Positions 1 through 64,000 of a DNA stretch of 64,000 nucleotides are shown here, in pieces. Both the position numbers and the translations under genes were made by a program. Below the pieces are notes generated by a model. The model was not told the DNA's origin, made no database searches, and worked only from the letters and a program-made list of their open reading frames with translations. The number at the start of each line of letters is the position of its first letter. The stretch's first letter is position 1. Location: NCBI GenBank assembly GCA_001296005.1, contig LJHR01000005.1, forward strand, positions 186,001 to 250,000, given 5' to 3'. The stretch comes from an alpha proteobacterium AAP38. Lineage in GTDB: Bacteria; Pseudomonadota; Alphaproteobacteria; Azospirillales; Azospirillaceae.

Positions 1-1
1 C

Positions 2-1042
2 AAGGTGGTGCTGATCGCCATCACCCTGATCGGTTCCGGCATGCTGCTGGCGGCCACGGCCCATGACATGGTGATGCTGGCCGTCTGGCGGGTGCTGACG
101 GGGGTGGGTATCGGTGCCATCCTGGCCTCCATGGCCTCCATAACCTCGGAATTCTCGAATGCCCGGCTGCGCAGCTTCTGGGTTGCGTTCCTGCAGGCCG
201 GTTGGCCAATCGGGGCCATCATCACGGGCTTTGCGTCCGCCGTCTTGATCCAGGCCTATGGCTGGAAGCCTTTGTTTGTCGGATCGGGCATGCTGTCGGT
301 CATCATCCTGCCGGTTGTCGCCTGGCTGATGCCGGAATCATTGCAGTTCCTGGCCAAACAGGATGCGCCCGACCGGTTGGCGCGCATGAACCGTCTTCTG
401 GAGAAACTGGGTCAGCCGGCCCTGAACGAAGCGCCGCCGCTGTCGGCCAAGCGTGGGGTGAAACTGTCTGCCCTGTTCGAGGGGCATCTGGCCCGCTCCA
501 CCCCCGCCTTGTGGCTGGGTATGACCATGGGCTGGGCCGGGCTTTACTTCCTGATCAGCTGGATCCCCCGCATCGCCGTCAATGCCGGCCTGCCGCTGGA
601 TCAGGCCATCATGGCGGGTGCCACCTTCAATATCGGCGCTTTCATCGGCAGTGCGGGCATCGGCCTTCTGGCGACCCGGTTGCCGTTGAACCGGCTGATC
701 CCTGGGTTCCTGGGTGCTGCGACCCTGGCGATGCTGCTGTTCGGCTGGGTCTCCCTGCCGATCATGGCAACCTTCGCCACCATCCTGGTCCTGGGTGTGC
801 TGGTACAGGGCGGGTTCAACGCCTTCTACCCAATGGCGGCACAGCTTTATCCCACGGAAATCCGCACCACAGGCATCGGCACCGCCATGGCCGTGGGTCG
901 CAGCGGCGCCATCCTGGGTCCGCTGGCGGCGGGTTACCTGATGCAGAACGGTACCGATCGCGGCATGCTGTTCCTGATCTATGCGGTACCACTGGCCATC
1001 GCGGCCCTGGCGGCATGGCGGGTTGCGTCCAAGCCGTCATGA
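2..1042 (+). CDS. MFS transporter, aromatic acid:H+ symporter-like (5' end outside window)
   Basis: The frame is open at the left edge, so only the C-terminal part (about 346 residues) is present and the true start lies upstream. The visible part has about nine hydrophobic segments. A charged stretch around residues 110-150 resembles the central cytoplasmic loop of 12-TM major facilitator proteins. Segments such as GWPIGAIITGF and YPTEIRTTGIG match the aromatic-acid/H+ symporter branch (PcaK/BenK/MhpT type). The likely role is inner-membrane proton-coupled uptake of an organic acid; the substrate cannot be read from sequence. It lies 130 nt upstream of prpC on the same strand, and nothing ties it to that operon. 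Confidence 0.8.
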   Translation, partial: KVVLIAITLIGSGMLLAATAHDMVMLAVWRVLTGVGIGAILASMASITSEFSNARLRSFWVAFLQAGWPIGAIITGFASAVLIQAYGWKPLFVGSGMLSVIILPVVAWLMPESLQFLAKQDAPDRLARMNRLLEKLGQPALNEAPPLSAKRGVKLSALFEGHLARSTPALWLGMTMGWAGLYFLISWIPRIAVNAGLPLDQAIMAGATFNIGAFIGSAGIGLLATRLPLNRLIPGFLGAATLAMLLFGWVSLPIMATFATILVLGVLVQGGFNAFYPMAAQLYPTEIRTTGIGTAMAVGRSGAILGPLAAGYLMQNGTDRGMLFLIYAVPLAIAALAAWRVASKPS

Positions 1043-1172
1043 GGGGCGCCTTCACAACATTCACCGATTAACAGGTTTTTCGCGGCGGATATTCACCATT
1101 TCAGCCATTCACCAGACGGGGGCGTTCCCGCGATGATGCGCCATCACGCACATCAAGAACAGGAAACGCCCC

Positions 1173-2336
1173 ATGAGTGCAGCAGTGGCCGAGACCGTAT
1201 CCGCGTTCAAGCCGAAGAAATCCGTGGCCCTGTCGGGTGTCACGGCCGGCAATACTGCCCTTTGCACCGTTGGCAAATCCGGCAATGATCTGCATTATCG
1301 GGGCTATGACATCCTCGACATCGCGGAGCGGTGCGAGTTCGAGGAGGTGGCCCATCTGTTGATTCATGGCAAGCTGCCGACGGCGGCGGAGCTGAAAGCC
1401 TACAAGGCCCGGCTGCGCGCCATGCGTGGCCTGCCGACCAATGTCCGGCAGGCGCTGGAATGCCTGCCCGCATCGGCGCATCCGATGGATGTCATGCGTA
1501 CCGGCGTCTCGGCCCTGGGCTGTGCCCTGCCGGAAAAGGATGATCACAACATCCCCGGCGCGCGTGACATTGCCGACCGGCTGATGGCTTCGCTGGGGTC
1601 GATGCTGCTCTACTGGTACCATTGGTCCACGAATGGCAAGCGCATCGATGTCGATACCGATGATGACAGTATCGGCGCGCATTTCCTGCATCTGCTGCAT
1701 GGTGCGAAGCCGTCCGTGCTGTGGGAGCGGGCGATGCATACATCCCTGATCCTTTATGCTGAGCATGAGTTCAATGCCTCGACCTTCGCAGGCCGGGTGA
1801 TCGCGGGCACGGGATCAGACATGTATTCCGCCGTGACCGGCGCCATCGGCGCCCTTCGTGGTCCCAAGCATGGCGGCGCCAACGAGGTGGCGTTCGAAAT
1901 CCAGAAGCGCTACGACAATCCCGACGAGGCGGAAGCCGATATCCGCGCGCGGCTAGAGCGTAAAGAGGTGGTGATCGGCTTCGGTCACCCGGTTTACACC
2001 GTCTGCGACCCCCGCAATGAAATCATCAAGCGGGTGGCCCACCAGCTTTCCACGCAAGCGGGTTCCACCAAGATGTTTGACATCGCCGCCCGGCTGGAGG
2101 CTGTGATGTGGGACGTGAAGCGGATGTTCCCGAACCTGGACTGGTTCAGCGCCGTTTCATATCACATGATGGGCGTGCCCACGGCGATGTTCACGCCCCT
2201 GTTCGTGATCGCCCGCACCTCCGGCTGGGCGGCCCATATCATCGAACAACGCCTCGACAACCGCATCATCCGGCCAAGCGCTAATTATGTCGGCCCTGAA
2301 GACCGCGCCTTCGTACCCCTGGACCAGCGGTCCTGA
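1173..2336 (+). CDS. prpC: 2-methylcitrate synthase PrpC
   Basis: 387 residues of the citrate synthase fold. It condenses propionyl-CoA with oxaloacetate to 2-methylcitrate, the first step of the methylcitrate cycle in the cytoplasm. Catalytic positions are visible: His233 in KHGGANE, His272 in GFGHPVY and Asp323 in [14 protein letters not shown]. That last motif is typical of PrpC rather than of the large hexameric citrate synthases. ATG follows a GGAAACG-type ribosome site. Directly downstream are acnD and prpF, so the PrpC assignment is favoured over a second citrate synthase. Side activity on acetyl-CoA is possible, as known for the family. Confidence 0.9.
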
Positions 2337-2373
2337 CCGTACCGTCACAGGCTGGTTTAAGATCGGAAGTGCC

Positions 2374-5010
2374 ATGAATAGTGATTATCGCAAACCGCTG
2401 CCCGGTACCGGGCTTGACTATTTCGATGCGCCTGCCGCCGTGGACGCCATCCGTGCGGGGGCGTGGGCGGGTCTGCCTTATGTTTCCCGCATCTTTGCCG
2501 AACAGCTGGTGCGCAGCTGTGATCCATCTCTGCTGACCGCAGCCCTGCGTCAACTGGTGGAGCGGCGGCGGGACATGGATTTCCCCTGGTATCCGGCCCG
2601 TGTCGTCTGTCACGACATTCTGGGCCAGACGGCGCTGGTCGATCTGGCGGGGCTGCGCGATGCTATCGCGGAACAGGGGGGTGATCCGTCGCGCGTGAAC
2701 CCGGTGGTGCCGACACAACTGATCGTCGATCATTCACTGGCTGTGGAACATGCCGGCTTCGACCCGGACGCGTTCGCCAAGAACCGCGCCATAGAGGACC
2801 GGCGCAATGAGGACCGTTTCCATTTCATCGAATGGGCACGGCACGCGTTCGAGAATGTCGACGTGATCCCCGCCGGCAACGGCATCATGCACCAGATCAA
2901 TCTGGAGAAGATGTCACACGTCATCCAGGTGCGCGACGGGGTGGCCTTTCCCGACACCTGTGTCGGCACTGACAGCCACACCCCGCATGTGGACGCGCTG
3001 GGCGTTGTTGCCATCGGCGTCGGCGGGTTGGAGGCGGAAACGGTGATGCTGGGCCGCGCGTCGATGATGCGGTTGCCCGATATTGTTGGCATCCGGCTGA
3101 TGGGACGGTGCCAGCCGGGCATCACCGCCACCGACATTGTCCTGGCGCTGACATCCTTTCTGCGCGGTGCGCGCGTGGTTGGTGCCTGGCTGGAATTCTT
3201 CGGGGAGGGGGCGGATGGCCTGTCCATCGGCGACCGGGCCACGATTTCCAACATGTGCCCTGAATATGGCGCCACAGCCGCCCTGTTCCATATCGACCGC
3301 CAGACCATCGATTATCTGCGCCTGACCGGGCGGGAACCGGCACAGGTGGCTCTGGTCGAAACCTATGCCAGGACGCTGGGCCTGTGGGCGGATGCCCTGC
3401 GGACGGCGGAATATGAGCGGGTTCTGGAATTCGACCTGTCAGGTGTCGTCCGCGCCATGGCCGGCCCGTCCAATCCACACCGGCATCTGCCGACCACGGC
3501 ATTGGCTGAACGCGGCATCGCCGGGAACCTTGGCCAGGCATTAGCACAGGAACAGGGCGGGCTGCTGCCCGATGGCGCCGTCATCATCGCGGCCATCACC
3601 AGTTGCACCAACACGTCCAACCCGCGCAATGTGGTGGCCGCCGGCTTGCTGGCCCGCAAGGCCAATGCCCTGGGACTGCTGCGCAAGCCATGGGTCAAAA
3701 GCTCCTTTGCACCGGGGTCCAAGGTGGCGCGGCTCTATCTGGAAGAGGCGGGCCTGCTGACGGAGCTGGAGAGGCTTGGTTTCGGAATCGTCGCCTATGC
3801 CTGCACCACCTGCAACGGCATGTCGGGCGCGCTGGACCCGGCCATCCAGCGTGAGATCGTGGCACGCGACCTGTACACCACCGCCGTTCTGTCCGGTAAC
3901 CGCAATTTCGATGGCCGTATCCATCCCTATGCGAAACAGGCCTTCCTGGCCTCGCCGCCGCTGGTCGTCGCCTATGCGATTGCCGGCACGGTGCGTTTCG
4001 ATATTGAACGGGATGTGCTGGGTACCGGCCCCGATGGCAATCCGGTCACGCTGAAGGACCTATGGCCCAGCGATGCGGAGATTGATGCCGTCGTGGCCGC
4101 CAGTGTCAGGCCCGAACAGTTCCGGCAGATCTATGAACCCATGTTCGGCGCGGGCCGGAAAGCGGTCACGAAGGTCAGCCCGCTTTATGATTGGCGACCG
4201 CAATCGACCTATATCCGCCGCCCCCCCTACTGGGATAAGGATGGGATTGGGGCACTGGCCGCCCATCCCCGGACGTTGAAGGATATGAGGCCGCTGGCCA
4301 TCTTGCCCGACAATATCACCACCGATCATCTGTCTCCGTCCAACGCCATCCTGGCCCATTCCGCCGCCGGCGAATATCTGGCGCGGATGGGCGTGCTGGA
4401 GGAGGATTTCAATTCCTACGCCACCCATCGCGGCGACCACCTGACTGCGCTGCGCGCCACCTTCGCCAACCCACAGCTGGTCAATGAAATGGCGGTCGTA
4501 GATGGGGTGGTAAAAAAGGGATCGCTGGCTCGTCTGGAACCCGACGGCACGGTCATGCGGATGTGGGAGGTGATCGAGACCTATCTGGACCGTCGCCACC
4601 CCCTGATCATCATCGCCGGCACCGATTACGGCCAGGGATCCAGCCGCGACTGGGCCGCCAAGGGCGTGCGGCTGGCGGGGGTGGAGGTGATCGTGGCCGA
4701 GGGGTTTGAGCGCATCCACCGCACCAACCTGATCGGCATGGGCGTCCTGCCGGTGGAGTTCAAACCGGGCACGACGCGCCTGACCCTGGGTCTGGATGGC
4801 ACGGAACTGTACGATGTCACGGGCGACCGCCGGCCCCGTGCCGACCTGACCCTCACCATCCGCCGCCGTAACGGGGAGAGGATGGAGGTCCCGGTCACCT
4901 GCCGCCTGGATACCGAAGAAGAAGTGTCGATCTATGAGGCGAGTGGCGTTCTGCAGCGCTTCGCCCAGGATTTCCTAGCCGCGCAGAACCCGCAGAAGGA
5001 GGCGGTCTGA
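2374..5010 (+). CDS. acnD: Fe/S-dependent 2-methylcitrate dehydratase AcnD
   Basis: 878 residues of the aconitase family. AcnD dehydrates 2-methylcitrate to an isomer of 2-methylaconitate that needs PrpF for further use. The [4Fe-4S] ligands appear as Cys411 (SCTNTSNP) and Cys477/Cys480 (CTTCNG). The swivel domain near the C-terminus carries the GSSRDWAAKG motif. The frame is open back to 2287, but the ATG at 2374 is chosen because MNSDYRKPLPGTGLDYFD aligns with known AcnD N-termini. It lies 37 nt after prpC and overlaps prpF by one base (TGATG), so it is translationally coupled. AcnD rather than AcnA is supported by the prpC/prpF context. Confidence 0.92.
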   Translation: MNSDYRKPLPGTGLDYFDAPAAVDAIRAGAWAGLPYVSRIFAEQLVRSCDPSLLTAALRQLVERRRDMDFPWYPARVVCHDILGQTALVDLAGLRDAIAEQGGDPSRVNPVVPTQLIVDHSLAVEHAGFDPDAFAKNRAIEDRRNEDRFHFIEWARHAFENVDVIPAGNGIMHQINLEKMSHVIQVRDGVAFPDTCVGTDSHTPHVDALGVVAIGVGGLEAETVMLGRASMMRLPDIVGIRLMGRCQPGITATDIVLALTSFLRGARVVGAWLEFFGEGADGLSIGDRATISNMCPEYGATAALFHIDRQTIDYLRLTGREPAQVALVETYARTLGLWADALRTAEYERVLEFDLSGVVRAMAGPSNPHRHLPTTALAERGIAGNLGQALAQEQGGLLPDGAVIIAAITSCTNTSNPRNVVAAGLLARKANALGLLRKPWVKSSFAPGSKVARLYLEEAGLLTELERLGFGIVAYACTTCNGMSGALDPAIQREIVARDLYTTAVLSGNRNFDGRIHPYAKQAFLASPPLVVAYAIAGTVRFDIERDVLGTGPDGNPVTLKDLWPSDAEIDAVVAASVRPEQFRQIYEPMFGAGRKAVTKVSPLYDWRPQSTYIRRPPYWDKDGIGALAAHPRTLKDMRPLAILPDNITTDHLSPSNAILAHSAAGEYLARMGVLEEDFNSYATHRGDHLTALRATFANPQLVNEMAVVDGVVKKGSLARLEPDGTVMRMWEVIETYLDRRHPLIIIAGTDYGQGSSRDWAAKGVRLAGVEVIVAEGFERIHRTNLIGMGVLPVEFKPGTTRLTLGLDGTELYDVTGDRRPRADLTLTIRRRNGERMEVPVTCRLDTEEEVSIYEASGVLQRFAQDFLAAQNPQKEAV

Positions 5011-6188
5011 TGTCGGACACCCCCCAGATGCGCATTCCCGCCAACTATATGCGCGGCGGCACCAGCAAGGGCGTGTTCTTCCGGCTGGACGACCTGCCGG
5101 CGCCCTGCCGTGTGCCCGGCCCCGCCCGCGACCGCCTGTTCCTGCGGGTGATCGGCAGCCCCGACCCCTATGGTCAGCAGATCGACGGCATGGGTGGTGC
5201 CACCTCCAGCACCAGCAAATGCGTGATCCTGTCGAAAAGCACGCGTTCCGGCCATGATGTGGATTATCTCTACGGTCAGGTCGCCATCGACAGTGCCTTT
5301 GTCGACTGGTCGGGCAATTGCGGCAACCTGTCCACGGCAGCGGGTGCCTTTGCCATCCATGCCGGCCTGATCGACCCTGCGCTTGTCCCGGAGGATGGCA
5401 TCTGCACGGTGCGTATCTGGCAGGCCAATATCGGCAAGAGCATCATCGCCCATGTGCCTGTCGCTGGTGGCAAGGTGCAGGAAACCGGCGGTTTCATGAT
5501 GGATGGCGTCACCTTTCCGGCGGCAGAGATCGTGCTGGAATTCCTGGACCCGGCGGAGGCGGGCGATGCCCTGTTCCCAACCGGGAACCCTGTCGATGAG
5601 CTGGACTTTGAGGGGCGGCGGCTGAATGCCACCCTGATTAATGCCGGCATCCCCACGATTTTCGTGAATGCCGCCGATATCGGCTTTCGCGGTACGGAAT
5701 TGCAGGGTGACATCAACAAGGACCGGGAGGCGCTGGCCCGGATGGAGGCGTTGCGCACCGTCGGCGCCCTGCGCATGGGCCTGATCCGCGACGCGGGTGA
5801 GGCGGCCCGCCGCCAGCATACGCCCAAGATCGCCTTTATCGCCCCGCCCGCCGATTATGTGTCTTCCAGCGGCAAGGCCGTGCAGGCGGGTGAGATCGAC
5901 CTTCTGGTCCGCGCCCTGTCGATGGGCAAGCTGCACCATGCCATGATGGGCACCGCGTCGGTCGCCATCGCGACCGCGGCTGCCATTCCCGGTACCCTGG
6001 TCAATCTGTCGGCGGGCGGCGGCACCCGCAATGAAGTGTGTTTCGGCCATCCGTCCGGCACCCTGCGCGTCGGGGCCGAAGCGGCCCTGATTGATAGCCG
6101 ATGGCAGGTGACCAAGGCGGTGATGAGCCGCAGCGCCCGCATCCTGATGGAAGGCTGGGTGCGCGTCCCCGCCCGCATATTTGAATGA
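5010..6188 (+). CDS. prpF: 2-methylaconitate cis-trans isomerase PrpF
   Basis: 392 residues, normal length for PrpF. It isomerises the AcnD product to the 2-methylaconitate isomer that aconitase can rehydrate. The N-terminus has the family motif MRGGTSKGVFF, followed by GNCGN near residues 108-112, and there is a second-lobe glycine-rich GGGTRNE near residue 335. These features match the diaminopimelate-epimerase-like PrpF fold. The start overlaps the acnD stop by one base. Presence of the AcnD/PrpF pair indicates the Fe/S variant of the methylcitrate cycle rather than PrpD. Confidence 0.93.
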   Translation: MSDTPQMRIPANYMRGGTSKGVFFRLDDLPAPCRVPGPARDRLFLRVIGSPDPYGQQIDGMGGATSSTSKCVILSKSTRSGHDVDYLYGQVAIDSAFVDWSGNCGNLSTAAGAFAIHAGLIDPALVPEDGICTVRIWQANIGKSIIAHVPVAGGKVQETGGFMMDGVTFPAAEIVLEFLDPAEAGDALFPTGNPVDELDFEGRRLNATLINAGIPTIFVNAADIGFRGTELQGDINKDREALARMEALRTVGALRMGLIRDAGEAARRQHTPKIAFIAPPADYVSSSGKAVQAGEIDLLVRALSMGKLHHAMMGTASVAIATAAAIPGTLVNLSAGGGTRNEVCFGHPSGTLRVGAEAALIDSRWQVTKAVMSRSARILMEGWVRVPARIFE

Positions 6189-6202
6189 TTGAAGGAAAAG
6201 CC

Positions 6203-7063
6203 ATGTCTACCCGCAAGCAGCTCAAAGCCCTGGTGGAAGCCCGGCGCGGCGTGATCGTCCCCGGTGCCTTCAACGCGTTGTCCGCCAAGGTGGTGGAGGA
6301 TCTTGGCTTTGAAGCCATCTATGTCACCGGGGCCGGCGTCACGAACATGTGGTTCGGCATGCCCGACCAGGGCTTCATGGGTCTGGCCGAGATCGCCGAC
6401 CACACCGCCCGCATCCGCGACACGGTCAACGTGCCGCTGCTGGTCGATGCCGATACCGGCTTCGGCAATGCGCTCAACGTCTATCACACCGTCCGCACGC
6501 TGGAGCGGGCTGGCGCCGACTGTATCCAGCTGGAAGATCAGGTGGCGCCCAAGCGCTGCGGCCATTTCAACGGCAAGGATGTGATCTCTATCGAGGAGGC
6601 CGTGTCCAAGATCAAGGCCGCCGTCGATGCGCGTCGCGACCCCGACCTGTTGATCATGGCCCGCACCGATGCCGCCGCCGTGCACGGGTTCGAGGCGGCG
6701 GTGGAACGCGCCCAGCTTTTTGCCGAGGCCGGGGCCGATATCCTGTTCGTGGAGGCGGTGACGAAGGCGGAGGAGGTCCGCGCCCTGCCGCAACGGCTGG
6801 ACCGCCCGCAACTGATGAACATGGTCATCGGCGGCAAGACCCCGATCTTCAACGCCACCGAACTGGCGGGTCTTGGGTATGGCATCGTGCTTTACGCCAA
6901 TGCCGCCCTGCAGGGCGCGGTCATGGGCATGCAAAAGGCGCTGACCGTGCTGCGTGATGAACGGGAGGTGACGGAGGCTGGTGGCCTCGTCACCCCTTTC
7001 GCTGAACGTCAGCGCCTTGTCGGCAAACCGCATTGGGATGCGCTGGATAAACGGTACAGCTGA
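6203..7063 (+). CDS. Isocitrate lyase/PEP mutase family protein, probable 2-methylisocitrate lyase
   Basis: 286 residues. The Mg-binding acidic cluster VDADTGFGN (Asp82, Asp84) and ED at 111-112 are present. So is the catalytic loop KRCGH at 117-121 with Cys119, as in isocitrate and methylisocitrate lyases. Position after prpC-acnD-prpF suggests it cleaves 2-methylisocitrate to pyruvate and succinate, the final step of the cycle. The N-terminal half, however, looks more like the carboxyphosphonoenolpyruvate-mutase/dimethylmalate-lyase branch than like enterobacterial PrpB, so no symbol is given. ATG 6203 is preferred over the upstream in-frame ATG at 6185 because GAAGGAAAAG sits at proper spacing. 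Confidence 0.75.
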   Translation: MSTRKQLKALVEARRGVIVPGAFNALSAKVVEDLGFEAIYVTGAGVTNMWFGMPDQGFMGLAEIADHTARIRDTVNVPLLVDADTGFGNALNVYHTVRTLERAGADCIQLEDQVAPKRCGHFNGKDVISIEEAVSKIKAAVDARRDPDLLIMARTDAAAVHGFEAAVERAQLFAEAGADILFVEAVTKAEEVRALPQRLDRPQLMNMVIGGKTPIFNATELAGLGYGIVLYANAALQGAVMGMQKALTVLRDEREVTEAGGLVTPFAERQRLVGKPHWDALDKRYS

Positions 7064-7110
7064 CCCTCACCCCATGGCCCCCAGCCAACTGGGACCATCC
7101 TTCATCCCCG

Positions 7111-9405
7111 TCACGCCGCCTGGGTGCGCAGGGTCCGGGCGGCATTAACCATGCTGGCGAGGGCTGGCACAACCTCGCTCCATTGGCGCGTCTTCAGGCC
7201 GCAGTCGGGGTTTATCCACAGCCGTTCGGCGGGAATGCGCTGGGCCGCCTTGGTCATCAGGTCGATGATCTGGGCCTCGGTCGGGATGTTCGGCGAATGG
7301 ATGTCGTAGACGCCGGGACCGATCTGGTTGGGATAGTTGAAACTGTCGAAGGCGTTCAGCAGTTCCATGTCCGACCGTGACGTCTCGATCGTGATGACAT
7401 CGGCATCCATATCCGCGATGGCGGCGATGATGTCGTTGAACTCCGAATAGCACATATGGGTGTGTATCTGGGTGTCATCCGATACCCCGTTGGCGGTGAT
7501 GCGGAAGCTTTCCACCGCCCATGCCAGATATTCCCCCCATTGTGACCGACGCAGCGGCAGGCCTTCGCGCAAGGCCGCCTCATCGATCTGGATGATGCCG
7601 ATCCCGGCCTTTTCCAGGTCCAGCACCTCTGCGCGGATGGCCAGGGCAAGCTGATAGCAGGACAGGGATCGCGGCTGGTCGTCGCGCACGAAGGACCAGT
7701 TCAGAATGGTGACCGGGCCGGTCAGCATGCCCTTCATGGGCTTCGCCGTCAGCGACTGGGCGTAGATGATCCAGTCCAATGTCATGGCGCGGGTCCGGCT
7801 GATATCGCCGAACAGGATCGGCGGCTTCACACAGCGCGAGCCATAGGACTGGACCCAGCCTCCTTGCGTGAAGGTGAACCCGTCCAGCTGTTCGCCGAAA
7901 TATTCCACCATGTCGTTGCGCTCGGCCTCGCCATGAACCAGCACGTCCAGGCCCAGGGCCTCCTGCTCGCGCACCGACCGTTCGATCTCCTGCCGCATGG
8001 CCTGTTGATAGCCTTGCAGATCCAGGGTGCCAGCCTTGAAGGCGCTGCGCGACAGCCGGATTTCCCTGGTCTGCGGGAAGGAGCCGATGGTGGTGGTGGG
8101 ATAGAGCGGCAGGTTCAGGCGAGCCTGCTGTTTGGCCGTGCGGTCGGCAAAACCGCCCTTGCGCCGGCCCATCGCGGCATCGATCCTTGCCACGGCAGCC
8201 TTCACTGCCGGGTCGTTGACACGCGCCGACGCACGGCGTGCGGCGATGGCGCCTGCATTGGCGGCCAGTTCCGCCGCGACCGCATCACGCCCCCGGCGCA
8301 GGGCCGTGGCCAACAGATCGATTTCGGCCAATTTCTGGACTGCAAAAGCCAGCCAGGATTTCACTTCCTCATCCAGCTTACGCTCCCCCGCCAGATCGAC
8401 GGGAACATGCAGCAGGGAACAGGAGGGCGCGATCCACAGCCGTTGCCCCAGCCGCCGGGCCACCGGCTCCAGCCAGTTCAGCACCGCCGTCAGGTCGGTC
8501 TTCCAGATATTGCGGCCATTGACGACGCCCAGGGAGATCACTCGGTCATCCGGCACGGCGCGGATCAGCGCCTCAACCTCCTCACGGGCATTGATGGCAT
8601 CCAGATGGATACCCTGGACCGGCAGACCGGCAGCCAGCGTCAGGTTTTCGCGCAGTTCGCCGAAATAGGTCGCCAGCAAAAGGTTGACGCCACTGTCCTT
8701 CAGGGCGGCATAGGCCTGTGTGAAGGCCTTGCCCCATGCCGCGTCCAGGTCGGTGACCAGGATCGGTTCATCGATCTGCACCCATTCCACGCCCTGGCCG
8801 GCCAGGGTCCGCAGCAGTTCGGCATAGACGGGTAGCAGGCGTGGCAGCAGGGAAAGCCTGTCGGAACCATCCTTGGTCTTGCCCAGGGCCAGATAGGTGA
8901 CGGGGCCGACGATCACCGGCTTGGTTGCTACGCCCAGGGCGCGTGCTTCGGCAACCTGTTCCAGCAGGCGCGATGCATCCAGGGTAAAGCTTGTATCGGC
9001 GTCGAATTCGGGGACGATATAATGATAGTTGGTGTCAAACCACTTAGTCATCTCCCCGGCGGCGACACCGCCGCAGCAACCGGCGTGACCATCACCGCCC
9101 GCCGCCGAACGGCCCCGCGCAACGCGGAAATAGTTGTCCAGCGTATCACCATGGAAGCCGCGCACCCGTTCCGGCAGATTGCCCAGCGTGAAGCTCATAT
9201 CCAGGATCTGGTCATAGAAGCTGAAATCGCCCACAGGCACCAGATCAAGGGCTGCCTGGTCACGCCAGTGGCGGGCTCGCAGATCAGCGCCCGTGGTGAT
9301 CAGCGCGTAGCGGGAACTCTGGCCTTTCCAATAGGCTTCCAGGGCGAACTTCAGTTCGCGTTTGGCGCCGATGCGCGGGAAACCGAGATTGTGGGTCGTT
9401 ACCAT
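7111..9405 (-). CDS. metE: Cobalamin-independent methionine synthase MetE
   Basis: 764 residues, full length for 5-methyltetrahydropteroyltriglutamate-homocysteine methyltransferase. The N-terminal TIM barrel starts [18 protein letters not shown]. The C-terminal catalytic barrel carries the zinc ligands His650 and Cys652 (HTHMCYSEF), an acidic residue near 674 and Cys735 (NPDCGLKTR). It transfers a methyl group to homocysteine in the last step of methionine synthesis without B12. It is divergent from metR, with a MetR box in the 109-nt gap, so homocysteine-responsive activation is likely. Confidence 0.96.
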
Positions 9406-9473
9406 GGTTTTCGCCTTGGAAATGGGGAACGATCCGGACCATAGGATGTGAAAATAATGAATAAAAATGGTAT

Positions 9474-9501
9474 GATTTCATGCATTGATGAAATCTGTTC
9501 A
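9474..9501. promoter_or_regulatory. MetR operator region between metE and metR
   Basis: TGAAATCTGTTCA at 9489-9501 matches the MetR consensus TGAA-N5-TTCA exactly. It overlaps a perfect inverted repeat, GATTTCAT at 9474-9481 and ATGAAATC at 9488-9495. The position between the divergent metE and metR starts is that of known MetR-controlled metE promoters. Binding by the adjacent metR product is inferred. Confidence 0.75.
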
Positions 9502-9514
9502 TGCGTGAGTCGCC

Positions 9515-10435
9515 ATGTCGATCCTGGAACGTATCCATCTTTCCATCATCCGTGAGGTGGACCGCCAAGGTTCGCTGACAGCCGCCGCCAGCCAGCTAAA
9601 CCTGACCCAGTCGGCGTTGAGCCATTCCATCCGCAAACTGGAAGATCAGATCGGCATTGCGGTCTGGCACCGGGAAGGGCGCAGCCTGCGTCCAACCCAG
9701 GTGGGGGAATGGCTGTTGGCGGTGGCCAATCGGCTGCTGCCGCAACTGACCCATGCCGAGGAGAGGTTACGGCAGTTCGCCAAGGGGGAGCGGGGAAATC
9801 TGCGTATCGGGATGGAGTGTCACCCCTGCTATCAATGGCTTTTGAAGATCGTGGCGCCCTATCTGGATGCCTGGCCGCGCGTCGATGTCGATGTCCGGCA
9901 GAAGGTGCAGTTCGGCGGCATCGGCGCGCTGTTCGGCTATGACATTGACATGCTGGTGACGCCTGACCCGCTGTTCAAGCCTGGTCTACGATTTGAGCCT
10001 GTGTTCGATTACGAGCAGGTGCTGGTTGTCGGGCCGGACCACAGGCTGCGCGGGGCCGAGTATGTCGAGGCACAGCAACTGGCGGACGAGACACTGATCA
10101 CCTATCCGGTGCCGACCGATCGGTTGGACATCTATACCCGTTTCCTGATGCCGGCGGGTGTGGCACCGAAGCGGCACAAGGAAATTGAGACCACCGATAT
10201 CATGCTGCTGATGGTTTCACACGGGCGCGGTGTCGCGGCATTGCCGCGCTGGATGGTGGAGGAGTTCGGGGGGAAGTTCGGGGTGTCGCCGGTGCGGTTG
10301 GGTCCCGGCGGCGTCGGCAAGCAGATTTTCCTGGGTTTCCGGGAGGCCGATGCCGATATCGACTATCTGCGGGCCTTTGTGGACATGGCGTTGAGCCATC
10401 GTGAAGCATCGGAGGGGGCAGCCGGTATGGGCTGA
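9515..10435 (+). CDS. metR: LysR-family regulator MetR
   Basis: 306 residues. The N-terminal winged helix-turn-helix (about residues 5-63, with SLTAAASQLNLTQSALSHSIRKLE) is the LysR signature, and a substrate-binding domain follows from about residue 90. It lies divergent to metE across an exact MetR box, which identifies it as the homocysteine-sensing activator of methionine genes. In known cases MetR also represses its own promoter; the overlapping inverted repeat here is consistent with that. Confidence 0.85.
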   Translation: MSILERIHLSIIREVDRQGSLTAAASQLNLTQSALSHSIRKLEDQIGIAVWHREGRSLRPTQVGEWLLAVANRLLPQLTHAEERLRQFAKGERGNLRIGMECHPCYQWLLKIVAPYLDAWPRVDVDVRQKVQFGGIGALFGYDIDMLVTPDPLFKPGLRFEPVFDYEQVLVVGPDHRLRGAEYVEAQQLADETLITYPVPTDRLDIYTRFLMPAGVAPKRHKEIETTDIMLLMVSHGRGVAALPRWMVEEFGGKFGVSPVRLGPGGVGKQIFLGFREADADIDYLRAFVDMALSHREASEGAAGMG

Positions 10436-10490
10436 CATTCACTGTGATGGTGCTCCGCTCAATCCGCTTGCCAAGTGCGCCATCATTCTC

Positions 10491-10538
10491 AATATTCGCA
10501 AATTGAGACTGCGTCTGTTGATAAGTATTGCGAATATT
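10491..10538. promoter_or_regulatory. Long inverted repeat upstream of the ScfR-like regulator
   Basis: AATATTCGCAA at 10491-10501 is repeated exactly in inverted form as TTGCGAATATT at 10528-10538, with centres about 37 bp apart. A further TTTGCGCA follows. It lies 47 nt before the start of the XRE/DUF2083 regulator. Regulators of this family are often autoregulated from TTGC/GCAA-containing sites, so this is a candidate operator. Arms about 3.5 helical turns apart would suit a dimer-of-dimers or a loop. Confidence 0.5.
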
Positions 10539-10584
10539 TGCGCAGAGCGTTCTGCAAGTTTGTGAATGATGCGAATGGTGTGGC

Positions 10585-12006
10585 ATGCGTAAGCAGTTTG
10601 TGGGCGTCCGGCTGCGCCGGTTGCGCGAGGAGCGGGGGCTGAGCCAGGCGGCGCTGGCCCGGGCATTGGAACTGTCGCCCAGCTATCTGAACCAGCTGGA
10701 ACAGAATCTCCGGCCGCTCACCGTTCCCGTCCTGTTGAAGATCAACGCGGTTTTCGGCGTCGATGTGCAACTCTTCTCCGAGGATGAGGAAGCGCGTCTG
10801 GTGGCCGACCTTCGGGAGGCATTGACGGAGACCGGCGTGAAGGAGGGGGTGGCGCTCGCGGAACTGAAGGAGCTGGCGTCCAGCATGCCGGCACTGGGCC
10901 GGGCGTTTCTGTCCCTGCACCGCCGTTACCGCGAGGCCACGGGACGGTTGGAGCAGGTGTCGGCCCGGCTTGGAGAGGATTGGCAGGCAACGCCAAAGCC
11001 CCTGATGCCGTTTGAGGAGGTGCGGGACTTTTTCTATGCCCGCCATAACCATGTCGAACCGCTGGACAGCGCTGCGGAGAAGATGCACCGCAGCGCCAAC
11101 CTGACCATCGGCAACATGGCACCCGGGCTTCAGGCACATCTGGAACGGCGACATGATGTCAGGGTGGTGATGGTGGAACGCGGGCTGGAGAGTGATGGTG
11201 CTTCCCGCCGTTTTGACCGCTCCAGCCGCACGCTTTACCTGTCCGTCGATCTGACGGCGGGGCAGCGTGCCTTTCACATGGTAACGCAGGTAGCCTTCCT
11301 GGAGCAGGCAGAGGCGCTGGAACAACTGACGGCCCAGGCTGACTTCTCCGGTGAGGAGGCGCGGCGCCTCGCCCGGATCGGGCTTGCCAACTACTTCGCG
11401 GGCGCCGTCATCCTGCCCTACCAGCCCTTCCTGTCGGCGGCGGAAAGCCTGCGCTATGACATTGAGCGGCTGGAGCGGCAGTTTGGGGTGGGGTACGAGA
11501 CGATCTGCCACCGGCTGTCCACGCTGCAACGCCCGGACGCGCGCGGCGTACCCTTCTTCTTTGTCAGGGTCGACAGGGCCGGCAATATTTCAAAAAGACA
11601 ATCGGCCACCGATTTCCACTTTTCCCGCGTGGGCGGCTCCTGTCCCCTTTGGAATGTGTATGAGGCATTTGCCCAGCCCGGCCGCATCTTGACGCAACGG
11701 GCCGTGATGCCGGATGGCCGCCAATATCTGTGGGTGGCGCGGACGGTGAGCCATGGTGCCGGCGGCTATGGCACCCCGGCCAAACAGTTTGCCATCGGCC
11801 TGGGCTGCGATATCCGGCATGCGGGGCGGCTAGTCTATGCCAAGGGAATGGACCTGTCGGATATGGATGCCGCGACGCCCATCGGTGCCGGCTGCAAGGT
11901 GTGTGAGCGGCGGGATTGCGCGCAACGCGCGTTTCCGGCTATCGGTCGCCCCCTCGCCGTTGACGAGACGACGACGCGTTTTACCCCCTATCGGGCGGAA
12001 ACTTAG
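10585..12006 (+). CDS. XRE-family short-chain fatty acyl regulator (ScfR/PrpR/RamB-like)
   Basis: 473 residues. An XRE-type helix-turn-helix at about residues 8-62 is followed by the long sensor region typical of ScfR, PrpR and RamB. A conserved CxxC-x4-C motif lies near the C-terminus (Cys437, Cys440, Cys445). Known relatives sense propionyl-CoA or other short acyl-CoAs and control methylcitrate and glyoxylate genes. Proximity to prpC-acnD-prpF (about 3.5 kb away, past metE/metR) makes control of that operon plausible. No matching inverted repeat was seen before prpC, so this is inference. It converges with the B12-binding gene. Confidence 0.85.
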   Translation: MRKQFVGVRLRRLREERGLSQAALARALELSPSYLNQLEQNLRPLTVPVLLKINAVFGVDVQLFSEDEEARLVADLREALTETGVKEGVALAELKELASSMPALGRAFLSLHRRYREATGRLEQVSARLGEDWQATPKPLMPFEEVRDFFYARHNHVEPLDSAAEKMHRSANLTIGNMAPGLQAHLERRHDVRVVMVERGLESDGASRRFDRSSRTLYLSVDLTAGQRAFHMVTQVAFLEQAEALEQLTAQADFSGEEARRLARIGLANYFAGAVILPYQPFLSAAESLRYDIERLERQFGVGYETICHRLSTLQRPDARGVPFFFVRVDRAGNISKRQSATDFHFSRVGGSCPLWNVYEAFAQPGRILTQRAVMPDGRQYLWVARTVSHGAGGYGTPAKQFAIGLGCDIRHAGRLVYAKGMDLSDMDAATPIGAGCKVCERRDCAQRAFPAIGRPLAVDETTTRFTPYRAET

Positions 12007-12023
12007 TGGCTGTCGCTGATATT

Positions 12024-12938
12024 TCAGACGTGGCTGGCCAGTTGCATGACGTCGAGGGCGGAGCGCGTCACGAAATCCGCACCGATACGCTGAAACGCCA
12101 GGGGCGAGGCGACGACGGCGGGGCCGCCGACGGCAATTTTCATCTTCCTGATCTTTGGTGTGGCCTGCACCCGACGGATCACTTCCGAACAGTTACGCAC
12201 CTCGTCCACGCGGCTGACGGAAATACCCAGCAGGTCATAGGGTTTGTCGGACAGGCGTGTGTAAAGGCTTTCATCGATTTCAAGATCGCTGCCGCCTTCG
12301 ACCGCCCACCCCATGTCGCGAAAGCAAGAGGCGACGATGGACACGCCGATCGTGTGCTGAGCGCCATGTGTGCGGGTCAACAGAATCCGACGCTGCGCCC
12401 GGGGTTCCACGGTTGAATGGGCGGCGGCATGGGACACATGGTTGACGACCATGCTGAGGCGTGTGGAGGCCACGGCAACCTGCATGAAATCAGCCTCATC
12501 CGTGCACCAGCGGTTGCCAAGCTCTGCCGCGACGGGCGCGAAAAGATGCACGGCAAGCGTACGCACGGGAACCGACGCGCGTACCAGTTCCTCAATGAAA
12601 CTGCGGTGGCGGCGCGGATCTGGATCGATCAGACAGGCCAGAAGGCTGTCACGATAACCTATGGCTTGTTCAGCGCCCGGCATCTGGCGTGCCAGCGGAT
12701 GATGTTCCGGATGCAGGGCGAGGTCATGCCCGTTGTTTGGCCCGTGATGGGGGGCCGTGCTGTCCGGGTGACTGGCGCCGACAATGCTGGAAACCGAACC
12801 ACGGATCGCCCGCTCAAGCGTGCGATGATCGCTGCTACTAAGCTGCGGCTCTGTGGCGGCTGGTTTCGTATGTCCGGATCTGGCGGATCTCGCCGGGTTT
12901 TGCAACCCGTGCAGTCCGCTATCATCATTCTCGGCCAT
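12024..12938 (-). CDS. B12-binding domain protein, AerR/PpaA-like (second copy)
   Basis: 304 residues from the ATG at 12938, preceded by a GGGGGGA ribosome site; the frame is open to 13013. The first ~95 residues are low-complexity and His/Pro/Ser-rich. A helical region then contains WCTDEADFMQVAVASTRL, followed by a cobalamin-binding Rossmann fold with QHTIG around His195. The same layout occurs in AerR at 21.6-22.5 kb (WVDDDCDFIDVTIGTARL, QHTLG), so the two are paralogous in type. AerR/PpaA proteins bind B12 in a light-dependent way and modulate PpsR/CrtJ. A photosynthesis-related sensory role is likely because of its position at the PGC edge, but it is not proven. Confidence 0.75.
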   Translation of the reverse strand: MAENDDSGLHGLQNPARSARSGHTKPAATEPQLSSSDHRTLERAIRGSVSSIVGASHPDSTAPHHGPNNGHDLALHPEHHPLARQMPGAEQAIGYRDSLLACLIDPDPRRHRSFIEELVRASVPVRTLAVHLFAPVAAELGNRWCTDEADFMQVAVASTRLSMVVNHVSHAAAHSTVEPRAQRRILLTRTHGAQHTIGVSIVASCFRDMGWAVEGGSDLEIDESLYTRLSDKPYDLLGISVSRVDEVRNCSEVIRRVQATPKIRKMKIAVGGPAVVASPLAFQRIGADFVTRSALDVMQLASHV

Positions 12939-13061
12939 GTCCCCCCCGGTGATTGGCCTGGGAAGTAAGCCTCCCTTATTTGGAAAGCTTACCGTATCCC
13001 CACGTTTCTGCAATTTTTTTCATCGATCGATTGATATTAGTCATTGATCGGCGCTGATTAC

Positions 13062-14969
13062 TCACTCCGCAGCGATGGTTCGTGAACCGTTGACTGCGCC
13101 ATTGGTCCCGTCATAGGGCAGGGGCAGCGCATGCCGCCGCAGGGAATGGGCCAATGCCCCCAGGACCAGACGTTCGATATGTTCAGCGTTCAGGCGCGCT
13201 GCCGCATACATCTCATCCGGTGCGGCGTGTGAAATGAAGCTGTCCGGCAGCGTCATGGTTCGCAGGCCGCAGCGGCCATCCAGCATGCCGCGGGCGGCGA
13301 GGTGGTGCAGAACAAGCGCCCCGAATCCGCCTGTCGCCCCTTCCTCAATCGTGACAAGCAGCTTGTGCCGGGACACCAGATCTTCGATCAGGGCCTTGTC
13401 CAGCGGCTTGGCGAAGCGGGCATCCGCGACGGTGACGGAGATACCGTGTGCCTCCAGCGCCTGACGGGCGGCAAGACATTGGCCAAGCCGCGTGCCGAAG
13501 GACAGCAGTGCCACCGTAGAGCCCGTTTCGATCACACGGCCCCGGCCGATGGGCAGAACGGTGCCGCGTGCGGGCATGTCGATGCCCGATCCTTCGCCCC
13601 GTGGATAGCGAAAGGCGATCGGCCCGGCGTCATGCGCGGCGGCCGTCGCCACCATATGGACCAGTTCCGCCTCGTCGCTGGCGGCCATCACCGTGAAACC
13701 GGGGAGATTGGCGAGATAGCCGATATCGAATGACCCCGCATGGGTGGGGCCATCGGCCCCGACAAGACCGGCCCGATCGATGGCAAACCTTACTGGCAAC
13801 CCCTGCAACGCCACATCATGGACAATCTGGTCATAGGCGCGCTGAAGGAAAGTGGAATAGATCGCGCAGAAGGGGCGCAATCCGCCGGCGGCAAGGCCCG
13901 CAGCAAATGTCACCGCATGTTGTTCGGCAATGCCTACATCGAATGTCCGGTCCGGGAAGGATCGAGCGAAAATATCGATGCCCGTGCCGCCCGCCATGGC
14001 GGCGGTAATCGCGACGATCCGGGGGTCCTGTTCGGCCTCTGCCACCAGGGCGGTTGCGAAAACCTTGGTGAAGCTGGGGCCGGTCGCGCGCGCCTTGGCC
14101 TGGGTGCCGGTCGTGACATCGAAGGGGGAAACCCCGTGCAGCTTGTCCGCTGCCCGTTCGGCATGGACATAACCTGCACCCTTGCGCGTTATGGCGTGCA
14201 GCAGGACAGGACCGTCGGCGGTTTGCCGCAGATGGCGGAGCGTGTCGAGGAGACCCGTCAGGTCGTGACCATCAACCGGACCATGATAGGCAAAGCCCAT
14301 CTGTTCGAACAGACTGGTCACGCCAGCGGGCGCTGTGTCCCCCGAACCGGCCCGAACCGGCCCGGCCAGCCGGTCCAGATGGGTTGACAGGGCGCCAGTG
14401 GGTGGTGAGATCGACATCGCATTGTCATTGAGGATGACGAAGATCCGACGGCCCAGCGCACCTGCATTATTGATCGCCTCGAACGCCATTCCGGCGGAAA
14501 GGGCGCCATCGCCAATCACGCAGATCACATCACCAATATCAGCCCCGAGATCGCGTGCCACCGCGAATCCAAGCCCGGCGGAGATGGAGGTGGAGGAATG
14601 GGCGGCCCCGAACGGATCATGTGCGCTTTCGGCGCGCCGCGTGAAGCCGGATGCCCCGCCCTTTTTCCGAAGCGTCCGCATGGCTTCCCGCCGGCCCGTC
14701 AGCAACTTATGCGGATAGCATTGATGCCCCACATCCCAGATCAGCTTGTCCCGTGGCGTATCGAAAACGGCATGGATGGCCACGGTCAGTTCGATAACCC
14801 CCAGGCTCGAACCCAGATGCCCCCCCGTTTGGGAGACCACATCGATGGTTTCCGACCGTAATTCCCCGGCAAGGCACAGGAGATCGGTATCCGATAAGGC
14901 CCGCATGTCCGACGGTTCCTGAATGGCGTCGAGCAGCGGCGTCTGTGAAGATAGGGATACAAGGCTCAT
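13062..14969 (-). CDS. dxs: 1-deoxy-D-xylulose-5-phosphate synthase
   Basis: 635 residues, full length. It is the thiamine-diphosphate enzyme joining pyruvate and glyceraldehyde-3-phosphate, the entry step of the MEP isoprenoid pathway. The TPP motif [18 protein letters not shown] lies in the N-terminal domain. The central transketolase pyrimidine-binding domain has [14 protein letters not shown], and a C-terminal transketolase domain follows. It has a good ribosome site (GAGGATACGCA-ATG). A PpsR box 130 nt upstream, together with idi and crtE elsewhere in the cluster, suggests it feeds carotenoid and phytyl synthesis and is co-regulated with pigments. A housekeeping dxs elsewhere in the genome is possible. 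Confidence 0.95.
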
Positions 14970-15100
14970 TGCGTATCCTCCCGCGCATGAGCACCAACCG
15001 CCCCGCGCACGCAGGTGGTTCCTGCGTTCTTTTTGCGTGGACGCCAGAAGCCTTTATGGCAAGGCGTGACAAGATTGATTGTCAGGTAAACTAGCTTGTG

Positions 15101-15118
15101 TGTAAACTTTTATTTACA
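15101..15118. promoter_or_regulatory. PpsR/CrtJ box upstream of dxs
   Basis: TGTAAACTTTTATTTACA is an exact TGT-N12-ACA palindrome, the binding motif of the PpsR/CrtJ repressor encoded at 20.2 kb. Read on the minus strand, its end supplies a TTTACA -35, with GACAAT 17 bp further on as a weak -10 for dxs. Repression of dxs under high oxygen is therefore likely. Confidence 0.7.
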
Positions 15119-15133
15119 CTTTTTGATGATTTT

Positions 15134-15160
15134 GGCGCCACCCGATAAACGGGTGGCGCC
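15134..15160 (-). terminator. Strong hairpin after the cytochrome c gene
   Basis: GGCGCCACCCG (15134-15144) pairs perfectly with CGGGTGGCGCC (15150-15160) around an ATAAA loop, 10 nt past the cytochrome stop. In the leftward transcript the following bases are A-rich rather than U-rich. It may work as an mRNA 3' stabiliser or a weak terminator separating the cytochrome gene from dxs. Confidence 0.5.
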
Positions 15161-15170
15161 CTTTATGCCC

Positions 15171-15560
15171 TTATTTCCGGGGGCTGAACTGCTTCAGATA
15201 GGCGATCAGGTCGGCGATTTCCTTGTCGGTCTTCAGGCCGGGAAAGGCCATCTTCGTGCCATTGACCAGCGCCTTGGGGTTGGGGAGGTAGGTCTTCAGC
15301 AGCGCCTCATCCCAGGTTTTGCCGGCCCCGAAATCGACCATCGATTTGGAATAGGTGTAGCCTGCGACCGTTCCCGGCTGCCGCCCGAAAAGGCCCATCA
15401 GCGACGGCCCGACCTTCGGCTTGTCATTTTCGGCATTGTGGCAGGCCATGCATCTGTTGAATACAAGCTTGCCCGCTGCTGCATCGCCGTCATCGGCATG
15501 GGCGACCGTAGGCGTAATGGCCAGGGTCATCAAACAAGCGAGTATGAGGAATTTCGGCAT
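15171..15560 (-). CDS. cycA: Soluble class I cytochrome c, c2-type
   Basis: 129 residues with a Sec signal peptide (residues 1-22, cleavage after AHA). The single heme site is CMACH (Cys37, Cys40, His41) and the axial Met is Met104 in NGTKMAFPG. The GPSLMGLFGRQPG stretch is typical of c2/mitochondrial-type cytochromes. The protein is periplasmic. In a phototroph with a tetraheme reaction-centre subunit (pufC here), such a cytochrome shuttles electrons from cytochrome bc1 to the reaction centre, and it may also serve respiration. The gene is divergent from tspO, with ribosome site GGGAGGTAAGT. The symbol is by family; the exact c2 orthology is not certain. Confidence 0.8.
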   Translation of the reverse strand: MPKFLILACLMTLAITPTVAHADDGDAAAGKLVFNRCMACHNAENDKPKVGPSLMGLFGRQPGTVAGYTYSKSMVDFGAGKTWDEALLKTYLPNPKALVNGTKMAFPGLKTDKEIADLIAYLKQFSPRK

Positions 15561-15718
15561 ACTTACCTCCCGAAACGTAGTTGCAGTTCTTGAGGCCGAA
15601 GGGCCAACAAGATTTTCAGTGGCTGATGGCCGATTACGGCAACAGCCCGAACACGTCGTTGCACAAACTCGTCATTCGTTTACTGTCGCAACTGCCTATC
15701 GGGACAAAGGAGCATTCC

Positions 15719-16165
15719 ATGGCGGCGCTCGTCTTTATTTTGGTCGTATTCGCTGCCGCTTCCAGCGGGGCTGTTTTCAAGCCCGGAGAGTGGTATGAGA
15801 GCCTCCGCAAGCCATCCTGGACCCCACCTAAATGGGCCTTTCCGGTCGTTTGGACGCTGCTTTACATGGCCATCGCCTATGCCGGCTGGCGGGTCTGGAC
15901 CCTGGCCGGATGGTCGCTGCCGATGGTTTTCTGGGGCCTCCAGATTGTGGTCAATGCCATGTGGTCATGGATGTTTTTCGGGTTGCGCCGGATGCGCCTG
16001 GCGCTGGCGGATATCATAGTTCTCTGGGCCTCTATTCTCGGCTTCATCCTGACGGCCTGGCCGGTTTCGGACCTCGCGGCACTTCTGTTCCTCCCCTATC
16101 TGGCGTGGGTCACAACAGCTGGATTTCTCAACTATTCCGTCCTGCGACTGAACACCCGTCCGTGA
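15719..16165 (+). CDS. tspO: TspO/MBR family tryptophan-rich sensory protein
   Basis: 148 residues with five predicted membrane helices and the Trp-rich signature of TspO (WTPPKWAFPVVWTLLY). The ATG at 15719 follows AAAGGAG; the frame is open further upstream but that part does not resemble the family. In Rhodobacter, TspO (formerly CrtK) is an outer-membrane-associated protein that binds porphyrins and dampens photosynthesis gene expression under oxygen. Its place beside pigment genes fits that role. Its 3' end overlaps the convergent small membrane ORF by 34 nt. Confidence 0.9.
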   Translation: MAALVFILVVFAAASSGAVFKPGEWYESLRKPSWTPPKWAFPVVWTLLYMAIAYAGWRVWTLAGWSLPMVFWGLQIVVNAMWSWMFFGLRRMRLALADIIVLWASILGFILTAWPVSDLAALLFLPYLAWVTTAGFLNYSVLRLNTRP

Positions 16166-16431
16166 GACGGTGCGCGCAGCAGGATGTCAATGCAGTGCGC
16201 GACCAGAGAGCCGGCCAGCAAGACGAGTATCCAGATAGGTCCAACCCCGCGAAGGGCAAGCCCGAGAGCGGCAAGAAGGCAAGTTCCTGAACAGGCATTG
16301 GCCCAGAGGGCGCGAAACCGCCGCTGGGGTCGGCTGGACAGCAGGGAGAGGACCAGCGTTTCCACCCAAAGGATCAGGATGGCGATCAGGCTGATCCAGC
16401 CGTTCGCCAGCCCATCAAGCAACAGGGTCAT
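16132..16431 (-). CDS. Small membrane protein downstream of bchP, unknown function
   Basis: 99 residues from the ATG at 16431, which lies inside the last codons of bchP (17-nt overlap), so translation is probably coupled. There are two to three hydrophobic segments (about residues 8-30, 42-62 and 63-80), a short arginine-rich loop between them and a basic C-terminus. I do not recognise a named family. The position as the last gene of the bchG-bch2-bchP run suggests a role in pigment synthesis or membrane assembly, but this rests only on context. Its 3' end overlaps the convergent tspO. Confidence 0.55.
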   Translation of the reverse strand: MTLLLDGLANGWISLIAILILWVETLVLSLLSSRPQRRFRALWANACSGTCLLAALGLALRGVGPIWILVLLAGSLVAHCIDILLRAPSHGRVFSRRTE

Positions 16432-17683
16432 GTCCACCTGCCCGGATACCAAGCAAGGCCAGCGTATCCTTCAAGAACACGCGGATATGGGCCAGCGGAT
16501 CGCGCCGCACCAGGGCCTTGTTCAGGTAGGATTCCCAGGTCAGGCGCTGCACATCGGGGTCGGCACACATGGCGACGAATTTCTCCCGGAACCGGTCATT
16601 GCGGTACCAGACCGCCTGCATGATCCCGAGGATCAGGAAGACGCGGCCATGCGCCCCCATGAAAAGCCGCCTTGCCTGCCGCAATGCGGAGGCGTGCCCC
16701 GTTTCCAGGCTGGTATGGACGGCATCCGCACAAAGGCGCCCGCACAGCATGGCGTAATGGATACCCTCGCCCGAGGCCGGAGCGACGGTACCGGCGGCAT
16801 CACCGGTCAACAGGACGTTGCGGCCATTATCCCACCGGCGCATGGGTTTCAACGGCAATGGCGCACCTTCGCGGCGGATGACCTTGCAGTGCATAAGACC
16901 GGCGGCACGTCGCAGATCCTGCGTCGCACCACGCAGGTCATGGCCCTTCACGCCGGATCCGCACCCGACCGATGTGTGGCTTCCATGGGGGAAAACCCAG
17001 CCATAGAAATCGGGGGAAATGCGCCCGTCATAGATGACGTCGCAGCGATCGGGCGCAAAGGCCCGGACCTCGCCATCGAGGGGGCTTTCAATGATCTCAT
17101 GATAGGCAAAGACATAGGGCGGCCGTTTGCCAGCAGGAAACATCAGGCGGCGAACAGTGGAATTGGCGCCGTCCGCACCGATCACCATCCGGGCGGACAA
17201 TGTAACTGGCACGGACGCGGGATCGGCACCCGTGGCGGTCAGGGTCAGCAGCAAGGTCTTGTCCGACCGCTCTTCCAGCCCCGCCAGTTTGCCGACAAAC
17301 AGGCGTGCACCGGCCCGTTCGGCGCGGGCGCGCAGATAGGGGTCGAAGGTGGCACGGTCCACCATGCCGACAAATCCGATATCGCCGATCCGCATTTCGA
17401 CCTCGCGGCCCGACGGTGCGATGATCCGCGCCGCGCCGGCGCGCGCCACCAGCATTTCCTCTGGAATGCCGAAATCACGCAAGGTGCGCGATGGGATGGC
17501 GCCGCCGCAGGGTTTGATCCGGTTGCCTGGATCGACCAGCAACACATCATGGCCCAGCTCCACCAGACGCTCTGCCGCCATCGCCCCGCTGGGGCCGCCG
17601 CCAATCACTGCCACATCGAACAAGGGTGGCCAGTCATTCCCGATCATGGTGTGGTTCGTGTGTGTACCAGTCGTAATCATCAT
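16415..17683 (-). CDS. bchP: Geranylgeranyl reductase BchP
   Basis: 422 residues. An N-terminal FAD-binding Rossmann motif GGGPSG (residues 28-33) and an internal IGADGANSTVRR (second FAD motif) identify the BchP/ChlP flavoprotein family. It reduces the geranylgeranyl tail of bacteriochlorophyll to phytyl in three NADPH-dependent steps at the membrane. The ATG directly follows the TAG stop of the upstream transporter gene; a second in-frame ATG at residue 13 is an alternative start. The gene order bchG-transporter-bchP is the classical one. Confidence 0.94.
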   Translation of the reverse strand: MMITTGTHTNHTMIGNDWPPLFDVAVIGGGPSGAMAAERLVELGHDVLLVDPGNRIKPCGGAIPSRTLRDFGIPEEMLVARAGAARIIAPSGREVEMRIGDIGFVGMVDRATFDPYLRARAERAGARLFVGKLAGLEERSDKTLLLTLTATGADPASVPVTLSARMVIGADGANSTVRRLMFPAGKRPPYVFAYHEIIESPLDGEVRAFAPDRCDVIYDGRISPDFYGWVFPHGSHTSVGCGSGVKGHDLRGATQDLRRAAGLMHCKVIRREGAPLPLKPMRRWDNGRNVLLTGDAAGTVAPASGEGIHYAMLCGRLCADAVHTSLETGHASALRQARRLFMGAHGRVFLILGIMQAVWYRNDRFREKFVAMCADPDVQRLTWESYLNKALVRRDPLAHIRVFLKDTLALLGIRAGGHDPVA

Positions 17684-19072
17684 CTACTCCGCCGCCTGGA
17701 TGGAGGGGGAATGCGTTGTCGCCATGCCGCCGGACCGCGCGGCGCCCCGCCCGATCCGCAGGGCCACCATGGTGGAGGCCAGGAAAAGCAGCGCCTCCAG
17801 GCCGAAGACCAGACCGAAGGCACTGCCATCCGAACCGGTGATAAGCCGGCCCAGGTCCAGTGCGATGCTGCCCAGCAGACCGCCAAACCCGAAGGATATC
17901 GCCTGTGCTGCGCCCCACACGCCCATCCGCATGCCGGCATTGCCGGTCCGTCCGCGTGTCGCCAGTTGCATCATGGTGCCGATGGCGGCAACCGCGAACA
18001 TGCCGTTGGCAAAGCCCAGCACGAAGATATGCGGGGCCAGCGGCCAATGCGGCGCGACGGTGGACGCCAGACAGAGCAGCGCCAATGTGGCGGCGGAGCC
18101 AAGACAGCCAGCAATGATGAACAGCCGGGACAGGCCCGGCACCCGCTTGCCCAACAGAAAACCACCAAGCCCGACCACGGCCATGCCGGCGAAAACGCCC
18201 GCATGCTGCGTGCCCGACAATTGCGTGGACTGGCCGGGTGACATGCCGAATAGCAAGCCTGCGAAAGGTTCCAGGATCAGGTCCTGTGTTGAATAGGCCA
18301 GCATCGACATGGCGATGAACAGCGTGAACAGCCTTGCCTCGCCATCGTGCCAGACCTCCCGCAGACTGTCGCTGAACCGGGCCGGCGGTCCTGATGCGGT
18401 CTGCATCGGCGTGATCGCCGGCTTACGCTCGATCCCCAGCACGGCCAGCCAGGCGATCAGGAAGGCGACGGCACCTGTGGCCGCCGTAACCTCGATCAAG
18501 CGCAGGTGGGAGTAGGGCTCCAGTGCTATCCCGGAGATGATGGATGTCACGATGATGCCCATGATCATCATCATCCAGGTGATCGTGGCCGCCGTCGCCC
18601 GCCGTTCCGGCGGGGTACGGGTGGCCAGCAGCGCCAGCAGCGAGGTGCCGCTGGCCCCAATTCCAACGCCAATCAGCACATAGGCGATAAAGGCGATGGT
18701 CAGGCCCAGGGCGTGGCTGTCTGCAAACAGCAGTGTGGTCGCCGATGCCAGCGTGCCCGACAATGCCAGCAGCGCCAGACCCAGTAGAATCCAGACAGTA
18801 CGGGAACCGCCCGTATCCGAGCGATGACCCCAGAGGGGGCGCGTAATCTGGACGCCGTAATGCACACCGACCAGCAGACCCGGCACAATGGCAGCCAACC
18901 CCAGTTCGACAATCATCACGCGGTTTAGGGTTGAGTTGGTCAGGACCACAATGGCCCCCAGCGCCGCCTGGACAAGACCCAGGCGCAGGATATCGATCCA
19001 GCCCAGCCTGCCACTTGGACCTGTTTTCCGGGAACCGTCGCGGTGGGACAGGGCCTTTGCGCTCTGGCTCAT
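17684..19072 (-). CDS. PucC-family transporter between bchG and bchP (ORF428/Bch2 type)
   Basis: 462 residues with about 12 membrane helices, of the BCH-transporter/PucC branch of the MFS. The N-terminal motif LNRVMIVELGL also occurs in the LhaA paralogue at 31.6 kb. Members handle pigment delivery or assembly of light-harvesting complexes in the cytoplasmic membrane. The position between bchG and bchP matches ORF428 of Rhodobacter, where pigment transfer is presumed. No LH2 (puc) genes are in the window, so a pucC role is less likely. It lies 10 nt after bchG and abuts bchP. Confidence 0.88.
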   Translation of the reverse strand: MSQSAKALSHRDGSRKTGPSGRLGWIDILRLGLVQAALGAIVVLTNSTLNRVMIVELGLAAIVPGLLVGVHYGVQITRPLWGHRSDTGGSRTVWILLGLALLALSGTLASATTLLFADSHALGLTIAFIAYVLIGVGIGASGTSLLALLATRTPPERRATAATITWMMMIMGIIVTSIISGIALEPYSHLRLIEVTAATGAVAFLIAWLAVLGIERKPAITPMQTASGPPARFSDSLREVWHDGEARLFTLFIAMSMLAYSTQDLILEPFAGLLFGMSPGQSTQLSGTQHAGVFAGMAVVGLGGFLLGKRVPGLSRLFIIAGCLGSAATLALLCLASTVAPHWPLAPHIFVLGFANGMFAVAAIGTMMQLATRGRTGNAGMRMGVWGAAQAISFGFGGLLGSIALDLGRLITGSDGSAFGLVFGLEALLFLASTMVALRIGRGAARSGGMATTHSPSIQAAE

Positions 19073-19082
19073 TTCAGTATCC

Positions 19083-20003
19083 TCAACCGAGAGAGGGGTA
19101 GAGCGCGGCGTAACGCAGGCCGAAGGCGGTCACCATCATGCCAGTTACATAAAGGCCGACGCCGACCGCCGAATACCAGACGGCACGCCCCACCGGATCG
19201 CCCAGGAAGCGGCGCATGCACACCATCTGCACCGCCAGTAATCCCCCGACCGCCAGGGCGTGGTAGGGCAGCGACCAATAGGCCAGAAGCCCGACCACGG
19301 TCAGTTGCGGCAGCGCCATCACGATACAGGCGATGCGGGCCGCTGCCTGTGCGCCGTGCAGGACGGGCAGTGTCGAAATCTTCATTTCGCTGTCGCCCCG
19401 GATCGACTTGAAATCATTCAAGGTCAGGATGCCATGCGCGCCGATGCCATAGAGCAGGCCCACCATAAGGATGGGGTTCGCCGGCATCAGCCCTGTCATG
19501 GCTGTCGCTGCGGTGATCCAGGGCAATGTCTCATAGCTCAACCCGACAGCGGCGTTGCCGATCCAGCCATTCTGTTTAAACCGGAAGGGAGGGGCGCTGT
19601 ATCCCCAGGCCAGTGCAAGGCCGGCCAGTGCCGCGATAAAAACCAGCGGCCCCAGCAAGGAGGCAACGGCCATCGACAGCAGCGACATCAGGATCGCGAT
19701 ATACAGACCCCATCGCCCGGGCATCCGGCCCGATGGAATGACACGATCAGGTTCATTGATGGCGTCCACATGCCGGTCAAACCAGTCATTGACGGCCTGG
19801 CTGGTCCCGCAGAGCAGGGGGCCGGCCAGCAGAACGCCCAGTGCCGCCGCGATGAAAGCCGCACTTAGCGGTTGGCCCGACGAAATCACCCCGCAGGCAT
19901 AGGCCCACATCGGCGGAAACCAGGTAATGGGCTTCAGCAGCGCGAGCACCGCTGAGGGGCCCGGCCAGTCACGTCGCAATATCTCGGTGCGGGTGATTTC
20001 CAT
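19083..20003 (-). CDS. bchG: Bacteriochlorophyll a synthase BchG
   Basis: 306 residues of the UbiA prenyltransferase family with about eight membrane helices. The aspartate-rich prenyl-diphosphate site NDWFDRHVDAINEPDR is present, and FKSIRGDSEMKI forms the second conserved loop. It esterifies bacteriochlorophyllide a with geranylgeranyl (or phytyl) diphosphate. It is the first gene of the bchG-transporter-bchP run, with a PpsR box 31 nt upstream of its start. Confidence 0.95.
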   Translation of the reverse strand: MEITRTEILRRDWPGPSAVLALLKPITWFPPMWAYACGVISSGQPLSAAFIAAALGVLLAGPLLCGTSQAVNDWFDRHVDAINEPDRVIPSGRMPGRWGLYIAILMSLLSMAVASLLGPLVFIAALAGLALAWGYSAPPFRFKQNGWIGNAAVGLSYETLPWITAATAMTGLMPANPILMVGLLYGIGAHGILTLNDFKSIRGDSEMKISTLPVLHGAQAAARIACIVMALPQLTVVGLLAYWSLPYHALAVGGLLAVQMVCMRRFLGDPVGRAVWYSAVGVGLYVTGMMVTAFGLRYAALYPSLG

Positions 20004-20033
20004 GGGGCGATGCTATGCCTGCCCAAAGGGAAG

Positions 20034-20051
20034 TGTCAACCTGAATTGACA
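20034..20051. promoter_or_regulatory. PpsR/CrtJ box upstream of bchG
   Basis: TGTCAACCTGAATTGACA fits TGT-N12-ACA exactly. A second half-site TTGACA lies at 20062-20067. Read leftward, the box ends in TTGACA, a consensus -35, but the -10 region 16-18 bp on is poor. The spacing to the bchG start is short, so repression by promoter occlusion is expected. Confidence 0.75.
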
Positions 20052-20153
20052 CTTCGCCGATTTGACACTTTTGCTGCATGCCATTGTCTGCGCACGCGCG
20101 CAGAAACCCCGGACCAGGAGGGCCGGGGGTGGGGAGTGGAGGGCGGATTAGGG

Positions 20154-21593
20154 TCAGTTGGAAGGGCGGTAATCTTCCAGACCGTGCCGGCGCAGCTTGA
20201 TATAGAGGCTCTGACGTGACAGGCCCAACATCTCCGCCGCTGATGCGCGGTTATTGTTGGTCTGGTCCAGCGCCGCCTCAATACAGATTTTCTCAATCAC
20301 TTCCAGCGACTCGCGCACCAGATCCTTCAGCGGAACGCGCCCGACAAGGTTGGCAAAGCCATCGGCCTGTTCCGGCGCGCCGGGGGCGGGTATGGACAGC
20401 CGTTCCGTCGTGACGACCGGTTGCGGAACAAAAATCACCTGGGTCAGGCTGGTTTCCGGATTGCGCCGCGCCGAAACCAGCACCGGACGATCACCGGACA
20501 GATTGTCGGTCAGGGTCGTGGCAAAGCCCCGCACCACCTGTTCTTCGGCCAATCTGGAATAGAAAACATGCAGGTCGAGCGATGTCTTGGAGAACCAGGT
20601 TCCCAGATTGCGTCCAACGACCTGTGCGATGGACGGTGCCTGCGCCAGATCCAGAAATAGGGTGTTGGCACCCACGATCTGGCCCTGATCATTGGTCTGG
20701 ACTGCGGGTTCCGGCACATCGGTAAGATCGACCGGCCGCTCGTTCCGCTTTTCCACCTGCTGACGCCGGGCTTCCTGCGCGTCGCTACTCTGCCAGGCAG
20801 AGATGATGAGATTGGTGATGCCGTTCTCGCGGTAAGAACGCAGGGAGAGCGATACAGGTTCGCCCTTGACCGTTTTCAGCGTATCCAGCCGGACGGGACT
20901 GGCGCTGTGGCGCGCCTCGCCGATGGCATCGCTCAACGCGTCGCGATCCTGTTTGCGGAACAGGTCGCGGAACGGCTTGCCGACGATACCGGTCGAACCG
21001 CCGCCGACCAGACTCATGGCTGCGGCATTGGCGTCCAGCACCGTCTTACGCTCACCATCCAGCATGACGTGCGCGATGGTTGAGACGCGGAAGGCGGTGC
21101 GGTACCGGGCCTCCGCCTCCTGCAGCTCGCGGTAATCAGCCTCCAACTCCATCTGGGTTTCTACCAGACGCTGCTGATCCTTCATCTGCTGGCGCAATTC
21201 ACGACCAACCACCAGCATGTAGGGGGAATCGGCCACGGAAAAACCCGAATAGAGTACGGGCAGGTCCGGCTTGCCATCACAGCTATGGTTTACCTGGTAG
21301 CCACGGGCCTGCCGCGCGCTGTCCTGACCGGTCAGCATGGCGTCGATCTTGGGCACGGATTCCACAGTCACCAGATCCTGAAGCCGCTTGCCGACCGCCT
21401 TGGTCAGGCCATAGCTGCCCATATCAGGATCTGCAAAATGAATACGATGGACGGTATGATCCTGACCGACCAGCATGACGATATCGGCGCCCAGTCCAAC
21501 AAGAGCCAAAATAGAATCGGCATCCAGCGATTTCAGCAGGCTGAGGGCAACTTCGGTGCCGTGCATCGCGTTCTTACCGTTGAGCGTCTTCAT
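20154..21593 (-). CDS. ppsR: Redox-responsive repressor PpsR/CrtJ
   Basis: 479 residues. An N-terminal domain is followed by PAS domains (about residues 145-260 and 285-390) with a coiled-coil Q-linker between, and a FIS-type helix-turn-helix lies at the C-terminus (about 445-475). The redox cysteine preceding the HTH is Cys437 in EKICIEAALDQTNNNRA, the counterpart of the CrtJ regulatory cysteine. It binds TGT-N12-ACA and represses bch, crt and puf genes aerobically. The ATG at 21593 is chosen because it overlaps the aerR stop (ATGA) and the only upstream in-frame start is a TTG. The aerR-ppsR pair is the classical order. Confidence 0.95.
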   Translation of the reverse strand: MKTLNGKNAMHGTEVALSLLKSLDADSILALVGLGADIVMLVGQDHTVHRIHFADPDMGSYGLTKAVGKRLQDLVTVESVPKIDAMLTGQDSARQARGYQVNHSCDGKPDLPVLYSGFSVADSPYMLVVGRELRQQMKDQQRLVETQMELEADYRELQEAEARYRTAFRVSTIAHVMLDGERKTVLDANAAAMSLVGGGSTGIVGKPFRDLFRKQDRDALSDAIGEARHSASPVRLDTLKTVKGEPVSLSLRSYRENGITNLIISAWQSSDAQEARRQQVEKRNERPVDLTDVPEPAVQTNDQGQIVGANTLFLDLAQAPSIAQVVGRNLGTWFSKTSLDLHVFYSRLAEEQVVRGFATTLTDNLSGDRPVLVSARRNPETSLTQVIFVPQPVVTTERLSIPAPGAPEQADGFANLVGRVPLKDLVRESLEVIEKICIEAALDQTNNNRASAAEMLGLSRQSLYIKLRRHGLEDYRPSN

Positions 21594-22540
21594 CTCAGAA
21601 GCCAATCAGGTCGTCTGTCATTGACAAGGACCCTTTGGCCAGATGCTTGTGCCTGATGGCCGAATGCTTCCAGCTCATAAAATTTCTCACATATCTTTGA
21701 CGCGGAGTAAACACTGTCACAGATGCAGTCAATCCCCAAACCCACAAGAAAATCAACAAACTCTAATGCAGCGACCCCGCCTGCGACAATCGGTGTCCGC
21801 GCACCGGGCGACACAGCTCGCACCGCGACCACAATATCCTCGAATTCCTTCTTGAGCCGGTGGTTGCTCCACCCGATGCAGACGATGTCCGCCCGCTTCA
21901 GGGTGGAGCGCAGGTTCGCCCCCTGCGGATCGTTCCCTTCAAGGATCTGGTTGGACCAGCCCATGGCATCGAATAGCAGCCCTAGAATGTGGGAGCCCAA
22001 TGTGTGCTGCTCGCCGAACGGAGTGACCAGCGCGACAAACGGCACCCAACTGCGTGGCTGCCGGCCACGGAACTCGAAGGAGAGCAGTCGGATAATCTCC
22101 TGAAGCCGGGCGGTGCCGATGGTTACATCGATGAAGTCGCAATCGTCATCGACCCATCTGCGGCCAAGAAGGCGGGCCACCGCCTCGATGAATAGGACCG
22201 AGACGATATCCGGCTGGTCGTGGGGGATTTCGCGCCGCATGAACTCGCGCAGGGCCGACGCGCGCACCCCCGGTCGGACCACCTGGGCGCAGAAATCCGA
22301 CAGAGCCGCGTCGTAACGACGGTCATGCTCAAGTCCGATGTCATAGCGCGCTGCCAGCTTTCCGGCGGTCATTGGCGCCACGGTCCTTTGGATAATGCGG
22401 CGGAGCCCGTCCCGTTCGCTTGACGCTAGGTACCCTGGTTGGCCTTGGGGGGCAAGCGATACCCCTCCCATCGGCCCCTCGGCCCGCAGGGCCGAGCGCT
22501 CTTGGTAATGATGGTCGGTGTCTGCGAATATTCTGCCCAT
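21590..22540 (-). CDS. aerR: B12-binding PpsR antirepressor AerR/PpaA
   Basis: 316 residues from the ATG at 22540; the frame stays open to 22669 but the upper part has only a TTG start. An N-terminal helical domain is followed by a cobalamin-binding Rossmann fold. EQHTLG contains His179, corresponding to the B12-coordinating His of AerR, which lacks the classical DxHxxG motif. In Rhodobacter, AerR with light-exposed B12 counteracts CrtJ/PpsR. It overlaps ppsR by ATGA, and its promoter region is shared with divergent bchF and contains PpsR boxes, suggesting feedback control. Confidence 0.92.
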   Translation of the reverse strand: MGRIFADTDHHYQERSALRAEGPMGGVSLAPQGQPGYLASSERDGLRRIIQRTVAPMTAGKLAARYDIGLEHDRRYDAALSDFCAQVVRPGVRASALREFMRREIPHDQPDIVSVLFIEAVARLLGRRWVDDDCDFIDVTIGTARLQEIIRLLSFEFRGRQPRSWVPFVALVTPFGEQHTLGSHILGLLFDAMGWSNQILEGNDPQGANLRSTLKRADIVCIGWSNHRLKKEFEDIVVAVRAVSPGARTPIVAGGVAALEFVDFLVGLGIDCICDSVYSASKICEKFYELEAFGHQAQASGQRVLVNDRRPDWLLR

Positions 22541-22659
22541 TTGTCCGCCGCGAGAACGCCCCCCTATCAACCCAGAGCCTGCGCGGCGCAAGGTGCGGGT
22601 GTGGTTCAGGGGACCAGCACACTGGCGAGCGTCCTCAGAATGGCCGGCTTGCCCGACGA

Positions 22660-22693
22660 TGTAAATCAAAATTTACGTCAACTTAGATTGACA
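22660..22693. promoter_or_regulatory. Two overlapping PpsR/CrtJ boxes between aerR and bchF
   Basis: TGTAAATCAAAATTTACG (22660-22677) and CGTCAACTTAGATTGACA (22676-22693) each differ from TGT-N12-ACA by one base and overlap by two bases. TAGATT inside the second box sits where the -10 lies in the bchC and crtD boxes and could serve bchF, but no good -35 is found upstream of it. They lie 74 nt before bchF and 120 nt before aerR. Confidence 0.65.
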
Positions 22694-22766
22694 CTTTTGC
22701 ATTTCGATGGGACTGTTGCCTATCCCGAGAGCCCGATGGACAGCCGGACGGGGAGAAGGAGACAGC

Positions 22767-30831
<8,065 letters not shown>

Positions 30832-30844
30832 CAGGGAGCCCGCG

Positions 30845-31558
30845 ATGACGCATGTCGATCACATACGCCGAACCGGAGAGATCGAACATTACTTCGATCG
30901 CACCGCACTGGACGCCTGGAAGAAGCTGACCGGTGAACAGCCGGTCAGCGGCATCCGCGCAACTGTCCGGCGGGGCCGGGACACCATGCGCCGGATCTTG
31001 ATGGGCATGCTGCCGAAGGATCTGACGGGCTGGCGTATTCTGGACGCCGGTTGCGGATCAGGCGTGATGTCGCTGGAACTGATGGATCGCGGTGCCGATG
31101 TTCTGGGTATCGACCTGTCGGCACAGATGGTGGAATTCGCCCGTCAGCGCGCGGCGGAGCATCGGTCTGTCGGCGCCCATCCAGGCACGGTGCGCTTCGA
31201 TAGCGGCGACATGCTGGATTCGCGGCATGGCCGGTTCGATGCCGTGATGGCCATGGATGTGCTGATCCATTATGAGGCCGCGCACGCGACGCGCGTGTTG
31301 GAACAACTGGCGGCACGTACCGACCGCAAGATGGTTTTTACGCTGGCGCCGGGTTCGCGCTTCTTGCGCACCATGCTGGCGGCAGGCCGGGCCTTCCCGC
31401 GCGGCAACCGTTCTCCTTCTATCTATCCGGTGGATACCGACGATCTTGTCGCCAACCTCATCGCCGGCTCGGACATGGCGGGGTGGCTGGTGGGGCGGAC
31501 GGAACGCGTCTCCATCGGTTTCTACAAATCCCAGGCCATGGAGGTCTTCCGGCCATGA
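30845..31558 (+). CDS. bchM: Mg-protoporphyrin IX O-methyltransferase BchM
   Basis: 237 residues from the ATG at 30845 (ACAGGGAGCC upstream). SAM-binding motif I ILDAGCGSG is at residues 65-73, and the C-terminal region has the Mg-protoporphyrin methyltransferase features (YPVDTDDL, TERVSIGFYKSQAMEVFRP). It methylates the C13 propionate of Mg-protoporphyrin, giving the substrate of AcsF. Its stop overlaps the lhaA start (ATGA). Confidence 0.94.
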   Translation: MTHVDHIRRTGEIEHYFDRTALDAWKKLTGEQPVSGIRATVRRGRDTMRRILMGMLPKDLTGWRILDAGCGSGVMSLELMDRGADVLGIDLSAQMVEFARQRAAEHRSVGAHPGTVRFDSGDMLDSRHGRFDAVMAMDVLIHYEAAHATRVLEQLAARTDRKMVFTLAPGSRFLRTMLAAGRAFPRGNRSPSIYPVDTDDLVANLIAGSDMAGWLVGRTERVSIGFYKSQAMEVFRP

Positions 31559-32994
31559 GCATGGGCGCCGCCAACCGCAGGATCATCGGGCTCTGGCAAA
31601 AGCTGGGGACCCGTTACATGCCGTTCGCGGATGCGGCGTCTATGGAGATGCCGCTGTCGCGCCTGCTGCGGCTGGCTCTGTTCCAGATCTCGGTCGGCTG
31701 CGTCATGGTGCTGCTGAACGGCACCTTGAACCGTGTGATGATCGTGGAACTGAGTGTGCCGGTGGAACTGGTGTCTGCGGCCATCGCCATCCCGGTCCTG
31801 GCCGCGCCGCTGCGCCTGTTCTTCGGCTACCGGTCTGATGCTCATCGCTCCGTCCTTGGCTGGCGTCGCGTGCCTTATGTCTGGCTGGGCAGCCTATTGC
31901 AGTTCGGGGGGCTGGCCATCATGCCGTTCGCCCTGCTGTTGCTGCAATCGCAGACGGTGGGGCCAGAATGGGCGGGTGCGGTTGGCGCCTTCGCTGCCTT
32001 CATGCTGACCGGTTTTGGCATGCACATGTCACAGACGGCGGGGCTGGCGCTGGCCAGTGATCTGGTCCCGGCGGACAAGCGTCCGCGCGTGGTGGCCTTG
32101 CTGTATGTGATGCTGCTGGTCGGCATGATCGGGGCGTCTGCCTTCTACTCCGTGGCCTTGGTTGATTTCTCCGCCATGCACCTGATCCAGGTGATCCAGG
32201 GGACAGCGGTTTTCACCATCTTCCTCAATGTCATCGCCATCTGGAAGCAGGAGGCCCGCAATCCCGCCCGGGTCGCCGAACGCGGTACCCGCGCCGGCTT
32301 CTGGGACGCGCTTGCCCAGTATCGCAGCGATGCCGGAACGGTACGTCTGCTGCTGGCCGTTGCGGTCGGGTCGGCCGCCTTCTCCATGCAGGATATCCTG
32401 CTGGAACCCTATGGCGGTGAAATACTGGGCATGTCGGTGGGGCGCACGACCCTGCTCACCGGATTCTGGGCGATGGGCACAATGGCGGGTTTCGCCTGGG
32501 CCGCCAAAAGCCTGGGCCGGGGCGGGGAGATGTACCGCATCGCCGCACGCGGCCTGCTGATCGGGATCAGCGCCTTTTCGGTGATCATTCTGGCGGAGCC
32601 GCTGGAAATTCACGGCCTGTTCTATGTGGGCGCTGCCGGTGTCGGGTTGGGTGGCGGGTTGTTCTCCGTTGGCACTCTGCTGGGGGCCATGGCGGTATCG
32701 GCACGGTCGGAAAGCGGCATCGTGGTCGGTGCCTGGGGGGCGGTTCAGTCCACGGCCATGGGCTGCTCCCTTCTGGCGGCGGGTCTGATCAAGAATGGCG
32801 TCAACTCGCTGGCGCTTGATGGGCGCCTGGGTGAGGCGATGACGACCCGTGCTGCCGGCTATCTCACTGTCTACAGTTTTGAAATTATACTGCTTTTCGT
32901 CTGCCTGGCAGTGATCGGCCCCCTGACGGGCCTGCGCTATCGGGCGGTGGGTTCTGGTGACATGCGTTTGGGCCTGGCGGAGATGCCCGGCTGA
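31555..32994 (+). CDS. lhaA: PucC-family LH1 assembly protein LhaA
   Basis: 479 residues with about 12 membrane helices, of the PucC/LhaA family. The start MSMGAANRR is fixed by the ATGA overlap with bchM; the frame is open 24 codons upstream. LNRVMIVELSVP is shared with the bchG-linked paralogue at 17.7-19.1 kb. LhaA is required for LH1 assembly, probably by delivering bacteriochlorophyll. Its position just upstream of puhA is the classical one (F1696/LhaA-puhA). Confidence 0.92.
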   Translation: MSMGAANRRIIGLWQKLGTRYMPFADAASMEMPLSRLLRLALFQISVGCVMVLLNGTLNRVMIVELSVPVELVSAAIAIPVLAAPLRLFFGYRSDAHRSVLGWRRVPYVWLGSLLQFGGLAIMPFALLLLQSQTVGPEWAGAVGAFAAFMLTGFGMHMSQTAGLALASDLVPADKRPRVVALLYVMLLVGMIGASAFYSVALVDFSAMHLIQVIQGTAVFTIFLNVIAIWKQEARNPARVAERGTRAGFWDALAQYRSDAGTVRLLLAVAVGSAAFSMQDILLEPYGGEILGMSVGRTTLLTGFWAMGTMAGFAWAAKSLGRGGEMYRIAARGLLIGISAFSVIILAEPLEIHGLFYVGAAGVGLGGGLFSVGTLLGAMAVSARSESGIVVGAWGAVQSTAMGCSLLAAGLIKNGVNSLALDGRLGEAMTTRAAGYLTVYSFEIILLFVCLAVIGPLTGLRYRAVGSGDMRLGLAEMPG

Positions 32995-33030
32995 TCGCCG
33001 GCGCAAGCGCCATCAACTGGAGGGACAAAA

Positions 33031-33816
33031 ATGACCGGTTCTCTCGGCGGCAGCCTTGATGTGGCGCAGATGGTGCTTTACGCCTTCTGGCTCTTCTTTG
33101 CGGGCCTTATCTGGTATCTGCGGCAGGAGGACCGGCGGGAAGGCTACCCGCTGGAGGAGGATGCGACGGGACGGTACAACAAGAACCCGTTTCTGTTCAT
33201 TCCCCCGAAAAAGACCTTCGTTCTGCCGCATGGTCAGGGTGCCAGGCAGGTGCCGGACTTTGTGCGCGACACGCGCCCCCTGTCGGCCAAGCGTTTTGCC
33301 AAGGCGCCGGGTTCCCCGATCGAGCCGCTGGGTAACCCGCTTCTGGCTGGTGTCGGTCCGGGTTCCTGGGCGGAACGTGCCGAACATCCTGATATGACGG
33401 CCCATGGCGATCCGCGCATCGTGCCGCTGCGCCTGGCTGCTGGCTTTGCGATTGCCGAAGGCGAAACCGATCCGCGCGGCCTGTCCGTCGTCGCCTGTGA
33501 TGGCAAGGTGGCGGGCACCGTTGCCGATGTCTGGGTGGACCGGTCAGAGCATCTGATCCGCTATTACGAAGTGGCCGTCGCCGCCGGTGAAACGGCGCGC
33601 AACGTGCTGCTGCCAAACAACTTCGTTGTGATCCAGACGGGTCGCGGTAACCGGCGTCAGCTTTATGTTCAAGCCGTCACCGCGGCGCAGTTCGCGGATG
33701 TGCCGGCCACGGCGCAGGACGGGATTGTGACCCTGCGTGAGGAAGACAAGATCGCCGCCTATTTCGGCGCCGGTCTTCTGTACGCCGTCAGTGACAGACA
33801 GGAGTCGCTGCTGTGA
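33031..33816 (+). CDS. puhA: Photosynthetic reaction centre H subunit
   Basis: 261 residues with the single N-terminal membrane helix (about 12-32, LYAFWLFFAGLIWYL) and a cytoplasmic PRC-barrel domain (about 120-250). It caps the L/M core and shapes the proton path to QB. Ribosome site GGAGGGACAAAA. Its stop overlaps the puhB GTG start. Confidence 0.96.
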   Translation: MTGSLGGSLDVAQMVLYAFWLFFAGLIWYLRQEDRREGYPLEEDATGRYNKNPFLFIPPKKTFVLPHGQGARQVPDFVRDTRPLSAKRFAKAPGSPIEPLGNPLLAGVGPGSWAERAEHPDMTAHGDPRIVPLRLAAGFAIAEGETDPRGLSVVACDGKVAGTVADVWVDRSEHLIRYYEVAVAAGETARNVLLPNNFVVIQTGRGNRRQLYVQAVTAAQFADVPATAQDGIVTLREEDKIAAYFGAGLLYAVSDRQESLL

Positions 33817-34484
33817 AACAGTTCATTGCCCGCGAACATGAGATTGAGCCGGTCCCCGGCCTGCCGGGGAATCTGCCGGCAGGTGAGGAGATCCTCTGGC
33901 AGGGGCGTCCCTCTGCCCGGCTGGTAGCCAAGCATGTGCTCAAAAGCAACTGGATCGGCGGCTATTTCGTCATCCTGGGCCTGTGGGCCGCCGCTGCCGG
34001 TATGGCTGACGGCCAGCCGGCGGGCGGCATCCTGTTCTCTGTCGCTGTCCTGATCGGTCTGGCGGCGCTGGCGCTTGGCCTGCTGGAACTGTTCGCCTGG
34101 GCGGTGGAGCGGACGACGCTTTACACCGTCACCAGCGAAAGGGTGGTGATGCGGTTCGGTGTCGCCTTGTCGATGACCCTCAACCTGCCCTTCAGCCAGA
34201 TTGATACGGTGGCCCTGGGCCGTTTGGGCGGTAAGGCGGGAACCATCGCCATGGCCCTGCGCAAGGGCTACCGGTTGTCCTGGATGGTGCAATGGCCGCA
34301 TGTGCGCGGCTGGCGGTTTGCATCCCCGGAACCCAGCCTGATCTGCTTGGCCGACGCCGAAGCGGTGGCCGCCATCATGACCCTGGCCTATGGGCAGAAT
34401 GCCAGCGCCCGGTCCGACCATCCGCGTCTGCGGGTGGCCGCCAATTCGGTTGATACCATCCCGCATGCTGTTGATGCGGAATAG
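33813..34484 (+). CDS. puhB: Photosynthetic complex assembly protein PuhB
   Basis: 223 residues, GTG start overlapping the puhA stop (GTGA). Two membrane helices (about 46-66 and 72-96) and a bacterial PH-like domain (about 105-185) match PuhB, which helps reaction-centre and LH1 assembly. It lies between puhA and puhC as in other purple bacteria. Confidence 0.92.
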   Translation: MKQFIAREHEIEPVPGLPGNLPAGEEILWQGRPSARLVAKHVLKSNWIGGYFVILGLWAAAAGMADGQPAGGILFSVAVLIGLAALALGLLELFAWAVERTTLYTVTSERVVMRFGVALSMTLNLPFSQIDTVALGRLGGKAGTIAMALRKGYRLSWMVQWPHVRGWRFASPEPSLICLADAEAVAAIMTLAYGQNASARSDHPRLRVAANSVDTIPHAVDAE

Positions 34485-34490
34485 GAGGGG

Positions 34491-34988
34491 ATGATGCCAT
34501 CCGCGCTTAGCCTGGGTTATCTCGACAGCCGGAAGCGGCAGGGGACGAACCGGTTCCCGCGCTGGATATTGCTGTCCACAGCAACACTTCTGATCTTCGC
34601 CACTGCCGCCGTGATGTTCGGTCAGGAAACGGGGATCGGCGTGGTGCGGGAGGAGGCGAGCCGTCCTGTCGCGATCCGCGACATCACCATCACCCGCGCC
34701 GCAGGCGACAGGGTGATGGTCACGGACGCCACGACGGGTGTGGTGATCGCTGACTACCCCGTTGATGAGGGCGGGTTCGTCCGTGGCTCCTTGCGGGCCT
34801 TTGAACGGATGCGCGATGTGGCGGCGGCACCGAAGGACGCGCCCTACCGTCTGATCCGTTGGGAGTCCGGGCGGGTCAGCCTGTCCGACACCGCGACGGG
34901 CGAACGCATCTATCTTGACGCATTTGGCCGGGACAATGCGGCAGCCTTTGCCGCTCTGCTCGGCCTGAAAGGGGGAGCAAAGCCATGA
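34491..34988 (+). CDS. puhC: Photosynthetic complex assembly protein PuhC
   Basis: 165 residues with one membrane helix near residues 25-45 and a periplasmic domain, as in PuhC. PuhC is needed for efficient LH1-reaction-centre organisation. AGGAGGGG immediately precedes two in-frame ATG codons (34491 and 34494); the second has better spacing. Its stop overlaps the next ORF (ATGA). Confidence 0.88.
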   Translation: MMPSALSLGYLDSRKRQGTNRFPRWILLSTATLLIFATAAVMFGQETGIGVVREEASRPVAIRDITITRAAGDRVMVTDATTGVVIADYPVDEGGFVRGSLRAFERMRDVAAAPKDAPYRLIRWESGRVSLSDTATGERIYLDAFGRDNAAAFAALLGLKGGAKP

Positions 34989-35290
34989 ACCCCGTCTTTG
35001 CCATGATGCGGCGGCGCGAGACCGTCGACTGCACTGTCGAGATCAACAATACGTTTGAGGCGTTGGGAGCCCATCTGCGCTTCGACAATGGTGTGATTGT
35101 CCATCCTGGTGATGAGGTCCTGGTGCATGGCGCGCCGGTGCAGGTGCCCTACGGCCAAAGCCAAAGCTTCCGGCGGCAGGCGACCATCACCCGCGCCGGT
35201 GCGCTGGAACGTGCCTGGACGCGGGCGACCGGTGACCTGGACATGCTGGAACTGTGCGAATTCAACTTCACGGAGAGGGCACTGTCATGA
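34985..35290 (+). CDS. Conserved ~100-aa PGC protein between puhC and acsF, function unknown
   Basis: 101 residues, no signal peptide or membrane helix, probably cytoplasmic and mostly beta-strand. A notable stretch is HPGDEVLVHGAPVQVPYGQS, followed by basic RRQATITRA and an acidic C-terminus (DLDMLELCEFNF). ATGA overlaps with puhC before it and acsF after it show it is translated as part of the operon. I recall similar unnamed ORFs just before acsF in other alphaproteobacterial PGCs. A link to the cyclase, perhaps as an accessory factor, is inference from this coupling only. Confidence 0.75.
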   Translation: MNPVFAMMRRRETVDCTVEINNTFEALGAHLRFDNGVIVHPGDEVLVHGAPVQVPYGQSQSFRRQATITRAGALERAWTRATGDLDMLELCEFNFTERALS

Positions 35291-36393
35291 GCAACGCACT
35301 GAGGGCCGATCTCCACGACCATGAACCCTCGATCGAGGAAAAGCTGGCCGCGGTCAATGACACCACGCGCAGCGCGCTGGTCTCCACCATGCTGGCGCCG
35401 CGCTTCTACACCACCGACTTCGACGAGATGGATCGGATCAATGTGGAGCCGGTGCGCGCCGAATGGGACGCCCTGATCGCACAGATGCGCAGCGATCCGA
35501 ACAGGGGCCATTTCCGCCGCAATGCCGACTGGGACAATATCGACATCAACGATCTTGAACCGGCGCTGCGCGAAGAACTGACCGATTTCCTGGTTTCGTC
35601 ACTGACGTCGGAATTTTCCGGCTGCGTCCTTTACAAGGAGATGAAGCGCCGGGGGACTAACAAGGAAATCTGTGAGCTATTCGGCTACATGAGCCGGGAT
35701 GAGTCCCGCCATGCCAGCTTCATCAATGACGCGCTGAAGGATTTCGGCATCGGCGTCAATATGGGCTTCCTGGCCAAGGCCAAGAAGTACACTTACTTCA
35801 AACCCAAGTTCATCTATTACGCCACTTATCTGTCGGAAAAGATCGGCTATGCCCGATACATCACCATCTTCCGCCATCTGGAAAAGAACCCGGATCGCCG
35901 GTTTCACCCGATTTTCAAATGGTTCAAGGAATGGTGTAACGACGAATTCTCGCATGGTGAGGCGTTCTCCCTGATCATCCGTTCGGATGAACGGCTGATG
36001 CAGGGCGTCAACAAGCTGTGGATCAAGTTCTTCCTGCTGGCCGTGTTCGCTACCATGTATGTGCGCGACCATATGCGCCCGGCTTTCCATGCCGCCATGG
36101 GCGTGAATATCGATGATTACGACATGCGCGTCTTCCGCCTGACGTCGGAGATTTCGCGCCAATGCTTCCCGCTGGTCCTGGACCTGGACAATCCCGCTCT
36201 GTGCGAGGGGTTCCGGCGCATGGAACGGATCAACCAGCGCATGATGGCGGCCAAGCAGCGCGGTGGCGTGGTGGGCGCGGTCGGCAAGGCTTTGTGGGGC
36301 GCGGCTGCGGGCGTCAACTTCCTGCGCATGTACATGATCCCGGCAAAGACGAACGCGATCCCCGCGACCTCGCGCCTTCAGCCGGTCTGGTAG
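35287..36393 (+). CDS. acsF: O2-dependent Mg-protoporphyrin IX monomethyl ester cyclase AcsF
   Basis: 368 residues. The diiron carboxylate ligands are visible: Glu109 (TSEFSG), Glu139/His142 (DESRHASF) and a second pair around residues 220-225 (NDEFSHGE). It forms the isocyclic ring E using O2, giving divinyl protochlorophyllide. The start at 35287 is fixed by the ATGA overlap with the preceding ORF. No anaerobic cyclase BchE lies in this window, so ring E formation from this cluster would need oxygen. Confidence 0.96.
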   Translation: MSNALRADLHDHEPSIEEKLAAVNDTTRSALVSTMLAPRFYTTDFDEMDRINVEPVRAEWDALIAQMRSDPNRGHFRRNADWDNIDINDLEPALREELTDFLVSSLTSEFSGCVLYKEMKRRGTNKEICELFGYMSRDESRHASFINDALKDFGIGVNMGFLAKAKKYTYFKPKFIYYATYLSEKIGYARYITIFRHLEKNPDRRFHPIFKWFKEWCNDEFSHGEAFSLIIRSDERLMQGVNKLWIKFFLLAVFATMYVRDHMRPAFHAAMGVNIDDYDMRVFRLTSEISRQCFPLVLDLDNPALCEGFRRMERINQRMMAAKQRGGVVGAVGKALWGAAAGVNFLRMYMIPAKTNAIPATSRLQPVW

Positions 36394-36399
36394 GGCGCC

Positions 36400-37221
36400 A
36401 TGGAAGTCGCCAACCCGGTCATCGTTGTGCTGATCGCTATCGGGGTCTGGTGGCTGTCGACCGGGCTTGTGCTGGCCATGGTCCATCGGACCGAACGTGG
36501 TGGCTGGGGTCCGGTGCAGGTCATGCCGCTGATGACGCTGTTCGGTGTCGCCGGCGTCGGTCTGATGTGGATCGGGGCGCAGGAGAAAACATCCTTCGGG
36601 TCCTATGCCGGGTTCTTTGGCGCCCTGCTGGTCTGGGCTTGGCATGAGGCGGCGTTTCTGACCGGCGTGCTGATGGGCGGTCGGTCTGGGGAATGCCCGC
36701 CGGCCCTGTCTGGGTTCGCGCGGTTCCGCGCGGCGTGGGAGGCGGTCTGCGATCATGAGATCGCCATCCTGATCACGGGGCTGATACTATGGCTGATGCT
36801 GTCGGACAGTCCCAACCCGTTCGGTCTGGCGGCATTCGGGTTGCTGTGGGGGATGCGGATTTCCGCAAAGCTGCTGATCTTCTTCGGGGCGCCCAACGCG
36901 ATCAGCGAATTGATGCCAAGCCGCATCGCGCATCTGAAAAGCTACTTCAAGACCGATCACCTGACGCCGCTTTTCTATCTTCTGATGGGGGGGGCGGTGG
37001 CCCTGTTCGTCCTTCTGGTCATCGCGGCCAATGAGGCGACACAGGATCATTCGGTGGTCGGGCACTCACTGCTGGCGACCTTCATGGCGCTGGCCATCCT
37101 TGAACATCTGGTTCTCGTCCTTCCCGTTTCCGATACGGCGCTCTGGCGCTGGGCGGTACCGGGTGGGGTTAAACATGGCCGGCCGCCCATCGTCGGGCCG
37201 GCAGCCGACAAGCAGCAATAA
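36400..37221 (+). CDS. puhE: Photosynthetic complex assembly protein PuhE
   Basis: 273 residues with about seven membrane helices and the PuhE-family pattern (HEAAFLTGVLMGG, FGAPNAISELMPSR, LKSYFKTD). PuhE modulates bacteriochlorophyll supply to the photosystem in Rhodobacter. It lies 6 nt after acsF. The order puhABC-ORF-acsF-puhE-hemA is typical for alphaproteobacterial PGCs. Confidence 0.92.
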   Translation: MEVANPVIVVLIAIGVWWLSTGLVLAMVHRTERGGWGPVQVMPLMTLFGVAGVGLMWIGAQEKTSFGSYAGFFGALLVWAWHEAAFLTGVLMGGRSGECPPALSGFARFRAAWEAVCDHEIAILITGLILWLMLSDSPNPFGLAAFGLLWGMRISAKLLIFFGAPNAISELMPSRIAHLKSYFKTDHLTPLFYLLMGGAVALFVLLVIAANEATQDHSVVGHSLLATFMALAILEHLVLVLPVSDTALWRWAVPGGVKHGRPPIVGPAADKQQ

Positions 37222-37254
37222 TTCTGGGATACAGGGACGGAAAGGGGATTAAAG

Positions 37255-38472
37255 ATGGACGTTTTCGCTCATATGCAGCAGGCATTGCGCGACTTGAAGA
37301 CAGCGGGCAATTACCGGGTCTTCGCCGAACTGGAGCGTCAATGCACAGCCTTTCCCAGGGCGACCGTCCACCGGGCCGATGGCGAGACAGGCGAAGTGAC
37401 CGTGTGGTGCTCCAACGACTATCTCGGCATGGGCCAGCACCCGAAGGTGACCGCCCGGATGACAGAGATCATCGCCAAGTGTGGGGCAGGGGCCGGCGGC
37501 ACCCGCAACATCTCCGGCACCAACCATTATCATGTACAGCTGGAGAAGGAGCTGGCCGACCTGCATGGCAAGGAAGCGGCCCTGATCTTCACCTCTGGCT
37601 ATGTCTCCAACTGGGCCGCGCTGGGCACCCTGCTGTCGCGTATTCCGGGGATCATCGTCTATTCGGATGCGCTGAACCATGCCTCCATGATCGAGGGTAT
37701 CCGCCATTCCGGCTGTGAGCGCCGCGTGTTTCGCCACAATGACTATCGGCATCTGCGGCAGTTGATGGCCGCCGACGATCCCAAGCTGCCGAAAATGGTG
37801 GCGTTTGAATCCGTCTATTCCATGGATGGCGATATCTCGCCGATGCGTGAGATTTGTGACGTGGCCGATGAGTTCGGCGCCATCACCTATCTGGACGAGG
37901 TCCATGGCGTGGGCATGTACGGGCCGCGTGGCGGTGGTGTTGCCGAACGCGAAGGCTTGATGGACCGGATCACGGTCATCGAAGGTACGCTGGGCAAGGC
38001 CTATGGCTGCATGGGCGGCTATATCACGGGCACCGAGGTCTTGGTGGATTTCGTCCGCTCCTTCGCCTCGGGCTTCATCTTCACCACGGCCCTGCCGCCG
38101 GCGCTGGCCGCCGGTGCAACGGAAGCGATCCGCCATCTGAAGGACAGCCAGGTCGAGCGTGCCCGCCACCAGGCCGCCGTCGCCAAGGTGCGCCAGGCGC
38201 TGGACGCTCGAGGCATCCCGCATATGCATAATCCCAGCCATATCGTGCCGGTGATGGTGGGCAATGCCGCCAAGTGCAAATGGATTTCCGATATCCTGCT
38301 GGATCAGTTCGGAATCTATGTGCAGCCCATCAACTATCCCACCGTACCGGTCGGCACCGAACGCCTGCGCATCACGCCGACGCCGCTGCATACCGATGCT
38401 GAGATTAAGCATCTGGCCGATGCGCTGTCGTCGCTCTGGTCGCAATGTGCCCTGGCGCGCAAGGTCGCCTGA
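37255..38472 (+). CDS. hemA: 5-aminolevulinate synthase
   Basis: 405 residues, alpha-oxoamine synthase fold. The PLP lysine is Lys248 ([14 protein letters not shown]), and [12 protein letters not shown] carries the PLP-ring aspartate. It condenses glycine and succinyl-CoA to 5-aminolevulinate, the start of the tetrapyrrole pathway. Being inside the PGC, this copy probably provides extra flux for pigment; a second ALA synthase elsewhere is possible. Confidence 0.96.
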
Positions 38473-38487
38473 TCACGGGAGGCGGCC

Positions 38488-39030
38488 ATGGGCATGATTG
38501 ATCGACAAATCGTCATCCCGGCGGTGGCCGCCGACGGATCGCTTTATCCGATTGAAAAGATGCAGGCCCATATCACGGGCCAGCTGCACTTGGCGGTGTC
38601 GGTCTTCGTCTTTGACGGGGACCGGCTGCTGCTGCAGAAGCGTGCGCAGGGCAAGTATCATTGCGGTGGCCTCTGGGCCAATACCTGCTGCTCCCACCCG
38701 CATTGGCGGGAAACGGTAGAAGATTGCGCCGCCCGCCGTCTGACGGAGGAACTGGGGATCACGCTGCCCCTGCGGCGTCACCAGACCGTCGATTATCAGG
38801 CCGATGTCGGCGCCGGCCTGCGCGAACATGAGCGTGTGACGCTGTTCAGCGCATCGGCCGACCGGACCTGTCTGGTCCCATTTCCCGACCCGGAAGAGGT
38901 TGAGGCCACCCGCTGGATCAGCTTGGCCAACCTTCGGCGCGAAATCACGCGCGATCCGAACAGCTTCACACCGTGGTTGCGGATCTATCTGGACCGGTTT
39001 CCCGACCTGTCCTTCGGCCAAGCGGCCTGA
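38488..39030 (+). CDS. idi: Isopentenyl-diphosphate delta-isomerase, type I
   Basis: 180 residues, Nudix fold. The active-site cysteine is in NTCCSHPHW (Cys67/68), and the Nudix box region has RRLTEELG. It interconverts IPP and DMAPP, supporting crtE-dependent GGPP synthesis. Ribosome site CGGGAGG; it lies 15 nt after hemA and is the last gene of the rightward run. Confidence 0.94.
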   Translation: MGMIDRQIVIPAVAADGSLYPIEKMQAHITGQLHLAVSVFVFDGDRLLLQKRAQGKYHCGGLWANTCCSHPHWRETVEDCAARRLTEELGITLPLRRHQTVDYQADVGAGLREHERVTLFSASADRTCLVPFPDPEEVEATRWISLANLRREITRDPNSFTPWLRIYLDRFPDLSFGQAA

Positions 39031-39131
39031 TTTTCAAAAACGCAGTTCAATGCGAGCACCGGCAGCCCATCTGCTGGCGTAAAATCGTGTCCGCCTTGTG
39101 CCATGCCTGTGAAGATGCCGCACAAAAGAAA

Positions 39132-39159
39132 TCAGGGGAGGCTTTGCGGCCTCCCCTGA
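39132..39159 (-). terminator. Rho-independent terminator of the puf operon, between idi and pufC
   Basis: TCAGGGGAGGC (39132-39142) pairs perfectly with GCCTCCCCTGA (39149-39159), an 11-bp stem with a 6-nt loop. On the minus strand the stem is followed by ATTTCTTTTG, a U-rich tail. It closes the leftward crtEF-bchCXYZ-puf transcript. On the plus strand the stem could also slow idi transcripts, but the U-tract is absent. Confidence 0.85.
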
Positions 39160-39226
39160 AGTTGTCGCCGTCATGGGGGAACGACGGCCCATGACAGGGA
39201 AGCTGCGGGACCCGCCCGCAGGCCCT

Positions 39227-40336
39227 TTAAGGCTGGGTAACGGGCGTGGCGGCGCTGCCACCCAGCACTTCGGTCTTGCCCGGAATATAGGTGCTGAAGT
39301 TCGGGACGTCGGTCGAACCCTTGACCGCGACCGCGTCGACATAATCCTTCAGCATGGACACACCATAGAGCGGCTTCTGCACGCCGTTATGGCATGTCGC
39401 GCAACCGATCTTCAGGACATCGCCCTCCGGACCCTTACGATTGGCCGGAAATACCGGGGTGAGACTCTGCATATAGTTGACGTTCAGATGACGGGCCATC
39501 TTGATGCCGTGCCAGGCGGTTACCCGCTGCGGCGGGCTCTGGTCCCAGTCATTGAAGGCGCGGGTATTGTGGCAGGTTGTGCAGTTTACGCCGAGCGATT
39601 CCGACATGTGCACCATCAGCGCCCATGTTTCCTCGGTTTCCTTGGTTCCGGCGGGGTTCATGCCCGTGGGAAGGGCCGTTGTGGAATGGACCCGGATCGG
39701 CTTCTCACCCAGCAGATAATCCGACAGGGCGTTCTGCGGCAGGGAAGTCTTGCCGGCATTGACCGCGACGACATTCTGGCCGCTGCGGTTAGAGGTCATG
39801 TTGCCCGCCGGCTTGGGGTCCAGGGTGGTGCTCCACACCTGTGCCGGCACACCCTTGCCGCGATGGCACGTGTAACAGGTGACGCCCGTTTCCGCGACAT
39901 GGGCCTTCCAGTCGACATTGATCGACTGGGTCATCTGGATCATGCGGCGGGCGACGACCTTCTGATAGATCTCGTCCGACGCCATATTGTCCGGGTTATG
40001 GCAGTAGTTACAGCCAGCTTCCGGCGCCACCCATTCGGTGATCGACGCCATGAACTGGTTGAACTGGTCGCCCGACAGATTGCCCAGGACCTGGACATTC
40101 TGATAAAGGGCAGAGGCCTTGTCACCTGACGGATCAGCTTCCCACGGGGCGGGCGGGGCGACGTTGGCGGCCTTCAGGGCAGCCTCCGTCTCCACGTCGC
40201 GGTGGTGATACATGCCGGTTCCGCGGAACCCGAGCTGATCGGTGGCGACAGGCGGTGCATCCCAGCCGGCCCCGACGAAGCTGGCCACGGCCAGCAGGGC
40301 GCCGGCGGAGGCGGCGAATGGTAACCAGAGTTTCAT
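39227..40336 (-). CDS. pufC: Reaction-centre tetraheme cytochrome c subunit PufC
   Basis: 369 residues from the ATG at 40336, which has GGAGGGAGGACC before it. Four heme sites are visible: CNYCH, CYTCH, CTTCH and CATCH. The N-terminal hydrophobic segment (about 5-22) has no lipobox cysteine, so the protein is probably held by an uncleaved signal anchor or cleaved free, rather than lipidated. It rereduces the special pair, taking electrons from soluble carriers such as the c2-type cytochrome at 15 kb. Last puf gene before the terminator. Confidence 0.94.
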   Translation of the reverse strand: MKLWLPFAASAGALLAVASFVGAGWDAPPVATDQLGFRGTGMYHHRDVETEAALKAANVAPPAPWEADPSGDKASALYQNVQVLGNLSGDQFNQFMASITEWVAPEAGCNYCHNPDNMASDEIYQKVVARRMIQMTQSINVDWKAHVAETGVTCYTCHRGKGVPAQVWSTTLDPKPAGNMTSNRSGQNVVAVNAGKTSLPQNALSDYLLGEKPIRVHSTTALPTGMNPAGTKETEETWALMVHMSESLGVNCTTCHNTRAFNDWDQSPPQRVTAWHGIKMARHLNVNYMQSLTPVFPANRKGPEGDVLKIGCATCHNGVQKPLYGVSMLKDYVDAVAVKGSTDVPNFSTYIPGKTEVLGGSAATPVTQP

Positions 40337-40349
40337 GGTCCTCCCTCCC

Positions 40350-41312
40350 TTATTGCGCCGGATCGACGACGTTGGGCCACATATCGGGCAGCGGTGAGAC
40401 AAGCCCGTGGTTGACGCCCCACAGGTACCAGTTGTCGACCACGGTGCCGGTCAGCAGGATGCCGATGCCGCCCGTCAGCGGGGTCAGGATGGCGAACCAC
40501 CAGGCCCAGCGGTGAACGGATTCCATGGTTGCGTTGAAACCCATCGTCCAGCGCCAGAACAAGGCCGCACGTTCCGAGGCGGTGCCCCGGTCGGTGATCT
40601 GTTCCAACTCACGCTCGCCGCCATACTTGCCCACCGCAAGGATCGTCGCGCCATGCATGGCGAACAGCAGGACCGATCCGTACAGGAAGACGATGGAGAG
40701 GCAGTGGAAGGGGTTGTAGTAGAGATTGCCGTAGCGGATGGAGAAGGCGGCCGTCCAGTCCAGGTGCGGGAAGATGCCGAACGGCACGGCCTCGGAGAAG
40801 TTGCCCATCAGCAGCGGGCGGATGAAGCCCAGTACCAGGAACAGCCAGATGGCCGCCGCAAAGGCCCAGGCCACATGCGTGCCCATCTCCAGCTGCCGGG
40901 CGCGGCGATAGACCCGAACCCACCAGAGCAGGACCGACAGGGTCAGGAAGAAGCCGGCAATCAGCCACCATCCCCCTTCCGCCAGCGGCGGCAGCACCTT
41001 CAGACCATATTTGGCCGCCGGCGGTTCCAGGCCCAGCCAGAATAGCTGCCGGACAAACTCAATCGGGTCCCACCCGACCGAGGCCAGCATGTTGAGGCCG
41101 ATGATCTCAAAGCCGATGAAACCGAAGACCAGCGACAGGGTACCCAGATATCCCAGATAGATCGGCCCGATCTGGGCATTGCCGATCATGCCGAACAGAC
41201 GCACGAAGAACGGTTTACCGGTTCGCGGACTGTCTCCCCGGGGCAGCGGCATGCCTTCTTCGGCGGGGCCGCTGACTTGGATCGGGGTGATGATGTTCTG
41301 ATATTGTGCCAT
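40350..41312 (-). CDS. pufM: Reaction-centre M subunit
   Basis: 320 residues with five membrane helices. Family motifs include [26 protein letters not shown] (special-pair and accessory pigment region) and an HGATILA segment. It forms, with L, the core binding the special pair, bacteriopheophytins, quinones and iron. ATG 41312 with GGAGGAAGTGTG is preferred over a GTG one codon earlier. It lies 12 nt after pufL. Confidence 0.96.
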
Positions 41313-41324
41313 CACACTTCCTCC

Positions 41325-42170
41325 TCAGCGCCAGATCGGAAGTTCAAGCCACCAGCTCCACCACTGGGGCCAGCCCTTGTTCCAGAAGGGCCCACTGATG
41401 ATGATGCAGACGGCACTCCAGAAGCCGGCGTTCAGCGCCAGGACAAGGCCCAGACGGTGGATACCCAGCGTGCCGATCGAATAGCCGATGATGTCGCGGA
41501 AGAAGGTGTCTTCATATTCCGGCGTCTTCACCTCTGCCTGTTTACCCGGCTCGTCGAGCGAGGCGCCGGGATTGGCGGCGGACAGGATCAGACCACCATG
41601 CAGCGACAGCGCCAGCGTCGTCGTGAAGAAGAACGACACGGCGATCATGTGTGCAGGATTGTAGTGGAAATGCAGATACTGGTACCCGACATTCGACACC
41701 CAGTCGAGATGACTGAAGATGCCGTATGGGAAGCCGTTCCCCCAGGCGCCCAGCAGCAGCGGGCGGAACACCACCAGCGTTGCATAGGCGAAGATGGCGA
41801 AGGAGAAGGCGAACGGCACGTGGTACCCGATCCCCAGCTTTCGGCAGATTTCCACCTCGCGCAATGCCCAGGAGCAGAAGGCCCCCAAGGCGCAGACGGT
41901 GATCAATTGCCAAAGCCCCCCTTGTTTCAGCGGCGCAAGCGCCAGCCCATAGGACAAGTCAGGGGGAGCAATGGAAATCTGCCAGATATTCCATGTTGGC
42001 CCGATCGCCGCCCCGTACAGGATCAGCGCCGTACCCAAAGCGGCGAAAAAGGCGGTGGTGACGCCGAAGAACCCGACATAGAAGGGCCCGACCCAGAAGT
42101 CGAACAGGTCGCCGCCGATCAGCGTTCCACCGCGCACGCGATATTTGCGTTCAAAACTGAGCAGCGCCAT
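41325..42170 (-). CDS. pufL: Reaction-centre L subunit
   Basis: 281 residues with five membrane helices. Pigment and iron ligands fall in recognisable motifs: FSHLDW, YNPAHM, LSLHGG and GIHRLG, with the EYEDTFFRD quinone-B loop between. Ribosome site GGAGGGCACGTAC. It is separated from pufA by a 116-nt spacer that contains a strong hairpin. Confidence 0.97.
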
Positions 42171-42240
42171 GTACGTGCCCTCCGAGAGAGGCCAGCCAGT
42201 TGGTCATCCAGTTGGCGATGTCTTTTGGTGAAAGTTGGCG

Positions 42241-42270
42241 GCGGGCGGGGCCGTCACCGGCCACGCCTGC
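42241..42270 (-). other. pufA-pufL intercistronic hairpin
   Basis: In the leftward mRNA the 30 bases form a hairpin of 11 base pairs with two mismatches and a 4-base loop; the arms centre on GGCCG and CGGCC with outer GGCG/CGCC. It starts 17 nt after pufA. In Rhodobacter a hairpin here protects the pufBA segment from 3' decay, so LH1 polypeptides are made in excess over L/M. The same role is inferred. Confidence 0.65.
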
Positions 42271-42286
42271 TGCCGTCTTGAGGTTC

Positions 42287-42484
42287 TCAGCCGACGCTCG
42301 GTTGATCCGCATCCAAGGAGAGCGAATGTTCGATCGCGCTGGTCTTGAGGGGCTTGCCCTCCAGCCAGTTGAACCGTTCAGTGCTCAACAGGACGAAATG
42401 GATCAGGATGGCGAGCGTGAACAGAAACACGGACAGTGCGACCAGCGCCTTGCGCGGATCGAACATCAGCCAGATTCTCCACAT
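42287..42484 (-). CDS. pufA: LH1 alpha polypeptide
   Basis: 65 residues. Short cytoplasmic N-terminus [12 protein letters not shown], then one membrane helix with the bacteriochlorophyll ligand His29 ([12 protein letters not shown]). Typical LH1-alpha length and layout. Ribosome site AAGGAGAAAGCGAC. 12 nt after pufB. Confidence 0.96.
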
Positions 42485-42496
42485 GTCGCTTTCTCC

Positions 42497-42718
42497 TTAG
42501 CCGATCATCGGCAGCAGTGATTGTGCCGTTTGGCCAATGCCTTCCAGAGAGGCATAACCATTGGGCCCAGGGATCCACGGGCGCCACATCCAGACCAGAA
42601 CATGCGCGGCGATAGCGATCGCCGTGAAGATCAGGAAGCCTTGGATGAAGAACGAATGGACCTCGCGAGCTTCGCTTTCGGTCAGACCCGAAAGTGAGAC
42701 GTTTGATGAGTCAGCCAT
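42497..42718 (-). CDS. pufB: LH1 beta polypeptide
   Basis: 73 residues from the ATG at 42718 (GGAGGTGGATTTG upstream). The acidic N-terminus has [17 protein letters not shown] with conserved His21, and the membrane helix carries the pigment ligand His39 ([12 protein letters not shown]). The C-terminal tail of about 25 residues after the helix is longer than in many LH1-beta chains. Confidence 0.96.
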
Positions 42719-42741
42719 CAAATCCACCTCCTAGTCTCGAA

Positions 42742-42762
42742 TGCCGCGGCGCCCCCGCGGCA
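42742..42762 (-). other. Hairpin between pufQ and pufB
   Basis: TGCCGCGG (42742-42749) pairs with CCGCGGCA (42755-42762) around a 5-base loop, 24 nt upstream of the pufB start. Such 5' hairpins occur at processing or stabilising points in puf mRNAs. No direct evidence of function. Confidence 0.45.
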
Positions 42763-42834
42763 GGGTTCCGGCAGTGCCACCAAGGCAGCATTACCGGGTT
42801 TTTGACGGTGTCGAGCACACCGGCAAGGAAGCGG

Positions 42835-43056
42835 TTACACGTTAAACGCGTAACCAATAGCGGCGTGGGCCGACGAACGGGCCTCAGCAAAGATGGACTG
42901 CACAGGGCGGGCGGCCCGGCGGTCAAAAATGTGGGTAATCCGGCTGGCCATCGCGGCCACCAGGCAGAGCGGATAGGAGATCAGGAAGACGAGGCGCATT
43001 TCCGCGCGCTCCAACTGGCGGCCCCTGGCGCCCCCATGTCCAATGCTGAACATCAT
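42835..43056 (-). CDS. pufQ: PufQ-like small membrane protein
   Basis: 73 residues from the double ATG at 43056 (GGGGAGGACAAA directly upstream). The frame is open 11 codons further but the Shine-Dalgarno site decides the start. A basic N-terminus is followed by one membrane helix (RLVFLISYPLCLVAAMAS) and an Arg/Ala-rich tail. Size, topology and place between bchZ and pufB match PufQ, which promotes bacteriochlorophyll synthesis and LH1 assembly in Rhodobacter. Sequence in this family is weakly conserved, so the name rests partly on position. Confidence 0.65.
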   Translation of the reverse strand: MMFSIGHGGARGRQLERAEMRLVFLISYPLCLVAAMASRITHIFDRRAARPVQSIFAEARSSAHAAIGYAFNV

Positions 43057-43104
43057 TTTGTCCTCCCCGCTGCCATCCCCTGACGGCATCCTCTGATTAC
43101 TTCT

Positions 43105-44544
43105 TCAAGCGTGTACCTTCGCCGCCCCGTCGAAATGACGCAGCGTGACTTCCGGCGCACCGTCGCGGCGCGCCTCACGTTCGGCTGCTTCGCGCATGCG
43201 CTTGGCAGCTGAAATCCGGACCAGAACAGGTTCCGCAAGGATGCGACGCTCCAAAAGCGCCTGCGCATCCGCCGACCAGGGTATGGCGCCGCTCCGGGTG
43301 GTTGTCGGTTCGATGGCATCCAGTTCACCTGCCCTGGGCAGGATTTCGAACAGCATGTCGAACAGGGCGTTGCAGACCTCCTGGATCAACCAGGCTGCAC
43401 CCGAATAGCCCATGACCGGCGTGCCGATATGGCGGCGGACAATAGCGCCGGGATAGGAGAGCTGGATGAATTTGCCTCGTTGCCCACGTTCGCCCATGTA
43501 CATGCGTTCATTGAAGGAACCGAACATCACCATCGGCGGCTTGCTGGTGATCAGGTCCTGGACCGCATCATTGTCTGTCTTGACACCTGGCTTGCGCTGG
43601 ACCGCGAAGGCGCAGGGCAGGCCCATTTCCTCTTCCAGGAAATTGCGCACGCCGCGCGTATAGGTCTCGCCCGCCACGATGGCGAAGCTGGCCGTGCCAA
43701 AGAAATCCTGCGTCACGGATCGCCAGAGATCCCAGAGCGGCTTCAGCGTCGTGTGCTTTTCACGGCGGATGAAGGGCTCCGGGTCCAGGCCCAGCATCTC
43801 GCCCAGCTGGCGCAGGAAGGCCGTGGTGGAATGGATACCGATGGGGGCCTGCAAATAGGGGCGATCCAATGTCTCGCATAAAAGGCGCCCGAATTCCCGG
43901 TACAGGCAGATATTGGCATCGGCATCGGCCAGCTTGCGCACATCATCGACATGGCTGCCCAGGGGGAAGACCATGTTGATCTCGGCCCCCAACCCTTCAA
44001 CCAGACGCCGGATTTCCGCGAGGTCAGACGGCATGTTGTAGGTGCCATAGATCGGGCCGATGATATTGACCCGTGGTTTGGCCCCTTCCGGGCGCCGGCG
44101 CGGGGCAGGGACCTTGCCGCCCTTGGGCCCGAATTCCGTCCACAGCCATTTCATGGCGCGGTCGGCACTTTGCCACTGATCCTCGTCGATGGTGCGCGGC
44201 AGGAAGCGGACGATGTTCGACCCTTCCGGCGTGACACCACCGCCGATCATCTCCGCGATCGACCCGGTGACCACCACAGCGGGAAGGTTGGGGTCCAGTG
44301 CCTGACGCGCCCGCTTCATCGCCCCTTCGGTGCCATGACGGCCAAGCTCATCCTCCGACAGGCCGCTGACGACAATCGGCAACTCATGCGGGGGAAGGGC
44401 GTCGGTATAGTGCAGGACGGAGGTGACAGGCAGGTTCTCGCAGCCTACGGGGCCGTCGATGATCACCTGCAGCCCCTTGATCGCCGTGAAGGCGTAGACG
44501 CTGCCCCAATAGCCGCCGGCTCTGTCATGGTCGAGGATCAGCAT
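43105..44544 (-). CDS. bchZ: Chlorophyllide a reductase subunit BchZ
   Basis: 479 residues, nitrogenase NifK-like. The N-terminus [14 protein letters not shown] and conserved [23 protein letters not shown] and [13 protein letters not shown] stretches identify BchZ. With BchY it reduces ring B of chlorophyllide a, turning a chlorin into a bacteriochlorin. It overlaps bchY by 7 nt. Confidence 0.95.
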
Positions 44545-46097
44545 CCGACGCTATCTCCATTCTCGACCGCATTGCGCGATTGGTTGACACGGGCACCGTA
44601 TTTGCGGCGGAACGCGCTGCGGTCCTGGGGGATATCTTCCCAGATGCCGGCGGCATCACCGGTGCCAACCCCTTCGAAGAAGGCGTTCATGGCATCGAAG
44701 CGATGCTTGTTGGCAATGGCCGCGTTGATCACCGGTGGCAGCGACCCCGGCCCCGCCGGACCCATCAGGGGACGGGCGGAGATCAGGTTGGTGAAGTAAA
44801 GGGCCGGCGTTCCCGCTTCCTTGGCCTTCTGGACCACGGGCGTGGTGCCGATGGCCAAGTCGGGTTTGAACTCGGCAAAGGCCGCAAGATCCTGTTCCAG
44901 CGAGGCGCGGAAGCGGACGATCACGCCCTTGGCCTTCAGCCATTCCGCATCTTCGGCATTGTACGGCGTCTTGGGACAGGCCGTGCCGACATAGCGCAGG
45001 TCAGCCCCCAGTTCGACCAGCAGCCGCCCGACCAGCAGTTCCGACCCTTCATAGCCTGACAGGGTGATGCGGCCATTGATGCGGTTGGCGGCAAGACCCG
45101 CCATGATGGCCGCGCGCATGGTGTTGCGCGTCTGATCGATCCGCGTCTGCGGCACGCCGCAGCGTTGCCCGATGGCTGACAGCCAGGCATCGGTACCGTC
45201 AAGCCCGATAGGGGCCGAGCCGACGATGGGCCGTCCGGCGGCTGTGAACTCCCGGAAGGTGGCCGTATAGAAAGGGTGGATGGCCGCGACGGCGGCACAA
45301 TCCAGCGCGGCATAGAGATCACGCCATTCCCGCACGGGAATGGTCGCCCCAACGGCCAGACCCATCGGGTCCAGCATATTGCCGATCACCACAGGATCGG
45401 CGGGGAACATTTCCCCCACCAGCGTTACGGTGGGCTTGTCCTTGAGGCCCGCACGCGGCATCTGCACCGGGCCGGCTTCTGCCTCCTGCCTCGCATAGGC
45501 CAGCATGGCGCCCGACAACACATCCTTGGCTTCTGCATGCGTGGGCACGCCAAAGCCGGGGACATCAATGCCGATGATGCGCACCCCGTCAATCTGCTTC
45601 GGCAGCATTTTCAGCGGCACGCCGGAGGCTGTGGGCACACAGAGATTGGTGACGATCACGGCATCATATTTGCCGGGATCGGCCATCTGATGCACCGCCT
45701 CGACAATATCTTCGTACAGCTTGCCGGTGACCAGCGTCTCCGAACTGAACGGCACATAGCCGACGGAGCGCTTGGCACCGTAGAAGTGCGAGGTGAAGGT
45801 GAGGCCATAGACGCAGCAGGCCGACCCCGACAGAATGGTCCCCACCCGCCGCATGCGCAGGCCGACCCGCAGCGACCCGAAGGCCGGGCACATGGATTGC
45901 GGCTGATCGTGCGGCCCCTTGGGGTAATCGCGCTCCAGCCGGTCCATCACCTCGTCATTACCGGCCGCACGGGCGGCGGCACGCGACAGTTCGACACCAC
46001 CATGGCACCCGGCGGCAGTAGCAGAGTGTCCGTCGTCCCCCGAAAGGGCCGTCTCGCCGGCAGCGTCGCGTGTGAAGTCCAAAGGCTGGTCGTCCAT
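44538..46097 (-). CDS. bchY: Chlorophyllide a reductase subunit BchY
   Basis: 519 residues, NifD-like. [16 protein letters not shown] and the following [12 protein letters not shown] supply cluster-ligand cysteines. The first ~35 residues are Ala/Gly-rich and variable. Works with BchZ as the catalytic component, fed by BchX. Ribosome site GAGGGGCACACAAG; gap of 12 nt to bchX. Confidence 0.95.
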
Positions 46098-46109
46098 CTT
46101 GTGTGCCCC

Positions 46110-47120
46110 TCAGACCCGGTCGTAGATGACTTCGAGCGAGGCGCGTTTCAGCGCACCCGCGGGGCACATATCTTCCGGCGTTGCCGGCTCCAGCTGGAAA
46201 TTGCCACCCGTCTGGCTGGCATCGAACAGGCCCAGCAGGCCGTCCTGATCCAGTGGGCGTGGCAGCACCGGCGGGGCTTCCGCCAGATTGATGGACAGCG
46301 CCTCAAACAGCGGACCCCAGCGGTTATCGGGCGTGCCGATGATCTGGTAGTTGGCGCTTTTGCGGCGGATATCCTCATCTTGCGGGATGGAGGCCAGGAC
46401 CGGGATGCCGACGGCGTCCGCAAAGGCCTGTGCCTCACCGGTGCCGTCATCCTTGTTAATGACCAGACCGGCCACGCCGACATTTCCGCCCAGATTGCGG
46501 AAATACTTCACCGCCGAGCAGACATTGTTGGCCACATACAGCGATTGCAGATCGTTGGAACCGACAACCACCACCTTCTGGCACATGTCGCGGGCAATCG
46601 GCAGGCCGAAGCCGCCGCAGACTACATCACCCAGGAAATCCAGCAGGACAAAGTCGAAGTCCCATTCATGGAACCCCAGCTTCTCCAACGTCTCAAACCC
46701 ATGGATGATGCCGCGACCGCCGCAGCCACGGCCAACTTCCGGCCCGCCCAGTTCCATGGCGAACACGCCATCGCGCTTGAAGCACACGTCGGAGATGGAC
46801 ACTTCCTGGCCCGCATCCTTGCGGCGCGAGGCCGTCTGAATGATGGTGGGGCAGGCACGGCCACCGAACAGCAGCGATGTCGTATCGCTTTTCGGGTCGC
46901 ACCCGATCAGCAGCACCTTCTTGCCCAACTGTGCCAGCATGTAGGACAGGTTGGCGAGCGTGAAGCTCTTGCCGATGCCGCCCTTGCCATAGATGGCAAT
47001 AATCTGGGTTTCCTTGGTTACCTTGCCGACATGCGGCGCATCGGGTTCGATGGCCGCCTCTTCACGCAGGCGCCTGCTCATAGTTTTCGGGCTGCTGCGG
47101 ACGTCCAGATCAAGACTCAT
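46110..47120 (-). CDS. bchX: Chlorophyllide a reductase iron protein BchX
   Basis: 336 residues, NifH-like ATPase. Walker [11 protein letters not shown] lies at about residues 44-53, and the two cluster cysteines fall in RGCGGRGII and VVCGGFGL. The C-terminal extension (CPAGALKRASLEVIYDRV) is specific to BchX versus BchL. Electron donor to BchYZ. It overlaps the bchC stop by ATGA. Confidence 0.95.
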   Translation of the reverse strand: MSLDLDVRSSPKTMSRRLREEAAIEPDAPHVGKVTKETQIIAIYGKGGIGKSFTLANLSYMLAQLGKKVLLIGCDPKSDTTSLLFGGRACPTIIQTASRRKDAGQEVSISDVCFKRDGVFAMELGGPEVGRGCGGRGIIHGFETLEKLGFHEWDFDFVLLDFLGDVVCGGFGLPIARDMCQKVVVVGSNDLQSLYVANNVCSAVKYFRNLGGNVGVAGLVINKDDGTGEAQAFADAVGIPVLASIPQDEDIRRKSANYQIIGTPDNRWGPLFEALSINLAEAPPVLPRPLDQDGLLGLFDASQTGGNFQLEPATPEDMCPAGALKRASLEVIYDRV

Positions 47121-48055
47121 GCGGCTTTCCTCCAGTCGATCACCATTTTCAGGCAGCCGAGGTCGTTGAACGCGGTTGAGTAGGCGGATGACGCCTGGGC
47201 CGGTGCGGCCCGGTGCGTCAGCAACCCGTCGAGGGACAGGCGCCCGGTTTCCACCAGCGCGATGACGGCGGAAACATCCTCCGGGCGGAATTCCGCCGCG
47301 ATGGACAGAGTCAGTTCCCGCATGAAGGCCGGCGCGAAGGCATAGCCAACGCGTTCTCCGTAGAAACCGGCCAGAACCAGCTCCGCCGGCTTGCGCAGGC
47401 GTGTGATGATCCCGTCGATGGCGGCGGCATCGCCGCTGGCATCAATGGCGGTGCCGTATCGGGCATCGCCGTCATCGCCGGGATCGGTCACTGTGTAACC
47501 GGTGGCACCGGGACGGCGCACAGGCGCCTTTTCCCAGACAGTCGGTGCCGCAAAACCAAGGGCCATCACAATGCGGGCGATCAACCGCCCCAGCACGCCA
47601 TGGCCGACAACCAGATCAACCGGCCCCCGTGCCCGCATCACCGCGTGGTGCGCGGTTGCCGCCAGGGCCAGCAGCACCCCATTCTCTTCCAGGGCCGGGC
47701 CAACCCTGAATACCCGTGCACCCGACACGATCAGTTGCGATGCATTGGCCCCAAACAGGCCCGCCGCATCGGCATAGCAACTGGCACCCGGTACAAACAC
47801 CATCTCGCCAACCTGATGCCCGGACAAAGGTCCGGCCTGAACCACGCGGCCGACGGTCTCGTACCCAGGGACCAAGGGATAGGCCATGCCGGGAAAACGC
47901 GGCATGGTCCCCTGGAAAAGCATCTTCTCCGTTCCTGTGGAAACGCCGCTGGCAACCGTCTCGACCACGACATCGGCGGGGCCGGGAACGTGGAGATCCA
48001 GCCGCCGAACGGCAACTTCTCCCGGTTTCTCGAACACGATGGCCGACGCGTACAT
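47117..48055 (-). CDS. bchC: Bacteriochlorophyllide a dehydrogenase BchC
   Basis: 312 residues from the ATG at 48055 (GGGGAGGCGACAAG upstream). The zinc-independent medium-chain dehydrogenase fold is shown by PLVPGYETVGRV and a nucleotide-binding VVGHGVLGRL segment. It oxidises the 3-hydroxyethyl group to acetyl, the last ring modification of bacteriochlorophyll a. First gene after the paired PpsR-box promoter; transcripts from crtE-crtF can also read in. Confidence 0.94.
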   Translation of the reverse strand: MYASAIVFEKPGEVAVRRLDLHVPGPADVVVETVASGVSTGTEKMLFQGTMPRFPGMAYPLVPGYETVGRVVQAGPLSGHQVGEMVFVPGASCYADAAGLFGANASQLIVSGARVFRVGPALEENGVLLALAATAHHAVMRARGPVDLVVGHGVLGRLIARIVMALGFAAPTVWEKAPVRRPGATGYTVTDPGDDGDARYGTAIDASGDAAAIDGIITRLRKPAELVLAGFYGERVGYAFAPAFMRELTLSIAAEFRPEDVSAVIALVETGRLSLDGLLTHRAAPAQASSAYSTAFNDLGCLKMVIDWRKAA

Positions 48056-48094
48056 CTTGTCGCCTCCCCAAGGCATAGCTTCTGATTACGCAAG

Positions 48095-48138
48095 TGTCAT
48101 ATTAAGTTGACACATATAACTGTCAATCAATATTTACA
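48095..48138 (-). promoter_or_regulatory. bchC promoter with paired PpsR/CrtJ boxes
   Basis: On the minus strand the distal box TGTAAATATTGATTGACA and the proximal box TGTCAACTTAATATGACA are both exact TGT-N12-ACA and are separated by 8 bp. The distal box ends in TTGACA (-35) and the proximal box contains TAATAT (-10), with a 16-bp spacer. Binding by PpsR would cover both elements. Cooperative binding to boxes 8 bp apart is established for CrtJ at the Rhodobacter capsulatus bchC promoter. Confidence 0.88.
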
Positions 48139-48164
48139 CTTTTTAACCGTCTGGCCCCGCCTTG

Positions 48165-49328
48165 CTATCGGCGGGCGGTGACCATAGTGGCGATCAGCGG
48201 GTTCGACGTGGTCACCGTGCGAACCGCCTGAAAGCCGGCGGATGACAGAAAGCCGGCGATTTCCTGCGCGCTACGGCAGCGCCCGGACCCCATGGCCAGG
48301 AAATAGAAGCCGAAATAGGCGGCGCTGAGCCGCGCGCCTTCCGACTTTCCATCCATGGCTTCGGCGATGATCAGCGTTGTTCCGGGGCGCAACGACCGGT
48401 GGAGATTGGCGAGAATGGCTGCCACCCGCGAATCATCATGGTCGCAGAGAATCCGGACCAGAGTGACGCAATCGGCATCATCGGGCAGCGGATCGCGAAC
48501 GAAATCCCCGCCATGAACTTGTGTGCGCGCGCCCAACCCCAGTGATTCCAGATGGTGGACGGCACGGTCGGCGACGGCGGGAAGGTCGAACAGCCGCAGT
48601 TCCAGGCTGGCATGGCGGTCGGCTGCGGCGGCCAGGAACGCGCCGTCGCCGCCCCCGACATCCAGAAGGATGTGCGTCTGTCCGAAATCATAGGCTGCCA
48701 GGATACAGTCGGCCATCATGGCCTGGCTTTCCCGCATCAGCAGGGAATAGCCATCGACCTCTGCGGCCTGTGGCCCCCCGGTCCCCATATCCCGGACATA
48801 AGCCCAATATTGGCGCAGTTCCGTCTGTGCGCCGGCAGTGCGCAGCAGATGGTCCGGTTCGGTCAGGTCGCGATACAGCATGGCATGGTGCAGCACCATG
48901 GCACCGAGTCCCCGGTCACTGGCCAGCACGGCCCCGGCATCATCCAGTACCCAGAGGTCGGGTGCAGGTTCAAGCAGAAGGCCCAAGGAAACGCTGGCCC
49001 GCAGCAGCACGCGCAGGCGCCCCTCCGGGATGCCCAGACGCGCGGCCAATGCCCCGGTTGTCGCCGGCGCGTCCTGCAAGGTCTCATAAAGCCCCAGCCG
49101 GACACCGGCCAGTAGCACCTGGGAGAAGATGAAGCCGCCGGTCAGGCGGAACAGGTCATTGGCCTTGCGGTTGCCGATACTGCGCAACAGCGGCAGCCGG
49201 GCAATCAGCCGGCGGAAACGGGGCGAGGCCACAAGCCGGTTGCGCCAGAGCCGCAGGCGCAGGGCAAGCGGCAGGCTGTCCGTCAGGACCGGCGGGATAA
49301 TCTGGCTTTTGGCGGACTGTGCCGACAT
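48165..49328 (-). CDS. crtF: Carotenoid O-methyltransferase CrtF
   Basis: 387 residues. A helical dimerisation domain (about 60-170) is followed by a SAM-binding Rossmann fold with LLDVGGGDGAFL, then the O-methyltransferase motifs (DADCVTLVRILCDHDD, LIIAEAMDG). It methylates the 1-hydroxyl of hydroxylated carotenoids in the spheroidene/spirilloxanthin routes. It lies 7 nt after crtE and about 110 nt upstream of bchC. Confidence 0.92.
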   Translation of the reverse strand: MSAQSAKSQIIPPVLTDSLPLALRLRLWRNRLVASPRFRRLIARLPLLRSIGNRKANDLFRLTGGFIFSQVLLAGVRLGLYETLQDAPATTGALAARLGIPEGRLRVLLRASVSLGLLLEPAPDLWVLDDAGAVLASDRGLGAMVLHHAMLYRDLTEPDHLLRTAGAQTELRQYWAYVRDMGTGGPQAAEVDGYSLLMRESQAMMADCILAAYDFGQTHILLDVGGGDGAFLAAAADRHASLELRLFDLPAVADRAVHHLESLGLGARTQVHGGDFVRDPLPDDADCVTLVRILCDHDDSRVAAILANLHRSLRPGTTLIIAEAMDGKSEGARLSAAYFGFYFLAMGSGRCRSAQEIAGFLSSAGFQAVRTVTTSNPLIATMVTARR

Positions 49329-49335
49329 GCCTGTG

Positions 49336-50205
49336 TCAAGCTGCGCTGACAGAGAGCGTCTTTGGCATCAGCCGCGTCGCCTCGTTCCGGATCATCGCGC
49401 GGAACGCATCGCGACCGGCGCAATCGGGTACACTGTCCGCAGCCGTTTCCACCAGGGTACGCAGATGTTTCAGCACTGCGGGAATGCCGAGCGAGATTGC
49501 GATGTTGGGCTTGCCATTGCGCCCATCCTGGCCGACCGGCTTGCCCATGCTGCCCGTCAGGCCGATGGCATCATAAAGATCATCCGCCACCTGATAGGCA
49601 GAACCCAGGGCATCGGCCAAAGTCAGCCAGTCCTGCGGGCTGCCGCCGGATGCCAAGGCGCCGGCAGAAACCGCGCCCGCGAACAGCGACGCCGTCTTGG
49701 CGCGATGATACTGGGTGATGTCGATCTCCGGCTCACTCTCCCACGCCTGGCCGGCGACAAGCCCATAGGGTGACCCCACGGCCTTGGCGATGGTGGCAAT
49801 CAATGGTGCCGTCAGGCGGGGATTGTGCAGGGTTTCCCGCGCCACCGTCTCAAACGCCGCCACGATCAGGCCGTCACCCACCAGAAGGGCAATATCCTCC
49901 CCGAACTCCGTATGCACGGATGTCTGTCCCCGGCGGGTGGCGGCGTTGTCGAAGCAGGGCATGTCGTCATGCACCAGGGAGGCGCAGTGCAGCAACTCAA
50001 TCCCCACAGCCGCCGCGTTGGCGGCCTGCGGGTCCCGGTCACCGCAGGCCGTCGCCACCGCCAGACACAGACGGGGCCGGATGCGTGCGCCGCCGGGGAA
50101 AACCGCGTGACGCAGCCCCTTGGCCAGAAGTGGAGGGCAGCCATTGGCCGTTGACAGCCGCAGGGCGAGCTGCAGTCCGGTTTCGATGCGCTCGGGCAAA
50201 TCCAT
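49336..50205 (-). CDS. crtE: Geranylgeranyl diphosphate synthase CrtE
   Basis: 289 residues, trans-prenyltransferase. First Asp-rich motif DDMPCFDN (from Asp80), second DDLYD (208-212). It makes the C20 precursor for carotenoids and the bacteriochlorophyll tail. ATG 50205 with AGGAGACGGCCCC is chosen over an upstream GTG at 50223. First gene of the crtEF-bchCXYZ-puf superoperon; divergent from crtD across a shared PpsR-box pair. Confidence 0.94.
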   Translation of the reverse strand: MDLPERIETGLQLALRLSTANGCPPLLAKGLRHAVFPGGARIRPRLCLAVATACGDRDPQAANAAAVGIELLHCASLVHDDMPCFDNAATRRGQTSVHTEFGEDIALLVGDGLIVAAFETVARETLHNPRLTAPLIATIAKAVGSPYGLVAGQAWESEPEIDITQYHRAKTASLFAGAVSAGALASGGSPQDWLTLADALGSAYQVADDLYDAIGLTGSMGKPVGQDGRNGKPNIAISLGIPAVLKHLRTLVETAADSVPDCAGRDAFRAMIRNEATRLMPKTLSVSAA

Positions 50206-50228
50206 GGGGCCGTCTCCTTGCACTTATT

Positions 50229-50272
50229 TGTCAATTTCATTTGACGATAAAAAGTGTAAATCTAAATTGACA
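50229..50272. promoter_or_regulatory. Divergent crtE/crtD promoter with paired PpsR/CrtJ boxes
   Basis: TGTCAATTTCATTTGACG (one mismatch to TGT-N12-ACA) and TGTAAATCTAAATTGACA (exact) are 8 bp apart. For crtD, TTGACG at the end of the first box and TAAATT inside the second form -35/-10 elements with a 16-bp spacer, the same geometry as at bchC. For crtE on the other strand TTTACA and GAAATT occupy the equivalent places. Confidence 0.8.
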
Positions 50273-50307
50273 CACCTTAAGCGAATGTCAATCCGCGAGG
50301 GACGGGC

Positions 50308-51885
50308 GTGAGCGGCGGAACTGAAAATGACGTGGTGATTGTTGGTGCCGGGATGGGCGGCCTGTCGGCTGCCCTGGTTCTGGCCAGTGCCGGTTTCAGG
50401 GTTGTGGTGGTTGATGGCGCGGCGGGGCCGGGCGGAAAACTGCGGCAGGTCGCGGCTGGCCGGCAGTCATTCGATGCCGGGCCGACCGTTCTGACCATGA
50501 AGTGGGTGTTCGATGCGCTTCTTTCCCGATGCGGCACGGCGTTGGAGTCGGAGGTTGGATTGGTCCGCTCCGACCTGCTGGCCCGGCATTACTGGCGGGG
50601 CGGTGAAGGGTTGGACCTGTTCGCGGATCTGGACCGCAATGCCGATGCCATCGGCGATTTCGCGGGCGCGCGAGAGGCTGCTGGCTTCCGACGCTTTGCC
50701 AATGACAGTGCCCGCATCTATCGATTGCTGGAACGCAGCTTCATTGATGCGCCCCGGCCCAATCCCTTATCGCTATCGGCCCGTATCGGGCTGCACCGGC
50801 CAGGGTCGTTGCTGGCGCTGAAGCCGTACAGCACGCTGTGGTCGGCGCTGTCGGACTATTTTGCCGATCCGCGTCTGCGGCAATTGTTCGGGCGCTATGC
50901 CACCTATTGCGGTTCGTCGCCGTTCCTGGCACCGGCCACACTGATGCTGGTGGCGCATGTGGAACAGGATGGCGTGTGGATCGTTGAGGGCGGCATGCAT
51001 CTTCTGGCCCGGCGCCTGATGGCGGTGGCGGAGCGTCTGGGGGTCGTGTTCCGGTTCGCAGAGAATGTCGTGTCCATCGATAAGGACCGTTCGGGCCGTG
51101 CCGTTACGGGTGTCACGACCGACCAGCAGCGGCAGATCGGGGCGGCATCGGTGATCTTCAATGGTGATGCAGCGGCCCTTGCCCCGCTGCTGGAGCCGGG
51201 CGAACTGCCACGCCGGCGGATGGGGCAGCGGTCTTTGTCGGCGCTGGTGGCCTGCGGTTCGGCCATCCCGTCGGGCGTACCGCTGGCCCATCACACAGTT
51301 TTCTTTTCCGACGATTACAAGGCGGAATTCGACGCCATCCTGCATCAGCGACGCCCACCGGCGGACCCCACCATTTATGTCTGTGCCCAGGACCGCACCG
51401 ATGCCGGCGCCTTGCGTGGGACGGTGGCGGGGGGCGGGGAACGGCTTTACAGCCTGATCAACATGCCGGCGGACGGCGATGGCCATGCCTATACGGAAAG
51501 CGAGATCGACCGATGTCTGTCTTCGATGGAACGTCGTCTGGCCCGCAACGGGCTGACCCTGCCGTTCGACAGGCGGGTGATGTCGATCACGGCACCGGAC
51601 GGGTTCAACCGTCTGTTTCCGGGTACGGGCGGCGCGCTGTACGGGATGGCATCGCATGGCGCCATGGCGTCCTTCCGACGGCCATCGTCGCAGGGCCCGA
51701 TCACGGGCCTGTATCTGGCGGGGGGCAGCGTGCATCCGGGACCAGGGGTGCCGATGGCGGCCCTGTCGGGCAAGATCGCCGCCGAACGGTTACTGGCGGA
51801 CCGGGCTTTGATCGACCGGTCCCGCCCGGTGGCTATCACTGGTGGTATGCCGATGCGGTCAGTGATTGCGGACACTACGCCCTGA
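50308..51885 (+). CDS. crtD: Hydroxycarotenoid 3,4-desaturase CrtD
   Basis: 525 residues, GTG start after GAGGGACGGGC. N-terminal FAD motif VGAGMGGLSAA (about 12-22) and C-terminal YLAGGSVHPGPGVPMAALSGK characterise the CrtI/CrtD desaturase family; the sequence is of the CrtD branch (GPTVLTMKWVFDALL). It introduces the 3,4 double bond in hydroxylated carotenoids. The C-terminal ~25 residues run past the usual family end and overlap the N-terminal coding part of crtC in another frame. Confidence 0.92.
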   Translation: MSGGTENDVVIVGAGMGGLSAALVLASAGFRVVVVDGAAGPGGKLRQVAAGRQSFDAGPTVLTMKWVFDALLSRCGTALESEVGLVRSDLLARHYWRGGEGLDLFADLDRNADAIGDFAGAREAAGFRRFANDSARIYRLLERSFIDAPRPNPLSLSARIGLHRPGSLLALKPYSTLWSALSDYFADPRLRQLFGRYATYCGSSPFLAPATLMLVAHVEQDGVWIVEGGMHLLARRLMAVAERLGVVFRFAENVVSIDKDRSGRAVTGVTTDQQRQIGAASVIFNGDAAALAPLLEPGELPRRRMGQRSLSALVACGSAIPSGVPLAHHTVFFSDDYKAEFDAILHQRRPPADPTIYVCAQDRTDAGALRGTVAGGGERLYSLINMPADGDGHAYTESEIDRCLSSMERRLARNGLTLPFDRRVMSITAPDGFNRLFPGTGGALYGMASHGAMASFRRPSSQGPITGLYLAGGSVHPGPGVPMAALSGKIAAERLLADRALIDRSRPVAITGGMPMRSVIADTTP

Positions 51886-52751
51886 CCATCATTGCCTTCA
51901 TCGGCTCCGTCTTCTCCCCCTACTATCATTGGTCCGGGCGGGAGCGGCCGGAGGATCATGTCGCCTTCAACGTCGCGCTCTATGGCCCGAACGGCAATAT
52001 CTGGTGCATGACCGAACGCGGGCAGGCCAGTCTGGACCGTGGGCGGGATCACCTGCGGATCGGGTCCAGCGGCATGGCGATGCACGATGGCAGGCTGGTG
52101 ATCGATTTCACGGAAACGGCCCTGCCCTGGCCGGGGCAGCGCCTGTTGCCACGCCGGGTCACCGGACGGGTTGAGTTGCACCCGGATATTGTCAGCGACG
52201 GCTATGTTGACCTGGATTCGGAGGGGCGGCACGTCTGGTCCCCCCGCATGCCCAAGGCCACGGCGATTGTCAGCTGCGATGCGCTGCCGGACGGTGGCTG
52301 GCGGGGGCGTGCCTATCATGACATGAATTATGGCCAGCGCCCGGTTGAACAGGATTTCATCGGCTGGGACTGGGCGCGGGGTAATGTGGGTGCCGGCGGC
52401 GATGCCGTCATCCTTTATGATGCCACACCGCGCATTGGGGCGCCCCGCCGTCTGGCCCTTCGCTACAGCGCTTCAGGAACGCCTGACATCCTTGACCTGC
52501 CGGCGCGTCAGGAACTGCCACGTGGGTTCTGGGGCGTGCGCAGTGGTATTGCCTGTGACGCGGACTGGTCCCCGACGCTTATCACGCGGCTGGAGGATTC
52601 GCCCTTTTATACACGGGCCTGTGTAGAGACTACGCTGGATGGACAACGACTGGAGATGGTCCATGAGACGCTGGATTGCCGCCGGCTGTCCAACCCATTG
52701 GTGCGGTTGATGCTGCCCTTCCGCATGCCGCGTCGGGCCCGGTCGGGGTGA
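51513..52751 (+). CDS. crtC: Carotenoid 1,2-hydratase CrtC, start unresolved
   Basis: The CrtC-like part runs from about 51819 (VPPGGYHWWYADAV) to the stop at 52751, roughly 310 residues, with motifs GSVFSPYYHW, FNVALYGP, YHDMNYGQRP and DFIGWDWARG. It adds water to the psi-end group of lycopene/neurosporene-type carotenoids. The only in-frame ATG/GTG/TTG upstream of this region is the ATG at 51513. The ~100 residues it would add are simply crtD read in another frame and do not resemble the family. True initiation could be at a non-canonical codon, by frameshift from crtD, or hidden by a sequence error; the coordinates give the only canonical start. Confidence 0.8.
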   Translation: MSVFDGTSSGPQRADPAVRQAGDVDHGTGRVQPSVSGYGRRAVRDGIAWRHGVLPTAIVAGPDHGPVSGGGQRASGTRGADGGPVGQDRRRTVTGGPGFDRPVPPGGYHWWYADAVSDCGHYALTIIAFIGSVFSPYYHWSGRERPEDHVAFNVALYGPNGNIWCMTERGQASLDRGRDHLRIGSSGMAMHDGRLVIDFTETALPWPGQRLLPRRVTGRVELHPDIVSDGYVDLDSEGRHVWSPRMPKATAIVSCDALPDGGWRGRAYHDMNYGQRPVEQDFIGWDWARGNVGAGGDAVILYDATPRIGAPRRLALRYSASGTPDILDLPARQELPRGFWGVRSGIACDADWSPTLITRLEDSPFYTRACVETTLDGQRLEMVHETLDCRRLSNPLVRLMLPFRMPRRARSG

Positions 52752-52753
52752 GG

Positions 52754-52912
52754 TCACGGGGTATTGTCATCTGTCTTGGCCTGCTTGGCCTCCCGCGCGG
52801 CGCGATCCTGCTTTTCATATCTGCGCAGGTCACGCCGCTGCCAGATGTAGAAGGCGATGGCGAGGCCGAAGACCATTCCCGCCTCGATCAGCCCGAAATA
52901 ATTCTCAGCCAA
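52754..52912 (-). CDS. Small single-helix membrane protein after crtB, function unknown
   Basis: 52 residues from a TTG at 52912 preceded by AAAGGTGG; a GTG at 52951 is an alternative. It overlaps the crtB stop by 8 nt. One membrane helix (GLIEAGMVFGLAIAFYIW) is followed by a strongly charged Arg/Lys/Glu/Asp tail. The layout of helix plus basic tail suggests a small integral membrane protein of the pigment operon. It converges with crtC, whose stop is 2 nt away. Confidence 0.5.
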   Translation of the reverse strand: MAENYFGLIEAGMVFGLAIAFYIWQRRDLRRYEKQDRAAREAKQAKTDDNTP

Positions 52913-54095
52913 GATGCGCCACCTTTTGCCAGCGCTGCAGCCGTCGCACACGCCGGTCTTCAATCCGCCGCCGGTGGAGATCCATCAGGATGCTGGTTAC
53001 CCGCTCAATCTGTGATCCCTGACTTTCCGTCGCCACACGCTGCCTTTCCGCCAATGCAAAGGCGTCGGCTGCGGCGGCAACAAGGCGGGCAACCGATGGA
53101 TCGGCGGGCGCCGATGCGGCCATGGCGACCCTATCCGGGCACAGGATGACAGGCCGGCTGGCCCGCAATACCAGGGACAGTTTGCGCAACAGCGTGGTCC
53201 GGGCGCGCTGGGACACACTGTCATAGCCGTTTTGGGCGATGCAGCGCCCGATATCCTGATAGGTCAGGGCGGCGGTGCGGATGGCGTGCCGGCAGCCGGC
53301 GGGCAGGCGGGCGATGCCGGCATGGCCCAGCAGGTAATGGCGATCCGCCTCGTCCAACAGCCGTTTCACCACCCCGGCCAGCGCCGGCGTGAAACGGGGA
53401 TCGCGCAGAAATGCATCGCCCTCTATGCCGGCGTTGCGCAGCCAGTCCAACGGCAGGTAGAGCCGTCCATTGCGTGCATCCTCCCCCACATCGCGGGCGA
53501 TATTGGTCAACTGCATGGCAAGGCCCAGGTCGGCGGCCCGCGCCAGCGTCCAGGCATCGCCGGTCCGCATGACCAGCGACATCATCAGCCCGACAGTAGA
53601 GGCCACCCGCGCCGCATATTGTTTCACCTCCGCAATGCTGCGGTACCGCCGGTCCACCATATCCATGGCAAACCCGTCCAGCAGGGACAGCGGTATGGTC
53701 TTGGGAATGCTGTGACCACTCACAATGCGTTCAAAGGCGCGGTCACAGGCATGGTCGCAGGGCATGCCCTCATAAATCCTGTCCAGCCGTTGCCGCAAGC
53801 GCAACAGGGCGTCGGGCCGCCGGGCCTGATCATCGATCAGATCGTCGGAATGGCGGCAGAAGGCGTAGAGCGCGTGGGCCGCCTGACGTGTGCCGCGTGG
53901 CAACAGCAGGGAGGCGATGTGAAACGATTTCGATCCCCGACGGATGGAGGCGGTGCAGGCATCCAGATCCACCCCGTCACCGGTAAAGCCGTAATTCATG
54001 TCCACCGTCCGGCGCGGGGCCAAGCGGGCCTTGTCAGGGCCGTCGGATGAAATCCCGATATCGTCGCAATCATTGGCGGGTAGTCTGTCCCTCAC
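52905..54095 (-). CDS. crtB: Phytoene synthase CrtB
   Basis: 396 residues. Asp-rich motifs HSDDLIDDQ (Asp84-Asp89) and NIARDVGEDARNGRLYLP identify the squalene/phytoene synthase family. It condenses two GGPP into phytoene. The GTG start overlaps the crtI stop (GTGA). The first ~40 residues are poorly family-like; an in-frame ATG at 53999 (MNYGF) is an alternative start. The C-terminus is about 50 residues longer than many homologues. Confidence 0.93.
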   Translation of the reverse strand: MRDRLPANDCDDIGISSDGPDKARLAPRRTVDMNYGFTGDGVDLDACTASIRRGSKSFHIASLLLPRGTRQAAHALYAFCRHSDDLIDDQARRPDALLRLRQRLDRIYEGMPCDHACDRAFERIVSGHSIPKTIPLSLLDGFAMDMVDRRYRSIAEVKQYAARVASTVGLMMSLVMRTGDAWTLARAADLGLAMQLTNIARDVGEDARNGRLYLPLDWLRNAGIEGDAFLRDPRFTPALAGVVKRLLDEADRHYLLGHAGIARLPAGCRHAIRTAALTYQDIGRCIAQNGYDSVSQRARTTLLRKLSLVLRASRPVILCPDRVAMAASAPADPSVARLVAAAADAFALAERQRVATESQGSQIERVTSILMDLHRRRIEDRRVRRLQRWQKVAHLG

Positions 54096-55654
54096 GGTCG
54101 ATTACTCCCCCTGCCGTGACCAGTGACCGCAGCGGCATCCGGAACCAGCCCATCCACGATCCGCGCGGACGACAGAACACCGGGCAGCCCTGCGCCCGGA
54201 TGCGTACCGGCCCCGCACAGGAACAGATTGTCCAATTCCTCGCTGCGGTTATGGGGGCGGAACCAGGCGCTTTGCAGCAGCTTCGGCTCCAACGCGAATG
54301 CCGCCCCCTGCCAGGACAGAAGCCGGTCGCGGAAATCCAGCGGCGTGGCCATCTTGGACACGACGACATGGCGCTCCAGATCAGGCAGAAGCGTGCGCGA
54401 CAGATGGGCGGCGATCCGCTTCCGATAGGTTTCCGCCATGTCCTGCCAATCTGTGGTCCCGCCCAGGTTCGGAACCGGGCTCAACACATAGAAGGCGTCG
54501 CAGCCGTCAGGTGCCACGCTGGGGTCCACAGCGCTGGGGCGGTGTAGGTAGAGGCTGAAATCATCGGCCAGATGCTGCCGCTTGAAGATGTCGGTCAACA
54601 GGCCCTTGTACCGGGGGCCGAACAGCATGGTGTGGTGATAGACATCGTCATAGCGACGGTTGGTACCGAAATACCAGACGAACAGCCCCATCGAATAGTC
54701 GCCGCGTGCGATCTTTGCATCGGTCCAGCGGCGGCGGGGATGATGGCTCAACAGCTTGCCATAGGTGGTGGCCGGGTCACCGTTGGAGATGACGATATCC
54801 GCCGGTACAATCTCTCCCGATTTCAGGCGTACGCCTGTGGCACGGCGCCCCTCCGTCAGGATGGTTTCAACCGTTTCCCCCAACCGGATGACACCGCCAT
54901 TGCGGCGAACCAGATTGGCGATGCCATGGACCAGGGCGTTTGTGCCTCCCATGGCATAATGCACCCCATACCGCCCCTCCAGATGCGCGATCAGGCAATA
55001 GAAGGAGGTGGCGGAAAAGGGATTGCCGCCAATCAGCAGCGGATGAAAGGAGAAGATGTTGCGAAGCCGTTCGTTCCTGAAATGCTTGGAAACAACCGAA
55101 TAAACCGAGCGATACCCGCCCAGGCGGACCAGTCCTGCCAGGGTCTTGGCGGTGAAGGCCAGGCTGTGGAATGGCTGGTCGGCCAGTTGTTCAAAGGCCA
55201 CCTCATAAATGCGGCGGCTTTCATCCATGAAGCTGCGATAACCCGCAGCGTCGCGCGGGTCGAAACGCGCAACCTCCGCCTCCATGGCCGCCGGATCGCC
55301 GGAATAGTTGAACCAGGCGCCATCATCGAAACGGATCTTGTAGAACGGGTTGCAGGGCCGGATCTGCACATCATCGGACAGGCGTCCACCGCAATCACGC
55401 CAGAGATCTTCAAACATCCAGGGCGCGGTGATGATGGTTGGGCCGGCATCGAAGATGAAACCATCCTGCCGGTGGGCGTAGGCCCGGCCCCCCGGTGCAT
55501 CCAGCGGATCGATGATGGTGACGCCATAGCCGCGCGCCGCCAGCAGGGCGCCCGCCGACAGGCCGCCCACACCTGCACCGATGACCACGGCCTGTGGCCG
55601 TGACGGGTCGGGTGCCTGGACGTCGGGCCTGATATGGGGGGTGATCATGTTCAT
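54092..55654 (-). CDS. crtI: Phytoene desaturase CrtI
   Basis: 520 residues. N-terminal FAD motif IGAGVGGLSAG (about 25-35) and C-terminal LFLCGAGTHPGAGLPGVLSSA are the bacterial CrtI signatures. It desaturates phytoene to neurosporene or lycopene; the number of steps cannot be read from sequence, though the crtCDF set without crtA points to the spirilloxanthin series. The start overlaps the bchO stop (ATGA). Confidence 0.94.
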   Translation of the reverse strand: MNMITPHIRPDVQAPDPSRPQAVVIGAGVGGLSAGALLAARGYGVTIIDPLDAPGGRAYAHRQDGFIFDAGPTIITAPWMFEDLWRDCGGRLSDDVQIRPCNPFYKIRFDDGAWFNYSGDPAAMEAEVARFDPRDAAGYRSFMDESRRIYEVAFEQLADQPFHSLAFTAKTLAGLVRLGGYRSVYSVVSKHFRNERLRNIFSFHPLLIGGNPFSATSFYCLIAHLEGRYGVHYAMGGTNALVHGIANLVRRNGGVIRLGETVETILTEGRRATGVRLKSGEIVPADIVISNGDPATTYGKLLSHHPRRRWTDAKIARGDYSMGLFVWYFGTNRRYDDVYHHTMLFGPRYKGLLTDIFKRQHLADDFSLYLHRPSAVDPSVAPDGCDAFYVLSPVPNLGGTTDWQDMAETYRKRIAAHLSRTLLPDLERHVVVSKMATPLDFRDRLLSWQGAAFALEPKLLQSAWFRPHNRSEELDNLFLCGAGTHPGAGLPGVLSSARIVDGLVPDAAAVTGHGRGSNRP

Positions 55655-56556
55655 GCGGCATCCACCCGGCTGGCGGGTCGGGCCTGTATGGCGTCGGCAA
55701 TCAATCCCGCGACCATCTCGGCCCTGACTTCATGCACAAGGTGACCGCCACGATCCACCAGCCTAAGCCGGGCATCCCGCGCGATATCCCCCGCATGGCG
55801 CGTGTCTGACCAGGGAACCATGGGGTCATCCTTTGCGGCGATCAGTGTGGGCGGGACGGGTAGGGCCGCTAGCAAGGCATCGAACCGTGTCAGATCCCAT
55901 GCCGCCATCATGCCCAGCGCACCGCGCACATGACCGGAGGAAGTGAGCAGGCGGCGATAGAGCACTGCCCCGGTATTGTCGATCTGCGATCCTGTGGCCG
56001 TCAGCAGGTTGTCGCCGAACCAGCCGCCCCGTGCCACCGCCGCGAACAGGCTGGCCGACAGGGGGGCGGCGAACAGCGCCTTCGCCAGGGGGGAGAAGAT
56101 CCGGTCCCCCCGGATGGGCCGAAAGGCGCCATTGATGGTCACCACCGTGGGGGGCGGCTTGACCGCGTCGCCCGTGCCCAACGATACCGCGATGGCCGCA
56201 CCCGCCGAATGGCCGATGATGACCGCCGGCACAATGCCAAGGGCGGTGATCAGCGCCTGCACCGCCATCCGCATGCCGTTCAGCGACAGGTCGGGCCAAC
56301 GCTGTGGCCGCGTGAAGCCATGACAGGGCAGATCAGGAGCCACGACGCGGTGTGTGGCGGCCAGGACCGGCAGCAGATAACGCCAGGAATGGCTGGCGGC
56401 ACCGGTCCCATGCAGCAGCAGCAGGACCGGCGCGTCGGCAGGCCCCATTTCCTGCACATGCCAGCGCAGCCCGGCGACATCGACAAAGCGGCTGGCCGCC
56501 CGATGGGGCCAGTCCAGTCCGTCCCTGTTCCAGTCCAGCCAGCTGCCGTCCATCAT
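55651..56556 (-). CDS. bchO: Alpha/beta hydrolase BchO, magnesium chelatase-linked
   Basis: 301 residues, alpha/beta hydrolase fold. The oxyanion HG pair is in LLLLHGTG, the nucleophile elbow GHSAG contains Ser117, and a C-terminal histidine lies in DRGGHLVHE. BchO always sits with bchI/bchD; its exact reaction in bacteriochlorophyll synthesis is not settled. It overlaps bchD and crtI by ATGA. Confidence 0.9.
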   Translation of the reverse strand: MMDGSWLDWNRDGLDWPHRAASRFVDVAGLRWHVQEMGPADAPVLLLLHGTGAASHSWRYLLPVLAATHRVVAPDLPCHGFTRPQRWPDLSLNGMRMAVQALITALGIVPAVIIGHSAGAAIAVSLGTGDAVKPPPTVVTINGAFRPIRGDRIFSPLAKALFAAPLSASLFAAVARGGWFGDNLLTATGSQIDNTGAVLYRRLLTSSGHVRGALGMMAAWDLTRFDALLAALPVPPTLIAAKDDPMVPWSDTRHAGDIARDARLRLVDRGGHLVHEVRAEMVAGLIADAIQARPASRVDAA

Positions 56557-58373
56557 ACCGGTGGCCCCCGATGCATGGAGGCGCGGACAATTTCCGACAT
56601 GTGGGCGGCGTTGGCCTGACGCAGCAGATGCAGATCCGCGCCCAGCAGACCTGCCAGATTGGTGACGCTGTCACGCGGCCGCCGCGCAATATCGATGCAG
56701 ATGGATTTCAGGCCCTGTGCACGATAAAGCCGGGCGATGGTTTCCGTCTGACGTCCGGCCAGCGCCCGGTCGGCGGTACCGTCCAGGGCAATATTGCCGC
56801 TGCCATCGGTCATGACCACCACGACCGGCGTGCTGCCCCGGCGGCGCGCGGCCAGCGCCATTTCCAACCCGCGCTCCAGCCCGGAGGCGAGCGGCGTCGG
56901 TCCCCCGCCCGGCAGCGCCGCCAGCTTGCGTTTGGCAGCCACCAGCGACCGTGTCGGCTGCATCAGGATTTCAGCGGCCTTGCCCCGGAAGGCGATCAAC
57001 GACACCTCATCCCGGCGGACATAGCAACTGGCCAGCAATTGTTCGATGGCCCCCTTGGTTTCACCCAACCGTTCCAGTGCCGTGGAGCCCGAGGCATCCA
57101 CGACGAAAATGGCTGTCGATGCCTGTTGATGCTTCCGCCGGCGATAGCGGAAATCCTCCTTCCGGATCAGCAGGGCGGGGGGAGCGGCCCCGGTCTGTGC
57201 TGCCATCAGGCGGGTGCGCAGCCTCTGCCAGGGGGCGGCGGCGCGGAGGGTTTCCACCAAATCGGGTCGGGCGTCGGGAAAGGGGGGCGTGCTGCTGCTT
57301 CCAAAGGGGCGGCCGCGCCGGACATTGCGGGCCGTTGCCCCGCCCTTGCCGGTACGGCTTCCCTGCCGCGCTGCCCGTTCACCGACCGTCAAAGTCAGAC
57401 CGTCCACCGCCCCCTGTTCCACAGCGGCAAGCAGTTCCGTCAGGCTGTCCAAATCTTGCGGCGTTCCATTGCCCTCGCTTTCGCCGGCATCTCCTGGTGG
57501 GGGCTGGCTCTGTGCGTCACGCGCGGCGGCGGGTTCCGGTGGTGGTGGGGCCTGATCGGCTGAAGGCTGGGTTTGCGTCAGTCTGACACCCAGGCAAAGA
57601 CGCAGGGCCGCTACGGCATCCTGTGCCTCCGCAACCACCCGCCCGCCAAGGGCCGCATGGATGCGGGTTACCTTCGATACGTGATGGAGGACACGGACAG
57701 ACATGTGGCCGGTTGCACTGCTGATGGCGCAAAGCTGCTCCATCATGCCATCGTCCAGGCGAACCGAGCGCCAGTCCGTTACAGGCGCCGGCGCCGTGTT
57801 CAGCACCACCGCTTTAATGGTTTTCAGCATCACGCCATCCAACTGGATATGCAGACCCAGCCGGTCGGACAGGCAGGACGGTATCATCTCCTCCGGTGCC
57901 GATGCCTCGTCCAGGGCCACGATGGTGACGCGGCTGGGGTGCCGTGCTTCGTTGGCGTTTGGCCGCAAACGGGGGCAGGTGCCTGTGTCCATGGCTTCGG
58001 CGATCATGGCCGCCGCCCCGGGGTCAAGCCGTTCGGCCATGGGAATGAACAGGATGCCCGCATCCGCTGCAGCCAGGATGCCGCTGTCCCAGACAATGCG
58101 CCCTGCCGCAGTGGAGCGGGCAATATCCAGATGCCCGCACAGCGCCGTGGCGGTGGTGCCCGGCGGCAGCCTTGTCGCCCGGCGCGGCTGGTTCAGGGTG
58201 CAGAGATGATCCAGGAAATGATCACGAATACCCGAGGCCCGCGCCGTCAGCCAAAGGCCCCCGATGTCCGGGCCTGCAACAGCCAGAATCTGCGCTGCGG
58301 TCAGGGCGTCGCGCCAGCGATCCTCGCTTTGCCGCTGCAACGCGCCAAAGGGTCCGTCGCCATCCTCATGCAT
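56553..58373 (-). CDS. bchD: Magnesium chelatase subunit BchD
   Basis: 606 residues from the ATG at 58373, 8 nt inside the bchI end; ATG 58388 is an alternative. An AAA+-like N-terminal half lacks a good Walker A. It is followed by a Pro/acidic linker ([11 protein letters not shown] and following) and a C-terminal integrin-I/VWA domain with the MIDAS motif DASGS (from Asp426). It forms the ATPase ring with BchI that drives Mg insertion by BchH. Confidence 0.94.
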
Positions 58374-59400
58374 GGCCGTGCCCGGCATCAAGCGCCGCCA
58401 GGGCGCGTTCGATCCGGGGGGCGGTTCCCGCCTCGTCCATTGGATCGCGGCGCAGACGATGGCAAAGCACCATCGGCGCCACCTCCTCGATATCCGTCCA
58501 GTTTACCTCCAAGCGCCCATCCAGCGCCGCCGACGCACGCCCCGCCCGCATCAGGGTCAGTTCACCACGCATCCCATCGATGCCCAGCCGCATGCATAGC
58601 TGTGACAGGCGGAACAAGATGGCATCGGGCACCGCTACCTGCCTCATGATCTTGCGCGCGGCCACGACCCGGCTGCGGATGGCGGTGTCCCGCTTGGCCC
58701 AGCTTGCCACGAATGCTTCCGGATCAGTTTCATAGGCATCGCGGCGACGGATCACTTCGATCCGCTGCTTCAGGTCCATGATGGTGCGTACTTCCACCGA
58801 CAGGCCGAACCGGTCCAGCAATTGCGGTCGCAGGTCGCCTTCCTCCGGATTGCCGCTGCCGACCAGCACGAAGCGGGCGGCGTGCCGGATACTCAACCCT
58901 TCCCGTTCCACCACGTTGACGCCTGATGCCGCCGCATCCAGCAGCAGGTCAACAAGGTGATCTTCCAGCAGGTTGACCTCATCAATATATAGAAAGCCGC
59001 GATTGGCGGCGGCCAGCAGGCCCGGCTCGAACGCCCGTTCCCCCGCCACCAGCGCCTTTTCAATGTCCAGCGATCCGCAGACCCGGTCTTCCGTCGCACC
59101 CAGCGGCAGGTCGACCATGGGCGTGCGGATCTTCACCAATGCCGGCTTTTCCGCCCCCGCAGCCTGACAGCGGGTGCAGGCCGGCTGCGGGTCATTCGGC
59201 TGACAGTTATATCGGCAATTGGTGCGCGTCTCGATCTTCGGCAAAAGCTCGGCCAGGGCGCGGACAGCGGTCGATTTTCCTGTGCCCCGGTCACCCATGA
59301 CAAGCACCCCGCCCAGCAGCGGTTCAACCGCCGCCAGCAGCAGCGCCTTCTTCATATCCTCCTGACCGACGATGGCGGAGAATGGAAACGGCTTAGGCAT
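58366..59400 (-). CDS. bchI: Magnesium chelatase ATPase subunit BchI
   Basis: 344 residues, AAA+ ATPase. Walker [10 protein letters not shown] lies at 36-44, Walker B in [12 protein letters not shown] and a sensor in [16 protein letters not shown]. Four cysteines in a CX3C-X8-CX2C pattern (62, 66, 75, 78) form a possible metal or redox site after the first strand. Works with BchD and BchH. A PpsR box lies 23 nt upstream. Confidence 0.95.
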
Positions 59401-59422
59401 GGGACACGTTTCCCCAGAAGAG

Positions 59423-59440
59423 TGTCAATCAACATTGACA
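59423..59440. promoter_or_regulatory. PpsR/CrtJ box upstream of bchI
   Basis: TGTCAATCAACATTGACA fits TGT-N12-ACA exactly, 22 bp before the bchI ATG. A separate half-site TTGACA lies at 59468-59473. No good -10 is seen between the box and the start codon, so the promoter may lie to the right of the box with repression near or downstream of its start. Confidence 0.72.
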
Positions 59441-59517
59441 CTTTCTCGTGCCTTTATGAAGGGGAAATTGACACCCCGGCCAATAAATCGCCGTCGGGAG
59501 AAGGGATACAGGAGTGC

Positions 59518-60156
59518 CTAAGCCTGAAGGGCCCCCAGGTGGGCTACCGCCTCCTCCAGCCCGATGACGTCGGCATATTTGGCGTGGAGGTCGAACAGGT
59601 TGGCCTCTTGCACACGCGCATCACGGTCACCCACGGCCTCTCGCACCACCAGGGGCACAAACCCATGCTGGCAGGCATCCAGTGCTGAGGCGCGGACACA
59701 GCCCGAGGTGGACAGGCCCGCGATCAGCAACGTGTCAATCCCACTGGACGCCAGGGTGGATGCCAGGGAGGTGCCGAAAAAGGCGCTGGCATATTGCTTG
59801 GTGATGACGGGTTCCCCTGCGATGGGTTCCAATCCCTCCGCGAAGGATGCCCAGTGCGGATGCAGGCCGCGTTCAAAGCAGGACAGGGCCTTGACCTTGC
59901 GGAAGAAAACGCCGCCGTCCACACCGCCCGGCGTATAGGCGACATTGGTGTGGAGGACCGGGATGCGCGCTGCGCGGGCCGCCAGCAGCAAGGTTGCTGC
60001 CTGACCCCGTACCTTTTCCACGCCGGCATAAAGGGGGCAGGCGGGATCCAGATAGGCATTCACGAAATCGATGATCAGAAGTGCAGGGCGTTTGCCCCAG
60101 CCCAGCCGATTGCCGAACCCCGCCTGTGCATAATCAGCATCCAGGTCCTGTGCCAT
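59518..60156 (-). CDS. Isochorismatase-family cysteine hydrolase
   Basis: 212 residues. The catalytic triad of the family is visible: Asp30 (LLIIDFVNAY), Lys120 (VITKQYASAF) and Cys153 (STSGCVRASA). Members hydrolyse amides such as N-carbamoylsarcosine, nicotinamide or maleamate; the N-terminal region looks closest to the N-carbamoylsarcosine amidase/maleamate amidase side. It follows the CoA-transferase by 2 nt, so they form one transcript. A hydantoinase-type gene nearby makes an N-carbamoyl or other amide substrate plausible. Confidence 0.8.
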   Translation of the reverse strand: MAQDLDADYAQAGFGNRLGWGKRPALLIIDFVNAYLDPACPLYAGVEKVRGQAATLLLAARAARIPVLHTNVAYTPGGVDGGVFFRKVKALSCFERGLHPHWASFAEGLEPIAGEPVITKQYASAFFGTSLASTLASSGIDTLLIAGLSTSGCVRASALDACQHGFVPLVVREAVGDRDARVQEANLFDLHAKYADVIGLEEAVAHLGALQA

Positions 60157-60158
60157 GG

Positions 60159-61409
60159 TCAGATGATCCCTGCGGTTTTCAACTCGGCCAGACGGTCTTC
60201 GCCCAGCCCCAGAATTCCACCCAGCACCTCGACCGTGTGTTCACCCAGTTCCGGTCCCGGATGGACCACACCGCCCGGCGTATCGGACAGGCGCGGGGCC
60301 ACATTCTGCATGGCCAACTTGCCGAAGATCGGATGTGCCACCTTGATGATGTTCTGCCGCGCTTTGAAATGCGGGTCTTCCATCATTTCCGGCGCGCGAT
60401 AGATGCGACCGGCGGGCACCCCATGCTTTTCCATCAGGTCCAGCAGCAGGCTGGATTCGACCGTACGGGTCCAGTCGGAGATCAGATCATCCAGTTCCTG
60501 CTGCACGGCACCACGCGCCGAATGGGTGGCATAGCGCGGGTCGGTGGCCAGTTCCGGGCGCCCCATCGCCTCGGCCAGCCGCTTGAACACTGTGTCCTGG
60601 TTGGCGGCGATCAGGATCATCTGCCCGTCGCTGGCCGGGTAGACATTGCTGGGCGCGACATTGGGCAGGATGGGGCCGGTACGTTCACGAACGTAACCAG
60701 TCTGATCATATTCCGTGACCAGACTTTCCATCATGGCCAGTACCGCCTCGTAAATGGCGCTATCCACCACCTGACCCCGACCCGTGCGTTCGCGCGCATG
60801 AACCGCCATCAGGGCGCCCAGGGCGGCATAGGTGGCAGCCAGGCTGTCACCGATGGAAATGCCCATGCGCGAGGGCGCCGTGGACGGATCACCTACGACA
60901 TAGCGCAGACCGCCCATGGCCTCCCCGATGGAGCCATAGCCGGCCTGGGACGAGTAGGGGCCGGTCTGGCCAAAGCCGGTGACACGCACCATCACCAGCT
61001 GAGGATTGATCTGCGACAGCACATCATAGCCCAGGCCCCAGCGTTCCATGGTGCCAGGGCGGAAATTCTCGATCAGGATGTCGGACTTGGCCACCAGATC
61101 GCGCACGATCTGCTGCGCCTGCTTTTCACGCAGGTTCAGGGTCACCGACTTCTTGTTGCGGGCGACCACGGGCCACCAGAGCGACTTGCCATGCGGCTTT
61201 TCCCGGCCCCATTCGCGCATCGGGTCACCGCTGCCGGGCTGTTCCAGCTTGATCACCTCCGCCCCGAAATCCGCCAGCAGCTGACCACAAAAGGGGCCGG
61301 CCAGAAGCTGCCCCATTTCGATCACGCGCAGGTCCGTCAGGGGGCCTTGGCGCTTGGCCACCTGTCCCGTGCCGTCATTGGCGTCGATGCCCTGGTCCGT
61401 CACCATCAT
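60159..61409 (-). CDS. CaiB/BaiF class III CoA-transferase
   Basis: 416 residues. Family motifs DLRVIEMGQLLAGPFCGQLLADFGAEVIKLE, quoted here only in part as VIEMGQLLAGP and GAEVIKLE, NLREKQAQQ, ENFRPGTMERWGLGYD and GYGSIGEAMGG are present. It moves CoA between acyl donors and carboxylate acceptors. The start is one of three adjacent codons (ATG, ATG, GTG; 61409-61401) after GGGAG. It is divergent from an HMG-CoA-lyase-like gene, suggesting it activates an acid that the lyase later cleaves. An operator-like palindrome lies 10 nt before the start. Confidence 0.85.
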   Translation of the reverse strand: MMVTDQGIDANDGTGQVAKRQGPLTDLRVIEMGQLLAGPFCGQLLADFGAEVIKLEQPGSGDPMREWGREKPHGKSLWWPVVARNKKSVTLNLREKQAQQIVRDLVAKSDILIENFRPGTMERWGLGYDVLSQINPQLVMVRVTGFGQTGPYSSQAGYGSIGEAMGGLRYVVGDPSTAPSRMGISIGDSLAATYAALGALMAVHARERTGRGQVVDSAIYEAVLAMMESLVTEYDQTGYVRERTGPILPNVAPSNVYPASDGQMILIAANQDTVFKRLAEAMGRPELATDPRYATHSARGAVQQELDDLISDWTRTVESSLLLDLMEKHGVPAGRIYRAPEMMEDPHFKARQNIIKVAHPIFGKLAMQNVAPRLSDTPGGVVHPGPELGEHTVEVLGGILGLGEDRLAELKTAGII

Positions 61410-61418
61410 CTCCCGATC

Positions 61419-61430
61419 AATGTATACATT
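61419..61430. promoter_or_regulatory. Operator-like palindrome AATGTATACATT before the CoA-transferase
   Basis: A perfect 12-bp palindrome with core TGTATACA, 10 nt upstream of the CoA-transferase start. The core recurs before the divergent lyase gene. TGTATACA-type cores are usual for GntR-family (FCD subgroup) regulators; no such regulator gene is in the window. Confidence 0.55.
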
Positions 61431-61577
61431 CAGTTTTGTCGGTCAGCAGGTCCGCCGGTGAAGGGCGGGCGACTGGAATTCCGCTAAAAGATGCACATAT
61501 TAAGGCCATATGGCAAGGGGTGGCGGGGGCTAAATCTGCTGTTTAAATCCTCTTGTCAGGGCTGCATGCCGCATGGT

Positions 61578-61587
61578 TGTATACATT
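61578..61587. promoter_or_regulatory. Second TGTATACA operator-like site before the lyase gene
   Basis: TGTATACATT repeats the left site's core 157 bp away, about 15 helical turns, and lies 61 nt before the lyase start. The paired arrangement suggests one regulator for both arms, possibly by looping. Confidence 0.55.
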
Positions 61588-61647
61588 TGAGTGTGATCAG
61601 GGCGCGTGGGGCGGCAAGCCCTCATGCCTGTAGCAAGGAAGCAGCGG

Positions 61648-62559
61648 ATGCCTTCCCAGGTGGAAATCGTCGAGGTCAGCCCTCGCGACGGATTGCAGAA
61701 CGAAGCCACTCCCGTCAGCACCGATCAGAAGGTGGAACTGATCAACCGCGCCATTGCGGCGGGTGCAAAGCGGATCGAGGTGACCAGCTTCGTGAACCCC
61801 AAGCGCGTGCCGCAGATGGCCGATGCCGAGGCGGTGCTAGCGGCGTTGCCGCGTGGCAATGGCGTCTCCTATATCGGGCTGGCCATGAATGGCCGTGGGT
61901 TCGATCGGGCGCTGGCCGCCGGGGTGACGGAGGTCAACTACGTCCTGGTGGCGTCCGATACCTTCAGTCAGCGCAACAATGGCGCGCCCACGATGCAGAC
62001 CTTGACGGGCTGGGCAGAGGTGGCGGCGGCGGCCAAGGCTGCAAAGCTGCCAACCAGTATCACCATCGGCGCGTCCTTCGGCTGCCCCTTTGAAGGGGAA
62101 GTGCCGGTGGAACGCGTGGTGGAGGTGGCGAAACGCGCCGCCGACCATGGCGTGGATGAAATTGCGCTGGCCGACACGATCGGCGTCGCCAGCCCCGCCG
62201 ATGTGGTGGAACGGTTTGCCGCCGTGTCGGCGGCGCTGCCCGGTATCCGGCTGCGTGCCCATTTCCACAATACCCGTAACACCGGTATCGCCAATGCCTA
62301 TGCTGCCGTGATGGCCGGTGTGGGTGTGCTGGACAGCTCGCTGGGCGGCATTGGCGGCTGCCCGTTTGCACCGGCGGCCACGGGCAATATCCCGACCGAG
62401 GATCTGGTCTACATGCTGAACCGCATGAAGATCGGGACAGGCATCGACCTTGCCGCCGCCATCGAGGCCGCTAGTTGGTTGGAAGGGATCATCGGACGCC
62501 GGAACCAGGCAATGCTGGGCCGGGCGGGTATCTTCCCGCCGCCGGCGAAGACGCAATAG
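61648..62559 (+). CDS. Hydroxymethylglutaryl-CoA lyase family protein
   Basis: 303 residues from the ATG at 61648 (AAGGAAG upstream). The HMGL-like TIM barrel starts VEVSPRDGLQNE with the metal-binding Asp and catalytic Arg. HFHNTRNTG is the metal-His region, and Cys238 in GGCPFAPAATGN is the family's active-site loop. It cleaves 3-hydroxy-3-methylglutaryl-CoA or a close analogue (for example citramalyl-CoA) to a ketoacid or acetoacetate plus acetyl-CoA. Its neighbours do not form a standard leucine-degradation set, so the physiological substrate is open. Confidence 0.85.
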   Translation: MPSQVEIVEVSPRDGLQNEATPVSTDQKVELINRAIAAGAKRIEVTSFVNPKRVPQMADAEAVLAALPRGNGVSYIGLAMNGRGFDRALAAGVTEVNYVLVASDTFSQRNNGAPTMQTLTGWAEVAAAAKAAKLPTSITIGASFGCPFEGEVPVERVVEVAKRAADHGVDEIALADTIGVASPADVVERFAAVSAALPGIRLRAHFHNTRNTGIANAYAAVMAGVGVLDSSLGGIGGCPFAPAATGNIPTEDLVYMLNRMKIGTGIDLAAAIEAASWLEGIIGRRNQAMLGRAGIFPPPAKTQ

Positions 62560-62619
62560 CGGCGGGAAAAATCCACGCCGCATCAAAAGCAGAAAACATT
62601 CGGGAACAGGAGTTTTAGG

Positions 62620-64000
62620 ATGGCTTACAGGCTCGGCGTGGACGTGGGGGGAACCTTCACGGACCTGCTGCTGATCGAGGATGAGACGGGTGAAACCTTC
62701 CGCGACAAGGTGCCGTCCACCCCGCATGACCCGTCGGTCGCTGTCGTCACCGGCACCCTGAAAATTTGCGCCAAGGCGGGTATCGACCCGAAGGATGTGC
62801 AGCTTTTCATGCACGGCACCACGGTTGCCACCAACACGGTCCTGACCAGTACCGGCGCGCGCGTCGGTCTGGTGACCACCGACGGCTACCGTCAGGTGCT
62901 GCATATCGCCCGCAGCTTTGTGCCGGGCGGTCTGGCCGGCTGGATCGTCTGGAACAAGCCGCCGCTGACGGCCCCGCTGGAATGCACCGTGGAGGTGCCG
63001 GAACGTATCGGTGCCGACGGGTCCATCGTCACGCCGCTGGACGAGGCCGCGCTCCGCACTGCCCTGGAAAGGCTGAAGGGGGAGGGGATCGAGGCCCTGA
63101 CCATCGCCTTCATCAATGCCTATCGCAATGACGCGCATGAGGTGCGGGCCGGACAGATCGCGCGGGAATTGTTCCCCGACCTACCGGTGTCGCTGTCGTC
63201 CGAAGTCTTGCCGGAGATGCAGGAGTATGAACGCGCCCTGACCACCGTCGCCAATTCCTATGTCCGCCCGCGCGTGGCCAATTATGTGCGCAACCTGAAG
63301 GCCGAGCTTAACAAGGCCGGCATGAATGGGCAGATGAACCTGCTGCGCTCCGACGCCGGGTTGATGAGCTTTGAGAAGGCGCAGGACCATCCCGTCAATC
63401 TGCTGATGAGCGGGCCTGCCGGCGGTGTGGCAGGCGCCCTGTGGGTCTGCGGCAAGTCGGGCTTCAAGAACCTGCTGACCGTGGATGTCGGCGGCACGTC
63501 AACCGACGTGGCGTTGATCGAAAATGGTCAGCCGCGTCTGGCGCGGGAGACGGAGTGCGGCGACCTGAAGGTGCGCGCCACCTCGCTGGATATCCGTACC
63601 GTGGGGGCCGGCGGCGGGTCTATCGCCTTTGTCCCGGAATTGACCAAGGCGCTGCGTGTCGGCCCGGCGTCGGCTGGTGCCGTGCCCGGCCCTGTCTGCT
63701 ATTCCCGTGGCGGGGACAAGCCGACCGTGACAGACGCCAATGTCGTGCTGGGTTACCTGCCGGAGGAGTTGCTGGGCGGCACCATGCGGCTGGACCGGCC
63801 AGCGGCGGCGGCATCGGTGCAGGGGATTGCCGACACGCTGGGCATTGATCTGTCGGCGGCGGCCAATGGCATCTATTCCATCGCCAACGAGACGATGATG
63901 GGTGCCCTGCGCCTGATCTCCGTCCAGCAGGGCTATGACCCGCGCGATTTTGCGCTGGTGGCCTTTGGCGGGGCGGGTCCGCTGCATGCAAATGCGCTGG
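62620..64000 (+). CDS. Hydantoinase/oxoprolinase A subunit family protein (3' end outside window)
   Basis: At least 460 residues from the ATG at 62620 (ACAGGAG upstream); the frame is open at the right edge. The N-terminal phosphate-binding motif DVGGTFTD (8-15) and the internal DVGGTSTD mark the actin-like ATPase fold of HyuA/OplA and of acetone or acetophenone carboxylase beta-type subunits. These enzymes use ATP to open cyclic amides or carboxylate ketones. A partner B subunit is expected just outside the window. 60 nt after the lyase gene, so co-transcribed. Confidence 0.85.
   Translation, partial: MAYRLGVDVGGTFTDLLLIEDETGETFRDKVPSTPHDPSVAVVTGTLKICAKAGIDPKDVQLFMHGTTVATNTVLTSTGARVGLVTTDGYRQVLHIARSFVPGGLAGWIVWNKPPLTAPLECTVEVPERIGADGSIVTPLDEAALRTALERLKGEGIEALTIAFINAYRNDAHEVRAGQIARELFPDLPVSLSSEVLPEMQEYERALTTVANSYVRPRVANYVRNLKAELNKAGMNGQMNLLRSDAGLMSFEKAQDHPVNLLMSGPAGGVAGALWVCGKSGFKNLLTVDVGGTSTDVALIENGQPRLARETECGDLKVRATSLDIRTVGAGGGSIAFVPELTKALRVGPASAGAVPGPVCYSRGGDKPTVTDANVVLGYLPEELLGGTMRLDRPAAAASVQGIADTLGIDLSAAANGIYSIANETMMGALRLISVQQGYDPRDFALVAFGGAGPLHANAL

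Follow-up and report, generated by a model that had tools for sequence, protein, structure and literature searches.

In this study, we found that the upstream regions of bchC and crtD in an alphaproteobacterial photosynthesis gene cluster very probably carry sigma-70 promoters under PpsR repression, with the core promoter formed by the two operator palindromes themselves. The cluster includes the analysed window, a stretch of 64,000 nucleotides, and the genome has a size of 5.78 Mb. The architecture is of a known kind and was correctly observed in the initial annotation of this DNA, whose functional guess was good. bchC is a studied case met again, strikingly conserved, and what is new here is the strength of that conservation. 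Across photosynthesis clusters of alpha-, beta- and gammaproteobacteria, the spacing of the repressor sites and that of the promoter form a single constraint at bchC, in that the 8-bp gap between the boxes entails the 16-bp spacer of the promoter.

The bchC and crtD modules and their presumed repressor

The bchC coding region (47117..48076, minus strand) matches TIGR01202 with 380.8 bits against a cut-off of 291.25, and, judging from a ribosome-binding-site-like GGGGAGG, its start more likely lies near 48055. The crtD coding region (50308..51885, plus strand) matches NF045637 with 612.9 bits (cut-off 580). Divergent to crtD lies a crtE-like gene for a polyprenyl diphosphate synthase (49336..50205, minus strand), whose best NCBIfam match, NF045485, reaches 173.6 bits and is below the cut-off of 275; its putative start at 50205 was picked via a ribosome-binding-site-like AAGGAG. 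The intergenic operator is common to these two genes. The window also encodes a PpsR/CrtJ repressor: ppsR (20154..21605, minus strand) scores above the cut-off of TIGR02040 (283.3 against 275.4 bits), and its product has PAS and HTH_8 matches, with a Fis-type HTH and a cysteine directly ahead of the recognition part. This product is presumed to be the repressor of the bchC and crtD operators.

Upstream of bchC, on the minus strand, the sequence, the box and module matrices and a sigma-70 scan identify a distal PpsR-type box (TGTAAATATTGATTGACA, 48121..48138), whose bases 13-18 are the -35 hexamer TTGACA (48121-48126). The proximal box (TGTCAACTTAATATGACA, 48095..48112), assigned from its sequence, contains the -10 hexamer TAATAT (48099-48104) at bases 9-14. 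On the plus strand upstream of crtD, sequence, matrices and sigma-70 scan identify both a distal box (TGTCAATTTCATTTGACG, 50229..50246) with the -35 TTGACG at bases 13-18 (50241-50246) and a proximal box (TGTAAATCTAAATTGACA, 50255..50272) with the -10 TAAATT at bases 9-14 (50263-50268). Both bchC boxes and the proximal crtD box fit TGT-N12-ACA exactly, and the distal crtD box reads TGT-N12-ACG. Judged by sequence only, the upper palindrome thus lies over the -35 and the lower one over the -10 at both genes. The initial annotation had described two 18-bp boxes exactly 8 bp apart at bchC and crtD, the distal one ending in the -35 and the -10 beginning at base 9 of the proximal one after a 16-bp spacer, and the sequence and positions agree with it on each of these points. 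The gap of 8 bp and the spacer of 16 bp are the same at both genes; the spacer follows from two 18-bp boxes and an 8-bp gap, because TTGACA is the right half-site of the distal box and TANNNT the centre of the proximal box plus T14.

In the proposed mechanism, the right half-site TTGACA of the distal box would serve as the -35, and the central TA of the proximal box together with T14 would serve as the -10. Cooperative binding of PpsR to the two boxes should mask the -35 and the -10 and keep RNA polymerase out, and transcription should become possible once PpsR is released or remodelled, through redox state or an AerR/PpaA-type partner. PpsR binding, repression and the start sites at bchC and crtD are predicted here by analogy with studied relatives.

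The relative that resembles the modules most directly is the CrtJ/PpsR-controlled bchC promoter of R. capsulatus, which has two TGT-N12-ACA palindromes with an 8-bp gap, the upper over the -35 and the lower over the -10 (PMC5362033). The published coordinates of its boxes, which are supported by in vitro footprints and in vivo ChIP-exo, are -4 to -21 for the lower and -30 to -47 for the upper one, so that the pair spans the -10 and the -35 (PMC5362033). By arithmetic, bases 13-18 of the upper box correspond to -35 to -30 and bases 9-14 of the lower box to -13 to -8, which is the register found here. The initial annotation had offered the identical positions of both promoter elements as its own reading; the positions are right, but they are not new for bchC, because the box coordinates published for R. 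capsulatus imply them (PMC5362033). The likeness rests on these coordinates, not on the hexamer letters of the R. capsulatus promoter, which belongs to another lineage, and on our side it is drawn from sequence. The bchC-type CrtJ/PpsR class is further defined by cooperative binding, repression and a start site 4 bases past the lower box. PpsR/CrtJ palindromes are described as typically eight nucleotides apart (PMC9144470), and for R. capsulatus the distance is given as 8 bp at bchC, with other promoters ranging from 45 to 500 bp (PMC6199135). In R. sphaeroides, PpsR ChIP peaks are reported upstream of bchC and crtEF (PMC4344238). In Rubrivivax gelatinosus, the paired boxes have a gap of 9 bp at pucB and of 8 bp at crtI, and the region bound at pucB overlaps both promoter elements, -35 and -10; the gap matters for the redox response in this species, and box spacing alone is comparable at crtI (PMC4452267). 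We found no cross-genome table of the hexamer register in the open-access literature.

Counting boxes within the window proved uninformative as evidence: bare TGTN12ACA occurs 12 times against 7.5 expected, a count also attained in 5 of 100 shuffles. With a single-box matrix, the reversed window contains one match of 16.7 bits, near the value of the crtD distal box (17.8). The 44-bp module matrix, trained on 87 rows that include the bchC module of the window and leave out crtD, scores bchC at 53.6 and crtD at 39.9 bits, against a reversed-window maximum of -7.4. Across the 5.78-Mb genome, TTGACR-N9-GT-N5-TA-N3-TKAC occurs at two places, bchC and crtD, with 0 in the backwards control; when one mismatch is allowed, there are five places against two in the control. 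The sigma-70 scan of 47900-50500 returned three promoters (shuffle average 0.6), the third being the opposite strand of the bchC pair (TTGACA-16-AATATT, 10/12 matches), and the bchC promoter matches 10/12 on both strands. With the module matrix, the forward strand scores 53.6 against 32.6 for the reverse strand at bchC, and 39.9 against 34.7 at crtD. Because the box pair is pseudo-symmetric and the two strands match equally at bchC, one sequence does not decide the direction, and a cross-genome comparison is needed. The crtD pair sits between divergent crtE and crtD, so its position does not force its assignment to crtD. By themselves, a 16-bp spacer and -10 hexamers with four of six matches make ordinary to weak promoters.

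Conservation of the bchC register across genomes

We compared 121 bchC loci, including that of the window, from three samples: 82 genomes of the order supplied 18 loci scoring above the family cut-off, 385 genomes from the class supplied 23 further loci of 27 found, and named genomes supplied the best 80 among 565 relatives, a sample that leans to typical BchC. Loci below the bchC cut-off (L021-L032) were excluded. Within 250 bp upstream of bchC, TTGAC[AG]-N16-TANNNT is present in 101 of the 121 loci, which include the best 80 of 565, and in 89 of 109 clusters formed at 80% DNA identity; 20 loci are free of the pattern. The reverse strand carries it at a 16-bp spacer in none of the 121 loci, and at other spacers in nine at 22 bp and in at most one elsewhere. 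On the forward strand, any other spacer from 8 to 25 bp accounts for at most four of the 121, and 20 rounds of dinucleotide shuffling gave a mean of 0.05 loci with the 16-bp pattern. Ninety-four of the 101 pattern-bearing loci keep all three operator marks tested.

Box scoring without the -10, which rewards TTG at bases 13-15, found a pair in 101 of the 121 loci, and 88 of those 101 have an 8-bp gap. In four loci (L013, L068, L071 and L113) no box upstream of bchC reached the box-score threshold. The 20 of 121 loci scored as lacking a pair, together with the odd gaps, are largely a scoring artefact. Apparent 7-bp pairs, as in L033, L038, L054, L082 and L111, are a third upstream box beside the 8-bp module. 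Alignment of the 88 pairs left 87 modules after omission of L092, in which the first pair is not the promoter-proximal one; the 8-bp pair of L052 consists of the upstream and the distal box, which puts one row of the 87-module alignment out of register. Among the 34 bchC loci outside the training set, 21 score at or above the lowest training value with the 44-bp, 8-bp-gap module. By a loose criterion, 14 of 101 loci have a third PpsR-like box upstream of the distal box at a distance of 6-8 bp, which is 7 bp in eight of these 14; these loci include L033, L038, L054, L070, L082, L103, L108 and L111.

The exact pattern with fixed gap gave 48 matches in 36 of 41 bchC-bearing genomes, against one in the control. 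By position, 36 of them are at bchC, five at crtD of the window's lineage and seven elsewhere. The latter comprise a puc site in G171 (L213), identified by eye through an LH2-beta-like peptide; a site at a Crp/Fnr-like gene in G176 (L212), likewise identified by eye; a site about 0.4 kb upstream of pufL in G405 (L211); two sites at bchG in G228 and G457 (L210 and L214), where the match is directed away from the gene; and two apparent chance matches (L215 and L216). The initial annotation had staked its reading on conservation of the spacing in related genomes, and the spacing held when the gap was allowed to vary from 4 to 12 bp: of 44 matches, found in 33 of the same 41 genomes, 42 are at 8 bp (control, 3). 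The bchC register is widespread and strongly constrained, and this analysis establishes the bchC module in its sequence, register, conservation and direction.

Operator and promoter within the same palindromes

Provided that one protein binds both boxes, comparison of the two with each other allows operator and promoter to be told apart. In the 87 aligned bchC modules, TTGAC stands at bases 13-17 of 83 distal boxes, and TANNNT at bases 9-14 of 79 proximal boxes against 9 distal ones. Of the 87 proximal boxes, 83 have T9 and 83 have A10, against 50 and 25 of 87 distal boxes, respectively; bases 9 and 10 played no part in box selection. T13, which the scoring rewards equally in both boxes, is found in 85 of 87 distal and 3 of 87 proximal boxes. 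Since the same protein is presumed to bind both boxes, the excess of T9 and A10 in the proximal boxes is best ascribed to the promoter. Furthermore, the best promoter score places the -35 at base 13 of the distal box (D13) and the -10 at base 9 of the proximal box (P9) in 80 of 88 bchC loci, against 28 of 88 for the reverse strand in its corresponding register, with mean best scores of 11.6 forward and 7.3 reverse.

It could be argued that the hexamer matches arise as a side effect of AT-rich palindromes and carry no information on promoters, as the operator half-site TTGACA is itself the -35 consensus and the reverse strand of bchC matches equally well. The pattern is, however, specific to direction and spacing (101 of 121 forward against 0 of 121 reverse at a 16-bp spacer), and T13 is nearly confined to the distal boxes. 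We regard this explanation as highly improbable overall, and for bchC it is already contradicted. Somewhat less improbable, but still unlikely, is that the central TA and T14 of the proximal box reflect a preference of PpsR at the second, cooperatively bound site and form no -10 at all. The constraint does sit inside a palindrome and the dyad TA is symmetric, with 67 of 87 bchC proximal boxes reading TANNNT at bases 9-14 on the other strand too. Against this, the distal boxes, presumably bound by the same protein, rarely carry the hexamer, it stands at the distance from TTGACA that a sigma-70 -10 would have, and Magnetospirillum retains the TA/T hexamer although the proximal half-sites are gone. 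In M. molischianum and M. fulvum (L079 and L105, one cluster), bchC keeps TTGACA-16-TA[CG]ACT and the distal box, and the proximal box is without TGT and ACA, its half-sites reading GGG and GCG.

A promoter read through the operator palindromes is therefore the reading we prefer, operator and promoter being superimposed but separable in evolution. A comparable arrangement is reported for Dinoroseobacter shibae bchF, in the bchF-ppaA intergenic region, with one motif over the -10 and start site and another over the -35, and repression by exclusion was proposed (PMC10890935). When only the half-sites outside -10 and -35 were mutated there, derepression resulted and the promoter was still active, which shows that operator and promoter can be separated (PMC10890935). 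The gene is a different one, and by the coordinates given its mutated outer half-sites enclose 52 bp, as against 44 bp in the 8-bp-gap module (PMC10890935). The initial annotation had equated operator and sigma-70 promoter as the same sequence and expected mutation of one to alter the other. The promoter is indeed embedded in the operator in a fixed register at bchC (the 101 of 121 loci above), but the outer half-sites are separable; likewise, the mutational coupling should apply to the inner parts and not to the outer half-sites, as D. shibae bchF and Magnetospirillum bchC illustrate. Uncoupled cases such as Magnetospirillum bchC and the shifted register at crtD could tell whether the repressor, RNA polymerase or both keep the gap. 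The TA on the dyad, with its frequent reverse TANNNT, also makes weak antisense starts towards crtF possible.

The crtE-crtD intergenic region and other PpsR-type boxes

At crtD the picture differs between lineages. The survey covered 121 sources (120 loci and the window); crtD is present in 83 of them and divergent from crtE in 78 of the 83. Box pairs between crtE and crtD were found at 60 loci, 46 at 8 bp and 11 at 7 bp. The bchC-type register occurs in the window and its relatives L136-L141, where the best -10 is at B9 in six of seven; five of the seven have the strict promoter pattern, and the other two have TGGACG as -35. Of the 39 other 8-bp pairs, 20 have their best -10 at base 8, which gives a 15-bp spacer, and two have it at base 9. 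The hexamer patterns at crtD were picked after inspection of the data, and the counts based on them are exploratory. The bchC-type register at crtD is a trait of the window's lineage; the module which the initial annotation saw as shared by bchC and crtD is shared in that lineage, but outside it the base-8 register is commoner. In box A outside the lineage, T is found at base 16 in 67% of the 39 pairs (TTGTCA-like), breaking the operator consensus.

The direction of crtE has to be considered as well. A putative crtE -35, TTGACA (50286..50291, minus strand), lies in the crtD leader of the window, where other genomes carry GTCAA. In 21 of 70 other loci (crtD leaders L059-L175, from which L124 was excluded for its low box score), GTCAA follows the crtD-side box at a distance of 15 or 16 bases, and this cluster fits a crtE -35. 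A second GTCAA cluster, at +4 to +6 after the box, was seen in 10 of the 70 loci. We set aside GTCAA in the leader as a PpsR half-site, because conservation, judged by eye, seems strongest at CAA, which reads TTG on the opposite strand and so resembles a -35.

These observations raise the alternative that the crtE-crtD pair is chiefly a bidirectional or a crtE promoter, with the crtD-side box serving as -10 both ways, in which case assignment to crtD only would be wrong. The divergent gene order in 78 of 83 loci and the GTCAA positions point that way, as do the strict crtE pattern TTGACN-N17-TANNNT in 12 of 71 loci outside the lineage (shuffle mean 0.3, largest shuffle count at any spacer 2) and the best crtE scores with 16-18-bp spacers at the crtD-side box in 16 of the 39 other 8-bp pairs. 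Two -10s offset by one base would, if starts are taken 7 bases beyond each, place these starts 18 bp apart. In the window's lineage, however, the box is tuned to crtD: the best promoter score in the window is 11.1 in the crtD direction and 8.0 in the crtE direction, and the crtE -10 is poor, reading AATTTA at 17 bp in the window. Moreover, 59 of the 71 loci outside the lineage lack the strict crtE pattern at 17 bp; the strict crtD pattern at 15 bp is found in 14 of the 71. We therefore consider the bidirectional or crtE reading rather unlikely.

The data suggest that elsewhere, in part of the genomes, a -10 may be common to crtE and crtD. Tentatively, and at somewhat less than an even chance, the crtE-crtD palindrome may be built round a near-symmetric -10 (TAnnATA) firing both ways from start sites some 18 bp apart; a one-base slide of the register in the window's lineage would then favour crtD and leave the consensus crtE -35 as a relic or weak partner. 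A start distance of 18 bp is reported as the commonest spacing among bidirectional promoters of E. coli, whose symmetric -10, readable both ways, resembles the crtE-crtD box of some other genomes (PMC12825309). Unlike in those promoters, the -10 here would lie inside a PpsR-type palindrome, and the crtE hexamer of the window is poor. If this arrangement is true, one repressor complex would silence two divergent carotenoid operons, and two RNA polymerase orientations would compete for one site. The crtE-crtD box is the most interesting loose end of this analysis.

Further PpsR-type boxes were seen in the window. Two of them, overlapping by 2 bp, lie at 22660-22693 between a ppaA/aerR-like ORF (21590-22669; weak B12-binding match, E 0.025, below the cut-off) and bchF (22707). 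In the bchF-side box, TAGATT occupies bases 9-14, which is the -10 register seen at bchC and crtD, and a good -35 is absent 16 bp upstream. Another box, at the crtE-crtF junction (49334-49351), overlaps the end of the crtE reading frame and scores 18.1 bits, slightly above the 16.7 bits of the reversed window. Single strong boxes lie just upstream of bchG (20034-20051, 22.0 bits) and upstream of bchI (59423-59440, 21.6 bits), and at the bchG place of G228 and G457 there is a full 8-bp box pair. Finally, one genus contains two kinds of bchC, with 449 bits in G067 and 374-392 bits in G000, G068, G070 and G072-G075, for which exchange of photosynthesis clusters is one possible reason; G067 also shows the base-8 register at crtD (L147).
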